Assembly (NCBI GenBank): GCA_030650095.1
Contig: JAUSEE010000040.1
Span: 1-32,102, forward strand
Direction: 5' to 3'
Source: Candidatus Buchananbacteria bacterium
GTDB taxonomy: Bacteria; Patescibacteriota; Patescibacteriia; 2-01-FULL-39-33
Length of the DNA: 32,102 bases
Made by a program: the position numbers and the translations under genes
In this document: positions 1 to 32,102 of the stretch, piece after piece
Position numbering within the stretch: position 1 is the first letter of the stretch
Layout of the letters: each line of letters opens with the position of its first letter
The notes under the pieces: model-generated
The model's database searches: none
What the model was told of the DNA's origin: nothing
The model's input: only the letters and a program-made list of their open reading frames with translations

Positions 1-61
1 GCCGCTCTCGAAAAGCGGTAAGGGTTTACGCCCTTCGAGAGTTCGAATCTCTCTCCCATCG
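1..61 (+). tRNA. tRNA-Ser(CGA), 3' part (5' end outside window)
   Basis: The window opens inside a tRNA. An anticodon stem CCGCT/AGCGG (2-18) encloses the 7-nt loop CTCGAAA, giving anticodon CGA. It is followed by a long variable arm (stem AAGGG/CCCTT), a T arm GAGAG/CTCTC around TTCGAAT (37-53), the 3' acceptor strand TCCCATC (54-60) and discriminator G61. The long variable arm and G73 both fit serine. The acceptor 5' strand and D arm lie upstream of the window. No CCA is encoded. Confidence 0.93.
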
Positions 62-63
62 AT

Positions 64-621
64 ATGAAGATAGTCTCAATCTCCAACAACGATCCAACTA
101 TTGAAAACCTAACCCAGGAATTGATTGACATCGATCGGCAATGTTTGGGTGATTTAGATATGGCCGACGAAGGTGATCTGGACTATTGGACAGCTAATAG
201 AAAATCCACTTTTGCCGCAGCGCTTTACGACGGCAGTAAGATCGTCGGTTATATTGACCTGATAGCGCTAAGTAATAATGGAGTGAGACAGCTAAAATCA
301 GGCGATTGGCATGACGGGAAAATCGACCAGATTTTCATCGCCGATTTGTCCAGCCACAGTACGGCGTTGTATCTGATAGCCGTGGCGATATTGCCTAAAT
401 ACCGCAGGCAAGGCTGGGCCAAAAAACTCTGGAATTACTCGGCCGAGCAATTCTCTAAAAATGGTTATTCTATCAGAGATATTTATGCTGTAACTTGGAC
501 GCCAAACGGCTTTGGTTTTCTCAAATCCTTTAGGCCGGAGATAATTGGCCGCGACAGCGCCGGCCACCCTATTATTCGCATCAAAACCCTGAACGGAAAG
601 ATGCCCATCGCCAATTTATAA
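64..621 (+). CDS. GNAT family N-acetyltransferase
   Basis: This 185-aa protein matches the Gcn5-related N-acetyltransferase fold, which transfers an acetyl group from acetyl-CoA to an amine. The acetyl-CoA loop is visible as RRQGWA at residues 114-119, after the strand LYLIAVAIL and before an amphipathic helix, which is the usual beta4-loop-alpha3 arrangement. Length is normal for a single-domain enzyme, and the substrate cannot be read from sequence. The ATG lies 2 nt after the tRNA-Ser discriminator base, leaving no room for a Shine-Dalgarno site. Either the message is released by tRNA 3' processing and read almost leaderless, or the true start is the next Met (residue 33). The first 32 residues look like a normal GNAT N-terminus, so I keep the upstream start. 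A terminator-like hairpin follows at 643. Confidence 0.85.
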   Translation: MKIVSISNNDPTIENLTQELIDIDRQCLGDLDMADEGDLDYWTANRKSTFAAALYDGSKIVGYIDLIALSNNGVRQLKSGDWHDGKIDQIFIADLSSHSTALYLIAVAILPKYRRQGWAKKLWNYSAEQFSKNGYSIRDIYAVTWTPNGFGFLKSFRPEIIGRDSAGHPIIRIKTLNGKMPIANL

Positions 622-642
622 TTTAAGCCTGATATAAAATTT

Positions 643-664
643 AGCACCAGCTTGGCGCTTTTTT
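643..664 (+). terminator. Rho-independent terminator after the GNAT gene
   Basis: AGCACC and GGCGCT pair as a 6-bp stem with one A-C mismatch around the loop AGCTT, followed directly by a run of six T. It lies 22 nt past the GNAT stop codon. Confidence 0.6.
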
Positions 665-751
665 GTTTCAAAAATAATAAATTTTAGCATATTGATACAA
701 CAATAAGTTATTTTGCAATTAATAGATCCCTTTACAATTACATAGCTAGGA

Positions 752-780
752 TTGAAAAATATGCCTGTAAATGATAGAAT
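752..780 (+). promoter_or_regulatory. Sigma70-type promoter for the 1078-10247 operon
   Basis: TTGAAA (752-757) and TAGAAT (775-780) are separated by exactly 17 nt, each matching 5 of 6 consensus bases. Transcription would start near 787 and run right through the repeat at 818-1058 into the glycosyltransferase gene at 1078, giving a leader of about 290 nt full of hairpins. No better promoter is visible closer to the gene. Apart from this and the repeat, I see nothing in the gap 665-1077. Confidence 0.5.
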
Positions 781-817
781 TCCATCGAGATTATAGTGAA
801 AAAGAGATTTTTAATTT

Positions 818-1058
818 ATAATGTTGCTGCCCGAATACCCCTGGCTTTTAAGCCAGGGGATGAAGGGCAGTATGAGGAGAAATACGTCGGCGGAGCCGAC
901 ACCTTCCATTTGAAACCGCCCAGACCTGCCCGCCATTGCCGTCCCTATTTTTTCTTAAAAACAAATTAGTTTTACGCAAACCCAATACCTTAATCAATAA
1001 ATTAAGGTAGGCGTAGGCAGGCGGGTACCCCGCTCTTTAGAGCGGGGTCGGGTTCATT
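818..1058 (+). repeat. Hairpin-rich interspersed repeat, left copy (IS200/IS605-like non-autonomous element?)
   Basis: This stretch is nearly identical to the reverse complement of 31963-32102, apart from an extra 101-nt block (925-1025). It holds three potential hairpins: 827-870 (arms ending in CCCCTGGCTT/AAGCCAGGGG), a GTCGGC/GCCGAC stem (about 888-902), and CCCCGCTC/GAGCGGGG (1028-1047). It has no obvious terminal inverted repeats and codes for no transposase. Subterminal hairpins without terminal inverted repeats recall elements mobilised by Y1 (TnpA/RAYT) transposases; that link is inferred. The left arm of the first hairpin has diverged (GAATA where the right copy keeps a perfect palindrome). 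Confidence 0.8.
925..1025 (+). mobile_element. 101-nt block nested in the left repeat copy
   Basis: Comparison with the right copy shows the repeat is continuous there (CCCAGA joined to TACCCCGC), whereas here 101 nt intervene. The block begins CCTGCCCGCC and ends GGCAGGCGGG, an imperfect GC-rich inverted pair. It contains an inner stem ACCTTAAT/ATTAAGGT around 987-1008. There is no coding potential. A small palindromic insertion into the larger repeat is the simplest reading; loss of the block from the right copy is the alternative. Confidence 0.6.
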
Positions 1059-1077
1059 AATAATAAGGATCAAATCC

Positions 1078-2229
1078 ATGAAAATCGCTTTTATTTTTGA
1101 CATGATCTATCCGTTCAGCATAGGCGGCAGCGAGGTTAGGATTTATGAACTAGCCAAAAGATTATCCGTAAAACATGAGATTCATCTTTTTGGAGTCAAG
1201 ATGTGGGATGGACCGGACATTATAAAAATAGACAATATTACCCTGCACGGGGTTTGCCACTACGGGCGAGTTTACGGCTTTTCTGGCAAACGTAAAATAA
1301 TAGAACCTCTAAAATTCTCTTTGGCTGTTTTTCCGGCCCTAATGAAAGAAAGATTCGATCTAGTCGATTGCACTACTTTTGTCTATTTCCATTGCTTTAC
1401 GGTTAAATTGTATTGCTGGCTGACTAAAACACCGCTGATTTTTTCCTGGATGCAGTATTGGGGCGATTATTGGTACAGTTATCTTGGCTGGAAAGGATTT
1501 TTAGGCAAAACGCTAGAAAATATGTCGAAATATTTGACCAAAAATCATGTGGCTATTTCAAAGACTACCAAAAATGATCTGGTTCTAGCCGGAGTCAACG
1601 AAAAAAATATTTTCATAAATTATTGCGGGGTGGATTTTGGTGAATTAAAGAAGGCGCGAGATGCTATGACGGGCAAAGAAAAAAATTGGGATATCATTAC
1701 CGTCGCCCGATTAAATCATCAGAAAAATGTTTCTTTACTCCTGCAAGCTGCAGCTGTTGTCAAAAAAAAATGGCCTGAAATAAAAATAATAATAATCGGC
1801 GACGGACCGGATCGGAAAAATCTGGAAGCGCTGACAAATGATTTAGGATTAAAAGACAATATTTCATTTTCCGGATTTGTAAAAGACTACCAAGCTGTTC
1901 ATAAAGAAATGCTATCGTCTAAAATATTTGTTTTGCCTTCTATCTTGGAGGGGCTGGGGATAGTAGTTTTAGATGCCAATGCTTGCGGCCTGCCGGTAGT
2001 GGTGATCAAACATAAATGGAATGCGGCCCAAGAACTGATCGAGGCAGGCAAAAACGGCTTCATTTCGGAAAATAATGCCGATGATTTGGCTCAAACAATA
2101 TCGCGCATTTTAACCGATGAAGAACTAAGAAAATCTATGGGCAATTTTGCCGAAGTTAAAGCGAGAGATTTTGATTGGGATAAATTAGCCATAGAATTAG
2201 AGAATTATTATTTTAAAATTACCAAGTGA
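1078..2229 (+). CDS. Glycosyltransferase family 4 (GT-B fold)
   Basis: This 383-aa protein is probably a cytoplasmic retaining glycosyltransferase that uses a nucleotide sugar. The N-terminal Rossmann half begins MKIAFIFDM with the GGSE loop at residues 16-19. The C-terminal half has the donor-binding pattern VARLNHQKN, then the strand IIIIGDGPD, then the EX7E region. The second acidic residue of that motif is Asp rather than Glu (E291...D299). An AAGGA Shine-Dalgarno (1065-1069) sits 8 nt before the ATG, better than most genes here. It heads the operon with the kinase-like and nucleotidyltransferase genes, and its stop overlaps the next start by 4 nt. Donor and acceptor are unknown. The left repeat copy ends only 19 nt upstream. 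Confidence 0.88.
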   Translation: MKIAFIFDMIYPFSIGGSEVRIYELAKRLSVKHEIHLFGVKMWDGPDIIKIDNITLHGVCHYGRVYGFSGKRKIIEPLKFSLAVFPALMKERFDLVDCTTFVYFHCFTVKLYCWLTKTPLIFSWMQYWGDYWYSYLGWKGFLGKTLENMSKYLTKNHVAISKTTKNDLVLAGVNEKNIFINYCGVDFGELKKARDAMTGKEKNWDIITVARLNHQKNVSLLLQAAAVVKKKWPEIKIIIIGDGPDRKNLEALTNDLGLKDNISFSGFVKDYQAVHKEMLSSKIFVLPSILEGLGIVVLDANACGLPVVVIKHKWNAAQELIEAGKNGFISENNADDLAQTISRILTDEELRKSMGNFAEVKARDFDWDKLAIELENYYFKITK

Positions 2230-3215
2230 TAACAAAGTTACTAATACACGGCGTAGGTATTTCAATTGAAGCAGAAGAAGAAATATCTTCTTGGCTTAAC
2301 CATGATTATATTCGCTATATAAAACCGGAGTTAGAACCAGACGCTGTAAAATTAAAATTCAAGCTTATTGAGGAGCAACCTAACTACAGCGATTTACCAG
2401 AACTCATCGCCTCCACCTACCATAATGATTATATTGTATACGAAAATAAAAGCAGTCGAATAATAGATTTCTTTGGCCAGGCTTTAGCTATCTATAATCT
2501 AAGTGGCCGATTAAAGTCAGTGGAAATCCAGTCTTCGACCAGGTCTAAATTATACGAAATTTTCTGCCTGGCTTTTGAAACTCTTTTAGGCGATGAATTG
2601 GATAAAATAGGCTGGCATCGAATCCACTGTTTGGCACTGGAAAAAGATGGCGAAGGCACGGTTGTCCTCTTGCCACCCGGTGCCGGCAAAACCACGCTTG
2701 CCATGAAATTTTTGGAAAATACTAGGGTAAAAATATTGGCCGAGGATTTAGCCATTATTAAGAATGGCGAATTAAGAAGCCTGCATTTCCGTTGGGGGAC
2801 AAGGGACTTGGAAACAGATTTGGACGGACGGCTGGCTGAGTCTGGCCACTCTCCAACTAAGAAGCTATTCAATCCCGATCCAGCGGAACTGGCTGTTAGC
2901 GCTCGGCCGAAAAATCTAATCATGGGCAAAAGGATCTCTTCGGCGCGAAGTGAGATAAAAAATATTTCCAAGATTAAAATAATAATCCCTCTTTTCAAAA
3001 GTATGGTTCTGGGACTTGAACTTCAGCAAGCCCTGGCTTTTTTTATTTTAAGAAATTTTAAGGACGGATTTTTTAAGTTTTCTCTCAGTTTTTCACGGTT
3101 GACCGCTATGATTAAATTAATAATGAAATGCCAAACTTATGAATTTTTAATTGGCAATGATATAGAAAAAAATTATGAAACATTATCCAGTTTTGTTCAA
3201 CCAAAGAAATTATAA
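2226..3215 (+). CDS. HPr kinase-like P-loop ATPase
   Basis: This 329-aa protein carries a clear Walker A, PPGAGKTT (residues 150-157), just after a strand (GTVVLLP). A second acidic motif, ILAEDLAII (E173, D174), sits where HPr kinase/phosphorylase has its Asp-rich Walker B-like element. The arrangement resembles HprK-related kinases found in surface-polysaccharide and peptide-modification clusters, not true HprK. No HPr or PTS gene is nearby, and I do not see the canonical HprK signature. The start is GTG at 2226, overlapping the previous stop as GTGA, which implies translational coupling. Residues 1-130 are not recognisable. HprK-like proteins next to nucleotidyltransferases recur in such clusters, so the protein may phosphorylate the same acceptor that the four downstream enzymes act on; that is inference. 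Confidence 0.7.
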   Translation: MITKLLIHGVGISIEAEEEISSWLNHDYIRYIKPELEPDAVKLKFKLIEEQPNYSDLPELIASTYHNDYIVYENKSSRIIDFFGQALAIYNLSGRLKSVEIQSSTRSKLYEIFCLAFETLLGDELDKIGWHRIHCLALEKDGEGTVVLLPPGAGKTTLAMKFLENTRVKILAEDLAIIKNGELRSLHFRWGTRDLETDLDGRLAESGHSPTKKLFNPDPAELAVSARPKNLIMGKRISSARSEIKNISKIKIIIPLFKSMVLGLELQQALAFFILRNFKDGFFKFSLSFSRLTAMIKLIMKCQTYEFLIGNDIEKNYETLSSFVQPKKL

Positions 3216-3249
3216 GCTAATATACCTCATTTTTTAATTAACCCATAAG

Positions 3250-4755
3250 ATGATCCAAAAAATACGCCAAATTATAATTTATCTGGTTAGGAATTTTTTT
3301 CTGGCGACGAGGAATATAAAACTATGCCGTTATTTTGGCATCGGCCTTTACAAAATCGGTTTGCATTATGCAGTTAAGAAATTGGCAAAAATTCCGGAAA
3401 CGGAAGCCATTTATTCCAGCACTGATTTTAATGATGAAGATTTCTTGCCGGGTGAAAGCGACATTGATTTAGTGGTGGTTTTAAAGAAAGAAACAGCGCC
3501 TGACATAATTTTTGACCTAAACCAAATATTAAACAAAGCTAAGAACGGAATAAATTTTTATTTCCCTTTTTTCCAAGATATATTTTTATTTGATGCTCAA
3601 GAATTCTATGACATTTGTCATAGATCAGAAAGAATTGAACATGAAAAAAAGGATTTTGACAATCTAATTCTTATCTGGGGCGAAGATAAAAGGAAAAATT
3701 TGACTCCCGGCCGGCAAGAAGCAGCGCCATCTAAGAGAACAGCCAGAATCGTTTTGATGGTATTCATGCTTCTTGTTATTGAGAACCACTGGGGGCAAAA
3801 AAATCTTAGGCGAGTCAGGAAGTTCTTTGGCCATATTTTGTATCTCGGTTTTCACTTTAAATACCACCGAAAAGCGAAAAGTGTCCAAGACTATCTAGTT
3901 TATATGGCCGAGATAGGCGTTCCCGCTCAATTCATTGATATTTTCCCCAAATTAAAGGAATTTGATTTTGATTATCAGTATGAATTATTACCACTGATGG
4001 TATATTCGGTAATCAAGATTTACGAAAGCATAGATAAGTTTGAAAAAATAAAAAACGATTACACAACGGAGATAAGCGACAACTTTACAAAGAAGCCGAG
4101 CCAAGAATTGCTGGATTTTTTTGAGTCGGTTGATAAAAAAATGATTAAATCTATTTATGCGCTTTCTTCTCCATATTTTAGAAACTGCGTTAATTGGCAG
4201 CAGAATATATACATCATCCTCAATGACGATATCGGTTATGGCGATTTCAAAATATTTTTTGATTCATTTTTTGAAAATTTAACATTACTGGAATTGTTTC
4301 CTATCCGTTCAAATCCTTTGGCCAGGATATTTAGAAAAAAAATGCCCGCATTACCATCCATTTATTTTTTGACCGATAAAACTTTTAAATCGCCACATTT
4401 TTTCAGGGAGAATGAGGCTGGGGAATTAGACTTGTTCGGCTACAAGATATTCGGCGACAACATTGATTTTTCGGCCGCGTCTAACCGTTTTGTGGGAAAA
4501 TTATTTGAAAATGAAAATAATATGGGCTGTTATTCGCGAGCGTCGGAATTTTTGTCTTTTGACGATGAAATCATCGATGCCATAACAAAGGCTGTTAAGT
4601 TTTTCAGAATCGCTGAAGAAAAAAGGCTATTCTTTTATGGCGACATCGACAAAAAATACAAGGAAATTTACGGCGAAGACGGCCCGGATATTAACGACAA
4701 AAAAGATATTTATCGGTTTTTTTATGAACATGCGATTAAGAATAGATTTAAATAA
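3250..4755 (+). CDS. Nucleotidyltransferase-fold protein, paralogue A1
   Basis: First of four tandem paralogues (501 aa). A hydrophobic/basic N-terminal stretch (residues 5-45) precedes a DNA polymerase beta-type nucleotidyltransferase motif, PGESDIDLVVV, with the two metal-binding aspartates at D71 and D73. The usual Gly-Ser of this superfamily appears as Tyr-Ser (Y55-S56), and a clear third catalytic acid is not identified. Residues ~95-150 end in IWGEDKR, followed by a mainly helical segment. Residues ~298-410 look like a second, degenerate copy of the fold: Y303, then 16 residues, then I320-Y321, the same spacing as Y55 to I72-D73, with N319 and Y321 where the aspartates should be. The C-terminus has YGDI (463-466) and YGEDGP, shared by all four proteins. 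Transfer of a nucleotidyl group is a family expectation; the substrate is unknown. Confidence 0.72.
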   Translation: MIQKIRQIIIYLVRNFFLATRNIKLCRYFGIGLYKIGLHYAVKKLAKIPETEAIYSSTDFNDEDFLPGESDIDLVVVLKKETAPDIIFDLNQILNKAKNGINFYFPFFQDIFLFDAQEFYDICHRSERIEHEKKDFDNLILIWGEDKRKNLTPGRQEAAPSKRTARIVLMVFMLLVIENHWGQKNLRRVRKFFGHILYLGFHFKYHRKAKSVQDYLVYMAEIGVPAQFIDIFPKLKEFDFDYQYELLPLMVYSVIKIYESIDKFEKIKNDYTTEISDNFTKKPSQELLDFFESVDKKMIKSIYALSSPYFRNCVNWQQNIYIILNDDIGYGDFKIFFDSFFENLTLLELFPIRSNPLARIFRKKMPALPSIYFLTDKTFKSPHFFRENEAGELDLFGYKIFGDNIDFSAASNRFVGKLFENENNMGCYSRASEFLSFDDEIIDAITKAVKFFRIAEEKRLFFYGDIDKKYKEIYGEDGPDINDKKDIYRFFYEHAIKNRFK

Positions 4756-6324
4756 ATGATAGGCAAAATACGCAAGATTATAATTTATCTGGTTAGGAAT
4801 TTTTTTATTCGTACCAACTCAATCAGAATCTGCCGATACCTTGGCTTGTTTCTTTATAAACTTGGGCAGGTTTTTGCTGTTGCTCGACTTAAAAAAATTC
4901 CTGGAGTGGAGTCTATTTATTCCATGACCGATCTCACAAGCTGGACTTTTTTGCCAGGTGAAAGCGATATCGATTTGGTTTTAGTCGTCAAAAATTTTAA
5001 TTCGCAAGAATTCATAAATTTTGCTGAGCAATTTTCCCATGCCACAAAAACAATTTATTATTTTTTCCCGTTTTTCCAACATATGCCGGTTTACACCGAT
5101 GAGGTGCTCGAGGCGGCCAACGAAAGTTGGTCTTTGGAGGCGACGCAAAAAACCAAAGATTTCCGTAATTGGATCCTGTTGTGGGGTCAGGATAGGATCA
5201 GTAAATCGACTCCGCCGGATCATCAAGAACCTTCCCCAGTAATAGTGAGACTTATTTATGAGCGATTATTTTTGGAAATCTGCCGCTTTAAGTGGGAACC
5301 AAAAAGACAACTTAGGCGGATATATCTCAATTTTTTTGACATTATGAGGCAATCCTTCATTGCGGTTAAGAAACGTGACGCCCGAAGCGATGATGAGTAT
5401 GTTTCTTATATGCGTGAAATCGGTCTGCGGCCGGAGTTTATAGATTTATTTTTAAAATTACCCGATTGCCATTTCCGACGCGATTATGAATTTTTGCCCC
5501 TCGCTCTTTTTTCGGCGCTAAAACTTTTGGAAAACATAAAAGAACCAGTCAAACACGATCTTTCCCATCCAAAAATCGTCGTTGATAAGAAGATAGAAAT
5601 CACCCTCGCCGAAGAAGCTGTGGAATTTGTTAACCAGATTGACAAAGTCGGCATCAGCTCAATTTATTGCGGACAATATATACACTGCCTTTTTGGCTTT
5701 CAAAATTTATATTTTATTTTGGAAAACGATTTGCCGTATGATATCTTTCGAAAAGAATTTGATAATATTTATAATAAATTAAATATCTTAAAGACACTAA
5801 GAGCTAATTCTACATTAGGAACATTAAAAGCCGTCAAGCATAATGGCCAAGATCCAAAAGAGGTATTCCCTTTAATTATGACAAAAAGAATGATGGAATC
5901 CCTCTATCTTATAAACGGCCAATGGGGCTTAGAAGGTTTAGAGATTGGCCTATTCGGCAAAAAAATTTTTGGGAAAGACATTGACTTTTTAAGTTTCTGG
6001 AACGGCAATTACGATGACGGTCTAACAAAAATAGAATATCATTCTTTAGCCACATTTATGATAACCCTTTATCAAATTGCTTTAAATAAAAAAAATAGGG
6101 CCACGGCTTTTGGCCTGATCAAGAAAACCGTAAAATTTTATCAATTATATGAAAAGACTAACACAATTTATTATGGCGATATCGACAGGCGATATCGGGA
6201 AAATTTCGGCCACGACGGGCCGGCCATTGATAATATGGCGGAGTTTATGAAAGCAATCGAGATTTTTTACAGACATGAGAAAAAGAGGATTAGTCACTTG
6301 TTAAGCGAAAAGGAAATAAAATAA
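4756..6324 (+). CDS. Nucleotidyltransferase-fold protein, paralogue B1
   Basis: This 522-aa protein has the same architecture as its left neighbour but is clearly of a second subtype (B), closer to the fourth gene. The first 73 residues align without gaps across all four, with PGESDIDLVLVV carrying D71 and D73. The middle segment (FKWEPKRQLRR, about residues 178-188) and the block DRRYRENFGHDGP near the end are B-type. The presumed second domain reads SIYCGQYIHC, then QNLYFIL, with Asn and Tyr replacing the two aspartates. The ATG abuts the previous TAA with no spacer (TAAATG at 4753-4758) and no good Shine-Dalgarno site, so coupled termination-reinitiation is likely. It might form a heteromer with the adjacent A-type protein; that is inferred only from the repeated A-B order. 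Confidence 0.7.
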   Translation: MIGKIRKIIIYLVRNFFIRTNSIRICRYLGLFLYKLGQVFAVARLKKIPGVESIYSMTDLTSWTFLPGESDIDLVLVVKNFNSQEFINFAEQFSHATKTIYYFFPFFQHMPVYTDEVLEAANESWSLEATQKTKDFRNWILLWGQDRISKSTPPDHQEPSPVIVRLIYERLFLEICRFKWEPKRQLRRIYLNFFDIMRQSFIAVKKRDARSDDEYVSYMREIGLRPEFIDLFLKLPDCHFRRDYEFLPLALFSALKLLENIKEPVKHDLSHPKIVVDKKIEITLAEEAVEFVNQIDKVGISSIYCGQYIHCLFGFQNLYFILENDLPYDIFRKEFDNIYNKLNILKTLRANSTLGTLKAVKHNGQDPKEVFPLIMTKRMMESLYLINGQWGLEGLEIGLFGKKIFGKDIDFLSFWNGNYDDGLTKIEYHSLATFMITLYQIALNKKNRATAFGLIKKTVKFYQLYEKTNTIYYGDIDRRYRENFGHDGPAIDNMAEFMKAIEIFYRHEKKRISHLLSEKEIK

Positions 6325-7842
6325 ATGATAAATAAAATACGTGAAAAAATAATTTATCTGGTTAGGAATTTTTTTCTGATGACAAGGAATATAAAACTAT
6401 GCCGTTATTTTGGCATAGGCATTTATAAAATTGGCCTGCATTATGCGATTTATAAATTAAAAAAAGTTCCGGAAATCGAGGCAATCTATTCGGCCACTGA
6501 TTTTTTTAGTGATGATTTCTTACCTGGTGAAAGTGACATCGATCTTGTGGTGGTTTTAAAAGAACAAACAGAGCCGGATAAAATTTTTGATATGAGAATA
6601 AAACTGGATAAAATAATTGATAAGATTATCTTGTATTTTCCTTTTATTTCCGAACCGGAATTTTTTGGTGCCGAAGAGTTTGACTTTGACAATATGTGCG
6701 GTAAGCCGGGAAAAATAAGGAGATACAAAAAAGATTTTGGCAATCTATTTTTCATTTGTGGAGAAGACAAGAGAAAAAATCTAACACCCCATGAACAAGA
6801 AACCGTTCCCCCAAAAGCAATGTTTAGATTTTTTTTAGCCGCGCTTTTATTTTTTTCCCTTGAGAATATCTCGGGCAAAAAGAATTTAAGACGGGCCAGA
6901 AAGTTTTTTTCCTATGTTTTATATTTGGGATTTTTTTTTAAATATCGCCGGAGAGCCATAGATAACCAAGAATATTTGAGATATCTGAAAGAAATTGGCG
7001 CTCCGACTGAATTTCTCACCCTCTTTCCGGGATTAAAAGAGTTTGATTTTAATTATCGGTACGATCTTTTACCGATGATTATTTTTACGGTTATTAAAAT
7101 TACTGAAAGTCTGAATAATTTTGAGGAGGAAAGCGAAATTTATGAAGAAGAAATTACCGGTGATTTTACAATTAAATTAAGTGACGAACTGGAAGGACTT
7201 CTATATTCTGTTGACAAAAGACATATATGTTCTATCTACCACATGCCTAGTTGCGCGTACTGGGGTGAGTATTCAACTCAAAGCATTTATGTCATTATCC
7301 CGGACGGCATTAGATATGAGGATTTCAAAGCAGTATTTGATTCTTTTTTTGATAAAGTAAAATCGGCGAGATTGCCATGGATTACTCCCCCTATATTTGA
7401 TCCTTATTTAGGAATATTTGATCCGGCACTTCACCGCACGCCGTTTATCTACTTACTTACCGAGAAAGCGTTAAAATCTCCATATTTTTTCAACGGCAAC
7501 GAAGCGTCCGAACTTGATTTATTTGGTAATAAAATATTCGGCAAAAAAATCAATTTTTCCGGGTTAGCTCCGAGATCTGCCAGCAAGACAATTGAGAAGA
7601 ATGGGAGTATCGGTCGTTACATCCAAGCGAGATTTTTACAGACACTGGATAATCGGCACCTAAGAAATTTAATACAAAGAATTAAATTTCTTAGAATTGC
7701 CGAAGAAAAAAATCTCTTTTTCTACGGCGATATTGAAAAAAAATACAAGGAAATTTACGGCGAAGACGGCCCGGATATTAACGACAAAAAAGATATTTAT
7801 CGGTTTTTTTATGAGCACGCTATTAAAGGAAGATTAAAATAA
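6325..7842 (+). CDS. Nucleotidyltransferase-fold protein, paralogue A2
   Basis: Second A-type copy, 505 aa. It keeps LPGESDIDLVVVL (D71, D73), the CGEDKRKNL element near residue 150, and the C-terminal YGDI with YGEDGPDINDKKDI. It is A-like throughout, and a 77-nt stretch near its 3' end (7738-7814) is identical to 4651-4727 in A1 even though much of the rest has diverged. The degenerate second domain reads CSIYHMPSC, then QSIYVII, with Ser and Tyr at the aspartate positions. It starts directly after the previous TAA (TAAATG at 6322-6327); an AAGGA lies about 11 nt upstream, inside the preceding gene. The substrate is unknown, as for its paralogues. Confidence 0.7.
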   Translation: MINKIREKIIYLVRNFFLMTRNIKLCRYFGIGIYKIGLHYAIYKLKKVPEIEAIYSATDFFSDDFLPGESDIDLVVVLKEQTEPDKIFDMRIKLDKIIDKIILYFPFISEPEFFGAEEFDFDNMCGKPGKIRRYKKDFGNLFFICGEDKRKNLTPHEQETVPPKAMFRFFLAALLFFSLENISGKKNLRRARKFFSYVLYLGFFFKYRRRAIDNQEYLRYLKEIGAPTEFLTLFPGLKEFDFNYRYDLLPMIIFTVIKITESLNNFEEESEIYEEEITGDFTIKLSDELEGLLYSVDKRHICSIYHMPSCAYWGEYSTQSIYVIIPDGIRYEDFKAVFDSFFDKVKSARLPWITPPIFDPYLGIFDPALHRTPFIYLLTEKALKSPYFFNGNEASELDLFGNKIFGKKINFSGLAPRSASKTIEKNGSIGRYIQARFLQTLDNRHLRNLIQRIKFLRIAEEKNLFFYGDIEKKYKEIYGEDGPDINDKKDIYRFFYEHAIKGRLK

Positions 7843-9387
7843 ATGATATACAAAATACGCCAAATTATAATTTATCTGGTTAGTAATTTTTTTATTCGTA
7901 CCCGTTCGATCGAAATTTCCCGATATTTTGGTCGAGTTCTATATAAGTTTGGTCAAGTTTTGGTAATTGCCAGACTGAAAAGAATTTCCGGAATAGAATC
8001 TATTTATTCCATGACCGATCTCAAGAGCCGAACTTTTTTAGCTGGAGAAAGCGATATTGATTTAGTTTTAATCGTTAGAAATTTTAATTCGCCAGAATTC
8101 ATAAATTTTGCTGAGCAATTTTCCAAGGCCACAAAAATGATTTATTACTTTTTACCGTTTTTTAAACACATGCCGGTTTTTAATAACCAGACACTTAAAG
8201 ACGTAAACAGATATTTATCTTTAGAAGCGCCACGAAAAAACAAAGATTTTCGAAATTGGATTTTCTTGTGGGGAGAAGATAAAATTAAAAGGTTAATCCT
8301 GCCTAGTCACCAAGAAGTATCACCGACCGTAGTACGATTCAGTTATGAGGCGCTTATTTTAGAAATTTGTCGTTTCAAATGGGAGCCAGGTCGGCCACTC
8401 AGACGTGCTTATGCCAATTTTTTTGAGATTATGAGACAATCCTTTATCTCTGTAAAAAAACGAGATGCTCAAGATAACAATGAATATGTTTTTTATATGA
8501 AGGAAATTGGTTTGCCGCCTAAGTTTATCGATTTTTATCTAAAATTGCCTAGCCTGAATTTTCAGCGCCATTATGAATTTTTACCCCTAACCCTTTTTTC
8601 GGCGCTTCGACTTATGGAAAATATAAAGGAACCGAGCAGACATCATTTTTCCAATCCTGATATTGTCGTAGAGAAAAAGATCGAAGTTATTCCCGCCGAG
8701 GAAGCGATGGACTTTGTTAGGCGGATTGATAAAACCAGTATCAGTTCAGTTTACTGTGGGCAGTATATACATTGCTATCCTGATTATCAAAATTTATACA
8801 TTATTTTGCGCGACGATTTGCCGTACGAGGTTTTCCAAAAGGAATTTAATAATATTTACGACAAGTTGGATTTTTTACCGACACTTAAAATTAATTCTAA
8901 ATTAGGAATGCCAAAAGCAGCCGAATATGACAAAAGTGTCGCCAAAGAAATATTTCCCCTAATACTGACCAAAAAATTGCTATACTTGCCCTATTTATTG
9001 AACGGCTTATGGGGATTGGAGTGTCTGGATGTCGGGCTTTTTGGTAAAAAGATTTTCGGGGAAGAGGTTGATTTTCTTCGGATCCAAAATGGCGACTACA
9101 ACCAAGGCCTACTTAAACAGGAGCATCATTCTTTGGTTACTTTAGCCGTAACAATTTACCAGATTTTTTTAAATGAAAAAGTTAGAAATGAAGCCTTTGG
9201 TCGAATTAGAGAGACTATTAAATTTTATCAATTATTTGAAAAAACCAACACTATTTACTATGGCGATATCAACCGACGGTACCGGGAAGTTTTTGGCCAT
9301 GACGGGCCAGATATCAACAATATCGCCGAATTCTCAAAAGCGACAGAGATTTTTTATCAATTTGAGAAAAAAAGAATCAGCAGTTGA
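7843..9387 (+). CDS. Nucleotidyltransferase-fold protein, paralogue B2
   Basis: Second B-type copy, 514 aa, closing the A-B-A-B array. The active-site motif is AGESDIDLVLIV (D71 and D73 kept, Pro67 changed to Ala). B-type landmarks are FKWEPGRPLRRAY in the helical middle segment and INRRYREVFGHDGP at the end, where YGDI is kept but the following Asp is Asn. The second domain reads SVYCGQYIHC and QNLYIIL, again without aspartates. An AAAGGAAGA stretch in the end of the previous gene gives a plausible ribosome site for the abutting ATG (TAAATG at 7840-7845). No frameshift or stop interrupts any copy, so all four are apparently under selection. Confidence 0.7.
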   Translation: MIYKIRQIIIYLVSNFFIRTRSIEISRYFGRVLYKFGQVLVIARLKRISGIESIYSMTDLKSRTFLAGESDIDLVLIVRNFNSPEFINFAEQFSKATKMIYYFLPFFKHMPVFNNQTLKDVNRYLSLEAPRKNKDFRNWIFLWGEDKIKRLILPSHQEVSPTVVRFSYEALILEICRFKWEPGRPLRRAYANFFEIMRQSFISVKKRDAQDNNEYVFYMKEIGLPPKFIDFYLKLPSLNFQRHYEFLPLTLFSALRLMENIKEPSRHHFSNPDIVVEKKIEVIPAEEAMDFVRRIDKTSISSVYCGQYIHCYPDYQNLYIILRDDLPYEVFQKEFNNIYDKLDFLPTLKINSKLGMPKAAEYDKSVAKEIFPLILTKKLLYLPYLLNGLWGLECLDVGLFGKKIFGEEVDFLRIQNGDYNQGLLKQEHHSLVTLAVTIYQIFLNEKVRNEAFGRIRETIKFYQLFEKTNTIYYGDINRRYREVFGHDGPDINNIAEFSKATEIFYQFEKKRISS

Positions 9388-9401
9388 TTAACTATAAACA
9401 A

Positions 9402-10247
9402 ATGAAAGAAATAAAATACAAATTTTTCATGAGTAAGGCCATTCTCTTCTTTAAAACAGATCGGTTGATTGGTTTATTGGGGATAATTATTAAAAAATTA
9501 TCGCCCAGTTTGTATTCGACGATAAAAATAATCGACAAAGATAGAACTCGAATATTTGATTTGAAAAACAAAAACCTCAGAGCCAAAATCAAGTGTATTT
9601 ATAATAAAAATAATCGATTAATTTTTACCCGCCACATTATTGATGAAATCTGGAATACCAATACTTATAATCCACCAGGATTTGAACTAAAAAATAATGA
9701 CACAGTTATAGATATTGGCGCCAACATTGGTATTTTTTCTGTTTATGCCGCTAAGCAGGCACCGGCCGGAATAATTTATGCTTACGAGCCGGAACCTGAC
9801 AATTTCAAATTGCTGGAAGAAAATATTGTTATAAATCGTTTGACTAACATTAAACCTTTCAAACTTGGAGTCGGAAGAAATGAAAAAGTAAAATTATTAA
9901 AATCTAATTTTTCCAGTGCCAGTCACAGTTTATATGGCCAAATTGGCGGTGCCGTAGATATTGATTGTGTGTCGTTAACCAATATCTTTGACATCAATCA
10001 GATAGATTGTTGTCATTTTTTGAAACTAGATTGTGAGGGGTCGGAATATGAAATCCTGTTCAATTTACCGGACGAATATTTTCGTCGAATAAAGCTAATT
10101 TCCTTGGAGTACCATGATTTTTTCAGCGATAATCGAAATGGAGGCAACTTAAAAATTTTTTTGGAGAGCAAAGGCTTTATTGTTACAATAAAGCCAACCA
10201 TTGCCAAACTTGGCCAGATTTATGCTAAAAATAAAACGTTAATTTAA
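9402..10247 (+). CDS. FkbM family SAM-dependent methyltransferase
   Basis: About 281 aa from the ATG. The SAM-binding motif I is VIDIGANIG (residues ~102-110), followed by the acidic ribose-binding strand YAYEPEPDNF, and later by LKLDCEGSEYEIL, the hallmark of FkbM methyltransferases. These O-methylate sugars or polyketides, and in polysaccharide clusters they often cap or decorate glycans. It ends the seven-gene operon, which suggests it methylates the product of the upstream glycosyltransferase/nucleotidyltransferase genes. An alternative TTG start at 9384 would overlap the previous stop (TTGA) and add six residues; neither start has a good Shine-Dalgarno site and I prefer the ATG. Only 15 nt separate it from the convergent gene. 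A weak, interrupted stem (GGCA/TGCC, 10248-10270) may terminate transcription. Confidence 0.87.
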   Translation: MKEIKYKFFMSKAILFFKTDRLIGLLGIIIKKLSPSLYSTIKIIDKDRTRIFDLKNKNLRAKIKCIYNKNNRLIFTRHIIDEIWNTNTYNPPGFELKNNDTVIDIGANIGIFSVYAAKQAPAGIIYAYEPEPDNFKLLEENIVINRLTNIKPFKLGVGRNEKVKLLKSNFSSASHSLYGQIGGAVDIDCVSLTNIFDINQIDCCHFLKLDCEGSEYEILFNLPDEYFRRIKLISLEYHDFFSDNRNGGNLKIFLESKGFIVTIKPTIAKLGQIYAKNKTLI

Positions 10248-10262
10248 GGCAAAAAAGTTTCT

Positions 10263-11402
10263 TTAATGCCTCGTATTTCTAATATCTAAAATTCCAATCA
10301 TGAAAGACGAGGTGATGGTCTGGATGCCTAAAACAATTAAAACCAGAGCCACGATGGAGTTTTTTATTTCAGCCAAATTGCCAAAACCGCTGCCAATCCA
10401 TTTGGTCAGGATAATCACATAAATTATCAGACCAGCCAGGAACATAGCTACCCCGGCCAAAACCAATTTTTCTAAATTAAAAAATCGAGAAAATTTTTCT
10501 AAAAATAAACTTCTCTCCCCGAGATGGGTTTGAGCGTATTTTTTAGCAAAAAGGGAAAAGAAGATTAGTTGGTAACCAATAATAATCAGTAAAGAAGAAG
10601 CGAACATTGGATGATAATAAAATTTTAGGCCCCAAATTGATAACGCTCCGAAGTAAAGCAGCCATGTCATTATTATTCCCAAAAGAAAAAGGATTGCGCC
10701 GGGAATTAAAAATAATATGGTTGGGCTGTAAAGTAGCATCAAGCGCAGATGACGCCAGCCGTCATTGAGCGGCCGTAATTTTGACCGGCCCTGCCTAGAT
10801 CGGTAATTAATCGGGATTTCTCCTATTTTCATCTTCTTTTTGACCGCTTTGATGATCATTTCCGAAGCAAATTCCATACCGCCGGTTTTTAAATCCAACT
10901 TATTAAAGGCTTCTCGGCTAATGGCGCGCATCCCGCAATGAGCATCTTTTACTTTGGCGCGGAAAAATAAACGTAGTACAAGTGATAAAAACGGATTGCC
11001 TAGATAGTGATTGAAAAAAGGCATAACCTTTTTCCCCATTTTCCCGGCAAAACGATTGCCAATGACCAAATCACAGCTGTCGGTGAATGATTTTATAAAA
11101 TCTGGAATAAAATTAAAATCATAACTGCCGTCGGCATCGGCAATAATTATGATATCACCTTCGGCTGCACGAAGCCCTTCCAGACAAGCATTACCATAGC
11201 CATCCTGGCCATGTCTAATTAGTTTGGCGCCCAAAGAAACAGCAATTTCCGGCGATTGATCGGAAGAAGAATCAGAAACAATTATTTCTCCGTCAATATT
11301 CTCTTGGACAAATACTTTTTGGATTTCCTTAATGCACCCGGCCAGAGCTTCTTCCTCGTTCTGACAGGGCAAAATCACGGAAATTTTTGGCGGATTATTC
11401 AT
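10263..11402 (-). CDS. GT2 polyprenyl-phosphate glycosyltransferase with C-terminal membrane anchor (DPM1/GtrB-like)
   Basis: This 379-aa protein has an N-terminal GT-A domain: ISVILPCQNEEEAL, SDSSSD, and the metal-binding IADADGSYDF (D89, D91), then GNRFAG and HCGMRAISREA. Four hydrophobic helices follow residue ~235. This is the layout of enzymes that move a sugar from a nucleotide donor to undecaprenyl or dolichyl phosphate at the inner face of the membrane. It overlaps the GT-C gene upstream by 8 nt, so the two are likely co-translated and act in sequence: this enzyme loads the lipid carrier and the GT-C protein spends it on the outer face. The sugar is not readable from sequence; mannose or glucose is typical. 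Confidence 0.87.
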   Translation of the reverse strand: MNNPPKISVILPCQNEEEALAGCIKEIQKVFVQENIDGEIIVSDSSSDQSPEIAVSLGAKLIRHGQDGYGNACLEGLRAAEGDIIIIADADGSYDFNFIPDFIKSFTDSCDLVIGNRFAGKMGKKVMPFFNHYLGNPFLSLVLRLFFRAKVKDAHCGMRAISREAFNKLDLKTGGMEFASEMIIKAVKKKMKIGEIPINYRSRQGRSKLRPLNDGWRHLRLMLLYSPTILFLIPGAILFLLGIIMTWLLYFGALSIWGLKFYYHPMFASSLLIIIGYQLIFFSLFAKKYAQTHLGERSLFLEKFSRFFNLEKLVLAGVAMFLAGLIIYVIILTKWIGSGFGNLAEIKNSIVALVLIVLGIQTITSSFMIGILDIRNTRH

Positions 11403-12879
11403 TGGTTTGGTAGATTATATATTTTTGGTTCCTGTAAATTTCTTTCCAGCCGCAATTTTGCGTCTGTTCAGTTAGGTAGTATTTGATTTTATATTTTTTA
11501 ATTATGTCGTTTTTTACGGTGCATAATTGGCGGGAAAAAAGTTTTTCGGCATCTGCTTTATTAGCCATAGGTCCAAAAACTAAAGAGTAAAACGGTTCAT
11601 GCCCCGTGAGTGGATAAATGGCCGAGGACAGAAGAGGCGCGGCAGCCACCTGGGTTGGAGAGAGCCGGGCCAGAAACTCCAGAACTGGATAAGAATCGGT
11701 ATCAACCACCTGGTACAGACTGAACTGATAAGGCGTCCGGTAATATTGTTGGAAAGAGAGAAAAAAGACAACAGCTAGCAATGAGGCAATTGCTATTTTT
11801 TGCAGCCAAACAGTGCTAATATAGTTTTTTAACTCCAGCGCCAAGCAGTAAAGGCCGATGGCGCTAAGAAGGGGCAGGCCGATGGCCAAATAATATAAAT
11901 TACGCTGATAGGGAGAAAAATAAGACACGCCCAATTGATAATAAAATAAGATAGAGACAATCAGCCAGGCTGGCCACAAGAGATAAGGCGAATATTTTTT
12001 CAACATGTCGCGACGTGAAAAGATAAAGATGCCACCAAGCAAGGCCAAGCCGTAGCCGACCAGACTATAAACTTCCAGTGGCGAATTCCTATATTCCAAA
12101 ACACCCCAGCCGGATTTGAATTTAAAACCAAAATTTAAAATAAACACCGTTACGAATTTGATGACTGTTAAATAGCCTTTGAAATTGAACAGATCGGGTA
12201 TATTCGGCCAGATCATATAAAGAAGGATAGCAACCCCGATTACAGGCAAAGAAATGAAAATCAGCAGAGATTTCCAGACTTTAAGAGTTTTTCTAAAATT
12301 GATCAAACAATAGAGAACTAATACCGGAATAACAAAAGTGATAGAAATGGAATGAATCAGTAAAATGAATACTATGATAAAAAAGCTAAAAATAATATAC
12401 TTGCTTTTCTGCTTTTCTATGCCCTCGGTAAAAAAATAAAAATATAAAAAAATAAACGGGATAGAAAATGTCAGCGGGGTAAAAAACCACAGGCCTAATA
12501 TATTTACATTTGATTTTAATGACGCAAAAAACAACACCGATAAAATAGCAATATAAAAATTACAACTGGTCTTGCGATAAGCAACCCAAAATAAAACAAA
12601 AGCGGTGATAGTTGCCCAGATCGCCGGTAAGAACTGATAAATATCGACTAAAGGTAAAATCTTAGCCAGGCTAGCCAGAATCAAATGAAAACCAAATTCT
12701 GTGACTATAAGCGACTGGTTATGCAAGCCATGCGTGATTTTCAAAGCTTCGCTGACATGCCGCCATTCATCTATGTGATAAGGCAGATGGTAATTAAAAT
12801 GAGGGCTGTAGACCAAAATAAAAACCGCGGCCAAAGAGATAATAAGCAGTAATATTTGTTTGATCGTTAGTGGCTTCAT
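11395..12879 (-). CDS. GT-C fold membrane glycosyltransferase (PMT/ArnT-like)
   Basis: About 494 aa with many hydrophobic helices and a soluble C-terminal tail of ~90 residues. The first extracytoplasmic loop after helix 1 carries YHIDEWRHVSEAL (D37, E38), the acidic pair placed as in GT-C enzymes that use polyprenyl-phosphate sugars. I choose the ATG at 12879. The longer frame from 12936 adds AT-rich, non-hydrophobic residues, and a TATAAT at 12916-12921 with a weak -35 at 17 nt would put the transcript start between the two candidates. It shares its 3' end with the GT2 gene (8-nt overlap). The acceptor (protein, lipid or surface glycan) is unknown. Confidence 0.8.
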   Translation of the reverse strand: MKPLTIKQILLLIISLAAVFILVYSPHFNYHLPYHIDEWRHVSEALKITHGLHNQSLIVTEFGFHLILASLAKILPLVDIYQFLPAIWATITAFVLFWVAYRKTSCNFYIAILSVLFFASLKSNVNILGLWFFTPLTFSIPFIFLYFYFFTEGIEKQKSKYIIFSFFIIVFILLIHSISITFVIPVLVLYCLINFRKTLKVWKSLLIFISLPVIGVAILLYMIWPNIPDLFNFKGYLTVIKFVTVFILNFGFKFKSGWGVLEYRNSPLEVYSLVGYGLALLGGIFIFSRRDMLKKYSPYLLWPAWLIVSILFYYQLGVSYFSPYQRNLYYLAIGLPLLSAIGLYCLALELKNYISTVWLQKIAIASLLAVVFFLSFQQYYRTPYQFSLYQVVDTDSYPVLEFLARLSPTQVAAAPLLSSAIYPLTGHEPFYSLVFGPMANKADAEKLFSRQLCTVKNDIIKKYKIKYYLTEQTQNCGWKEIYRNQKYIIYQTNE

Positions 12880-12915
12880 GTATAAAATACTAGCATTAAT
12901 CGAGGTTGCTTTCAA

Positions 12916-12944
12916 ATTATAATTGATAAATAACAAGCTGGCAT
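12916..12944 (-). promoter_or_regulatory. Putative promoter of the GT-C/GT2 pair
   Basis: On the minus strand ATGCCA (12939-12944, 4 of 6) and TATAAT (12916-12921, 6 of 6) are 17 nt apart. The predicted start near 12908 lies just upstream of the ATG at 12879. Confidence 0.4.
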
Positions 12945-12978
12945 TTTATGGGCGCTTTTTTGTTTTTCATCTTTATTG

Positions 12979-12984
12979 TATAAT
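12979..12984 (+). promoter_or_regulatory. -10 element upstream of the solute-binding lipoprotein gene
   Basis: A perfect TATAAT lies 29 nt before the ATG at 13014. The -35 region is only a T-rich stretch (12956-12962), so the promoter call rests mainly on the -10 box and its position in a divergent gap. Confidence 0.45.
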
Positions 12985-13013
12985 AAACACAAAGAAATAA
13001 TTGCCAAATTACC

Positions 13014-14381
13014 ATGAAAAGGAAATATTTCAATTCTTTGAACTTATTTTTAATTTTTGCGTTCTTGCTAACAGCCGGTTTTGGCTGTAAAAATCCGGGA
13101 GCTGATGTTCAAGAAAAAATGAAGCCGATAGAATTAAACTACTGGCGAGTATTTGATGATCAAGATTCTTTTAATGACATTATTGCCAAATACAAACTGC
13201 TCCATCCCAATATAAAAATAAATTACCGCAAGTTTAGGATTGAAGAGTATGAGCAGGCTATCTTAGAAGCTCTAGCCGAAGACCGCGGACCGGATATTTT
13301 AAGCATCAATGAAAGCGATTTGAGAAAATACCAAACCAAACTGGCGTCCATGCCGGCTGAGATAGTTATGGCCTACCAATATACCAAAGGGACAGTCAAA
13401 AAAGAGGTGGCTTATGAGCTTAGGACCAAAAAAAGCCCGTCGCTTAGGGAAATAAAAGCTAATTTTGCCGATACGGTTTATGATGATGTGGTTTTAGACG
13501 GCCAGGTTTACGGCCTGCCTATGAGTTTGGAAACACTGATAATGTTCTACAACAAAGACATACTAAACAAATCAGGCATCGCTCAAGTGCCCAAGGACTG
13601 GAAAGCCTTTCAGGAAGCGGTTCAAAAATCAACCAGATTCGACACTACCGGCCGGATAATCCAATCGGGGTCAGCACTGGGAACCGGCTATAATATTGAA
13701 AGAAGTTTTGATATTATTTCTGTCTTAATAATGCAAAACGGAGCAGTAATGATAGATGGCAATGGCTTTGCCTCTTTTAACCAGGCCACAGCCGACAAAT
13801 ATTTTCCCGGCCTGGAAGCCATCAGATTCTATTTGGATTTCTCCTCGCCGGTAAAAAGCGTCTACTCTTGGAATGCCGATATGCCCAACTCATTCGAATC
13901 ATTCCTAAGCGGTAAAGTGGCTTTTATGTTCGGTTATAATTATCACCTGCCCAGCATTAAATCTCGGGCGCCCAAACTTAATTTAGGCCTGGCACCCATT
14001 CCTCAAGTCAGTCAAGACAACCAAACAAATTATGCTAACTATTGGGTGGAGAGTGTTTCTAAAAAATCAGCCCACCAAAGCGAGGCTTGGGATTTTATCA
14101 TTTTTGCCAGCAGTAAAGATAATGTCACTTCTTATTTAAACACCACTGGCCGGCCCACGGCCTTGAAGGAACTGCTCAATACTCAAATGGATAATGAAAA
14201 TCTTTATCCCACCTCTCTTCAAACCCTAACGGCTAAAAATTGGTACAAAGGCAAAAACCAGCCGGCGGCCGAAGAAGCTTTGAAAGAGATGATAGAAGCC
14301 CTGCCAACAGCTGTTGAAGACCGAGATTTTTCTGACATCATTAAAAATGCCATTTCCAAAATTAACCAGACCATAAGATGA
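13014..14381 (+). CDS. Extracellular solute-binding lipoprotein (ABC family 1 type)
   Basis: This 455-aa protein has a basic start, a hydrophobic signal segment and a lipobox-like GFGC with the likely lipidated Cys at residue 25. The mature part follows the family 1 (sugar-type) solute-binding pattern: an early YWRVFDDQDSF strand-helix, LAEDRGPDILSI, YGLPMSLETLIMFYNKDIL, and late WDFIIFASSKDN. Such proteins capture a ligand outside the membrane and normally deliver it to an ABC permease. No permease or ATPase gene is in the window. Instead the stop overlaps the start of a pilin-like gene (ATGA), so the protein is produced together with the pilins. It may serve as a surface adhesin or binding subunit of that structure, or may use a distant transporter. 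Confidence 0.85.
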   Translation: MKRKYFNSLNLFLIFAFLLTAGFGCKNPGADVQEKMKPIELNYWRVFDDQDSFNDIIAKYKLLHPNIKINYRKFRIEEYEQAILEALAEDRGPDILSINESDLRKYQTKLASMPAEIVMAYQYTKGTVKKEVAYELRTKKSPSLREIKANFADTVYDDVVLDGQVYGLPMSLETLIMFYNKDILNKSGIAQVPKDWKAFQEAVQKSTRFDTTGRIIQSGSALGTGYNIERSFDIISVLIMQNGAVMIDGNGFASFNQATADKYFPGLEAIRFYLDFSSPVKSVYSWNADMPNSFESFLSGKVAFMFGYNYHLPSIKSRAPKLNLGLAPIPQVSQDNQTNYANYWVESVSKKSAHQSEAWDFIIFASSKDNVTSYLNTTGRPTALKELLNTQMDNENLYPTSLQTLTAKNWYKGKNQPAAEEALKEMIEALPTAVEDRDFSDIIKNAISKINQTIR

Positions 14382-14809
14382 AAATAAAAAAAGTCCTAAT
14401 TCTACCGCTCATTATTTTATTCTTATTCTTATCAGTTCAAGTTGCTTCGGCTGTTAGTTTAATAGGTGAAGATTTAGCAAATAGATGCGCCAGCAAGGAG
14501 GGTTGTGGCCTGTGTGATTTTATCGGTTTATTTGTCACTGGCGCTGATATTTTAGTGGGTCTAAGCGGTACTTTTGCTATTTTAATGTTTGTCTATGGCG
14601 GACTGGTTTTAATTACCGCCTACGGCAACGATTCCCGAATAACCTGGGGCAAAAATATTTTAACCGCAACTATAATTGGCATACTGATAGTTTTTTTCGC
14701 CTGGACGCTGGTAAATGTTATTATTGGCGCGCTCTTCGGCCATCCCAATTTTGAGTGGTTTAACACTAATGGCGTCTGTAGTGAGGGGGTAAGCGGGCAA
14801 AGCCATTAA
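14378..14809 (+). CDS. VirB2/TrbC-like small membrane protein, divergent member
   Basis: This 143-aa protein has a signal-like N-terminus with likely cleavage after ASA (residue 25), a short extracytoplasmic segment, and two hydrophobic helices (GTFAILMFVYGGLVLITAYG and an ATIIGILIVFFAW helix). The turn between them has the DSRITWGKN sequence instead of the GGDSxKVxKAKD turn of its four downstream relatives. Cysteines 37, 43 and 46, plus one near the C-terminus, are unique to this member and could form disulfides. Translation is coupled to the solute-binding protein by a 4-nt overlap. The two-helix layout is that of conjugative or type IV secretion pilins; a true pilus role here is inferred. 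Confidence 0.75.
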   Translation: MKIKKVLILPLIILFLFLSVQVASAVSLIGEDLANRCASKEGCGLCDFIGLFVTGADILVGLSGTFAILMFVYGGLVLITAYGNDSRITWGKNILTATIIGILIVFFAWTLVNVIIGALFGHPNFEWFNTNGVCSEGVSGQSH

Positions 14810-14862
14810 CTAATCAATTGGGAAGTAGGGATAAATCTCTTTTATAAACATGCAAAATAAAG

Positions 14863-14868
14863 TATAAT
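14863..14868 (+). promoter_or_regulatory. -10 element upstream of the second pilin-like gene
   Basis: TATAAT at 14863-14868, with only a poor -35 (TTTTAT) 17 nt upstream. It would start a message near 14875 with a leader of ~84 nt. Read-through from the preceding gene is also possible, because no terminator is seen in 14810-14860. Confidence 0.35.
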
Positions 14869-14899
14869 TCAAGTACCAACTTATAAACAATATAACCTT

Positions 14900-14954
14900 C
14901 GCGTTAATTGGTTAACGGTAGAAACAGTAACGCGGCACTTAGGAAAGGGGGTGA
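14900..14954 (+). promoter_or_regulatory. Structured leader and strong Shine-Dalgarno of pilin-like gene 2
   Basis: Two mutually exclusive stems can form. CGCGTTA (14900-14906) can pair with TAACGCG (14928-14934), or CGTTAA (14902-14907) can pair with TTAACG (14912-14917) around TTGG. Then comes GGGGGTGA (14947-14954), 7 of 8 to the full anti-Shine-Dalgarno complement and 4 nt before the ATG at 14959. It is the best ribosome site I found in the window and fixes that start against the longer frame from 14908. Confidence 0.5.
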
Positions 14955-14958
14955 AAAA

Positions 14959-15342
14959 ATGAACAAATTAACATTAAAAAAGATTTGCGCCGGATTATTA
15001 ACAGTTATGGTCTTGTCTATTTTCGCTGTACCAGTAATCGTTTCTGCGCAAGGTCTTGATTTAGGGCTTAACGAGGCTGGAGACATTGGTTTGGCATCTG
15101 GTGATTTGAAAGCATCTATTAATTCCATTATTCAGCTTATTTTGAGCTTCTTGGGAATATTAGCGGTTATTATTATTCTTTGGGGCGGATTTATGTGGAT
15201 GACGGCTGCCGGTGATGAAGGCAAGGTTGATAAAGCTAAAAAACTTATTATTTCCGGTATCGTGGGCATAGTAATTATTTTAGCTGCTTACATTATTGCT
15301 AGCTACGTTATTACCACCGTGGGCGGACAATTAGAATCCTAA
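14959..15342 (+). CDS. VirB2/TrbC-like pilin-type protein
   Basis: This 127-aa protein has a signal peptide ending near VSAQG, a short outer segment, helix 1 (LILSFLGILAVIIILWGGFMWM), a polar turn (TAAGDEGKVDKAKK) and helix 2 (ISGIVGIVIILAAYIIASYVI). This is the small two-helix layout of VirB2/TrbC pilins and of the pilin-like conjugal-transfer proteins common in mycoplasma and CPR genomes. The very strong Shine-Dalgarno suggests it is the most abundantly made member, a likely major subunit. Four further relatives surround it, but no VirB4-type ATPase or other secretion gene is in the window, so conjugation itself cannot be claimed. Confidence 0.82.
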   Translation: MNKLTLKKICAGLLTVMVLSIFAVPVIVSAQGLDLGLNEAGDIGLASGDLKASINSIIQLILSFLGILAVIIILWGGFMWMTAAGDEGKVDKAKKLIISGIVGIVIILAAYIIASYVITTVGGQLES

Positions 15343-15349
15343 ATATTAC

Positions 15350-15391
15350 AATATAGGTTAACGGGGGTTCGCCCCCGTTAACTGCTATATT
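15350..15391 (+). other. Long intercistronic hairpin between pilin-like genes
   Basis: GTTAACGGGGG (15357-15367) and CCCCCGTTAAC (15372-15382) pair perfectly around TTCG. The stem extends by AATATAG/CTATATT (15350-15356 with 15385-15391) across a TG bulge, giving 18 bp in all. No T-run follows, so it is not a classic terminator. It ends 5 nt before the next ATG and would overlap the ribosome landing site, so it could lower translation of the next gene or protect the upstream message. Confidence 0.7.
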
Positions 15392-15396
15392 AACTT

Positions 15397-15753
15397 ATGA
15401 AAAAAATAATAGTAAAATTATCATTAATAATATCTTTGGTTTTGCTAATTTGGCCCAGCCTATCTTACGCTCAACTGGCTAATTTAAAAAACGCGACGCC
15501 AGACTTGCTTCAGAGAGGAACTATTTATGACATTGTGGGCACTTTTATCCAAATACTTTTGGGTTTTATCGGTGTTTTGTTTATAGTTCTGGTGATTTAC
15601 GGCGGATTCAGTTGGATGACAGCCGGCGGCGATAGCAGTAAAGTTCAAAAAGCCAAGGATACTATTATAAAAGCCACTATTGGTCTGGTTATTATTCTGG
15701 CCTCTTATGCCATTGTCTACACGCTTACCAGCCAATTGTTGGGGGAAACCTAA
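15397..15753 (+). CDS. VirB2/TrbC-like pilin-type protein
   Basis: At 118 aa this is the shortest of the set. The signal peptide ends near SYAQL. Helix 1 is ILLGFIGVLFIVLVIYGGFSWM, the turn is TAGGDSSKVQKAKD, and helix 2 is IIKATIGLVIILASYAIVYTL. The conserved GGDSxKVxKAKD turn places it with the next two paralogues. No Shine-Dalgarno is visible, and the ATG lies 5 nt after an 18-bp hairpin. This suggests lower or regulated expression compared with the gene before it. Confidence 0.8.
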   Translation: MKKIIVKLSLIISLVLLIWPSLSYAQLANLKNATPDLLQRGTIYDIVGTFIQILLGFIGVLFIVLVIYGGFSWMTAGGDSSKVQKAKDTIIKATIGLVIILASYAIVYTLTSQLLGET

Positions 15754-15784
15754 TTTTTAAAAATTAATAATAAACTAAAAAACA

Positions 15785-16183
15785 ATGAAAAAAATAGCTA
15801 AAATCGCTCTTAGTTCATTGATCCTAACCCTGGTTTTGGCCACGGTAGCGGCCTTGTCGCCAGTTAGTGTTTTAGCGGACGACACTATTCAAGGAGGTTT
15901 AGATTCTTTGAAACTCGGAGCGCCAGAACTGCCAAGCGGCACCACTGATCTAAAACTGGTTATAGGTCAGATTATTCAAATCTTCTTGGGATTTTTAGGA
16001 GTTATCGCCGTAGTCCTGATTATTTATGCTGGTTGGCTCTGGATGTCGGCCGGGGGCGATAGCGCCAAAGTAACCAAAGCTAAGGATTACATTAAAAATG
16101 CCATTATCGGCATTGTTATAATCTTGGCCGCTTACATTATTACCAGTTTTGTCTTGACACAACTCACTACGACTTTAGCATAA
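15785..16183 (+). CDS. VirB2/TrbC-like pilin-type protein
   Basis: This 132-aa protein has a signal peptide ending near VLADD, an outer segment with LPSGTTDL, helix 1 (IFLGFLGVIAVVLIIYAGWLWM), the turn SAGGDSAKVTKAKD and helix 2 (IGIVIILAAYIITSFVL). It is closest to the gene at 16609: the turn and both helices are almost the same in protein and similar in DNA, pointing to a recent duplication. It follows the previous gene after 31 nt without a visible ribosome site and is followed by a terminator at 16199, so it ends the first pilin transcript. Confidence 0.82.
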   Translation: MKKIAKIALSSLILTLVLATVAALSPVSVLADDTIQGGLDSLKLGAPELPSGTTDLKLVIGQIIQIFLGFLGVIAVVLIIYAGWLWMSAGGDSAKVTKAKDYIKNAIIGIVIILAAYIITSFVLTQLTTTLA

Positions 16184-16198
16184 TAAGATTACAAAAAT

Positions 16199-16229
16199 AA
16201 AAAACGCCTTATTTGTTAAGGTGTTTTTT
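16199..16229 (+). terminator. Rho-independent terminator of the lipoprotein/pilin operon
   Basis: AACGCCTTA (16203-16211) pairs with TAAGGTGTT (16217-16225), one G-U pair, 5-nt loop, followed by T-rich sequence. An A-run precedes the stem, so it may also work from the other side. Confidence 0.75.
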
Positions 16230-16291
16230 ATTTGCCTAACTAAACCCTAAGCGTTAGCCTATAGATGAGGTCTTTTCCGCTGTCTTCATTT

Positions 16292-16381
16292 GTCATTGCG
16301 AGCCCGCCTGTCAGCAGACAGGCTTGCGAAGCAATCCCACGGCTATGGAATACGAGATTGCTTCACTACGCTCGCAATGAC
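16292..16381 (+). repeat. CATTGCGAG palindromic repeat, copy 1
   Basis: Bounded by GTCATTGCGAG (16292-16302) and its reverse complement CTCGCAATGAC (16371-16381). Inside are matching GAAGCAATC/GATTGCTTC segments and a small stem GCCTGTC/GACAGGC. Repeats of this CATTGCGAG...CTCGCAATG form are widespread in bacterial intergenic DNA. No coding potential. Confidence 0.75.
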
Positions 16382-16409
16382 ATTTAAAATCGTTATAAAT
16401 AGCAAAAGT

Positions 16410-16518
16410 GTCATTGCGAGGAGTCTATTTTTAGCAGACGACGCGGCAATCTTATAATTTAATCCGCAAGATTGCGGAGCTTGTTCCGAGCATAGCGAGG
16501 AATCTCCCTCGCAATGAC
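16410..16518 (+). repeat. CATTGCGAG palindromic repeat, copy 2
   Basis: Same outer arms, GTCATTGCGAG (16410-16420) and CTCGCAATGAC (16508-16518), in tandem with copy 1 and 28 nt away, but with a different interior containing GCAATCTT and AAGATTGC. The two copies fill most of the 425-nt gap between pilin-like genes. The rest of the gap holds the terminator before them and a promoter after them. Confidence 0.75.
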
Positions 16519-16550
16519 GCTATGGCGTGGCAGTTTATTTGATTAGTTAT

Positions 16551-16579
16551 TTGTCAGAAACAGTTAAATAAACTATAAT
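16551..16579 (+). promoter_or_regulatory. Strong sigma70-type promoter of the last pilin-like gene
   Basis: TTGTCA (16551-16556, 5 of 6) and TATAAT (16574-16579, 6 of 6) are 17 nt apart. The start would be near 16586, leaving about 23 nt of leader before the ATG at 16609. A second TATAAT at 16596-16601 lies too close to the gene to matter much. Confidence 0.75.
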
Positions 16580-16608
16580 TATTAAAGTAATAATCTATAA
16601 TAATCAAT

Positions 16609-16992
16609 ATGAAACTAAATTTAAAAATAATATTGTGCTTTATGCTTCTGGCCACAATATTATCTGTGACAACGATTCATCAAGTTCAAGCTAATGTTAT
16701 ATTGGACGGGATTGAAGATGCGGTTAGAGGCACGGATTTGCCCAGCGGCGAAATCATCCTGCCAGTAGCCATTGGACGAATTATTCAATTGCTTCTAAGC
16801 TTCTTGGGTGTTCTGGCAGTAGTTTTAATTATTTATGCCGGTTATATGTGGACCACAGCTGGTGGCGACAGCGCTAAAGTAACTAAAGCCAAGGATTACA
16901 TTAAAAATGCAATTATCGGTATCATAATAATCATGGCTTCTTACATTATTACCAGCTATGTTATTGAGAGGATTACCGAAACCCTGCAGTAG
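16609..16992 (+). CDS. VirB2/TrbC-like pilin-type protein, separately transcribed
   Basis: This 127-aa protein has a signal peptide ending near VQANV, an outer segment with LPSGEIIL, helix 1 (LLLSFLGVLAVVLIIYAGYMW), the turn TAGGDSAKVTKAKDYIKNA and helix 2 (IGIIIIMASYIITSYVI). It is a near-twin of the gene at 15785, but a terminator, two palindromic repeats and its own strong promoter separate the two. Its expression is therefore uncoupled from the rest of the pilin set, perhaps to set subunit ratio or to switch between related subunits. A terminator follows at 17018. Confidence 0.82.
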   Translation: MKLNLKIILCFMLLATILSVTTIHQVQANVILDGIEDAVRGTDLPSGEIILPVAIGRIIQLLLSFLGVLAVVLIIYAGYMWTTAGGDSAKVTKAKDYIKNAIIGIIIIMASYIITSYVIERITETLQ

Positions 16993-17017
16993 GTATAAAA
17001 TAGTATTTCAAAAAAGA

Positions 17018-17051
17018 AACACCCTGTCGTTATAAACAGGGTGTTGTTTTT
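17018..17051. terminator. Bidirectional terminator between convergent genes
   Basis: AACACCCTGT (17018-17027) pairs with ACAGGGTGTT (17036-17045) over 10 bp with an 8-nt loop. A T-run follows on the plus strand, and an A-run (17009-17015) precedes it, serving as the T-run for the minus-strand gene. Confidence 0.85.
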
Positions 17052-17062
17052 AGATTAAAAGA

Positions 17063-17686
17063 TTAGTGGATATCGGTGCCATCCAAGCGGATATTGAAAT
17101 CATAAACATGGTCGCCCGTCTTCATGCGCCGAGAAGTATCCAATCTTTCATGACCGATAAGTTGGCCGGTTTCGGCGTTATAGACAACAACGTCATATCG
17201 GCCATAAGGTACCGCCAGTTCCTGTTCTTCGCCCGGGCCAAAGGTATAAGGCGAACCTAAACCCCTGATTAAAACAGTTACGGGATATTCGAACGGGTTA
17301 TAGATGCGCCCGAATCCGCCATCGAACCCAGCTAGAGCCGGTGCTTGATCGCTAACTCCTCTGGTGGCTCCAAAATTGCGTGAACCGCGATTCCAAATAC
17401 TGCTGTTGTCACTTATAGCAATCATAGCATCTTTGGCATCAGCTCGCGCTTCCGGATCAGAAATATCACCCAAAGCTAAAGCAGCGGCATAGCCATCCGA
17501 GCTTTTGTAAGCCACTTGGCTGGGATCAACTTTAAGCCTGGGATCAGCGTAGGTGGCCATTTTGCCCCCTCCTATGCCCAAACCGGAATACAGGCCAAAG
17601 GGACTAGAAGTTGTACTGCAACCACAGAAAAGGATGACAAATAACATAACAAAGAATAAAATCAACCACCAGACTTTGGAATTCAT
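17063..17686 (-). CDS. Unrecognised lipoprotein, GC-richer than its surroundings
   Basis: I do not recognise the family. The 207-aa protein has a long hydrophobic signal and a lipobox-like FCGC with likely lipidated Cys23, then Ser/Gly-rich linkers. Residues ~130-207 are probably beta-rich (YPVTVLIRGLG, PYGRYDVVVYNAETG, HVYDFNIRL) and look like a small beta-sandwich or carbohydrate-binding type domain. It is a single-gene transcript with an AAGGAGA Shine-Dalgarno 6 nt before the ATG, a consensus promoter, a palindrome over the -10 and a terminator. By eye about half of its bases are G or C, clearly more than its neighbours, which hints at transfer. It is likely surface-exposed. Confidence 0.7.
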   Translation of the reverse strand: MNSKVWWLILFFVMLFVILFCGCSTTSSPFGLYSGLGIGGGKMATYADPRLKVDPSQVAYKSSDGYAAALALGDISDPEARADAKDAMIAISDNSSIWNRGSRNFGATRGVSDQAPALAGFDGGFGRIYNPFEYPVTVLIRGLGSPYTFGPGEEQELAVPYGRYDVVVYNAETGQLIGHERLDTSRRMKTGDHVYDFNIRLDGTDIH

Positions 17687-17750
17687 GTAAAATCTCCTTA
17701 TGTTCCCTAATCAAAGGGATGTTTTGAAAGGACTCTAGCAACATTAACAT

Positions 17751-17786
17751 CTGCTATACTATAGCAGACAAACCTATTTTTGTCAA
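17751..17786 (-). promoter_or_regulatory. Consensus promoter overlapped by a perfect palindrome (operator-like)
   Basis: On the minus strand TTGACA (17781-17786) and TATAGT (17758-17763) are 17 nt apart. The -10 box sits inside CTGCTATA-C-TATAGCAG (17751-17767), a perfect 8+8 palindrome, as expected if a dimeric repressor bound over the promoter. The leader also has a small stem (TCCCT/AGGGA, about 17704-17719). Confidence 0.75.
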
Positions 17787-17847
17787 TCGCGTAACTAAAT
17801 TATAATTTCTAAAATGAATAGGGTTTAATTTGACAAATTAAAGCTAA

Positions 17848-18567
17848 TTAATTTTTACTAAGCCTGATTTTTAATTTGATTGATTCCTTAATATAACTAA
17901 GAGATGTTTTTGCAATATTAACGCGGCTTTTCCTGTTTTCACTTAAAAACTCCTGCCAAATTATTGGTATTTCAACAATACTTAGTCCTTGCCTATCGGC
18001 TAAAACCAGCATTTCTGTATCCCAAAAAAAACCGGTGTTTAAAATATTAGGCAAAATCAAATCGCGCGCCTGACGGCTGATAATCTTGAAACCGCAAGGG
18101 AAATCGTTTATTTGCAAATTAAAAAGAGATTTAAAAAACAATTTGTAGCTATAAGAAACAAAACGGCGAAAATATGATCTTTTAACTTGGGACTTAGGAT
18201 GAAACCTAGAACCAATCACCAAATCAGCGCCGGCCTTAATCTTATCTATAGCCCGAGGCAAAGCGGACAAGTCGGTGGCTAAATCAATATCCATAAAACA
18301 ATACAAATCAGCTTCATACTTTAGCCAAGCCGAAGCTATAGCCAAGCCCTTGCCTTTTTGGGGAATAAACAAATATTCTATTTTTTGATTCTGGCTAGAT
18401 AATTGGTGAGCTATCTGGGCTGTCTGGTCGGTGGAATTGTTATTGGCTATGACAATTATAAAGTCATCGCCGATTAGATTTTTTTGGCAAAAATCCAGCA
18501 CAACTTGGACATTTTGGGCTAAGATAAATTCTTCGTTGTAAACCGGCAGGGCTATTAGTACCTTCAT
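17848..18567 (-). CDS. GT2 glycosyltransferase, DPM1-like (no membrane anchor)
   Basis: This 239-aa protein is a single GT-A domain: VLIALPVYNEE at the start, ANNNSTDQT, the metal-binding FMDIDLATD (D93, D95), VIGSRF and FPCGFKIISRQA. The length and these motifs match dolichyl/polyprenyl-phosphate mannose synthase of the short, anchorless type. It would load a sugar on the lipid carrier at the inner membrane face. It lies 23 nt downstream of an STT3-like GT-C gene, and the isomerase gene is further up the same strand, so the three form a likely pathway. It differs from the longer GT2 at 10263 by lacking C-terminal helices. Confidence 0.87.
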   Translation of the reverse strand: MKVLIALPVYNEEFILAQNVQVVLDFCQKNLIGDDFIIVIANNNSTDQTAQIAHQLSSQNQKIEYLFIPQKGKGLAIASAWLKYEADLYCFMDIDLATDLSALPRAIDKIKAGADLVIGSRFHPKSQVKRSYFRRFVSYSYKLFFKSLFNLQINDFPCGFKIISRQARDLILPNILNTGFFWDTEMLVLADRQGLSIVEIPIIWQEFLSENRKSRVNIAKTSLSYIKESIKLKIRLSKN

Positions 18568-18590
18568 TTATCTTTTGGGTTAACTTTAAT

Positions 18591-20243
18591 CTAAAAAATC
18601 TTGTAGATAATCGCTTCGCTGTCAGAATACACCTTATCAAAATAAAAATTATTATCAAGATTTCTAATCATGTCACGATGATCCGTGGTAGCAATAATAT
18701 ATTTGGCTTTAAAATCATTCTTAATAATATCATAAATCTCCTTATACCTCTTCCCTTGCGTCACATCAGCCCACTTATGATAAAGATCTTGATCAAATAA
18801 ATACATAAAGGTGGGATCTAGACCGACAAGATAATAATTCTGACTGTTATGATAAAACAGCATAGGAAATTCATCCCAGTCGCTATGGAAAACTATATCG
18901 CCCGGCTGGCTATTGGCTATTAAATATTGCGAGGCTGATTTCAAGTAATTAAAATTAAAGCCGTTATCCAAACTTTTTTTAGCCTGATAAGGCATTTGAT
19001 AAAATAAAGTGGCAATAACAAGAACTGAAAAAACAGTTAACGCTATTTTAACATAAACATCATTTAAAAAAACTTTTTTTATAACCTTTTTAAATTCCTT
19101 AAAATCATTTTTAATTTCAGAAATAGACCAGGCTTGGCTAAAAGTTAGGGCTGAAAAGATAACAGCAAAAGGCGCCAAGTATTCTATGTTGCGGCGTGAT
19201 TTTAGGGTAGCCAAAATAAAAACTAAAAATAAAGCCAGGGCATATTTAACCGTAACAGTAAATTTTCTGTGGTAATTTAAAAATATTATCAGAGCCAGAA
19301 AACCGATGGAAAACGGCAGTGAGCTGTTTATAAAAAAATCACTTACTCTGTACGGATACCACTCTGATCCGACACCGATAACAGATTGATAATTAACAAA
19401 GGCGATTTTTATGATATGGACATAATAAAATTCCAAATTTTTGGGAAAATAGGGGTTGATGACCAGTCCCAAAACTAAACCGATTAAAACACTGGCTAAT
19501 AATTTTATATTATCAATTCTGAAAGAACTTTTAATAAAATTAATTGACAGTCTGGCAACTTTGCCCAAAAAATCAGTTTTCTTAACTTTAAAATTAATCA
19601 CTTGGCTAAGCCAGTTATCATGGTTTTTGGAAAAGGCCAAATTCAAACTTTCTATAAAAACGTAAAGAGCAGTAATAATAAAAATTAAAAACCAGCCGCC
19701 ATAACTCCAAACATAAACAAAAGACAATAAAGTCAGCAGATAATATTTCCTGTGAGTTATCAAATAAACGCCCAAGAACAAAATTATTAAAGACAGCGGC
19801 TGGGCTTTTACTAGTCCCAATCTAAAAACAAAAGGCTCCACAAAAAATAAAAAGACTATATACCAAAAAGGGCCTCGCACTTTCAATTTAACCAGTAAGA
19901 AATAGAGGGTTAAAAGAGCCAAAGAATCCAATAAAATATGGCCCAGTTTTGCCCCCACTAAAGGAGGAAAAAACTTCACAAAAGGCGCCAGATAAAGATG
20001 ATATAACAAGTGGTGGTCAATATAGCCGTCTTTTAGAGTGGTAAATTGTAAATAAGGAAAATCTTTGACCAGGCCTTGTTCGCCTATGAGCTGCGACACT
20101 TTAATGTGGTAGAAAGAATCGGGATCGGAGAGAGTGGGCGCATACTCCAGCCAAGAAAAAAATGTCAGGCACAATAAAAAAAGCAACAGACCGGCTATTG
20201 CTTTATTATCAGTCAGCCAATTATTTACCCTGTTAAATAGCAT
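18591..20243 (-). CDS. GT-C membrane glycosyltransferase, STT3/oligosaccharyltransferase-like
   Basis: This 550-aa protein has about a dozen hydrophobic segments and a soluble C-terminal part (~100 residues). After helix 1 it carries SDPDSFYHIKVSQLIG (D40, D42), an acidic loop of the GT-C/STT3 type, followed by YIDHHLLYH. The C-terminal FHSDWDEFPMLFY and later motifs resemble those of large membrane glycosyltransferases of CPR bacteria. Likely role: transfer of a sugar from a polyprenyl carrier to a surface acceptor. I do not see the WWDYG-type motif of true oligosaccharyltransferases, so oligosaccharide transfer to Asn is not supported. The start codon lies inside a 17-nt sequence duplicated 97 nt upstream. 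Confidence 0.78.
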   Translation of the reverse strand: MLFNRVNNWLTDNKAIAGLLLFLLCLTFFSWLEYAPTLSDPDSFYHIKVSQLIGEQGLVKDFPYLQFTTLKDGYIDHHLLYHLYLAPFVKFFPPLVGAKLGHILLDSLALLTLYFLLVKLKVRGPFWYIVFLFFVEPFVFRLGLVKAQPLSLIILFLGVYLITHRKYYLLTLLSFVYVWSYGGWFLIFIITALYVFIESLNLAFSKNHDNWLSQVINFKVKKTDFLGKVARLSINFIKSSFRIDNIKLLASVLIGLVLGLVINPYFPKNLEFYYVHIIKIAFVNYQSVIGVGSEWYPYRVSDFFINSSLPFSIGFLALIIFLNYHRKFTVTVKYALALFLVFILATLKSRRNIEYLAPFAVIFSALTFSQAWSISEIKNDFKEFKKVIKKVFLNDVYVKIALTVFSVLVIATLFYQMPYQAKKSLDNGFNFNYLKSASQYLIANSQPGDIVFHSDWDEFPMLFYHNSQNYYLVGLDPTFMYLFDQDLYHKWADVTQGKRYKEIYDIIKNDFKAKYIIATTDHRDMIRNLDNNFYFDKVYSDSEAIIYKIF

Positions 20244-20340
20244 CTGAAAAGCTAGAATTTAATGAATTATTTTTAATCCCAATCCCTAACCGCCTTAAGC
20301 TAAAAGCCAATTTAATTGGGTGAACCCTGTTAAATAGCAT
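20227..20340. repeat. 17-nt direct repeat around a start codon
   Basis: ACCCTGTTAAATAGCAT occurs at 20227-20243 and again at 20324-20340. On the minus strand each copy begins with ATG; the first is the start of the GT-C gene. The second opens a frame of about 35 codons that stops just inside the GT-C start. Only the 17 nt are duplicated. It could be an old slippage product or a short leader peptide; I see no Shine-Dalgarno to support translation. Confidence 0.6.
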
Positions 20341-20341
20341 T

Positions 20342-21412
20342 TTATTTAGCTAGTTCTTTTTTGAAAAAATTCACCCAAGGGATAGAGGTGGGATTTTGTT
20401 GGTTTAAAATAGTCAAATAATAACTAACCCAGGAACCTAAAAGCAATACTTCTAAAGCAGTCAACAATTTGCTGTCGCTGGAAACGGAATAGTCTATGAA
20501 TTTTATTTTTTGGTTTTTAAGCACCTTTTCAGTCACATAAAAACGCCGGCTGATTATGGCCGAATATAAATTGGAATTAAGAAATAAAAATTTTATTTTG
20601 GAGGAAATAGCTGTCGGCATTTTTAAACCTTCTAACAAGTGATGATTTAATTCCGGTATTTTATAGTATTGGATTATATTCTTGGCGCTTTCATTTATTT
20701 GATTGGCTAAAATGTGAACATTAGCCGACAAAAAATCAGCGGCTACCAGAATCGGCAACTGACCCTCAAATTCTGCAGCTAATTTTTTAGCGAAATTATT
20801 GGCGCTATCAACCTTGGCTGTTAAACTTTGGTTTAAAATTGATAAATATTCGCAAGATTGCTCAATCTCTTTACTAGAAACCTTAATTATCTTAACCCTG
20901 TTAAGCAAGGATAAAATTGCTCCTAACTGCAAGCCTAGGCCGTAGCGAGGCTGATGGGATGGATTATATTTTTTATTAATCTGGTAATAGGGAATGTTAT
21001 GTTTTTTGGCGCCTGTTATTAGTTTGCCTCCGCTGGCTAAACAGAAAATCTTGGCTTTTTTTTCTCTAGCTTCTTTAAAACAGCTTAGGGTTTCTTCTGT
21101 ATTGCCGGAGTAACTGGAAATAATCGCCAAAGTCTGGCTATTTACAAATTGCGGCAGATGATAATCCCTCACTAAGACAAAGGGTATTTTAATATCCCGG
21201 CTGTAAATGCTTCTGGCTAATTCCGTAGCTAGGTTTGATCCGCCCATGCCGCAAACGACTATGTTTTGAAAATGGCTATAGTTTTTAGGCCACTTAAATT
21301 TGGATATATCCTGCCAGGACTGGCTTATTTGGTCGGGCAAAAAAGATATGGTATCACTAACCTTGGATTTGCTGTAGGCCTGAATTGTTTTTAAATCATC
21401 TAAAATTTTCAT
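20342..21412 (-). CDS. Bifunctional phosphoglucose/phosphomannose isomerase (SIS domain)
   Basis: This 356-aa protein interconverts fructose-6-phosphate with glucose- or mannose-6-phosphate. Two SIS-domain signatures stand out: VVCGMGGSNLA (phosphosugar loop, residues 52-62) and ISSYSGNTEETL (98-109), the sugar-phosphate-binding Ser/Thr cluster. ELNHHLLEGL further on matches the catalytic His region of the archaeal/actinobacterial-type bifunctional enzyme. Length fits that family (~320-360 aa) and is far shorter than classical Pgi. It is first on the minus strand before the GT-C and DPM1-like genes, so it can supply mannose-6-phosphate for the lipid-linked sugar. It is divergent from yebC. 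Confidence 0.9.
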   Translation of the reverse strand: MKILDDLKTIQAYSKSKVSDTISFLPDQISQSWQDISKFKWPKNYSHFQNIVVCGMGGSNLATELARSIYSRDIKIPFVLVRDYHLPQFVNSQTLAIISSYSGNTEETLSCFKEAREKKAKIFCLASGGKLITGAKKHNIPYYQINKKYNPSHQPRYGLGLQLGAILSLLNRVKIIKVSSKEIEQSCEYLSILNQSLTAKVDSANNFAKKLAAEFEGQLPILVAADFLSANVHILANQINESAKNIIQYYKIPELNHHLLEGLKMPTAISSKIKFLFLNSNLYSAIISRRFYVTEKVLKNQKIKFIDYSVSSDSKLLTALEVLLLGSWVSYYLTILNQQNPTSIPWVNFFKKELAK

Positions 21413-21472
21413 AGTTCTTAGGTTTTGATAGTTAACTTAATTTGATAATTTAATTCTAGCAGATTTAAGATA

Positions 21473-21510
21473 ATTATGCCATTGATTTTTGCTTAAATAT
21501 ATGGCATAAT
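21473..21510 (+). promoter_or_regulatory. Promoter of the yebC operon framed by an inverted repeat
   Basis: TTGATT (21482-21487) and CATAAT (21505-21510) are 17 nt apart. A perfect 10-bp inverted repeat, ATTATGCCAT (21473-21482) and ATGGCATAAT (21501-21510), brackets the -35 and covers the -10. Expected start near 21517. The repeat could be an operator shared with the divergent isomerase gene. Confidence 0.5.
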
Positions 21511-21547
21511 CTGATTATATTATCTGACAAATAATCAATGTTATTTT

Positions 21548-22282
21548 ATGTCCGGACACAGTAAGTGGGCTAAAGTTCATAGGCAAAAAACAGTAACCGA
21601 TGCCAAAAGAGGGGCTATTTTCACCAAGCTGGGAAATCTTGTAACCATAGCCGCCAAAGAAGGTGGCGCAGATGTGGAAAGTAATTTTAAATTAAGATTG
21701 GCCGTGGAAAAAGCCAGGCAAGCCAATATGCCCAAAGATAATATTGACCGAGCCATAAAGCGAGGCGCTGGCACAGGAGACGGGAAAAACATACTGGAAG
21801 AAATAACTTATGAAGTTTTTGGCCCGGCTGGCAGCGTTTTTATCGTAGAAACAATCACTGATAATAAAAATAGGACTGTCTCTGATTTAAAAAATATTTT
21901 AGGCAAAAACAACGGCCAGCTGGGCGGACCTAACAGCGTTTTATGGCAGTTTGAAAGAAAGGGAGTGATTTTAATCGATAAAAACCAATTAAGCGGTAAA
22001 AGTCTGGACGATTTAGAGCTAGGCTTAATTGACGCTGGCGCCGAAGACATAAGTAAAAACGATGAGGGTTGGGAAGTAATCACCGCCACCGATAAACTGC
22101 AAGATATTGAAAAAAATATCAAAGACTTAAATATCAGCACCCAAGAATCATCACTGGGCTTTAAACCAAAAGACGATTTAATCATCTCTGATCCGGCCAT
22201 TCAAGAAAAAGTTGAAAAGCTATACAGCGCCCTGGAGGATTTGGATGACGTCAATAATATCTACACTAATGCCAGTTGGTAA
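21548..22282 (+). CDS. yebC: YebC/TACO1 family protein
   Basis: This 244-aa protein opens with MSGHSKWAKVHRQK, the near-invariant YebC start, and keeps TDAKRGAIFTKL, ARQANMPKDNIDRAIKRG, and the GPNSVLWQFERKGVI segment of the family. Long called a transcriptional regulator, the family is now linked to relief of ribosome stalling at difficult sequences such as polyproline. It heads an operon with ruvC, a very common pairing, and its last 14 nt overlap the ruvC start, so the two are probably co-translated. Confidence 0.96.
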   Translation: MSGHSKWAKVHRQKTVTDAKRGAIFTKLGNLVTIAAKEGGADVESNFKLRLAVEKARQANMPKDNIDRAIKRGAGTGDGKNILEEITYEVFGPAGSVFIVETITDNKNRTVSDLKNILGKNNGQLGGPNSVLWQFERKGVILIDKNQLSGKSLDDLELGLIDAGAEDISKNDEGWEVITATDKLQDIEKNIKDLNISTQESSLGFKPKDDLIISDPAIQEKVEKLYSALEDLDDVNNIYTNASW

Positions 22283-22751
22283 AAAAGTAACAATACTAGG
22301 AATTGATCCGGGCCTAGCTGATACCGGTTATGGCATAATAACCTCGGAAAAAAATAAGATTGTTGTCGTTAGCTACGGATCCATTGTCACCGATAAAAAA
22401 TTAGCTACAGCCGACAGATTAAAGCGTCTGGAAAATGAACTGAAAAACATTATCGCCACCTATAAGCCGGAAATTATCGGCGTAGAACAGTTATTTTTTT
22501 GCAACAATGCCAAAACCATCATAAATGTCGGGCAAGCCCGCGGCGTCATACTGTTGACCGCCGCTAAAAACAATTTGATTATTAAAGAATTTACACCCCT
22601 CCAAGTGAAACAAGGAGTTACCGGCTACGGCCAAGCTGATAAAAAACAAGTTCAGCAAATGGTTAAGACTATTCTGGGCTTAAAGCAGATACCCCAGCCG
22701 GATGACGCCGCCGATGCGCTAGCTATCGCTATCTGCGCCATTAATAAATAA
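22269..22751 (+). CDS. ruvC: Crossover junction endodeoxyribonuclease RuvC
   Basis: This 160-aa enzyme resolves Holliday junctions by symmetric cutting together with RuvAB. The catalytic quartet is complete and correctly spaced: D13 in LGIDPG, E73 in GVEQLFF, and D146 and D149 in PDDAADA (E. coli D7, E66, D138, D141). The DNA-binding block KQGVTGYGQADKKQV is also present. A longer frame from 22212 exists, but it would overlap yebC by 71 nt and add residues foreign to the family, so I use the ATG at 22269. No ruvA or ruvB follows; three glycosyltransferase genes do. Confidence 0.95.
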   Translation: MPVGKKVTILGIDPGLADTGYGIITSEKNKIVVVSYGSIVTDKKLATADRLKRLENELKNIIATYKPEIIGVEQLFFCNNAKTIINVGQARGVILLTAAKNNLIIKEFTPLQVKQGVTGYGQADKKQVQQMVKTILGLKQIPQPDDAADALAIAICAINK

Positions 22752-22761
22752 GCTTATTCTA

Positions 22762-23550
22762 ATGATAAAGTCGGAAGCTAAGCCGTTAATTTCAGTTTTG
22801 ATGCCCGTTTATAACGGCCAGAAATTTTTAAAAGAAGCAATTAATTCGGTTTTAAATCAAACCTACCAAAACTTTGAAATCATCATTATTAATGATGCTT
22901 CCACCGATAAGACCAAAAAAATCGCCTCTTCATTTGTTAAAGCAGATCCTAGAATAAAACTAATTAATCACCAGAAAAACAAATACCGTTCCGGCGCCCT
23001 TAACACCGGGCTCAAACATGCCTCCGGTTCTTATATTTCTTTTTTAGACGCTGATGATGTTTATTTGCCGGATAAATTAAAAAAACAATTGGCTTTTTTG
23101 GAAAAAAACAAAAATATTGATCTGGTTTACAGTGATTTTGAAGTTATTGACCGGCGAGGCCAGATTATTTTTAGAAAAGCGATAATTTTTACAATTGATC
23201 CCAAAAAAATACTATTGGCGGCTTCTAAAAAACAAAAAGTTGATGGCACTCCGAGTTATCGCTTGCTGGGCCATAACGGCTGTTACCAGATTATTCCCAG
23301 TTGCTCTCCGCTTATCAGGAAAAAGGTTTTTGCCAAAGTGAAATTCGATGAAAAACTAGTTACCTCTCAAGATTATGATTTATGGTTCCAGATTATCGGC
23401 CAAGGATTCAAGATAGCCAGACTGCCCCTGGCATCTTACCGCTATCGCCACCATAAAAATCAAATAAGCTCCATAACCAATCAATTAAAAAGAAAAAAGT
23501 CATCCAACAGGATTATTAGGAAACTTATTAATGGAACATATTTCAAATAA
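22762..23550 (+). CDS. GT2 glycosyltransferase
   Basis: This 262-aa GT-A enzyme has ISVLMPVYNGQKFLKEAI at the start, IINDASTD, and SFLDADD (D96-D99) as the metal/nucleotide-sugar site, then SQDYDLW in the catalytic-base region (WEDYDL-type in related enzymes). It is predicted to be cytoplasmic and inverting, adding a sugar to a growing surface glycan. It is 10 nt after ruvC and abuts the next gene exactly (TAAATG at 23548-23553). Residues after ~220 are basic and may touch the membrane. Donor and acceptor are unknown. Confidence 0.9.
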   Translation: MIKSEAKPLISVLMPVYNGQKFLKEAINSVLNQTYQNFEIIIINDASTDKTKKIASSFVKADPRIKLINHQKNKYRSGALNTGLKHASGSYISFLDADDVYLPDKLKKQLAFLEKNKNIDLVYSDFEVIDRRGQIIFRKAIIFTIDPKKILLAASKKQKVDGTPSYRLLGHNGCYQIIPSCSPLIRKKVFAKVKFDEKLVTSQDYDLWFQIIGQGFKIARLPLASYRYRHHKNQISSITNQLKRKKSSNRIIRKLINGTYFK

Positions 23551-24486
23551 ATGGCCAAAAAACCAAAAATCCTCTTAATACCCAATGTGCCAAACTGGGC
23601 CTTTGACAATAATGCCAAGCAATTGAAAAAGAGATTGGAAAAATTTTATGATTTTGATATTAAATATCATGATTATTTCAAAGAAAATAAAAAAGTAAAT
23701 CTAAAAAAATATGATTGTATTTTTTTATTTTTTTGGCCGGCACTGGATTTAATTCTAAAACACCTGACACCGGAAGAAGCCCAGGATAAATTAATCACCG
23801 GGGTTTTCAGCTATAATAGCTGGGCGGGTCGCAAAAGATACGCCCAGAGCCAATTCAAAAGATGCCGCGGCCTGATAATTAACAATAAAAAAATAGCCAG
23901 TCTGTTTAAATCCAGTAATTATGAAACTTTTTTTATTCCTAAGTTAGTCGATGATGATCTTTTTTATTATAAAAAAACAAAATCGCCGGCTAGCGACAAA
24001 TTAGTTGTCGGCTGGGTGGGCAATCCCAATCACGCCGGACGAAACTACAAAGGTTATTGGAATATCCTTTTGCCTGTCTGCCAAAAAAACAACAGTTGGA
24101 TTGAATTACAAACAGCTTTCCAAAAAAATAACTTTATTGCTCACGACAAAATGAATGATTTTTATAATTCTATTGATGTTTTGGTTTGTGTCAGTCGTGG
24201 AGAAACCGGGCCTAACACTGTCTTAGAAGCGGGACTGTGTAAAAGAGCCGTTGTTTCCACGAAAGTGGGAGTGGTTGCTGAAATCATAAAAAACAATTAC
24301 AGCGGTCTGATTATTAAGAGAAACAAAAAATCATTGGAAAAAGCTTTAAAAAAATTATATGATAATAGAAAGCTAATAGATGCTATGGGCGACAATCTGC
24401 GCCGTAAAATAATCAAAGAAAGAATTTTTAAAAAAAATATAAAAATATATAAAAAAATATTTAATAAAATCACTCAAGTTAAATAA
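23551..24486 (+). CDS. Glycosyltransferase, GT-B fold (GT4-like)
   Basis: This 311-aa protein is shorter than a typical GT4 enzyme. The first half has a Rossmann-like PKILLIPNVPNWAFD start and a conserved-looking SYNSWAG segment. The C-terminal half is clearer: VVGWVGNPNH for the donor domain, and SRGETGPNTVLEAGLCKRAVV, an intact EX7E motif. It starts directly on the previous stop codon. The long, basic, Lys/Ile-rich tail may associate with the membrane. It is part of the three-gene glycosyltransferase run between ruvC and the penicillin-binding protein. Confidence 0.82.
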   Translation: MAKKPKILLIPNVPNWAFDNNAKQLKKRLEKFYDFDIKYHDYFKENKKVNLKKYDCIFLFFWPALDLILKHLTPEEAQDKLITGVFSYNSWAGRKRYAQSQFKRCRGLIINNKKIASLFKSSNYETFFIPKLVDDDLFYYKKTKSPASDKLVVGWVGNPNHAGRNYKGYWNILLPVCQKNNSWIELQTAFQKNNFIAHDKMNDFYNSIDVLVCVSRGETGPNTVLEAGLCKRAVVSTKVGVVAEIIKNNYSGLIIKRNKKSLEKALKKLYDNRKLIDAMGDNLRRKIIKERIFKKNIKIYKKIFNKITQVK

Positions 24487-24488
24487 CT

Positions 24489-25544
24489 ATGAAAATTGCC
24501 CAACTGGTTTCCAATATCCATCAGGTATCCGATAAATCAAATCATGCTATTTATTCACATGTAGCTTGGCTTTGTAATGGCTTGGTAGAAAAAGGCCATC
24601 AAATTGATTTATTCGCTGCCGGTGATTCAAAAACAAAAGCTAATTTAAACTCGGTCTATCCTAAATCTTTCTCTAACACCAAATTAAATGAGAATCTGGT
24701 TAAAAATTATACCTTTTTGTTGAATTACAAGTGTTATAATAAAGCTAAAGATTTCGATATTATCCATTCCCATTTCACTTTGATAAATCTGTTTTTTTCA
24801 AAATTAACCGATACGCCCAGCATCCAATCAATCCATAGCCCGATTACCGATGATCAGAAAGAAATACTTAAACATTTCAAATCCAATCGTTTTATTTCTT
24901 TTTCTTTGGCTCAAAGAAGATCAATGCCGGAGCTTAATTGGATAGCTAATATTTATCATGGCATTGATGTTGATATTTTCTCTTTTAATCCGAAACCAGA
25001 CGATTATTTCCTTTACCTGGGCAGGATTACTAAAGAAAAGGGGGTCCATTACGCCATTGAAGCGGCTCGAGCCGCTAAAGTGCCCCTTATTTTAGCCGGA
25101 CGCAGCTACCCCAATGAGGGTTATTGGCATGATAAGATTGAAAAACAAATAGATGGAAAAAATATAAAGTATGTCGGTGAACTTAATTTTAAAGATAAAA
25201 TAGAATATCTTAAGAAAGCCAGGGGCTTGTTGTTTCCTACCCAATACAACCAGGAGGTTTTTGGTTATGTTATGATCGAAGCTATGGCTTGCGGTACTCC
25301 GGTTATAGGTTGGAATAACGGTTCCGTGCCGGAAATAATTTCCGATCAAAAAACAGGCTATGTAGTCAATGATGTGGCAGCTATGACTCAGGCCATTAAA
25401 AATATTGATAAAATAAAAAGAGAGGACGTCAGAAAAAGAGCGGAAATATATTTTAGCGTTAAGAAAATGGTTTCCGGTTATGAAAAAATATACCAAAGAA
25501 TAATTACTGAGGACAAATTTAATAAAAACAATAAACAACATTAA
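24489..25544 (+). CDS. Glycosyltransferase family 4
   Basis: This 351-aa GT-B enzyme has an N-terminal domain with MKIAQLVSNIHQV and FDIIHSHFTL. The C-terminal donor domain has YLGRITKEKGVHYAIEAA and an intact EX7E, EVFGYVMIEAMACGTPVI (E256, E264), followed by NGSVPEI. Such proteins are retaining sugar transferases for glycolipid or surface polysaccharide. It starts 2 nt after the previous stop and ends 34 nt before the penicillin-binding protein gene, in the same transcript. The specific sugar is not deducible. Confidence 0.9.
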   Translation: MKIAQLVSNIHQVSDKSNHAIYSHVAWLCNGLVEKGHQIDLFAAGDSKTKANLNSVYPKSFSNTKLNENLVKNYTFLLNYKCYNKAKDFDIIHSHFTLINLFFSKLTDTPSIQSIHSPITDDQKEILKHFKSNRFISFSLAQRRSMPELNWIANIYHGIDVDIFSFNPKPDDYFLYLGRITKEKGVHYAIEAARAAKVPLILAGRSYPNEGYWHDKIEKQIDGKNIKYVGELNFKDKIEYLKKARGLLFPTQYNQEVFGYVMIEAMACGTPVIGWNNGSVPEIISDQKTGYVVNDVAAMTQAIKNIDKIKREDVRKRAEIYFSVKKMVSGYEKIYQRIITEDKFNKNNKQH

Positions 25545-25578
25545 TCTTTAATACAAATATCAGCTTGTTATTTATTTT

Positions 25579-28167
25579 ATGACCATATCCCAACTATCAA
25601 AAAAAATAAAATCATCTCAGGATTGGAGAAATCCTACCTATATAAGAGGTGGCGGTTACCAGCATAATAAATCATCAAATAATTTTTCGGTTTCTTCAAA
25701 ATACAGGCGGCCGAAAAATAAAAAAAGACTAAGAAAATTTTTTGGTATTTTAATACCAATATTTATCTTTTTATTTTTAGTCGGCGGCCTATTTATCTTG
25801 GGGCTGTTTGCTTGGATATCCAAAGATTTGCCTAATCCTGATGGTGTTATTAACAGGTCAATAACAGTCAGCACTAAAATATATGACAGAAAAGGAGAAA
25901 CTGTTTTGTATGATATTCATGGCAATATTAAAAGGACTTTAATACAACTAAACGATATTCCTGATTATGTGGTTAACGCCACTTTGACAGCTGAAGACAG
26001 AAACTTTTATAGCCACAAAGGCTTTAGTATTACCGGCATACTAAGATCAATCCTAAAAAATATTTTTACAGGCAGCAAAGTCGGCGGTTCAACCTTAACC
26101 CAGCAGTTTGTGAAAAATGCCATTTTAACCAATGAAAAAACATACACTAGAAAATTTAAGGAAATATTAATATCTTATCGTCTGGAAAATAAATTTTCCA
26201 AAGATCAGATATTGAACATGTATTTCAATGAAATACCTTATGGCTCGGTGATTTATGGCATAGAAGCCGCTTCGCAATCATTTTTCGGCAAGTCAGCTAA
26301 AGACTTAACTGTAGCCGAAGGAGCTATATTAGCCGCTATACCGCAAGCCCCGACTTATTATTCCCCTTACGGCAACAATAAAGATAAACTAATAGCCAGG
26401 CAGAGATATATAATAGATTCCATGTCCGAGCTTGGTTATATTACCAAAGATCAAGCCGAGCAAGCTAAAAATGAAAAAATAATATTCAAACCTCTCCAAG
26501 ATTCTATTATTGCTCCGCATTTTGTGATGTATGTCAAAGAATTATTATCAGAAAAATACGGCGAGGAATTTATTAACCAAGAAGGTTTAAAAGTTTATAC
26601 CACTCTTGATTTGGACAAGCAAAAAATAGCCGAGGAAGCAATCAAACAAGGGGTGGAAACAAACAGCGCAAAATATGGATTCACCAATGCCTCCCTTACT
26701 GCTGTAGATCCTAAAACAGGACAAATCATAGCTATGGTCGGATCAGCTGATTATTTCAATGAAAAAATAGACGGCCAAGTCAATGTGTCTTTAAGGCCCA
26801 GACAGCCAGGATCTTCTTTTAAGCCTATTGTTTATACGGCGGCTTTTATAAAGGGCTATACCCCGAATACCATTTTATATGATGTGGTGACTAATTTTGA
26901 CACTACCAGCAGCAATAAGTATGAGCCTCATAATTATGATTTAAAAGAACATGGCCCGGTCACTATCAGAAAAGCTTTGCAAGGATCACTTAATATACCG
27001 GCTGTAAAAACCACTTACTTAACCGGCTTGGATAATGTTTTAAATTTAGCTGATGATTTGGGTTATACCACATTAACTAATAGGGATAGGTTTGGTTTAT
27101 CTTTGGTTTTAGGCGGAGGAGAAGTCAGATTATTAGACCATGTCGGAGCTTATGCCGTATTTGCCAACGAAGGAATAAAACATGATATAACACCTATTTT
27201 AAAAATAGAAGATAAAAATGGCAAAGTTTTGTTTGAATATAAGGACAAGAAAAAAGAGGTTTTAGAACCTCAATATGCCAGATTAATAAGTAATGTTTTA
27301 TCAGACGATGAAGCCCGTTCATATATTTTCGGTTCTGGCAGCAAGCTCACTTTGCCCGGACGGCCAGTGGCAGTAAAAACCGGCACTACTAATGATTATC
27401 GTGATGCTTGGACTATCGGTTATACTCCGAGTTTAGCCGCTGGTGTTTGGGTGGGTAATAATAACAACAGTGAAATGAAAAAAGGAGCTGATGGCTCCAT
27501 AATAGCTGCCCCTATTTGGAATTATTTCATGAAAGAATCTTTAAAAGACAGTGCGCCGGAAGGTTTTACAGCGCCGGAAGAAATTATAACGGGCAAACCG
27601 GTATTAGACGGCCAAGAAACAGCCGATGTTTTAATAAAAATAGATACTATGTCTGGAAAATTAGCCACTCAATACACTCCGGAATCAACAATTAAAGAAA
27701 TTAATATAAAAGAAATACATAATATTTTATATTATATAAATAAAGACGATCCGCGAGGAGAAAGGCCCAGCAATCCAGAAGACGACCCTCAATTTAAAAA
27801 TTGGGAAGATGCGGTAATCAAATGGGCGATTGATCAGGGATTTGATTTAAATAAAGATATTATAATACCAACAGAATATGATGATATCCATTTAGAACAA
27901 GACCAGCCTAATTTAATTATTATCTCTCCTTTGCCGGGACAAAATATACAAAATAACGAATTACAAATAGATATAACCGCTGCCGCCAAAAGAGGAATAA
28001 AAAAAGTCGAATATTATATAGACAATAATTTAATCACCACTAAAACTGATTCTAGCGACACTAATTTAAATATTTCCAATATAACTGGCGGTTCTCATAC
28101 TTTAATTATTAAAGTTAAAGATGATCTGGAAAACACTGTTATAAAATCAGTTGATATTAATAAATAA
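25579..28167 (+). CDS. Class A penicillin-binding protein (PBP1A-like) with C-terminal Ig-like domain
   Basis: This 862-aa bifunctional peptidoglycan synthase has a basic cytoplasmic tail of ~50 residues and one membrane helix (~54-80). The GT51 glycosyltransferase domain shows TAEDRNFYSHKG (catalytic E139), GGSTLTQQ (169-176) and YFNEIPYG. The transpeptidase domain has SSFK (nucleophile S412), SLN (470-472) and KTGTTN (600-605). All active-site motifs are intact. Residues ~780-862 form an added beta-rich domain (LIIISPLPGQ ... GGSHTLIIKVKDD), like Ig-type bacterial surface modules, possibly for wall or glycan binding. It is last in the yebC operon and is followed by a strong terminator, linking wall synthesis to the glycosyltransferases upstream. 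Confidence 0.95.
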   Translation: MTISQLSKKIKSSQDWRNPTYIRGGGYQHNKSSNNFSVSSKYRRPKNKKRLRKFFGILIPIFIFLFLVGGLFILGLFAWISKDLPNPDGVINRSITVSTKIYDRKGETVLYDIHGNIKRTLIQLNDIPDYVVNATLTAEDRNFYSHKGFSITGILRSILKNIFTGSKVGGSTLTQQFVKNAILTNEKTYTRKFKEILISYRLENKFSKDQILNMYFNEIPYGSVIYGIEAASQSFFGKSAKDLTVAEGAILAAIPQAPTYYSPYGNNKDKLIARQRYIIDSMSELGYITKDQAEQAKNEKIIFKPLQDSIIAPHFVMYVKELLSEKYGEEFINQEGLKVYTTLDLDKQKIAEEAIKQGVETNSAKYGFTNASLTAVDPKTGQIIAMVGSADYFNEKIDGQVNVSLRPRQPGSSFKPIVYTAAFIKGYTPNTILYDVVTNFDTTSSNKYEPHNYDLKEHGPVTIRKALQGSLNIPAVKTTYLTGLDNVLNLADDLGYTTLTNRDRFGLSLVLGGGEVRLLDHVGAYAVFANEGIKHDITPILKIEDKNGKVLFEYKDKKKEVLEPQYARLISNVLSDDEARSYIFGSGSKLTLPGRPVAVKTGTTNDYRDAWTIGYTPSLAAGVWVGNNNNSEMKKGADGSIIAAPIWNYFMKESLKDSAPEGFTAPEEIITGKPVLDGQETADVLIKIDTMSGKLATQYTPESTIKEINIKEIHNILYYINKDDPRGERPSNPEDDPQFKNWEDAVIKWAIDQGFDLNKDIIIPTEYDDIHLEQDQPNLIIISPLPGQNIQNNELQIDITAAAKRGIKKVEYYIDNNLITTKTDSSDTNLNISNITGGSHTLIIKVKDDLENTVIKSVDINK

Positions 28168-28260
28168 TAATTATAAGTTGCTACTACAAACCTTACCAGA
28201 GGCTCAAATTTAACTTAAGGAAGGAATATAATCAAAACCCTTGATTATTATCTAAATAAA

Positions 28261-28291
28261 CTAAAAAATCGCCTTACAGGCGATTTTTTAG
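28261..28291. terminator. Bidirectional terminator
   Basis: CTAAAAAATCGCC and GGCGATTTTTTAG form a perfect 13-bp stem around TTACA between the convergent penicillin-binding protein gene and the gene at 28311. T-runs are present on both strands. Confidence 0.9.
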
Positions 28292-28310
28292 TTATAAAAA
28301 TAATTTAGTT

Positions 28311-28844
28311 TTATTGGCCGGAAGCCCAATGACGCATCACCATAAGACGAGCTTGCGAAATTTGATGTTCTGATAAACCTGCTTCTAAATATTTCTTTTT
28401 TAACTCTTCAATTTTTGAAGCTGCTTCATGATCATCAGTAATTGCCCTAACAGAGAGTAATTCCGATTGTAATTGTCTAATAGCTGAATAAGGATTTTTA
28501 GTGGCATTTTCTAAAATATTAGCTCTAATTTTTAGAACCTTACTTTTATAATCTGATTCGAATGATTCTTGTGGTAAAATTTTTCTTAACATTTTATTTT
28601 TTTCCCATCTTAATCTATCTATACTATTATTATCTAAACCTAATTCATCTTCCAATTTTTTCATATCCTCTCCGAAAGTTGAATCATCCTCAAAACGTTT
28701 TTGACCCATTAATAAATCAGCTTGAACATCATAAGTATTAACGCGCTCATTAAGCTCAAGATATTGTTGTATTTCTTTTTCTTCTGTTTTTTCATTTTCA
28801 TTAGACACTTCTTGTTTTGGTAAAAAATTTTGCTCAAAATTCAT
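28311..28844 (-). CDS. Unrecognised small charged helical protein
   Basis: I do not recognise this 177-aa protein. It has no signal peptide or membrane helix, is rich in Glu, Lys and Leu, and should be almost all helical, with likely coiled-coil stretches (residues ~15-55 and ~110-160). A folded C-terminal part may include EAGLSEHQISQARLMVMRHW. It lies just downstream of dnaN on the same strand, but it has its own perfect-consensus promoter and is closed by a terminator, so it is an independent and probably well expressed unit. Position beside dnaA-dnaN hints at a cell-cycle or chromosome role, but this is only context. Confidence 0.75.
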   Translation of the reverse strand: MNFEQNFLPKQEVSNENEKTEEKEIQQYLELNERVNTYDVQADLLMGQKRFEDDSTFGEDMKKLEDELGLDNNSIDRLRWEKNKMLRKILPQESFESDYKSKVLKIRANILENATKNPYSAIRQLQSELLSVRAITDDHEAASKIEELKKKYLEAGLSEHQISQARLMVMRHWASGQ

Positions 28845-28870
28845 AAATTTTTAATTTAATATTTAAAATA

Positions 28871-28899
28871 ATTATAAATATAAATAATAATCTTGTCAA
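28871..28899 (-). promoter_or_regulatory. Perfect-consensus sigma70 promoter
   Basis: On the minus strand TTGACA (28894-28899) and TATAAT (28871-28876) are separated by exactly 17 nt. The start would be near 28864, about 20 nt before the ATG at 28844. Confidence 0.85.
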
Positions 28900-28916
28900 T
28901 TTTTATTTTTTAATTC

Positions 28917-30047
28917 CTATTGCTTTATAGGCATAATAATATAAATATAATTGTCTTTCCCGTCTGGTTTTATAACACAAGGACTGTTATTATTGCTTAT
29001 TTCCAAGATAATATTATCAGAAGATATGTTTTGTAAGCCATCTAATAAATATCTATAATTTAATACTATATTATTATCTTCCCCGGTAATATCCGCTTCT
29101 ATTTTAGATATATTTTCTCCGGTTTGTGAAGATGAGGAAATAATAGTTATTTCTTTACTGTTGGAATTTAATTCTATTTTAATATCATTTATGCCATTTT
29201 TTGTGAATAAACTTGATGTTTTAATGACTTTTATTAAATTTTTATTATTGGTTTTTACTAAAGTCTTATAAGAAGACGGTATTATTTGAGTATAATCAGG
29301 ATATTGGCCTTCAATTAACCTGGAAACAAGATCAATGCCATTATAAGAAAACATAATTTGATTTTCTAATATATATATCTCAATATTTTCAATATTTTCC
29401 AAAGAAATATTATCTTTAAAAATACCTAATATCCTTGATACTTCATTAAGGGTTTTTACAGGAATTATTATTTTTCTTTCATTATTATTTTTATTATCGG
29501 TTAATTTGATCTTTTTTTCAGCTAAACGATAACTATCAGTGGCAGTTAATATAATATTATCAGAGTATAAACCTATAAAAACACCAGATATCTCCGGCCG
29601 AGCTTCGGAATTGGAAACTGCAAATACAACTTCAGAAATCGCCTGTTTAAATTCTTTAACTGACACTATATAAGGGTTGTTTTTCTCTATTTTAGGAATC
29701 AAAGGGAATTCGCTTGATAATTGGCCTTTTATTTTAGTTTTCTGTTTTTCGCAAATTATTTTTAAATTATCATCTTCTAATTCCAAATCTATTCTTTCTT
29801 TAGGCAAATAAGACACATAATCACTGAATAATTTAGCATCTACACTATATTCGCCTTCTTTTTCAACTTTACTTCTTATCTGTATCGTAACCCCTATTTC
29901 TAAATTAGTAGCAGATAAAGTTAAGGCTTTATCTTCCGCTTTAATTAAGATATTAGATAAAATAGGCAAATTTGAATTTTTATAAGCTATATGACTTACA
30001 ACCATTAAGCCTTGGTTTAAATTCTCCTGAGTACAGGATATTTTCAT
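28917..30047 (-). CDS. dnaN: DNA polymerase III beta subunit (sliding clamp)
   Basis: This 376-aa clamp forms a ring that tethers the replicative polymerase to DNA. The start MKISCTQENLNQGLMVVSHIA and the phrases LPILSNILI, LSATNLEIGV, SEFPLIP, RPEISGVF and TATDSYRLA are characteristic of domains 1 and 2. The C-terminus ends in YIYIIMPIKQ, matching the usual MPMRL-type tail that lines the protein-binding pocket. Length is typical (~370). It is downstream of dnaA on the same strand across a 289-nt AT-rich gap, the classical dnaA-dnaN order. Confidence 0.96.
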   Translation of the reverse strand: MKISCTQENLNQGLMVVSHIAYKNSNLPILSNILIKAEDKALTLSATNLEIGVTIQIRSKVEKEGEYSVDAKLFSDYVSYLPKERIDLELEDDNLKIICEKQKTKIKGQLSSEFPLIPKIEKNNPYIVSVKEFKQAISEVVFAVSNSEARPEISGVFIGLYSDNIILTATDSYRLAEKKIKLTDNKNNNERKIIIPVKTLNEVSRILGIFKDNISLENIENIEIYILENQIMFSYNGIDLVSRLIEGQYPDYTQIIPSSYKTLVKTNNKNLIKVIKTSSLFTKNGINDIKIELNSNSKEITIISSSSQTGENISKIEADITGEDNNIVLNYRYLLDGLQNISSDNIILEISNNNSPCVIKPDGKDNYIYIIMPIKQ

Positions 30048-30354
30048 AGGGGTATATTATATTAATAATAATTAATATTTATATATAAGTAATAATACTA
30101 ATAATAAGGGTGGTGAATAAGTGTATAACACTTTAAAATAAGGTTTTTACTGGTAAAATAATTGATTTTAAATAATTTAATTGGGTATAACTTATCAGTT
30201 TGTATTAGTTATGGTGTTTATAATAATTTCTATTTTATATAAATAATATTTATCAACTAATATTGTTAAGTTATCAACTTTATATTTACATTAATATTAA
30301 TAAGTTATTAAGTGTTATTTGTTGTTTTTAAACAACTTATCCATTAGTGTATAA
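30048..30354. other. dnaA-dnaN intergenic region, candidate oriC
   Basis: This very AT-rich gap has several 9-mers close to the DnaA box TTATNCACA, on the minus strand: TTATTCACC (30112-30120), TTATACACT (30120-30128), TTATACCCA (30182-30190) and a second TTATACACT (30346-30354, in the last codons of dnaA). Each has one mismatch and all share one orientation. On the plus strand TTATCAACT occurs twice (30250-30258 and 30271-30279), at 7 of 9. This fits an origin or a DnaA-autoregulated region. AT-rich sequence yields such matches by chance, so the call is tentative. Confidence 0.45.
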
Positions 30355-31737
30355 TTTTTGTTTTAAAACATTTATATCCTGTCTTAATTTATCGTCGGTT
30401 TTTAAATTCCTCATTATTTTATCATAAGCATGAATTACTGTGGTATGATCGCGTCCGCCGAGTTCATGGCCGATTGTCGGATAAGAGGCTTTCATTTCTT
30501 CCCTCATTAAATACATTATAATTTGTCGCGGTTCGGCTAGACTCTTTTTACGGCAAGGACCGGTAATATCATCTATTTCAATATCAAAATATTCTGCCAC
30601 TGTGTTAATAATGTATTTAGGAGTTAATGGTTTTTTTTGCGAATCAGTGATTATAGAAGAAATTATTTGTTTTATTTCATCTAAATCTAAAACCCTATTC
30701 CTTAATTGACTATGGGCGGTTATTTTATTTATAGCTCCTTCTAATTCCCTGATATTATTGTGGATGACACTGGCTAGATATTCTATTATTTCATGACTTA
30801 AATTAAATTCCTTTTCTTTTAATTTTGTTTCAATAATAGCTATTTTTGTTTCTAAATCAGGTATGGAAACATCGGCAATAACGCCCCATTCAAATCTGGA
30901 GACTAATCTGTGTTCCAAGGCTGATATAGCCTTAGGCGGCCGATCGGAAGATATCACCACCTGCTTGTTATTTTGGTGCAATTCATTAAAAGTATGGAAA
31001 AAAGCCTCTTGAGTTTGTTCTTTACCGGATATAAATTGAATATCATCTATTAATAAAACATCAGTTGTTCGATATTTTTTAGTAAAATCATCAGCTTTAC
31101 CGCTTCTTATAGCTGTAATATAGTCGTTAGTGAATTTCTCGCAAGATACATATAATATCTTCTTATTTGGATCATCACTTAATATTTTATGGCCAATAGC
31201 TTGAAGCAGATGGGTTTTTCCCAGTCCCACGCCACCATAAATAAACAAGGGATTATATGATTTACCTGGATTTTTAGAGACAGCTAGGGCGGCCGCATGA
31301 GCTAATTCATTATTTTTACCGACTATAAAATTAGCAAAAACATATTTTGGATTTAAGCTGAAACCTTCTATTTTTAAATTACCAGCAGCAACTATCGGCT
31401 TATTTTGATTATGGTTAAATTGGTTTATATTAACTTCAAAATCAGGTTTGGTTTCAATTGCGGGGATATTTAATGATTTTTGTTGATTAATAGCTTCAAT
31501 TTTATACTCAATGAATTTAATCTTATTATCCGAAACGCTTTTCAAAGCTTTTAATATATTAGTATGGTATTTTTTTTCCAACCACTCTTTAGTAAAGCCG
31601 TTTGGCACAGAAATAACGACTTTTTCCCCATCTATGGAAGAAATGCCGGTATTTTTGAACCAAGTTGTAAAATTAGCCTTAGATAAAGATAATTCTAATT
31701 CTCCTAAAGCCGATTGCCACAATTGTTGAGGATTCAT
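30337..31737 (-). CDS. dnaA: Chromosomal replication initiator DnaA
   Basis: This 466-aa AAA+ ATPase opens the origin. Domain I is at the start (LWQSALGELELSLSKANFTTWF), then a linker rich in Asn/Gln (~85-120). The ATPase domain has Walker A GGVGLGKT (168-175), Walker B LLIDD (228-232) and the EHRLVSRFEWG arginine-finger region (275-285). Domain IV carries GGRDHTTVIHA (427-437), the helix-turn-helix signature that reads DnaA boxes. Everything expected is intact. It precedes dnaN on the minus strand, and a 225-nt AT-rich region lies upstream before the repeat element. Confidence 0.97.
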   Translation of the reverse strand: MNPQQLWQSALGELELSLSKANFTTWFKNTGISSIDGEKVVISVPNGFTKEWLEKKYHTNILKALKSVSDNKIKFIEYKIEAINQQKSLNIPAIETKPDFEVNINQFNHNQNKPIVAAGNLKIEGFSLNPKYVFANFIVGKNNELAHAAALAVSKNPGKSYNPLFIYGGVGLGKTHLLQAIGHKILSDDPNKKILYVSCEKFTNDYITAIRSGKADDFTKKYRTTDVLLIDDIQFISGKEQTQEAFFHTFNELHQNNKQVVISSDRPPKAISALEHRLVSRFEWGVIADVSIPDLETKIAIIETKLKEKEFNLSHEIIEYLASVIHNNIRELEGAINKITAHSQLRNRVLDLDEIKQIISSIITDSQKKPLTPKYIINTVAEYFDIEIDDITGPCRKKSLAEPRQIIMYLMREEMKASYPTIGHELGGRDHTTVIHAYDKIMRNLKTDDKLRQDINVLKQKLYTNG

Positions 31738-31962
31738 GGGAAAATATGTGTTATTTTATTTAAATTTGGATAAAAATTATCCTACTTTTAAAGTAAAATA
31801 AGTAAAAAAGCTTAATTTACAACAAAAATAATTCGTTATAATTTTAACACAACTTAGGAAAATAAAGAATAGTCCACAGTAGTGCTGATACTGTTAATAA
31901 ACTGTTAATATCTATTTTACACAATAATTATTTAAATAAAAAATCAGTTTTATTCCATAACA
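31738..31962. other. AT-rich region upstream of dnaA (alternative oriC / dnaA promoter)
   Basis: Contains weak DnaA-box-like sites, TTTTACACA (31915-31923, 8 of 9) and TAGTCCACA (31870-31878, 7 of 9). Two direct repeats ACTGTTAATA (31890-31899 and 31901-31910) are spaced 11 nt apart, one helical turn. A small stem GGATAA/TTATCC lies near 31770-31784. The dnaA promoter must be here, but no good -35/-10 pair stands out. Confidence 0.4.
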
Positions 31963-32102
31963 AATGAACCCGACCCCGCTCTAAAGAGCGGGGTATCTGG
32001 GCGGTTTCAAATGGAAGGTGTCGGCTCCGCCGACGTATTTTTCCTCACACTGCCCTTCATCCCCTGGCTTAAAAGCCAGGGGATGAAGGGCAGCAACATT
32101 AT
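31963..32102 (-). repeat. Hairpin-rich interspersed repeat, right copy (inverted relative to the left copy)
   Basis: It matches the reverse complement of 818-1058 along its whole length, without the 101-nt nested block. Its largest hairpin is a perfect inverted repeat with 21-nt arms at 32050-32070 and 32073-32093. The other stems are CCCCGCTC/GAGCGGGG and GTCGGC/GCCGAC. It reaches the window edge, so the true end may lie outside. This better-preserved copy is the best guide to the element's original form. Confidence 0.8.

Follow-up and report, generated by a model that had tools for sequence, protein, structure and literature searches.

Four tandem genes with a probable nucleotidyltransferase core in a glycosyltransferase operon of Candidatus Buchananbacteria

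NTP_transf_5 (PF14907) is an uncharacterised nucleotidyltransferase (NT) family of HprK/PqqD-type systems. A kinase, PsmK, and an NT-like protein, PsmN, have been described for the lasso peptide pseudomycoidin (PMC9266682), and the LicD members of the NT superfamily use CDP conjugates (PMC11666461). The window analysed here is a whole contig (contig 58; 32,102 bp) of a 1.16 Mb Candidatus Buchananbacteria genome in 62 contigs (G000), and it resembles the PsmK/PsmN system in that a kinase gene adjoins NT-like genes. It differs in that no lasso genes are found among the annotated neighbours and in that the kinase-NT pairing is absent from a second Buchananbacteria genome (G001). Neither the NTP_transf_5 model nor the LicD model (PF04991) gave a match up to E=10. 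With the NTP_transf_2 (PF01909) NT superfamily, the array shares the strand order and the second-strand DxD of its N-domain, whereas Thr-Asp replaces Gly-Ser, a third acid is not invariant, about 350 extra residues match nothing, and the scores fall below every family cut-off.

All genes of the operon lie on the + strand. It opens with a GT4 glycosyltransferase gene (1078..2229; Pfam Glycos_transf_1, E=9.6e-43) and an HprK-like P-loop kinase gene (2226..3215), whose GTG start overlaps the GT4 stop. After a gap of 34 nt follow four putative NT-fold paralogues of two alternating subtypes, recognised from their ORFs and alignment: A1 (3250..4755, 501 aa), B1 (4756..6324, 522 aa), A2 (6325..7842, 505 aa), and B2 (7843..9387, 514 aa). 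B1, A2, and B2 each start immediately after the preceding stop (TAA ATG). The last gene (9384..10247) encodes an FkbM-family methyltransferase, which matches TIGR01444 over its cut-off (E=3.4e-26) as well as PF05050 (E=9.1e-17). These ORF positions and Pfam/NCBIfam matches agree with an earlier note on this DNA, which had listed four intact ORFs, an adjoining kinase-like gene, and flanking GT4 and FkbM genes.

The paralogues are 56.5% (A1/A2) and 66.0% (B1/B2) identical within subtypes and 32–35% identical between A and B, which indicates that a two-gene A-B unit was duplicated, as had been supposed from the alternation of subtypes. The alignment also bears out the gap-free first 73 residues, with GESDID and its D71 and D73 in all four genes, and the C-terminal YGDI and G-DGP blocks are likewise present in each. 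In the middles of the A1 and A2 genes, codon identity at conserved residues is close to the random synonymous expectation (~0.44), so that synonymous sites are saturated, yet each of the four genes keeps an intact ORF of more than 500 codons; this combination indicates that the genes are old copies under purifying selection. The gene ends are more alike than the middles, partly at the DNA level. Near the 3′ ends, a 77-bp stretch of A1 (4651..4727, +; gene position 1402) is identical in A2 (gene position 1414), and perfect matches of up to 30–32 bp, A versus B genes included, occur near the 5′ ends. Such stretches suggest that recombination between copies, besides constraint, lies behind the identical DNA at the gene ends and partly accounts for the gap-free N-terminus. 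Apparent 60-bp repeats at the gene junctions were discarded, as one genomic stretch had been counted twice.

No Pfam or NCBIfam model matched the array proteins above its cut-off; the best Pfam family score was that of NTP_transf_2 in A2 (E=0.012, sub-threshold). We therefore compared the N-domain with a profile built by aligning 25 NT proteins of related Patescibacteria that had been found with PF01909. The alignment by hhalign gave Prob 90 (P 1.6e-6) over residues 42–83, spanning two strands and the turn between them, while 100 column-shuffled controls reached a Prob of at most 3.2. When the NT profile was run against the ORFs of 13 stretches, A1 was matched at 2e-4 and A2 at 5e-4. Residues ~150–500, comprising the middle and C-terminal regions, gave no match to the profile.

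Structure prediction points the same way for the N-domain. A full-length AlphaFold model that used five sequences had a pLDDT of 46, at which Foldseek is meaningless, whereas residues 1–165 of B1 were modelled with a pLDDT of 72 and a pTM of 0.67, most core blocks lying between 72 and 92. This model contains helices at 23–45 and 84–103 and strands at 51–56, 72–78, around 107–114, and 140–144. Among all PDB chains, its best Foldseek match was 2rff, a putative nucleotidyltransferase (prob 1.00, E 1.9e-3), although the TM-score of this match was as low as 0.40, or 0.54 by target length, and unrelated MamM domains ranked next; in a viral structure library, a Pol-beta NT protein came second, with a weak E of 0.1. 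Taken together, the profile match and the N-domain model with its best match to 2rff support, with moderate strength, the assignment of the first ~150 residues as an NT core of the Pol-beta-type superfamily. The earlier note had given the NT fold to the whole ~500-aa proteins; that assignment is supported by profile and by Foldseek for the N-terminal ~150 residues and is too strong for the middle and C-terminal regions, which match nothing. It is very unlikely that all four genes have a different fold and that GESDID is a local convergence: the sub-threshold family scores and the failure of the full-length model would fit such a view, against which stand a match that covers two strands with their turn, its strong contrast with the shuffles, and an N-domain model that picks an NT first. 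We read the array as a divergent, genus-restricted branch of a known fold and not as a new category.

The predicted strand order and an SxY...LY-I-DD pattern gave rise to the idea of an internal duplication, with the C-terminal half as a degenerate second NT domain. Profile comparison did not support this idea (Prob 3.1 versus up to 2.0 for shuffles), and the C half gave no NT match.

The putative NT core is marked in A1 by the codons for Y55–D73 (3412..3468, +; YSSTDF...GESDID), with pattern matches at the equivalent positions of B1 (4918–4974), A2 (6487–6543), and B2 (8005–8061), all on the + strand. Across the five members, T58, D59, D71, D73, K134, N138, G144, and D146 are invariant. D71 and D73 correspond to the DxD metal-binding acids on strand 2 and are present in 5/5 members, while the Gly-Ser of the NT fold is absent, and the profile alignment places the invariant T58-D59 at that position. 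The candidate third-acid column, assigned by eye, holds Asp or Glu in A1 and A2 and His in B1, B2, and the G001 protein. Because T58-D59 replaces Gly-Ser and the third acid is not invariant, activity could have been lost in the array proteins, above all in the B subtype. They would then be NT-fold pseudo-enzymes or nucleotide-binding regulators with a binding or scaffolding part in the glycan machinery, a reading that we consider doubtful given the invariance of D71 and D73 in every copy. Moreover, the RelA/SpoT synthetase site has GR for GS and one acid fewer (PMC11646218), so activity is compatible with a changed GS and a missing acid and, by this analogy, the GS/GG motif is not strictly defining for the superfamily. 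Ahead of the core, residues 1–50 are predicted to be helical, with a net charge of +9 to +11; together these properties suggest that this basic leader contacts the membrane.

Family-profile searches covered 95 relatives, 381 genomes of the class, and 380 of the phylum, in overlapping samples. Full-length members were found in these samples only in the window genome (n=4) and in G001 (n=1), which belong to the same genus; G002, a third genome of this genus, yielded no member by profile search. A Y-x-x-T-D...SD[IV]D pattern recovered the five known members and three apparently unrelated matches from 257 class genomes. Hence, the family appears from profile searches to be genus-restricted among the sampled class and phylum genomes. 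No NT relatives were found in the viral contigs or plasmids searched, and a genome-contig scan with A1 gave none either, using patterns too strict to recover even the G001 copy.

A further reading is a conflict or toxin-antitoxin-like module, in which protein-modifying NTs, comparable to the MNT of HEPN-MNT pairs, were multiplied and diversified by selection. It fits the tandem arrangement of copies whose ends are conserved and whose middles diverge, and the signs of recombination between them. An NT core is common to the array and the HEPN-MNT systems, and A2 weakly matches PDC-S09 over the NT motif (E=1.1e-3). We regard this origin as very unlikely, since the array proteins, at ~500 aa, are not minimal NTs, their neighbours are glycan enzymes of the same operon, and no HEPN or other toxin partner was identified beside the array: HEPN gave no match in the Pfam-scanned proteins, nor in the array with PADLOC. 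The PADLOC defence and PHROGs phage libraries returned nothing convincing.

The kinase-like protein contains H134, a Walker A motif (GAGKT) with K155, and E173-D174. In alignment, H134, K155, and D174 are in register with six HprK-like homologues, which themselves match Hpr_kinase_C below cut-off, in keeping with the earlier description of a P-loop HprK-like gene upstream of the array. HprK-related kinase A (TIGR04352) is similar in its P-loop region and in the His-Lys-Asp pattern of HprK-like proteins, whereas the window protein scores 18.7 bits, where the cut-off is 200, with 47 residues matched (E=7.4e-4). HPr (PF00381), which was found in 7/14 controls, turned up neither in G000 (98% complete) nor in G001, and this makes a role as HPr kinase unlikely.

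The genomic context of this gene bears directly on whether kinase and NTs make up a single system, which would phosphorylate and then nucleotidylate or phosphodiester-link a glycan, lipid, or peptide along the lines of PsmK/PsmN. The adjacency of the genes in the window and the lasso-peptide precedent (PMC9266682) speak for this proposal, which the earlier note had made. In G001, the kinase ortholog (49% identical) lies directly downstream of a GT4 gene (51% identical), and the NT gene is on a different contig, at least ~120 kb from the contig ends; G001 is the sole relative with both genes. In the ~20 kb inspected around the G001 NT gene, no recognisable glycosyltransferase or kinase gene is present. 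GT2 or GT1/UGT-type genes adjoin, or lie close to, the more distant HprK-like genes of G153, G356, G003, G230, and G060; at none of these five loci did the NT profile find an NT neighbour. With the GT4-kinase pair kept in G001 and HprK-like genes at five other loci without an NT, the conserved association is that of kinase and glycosyltransferase, not of kinase and NT. The proposal of a single kinase-NT system is not supported by these comparisons, and with no match to NTP_transf_5 we hold it to be unlikely. The HprK-like kinase probably serves the glycosyltransferase.

The motifs HIPKTGG and FFRSP are typical of PAPS sulfotransferases. Both were read by eye in the gene that the G001 NT gene abuts, for which Pfam gives no support as a sulfotransferase-like gene.

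We tentatively propose, as an explanation that is possible rather than probable, that the array comprises two subtypes of a fast-evolving, genus-restricted Pol-beta-type NT family acting as surface-glycan decorating transferases. In each protein, the N-terminal ~150 residues would form a basic, probably membrane-apposed helical leader followed by the NT core, and the remaining residues a domain that possibly binds the acceptor or a partner. The A and B proteins would decorate a cell-surface glycan or lipid carrier through a presumed metal-dependent reaction that transfers a nucleotidyl or phospho-substituent, with donor and acceptor identities that we infer. LicD-type members of the NT fold provide the model for such chemistry; the likeness to LicD (PF04991) concerns this working mode only, that of an NT fold decorating surface glycans, and LicD is absent from the 57 relatives searched. 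A and B may act on different acceptors, or one may be catalytic and the other an altered partner. The GT4 enzyme and the HprK-like kinase would act together, the kinase most likely phosphorylating a substrate of the GT4 step and not being an obligate NT partner, and the FkbM protein would methylate. We favour a decorating role because the genes share an operon with GT4 and FkbM and because the G001 copy abuts another decorating-type (sulfotransferase-like) gene; against it, the G001 copy has no adjacent glycosyltransferase. A more specific version, which we judge quite unlikely, is that of a new Thr-Asp NT family whose A and B proteins form a heteromer, A bearing the third acid and B being the altered partner. 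This family would add a phosphodiester substituent to the Patescibacterium's surface glycan and would have been diversified by recombination between tandem copies.

These comparisons correct the tempting reading of a kinase plus nucleotidyltransferases, since the conserved unit is a glycosyltransferase with an HprK-like kinase. Little is known of the surface chemistry of Patescibacteria, which has a bearing on host attachment. A genus-restricted NT-fold family with a changed motif, present four times in tandem within a glycan operon, would extend the known roles of the NT fold, and the array offers a concrete gene set for testing it.

Besides the array of nucleotidyltransferase-fold paralogues, the window carries a second tandem array, consisting of five consecutive genes that match T4SS_pilin (PF18895; 14378–16992), with a gene for an extracellular solute-binding protein upstream of it. 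The right end of the contig is occupied by dnaA and dnaN (28311–31737), and the replication origin is therefore probably close to the window. At this end of the contig, GC content falls to 26–30%.

In G001, another genome of the same genus, the gene adjoining the lone nucleotidyltransferase homologue (L008 13533–14480, G001:C2) contains HIPKTGG and FFRSP motifs resembling those of PAPS sulfotransferases, and a Pfam search returned no sulfotransferase match for it.

More distant HprK-like kinase genes occur in a recurrent Patescibacteria cluster together with genes for an F420-0 gamma-glutamyl ligase (CofE)-like protein, an archaeal-type AdoMet synthetase, and a GT2 enzyme. Gene identities were assigned by Pfam in two stretches of relatives' DNA (L093 317–4951, G003:C22; L094 6640–14878, G230:C14) and by eye in two others (L025 4152–12127, G356:C4; L024 8837–14201, G153:C13). 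Several of the cluster loci add an HD-domain gene, a shikimate dehydrogenase-like gene, a xylose isomerase/Gfo-Idh-MocA fusion, and a metallo-beta-lactamase gene. In genome G060, a divergent HprK-like gene sits between two glycosyltransferase genes (L097 1660–4884, G060:C17), one UDPGT-like and the other Glyco_trans_1_3; this locus is an additional instance of an HprK-like kinase alongside glycosyltransferases.
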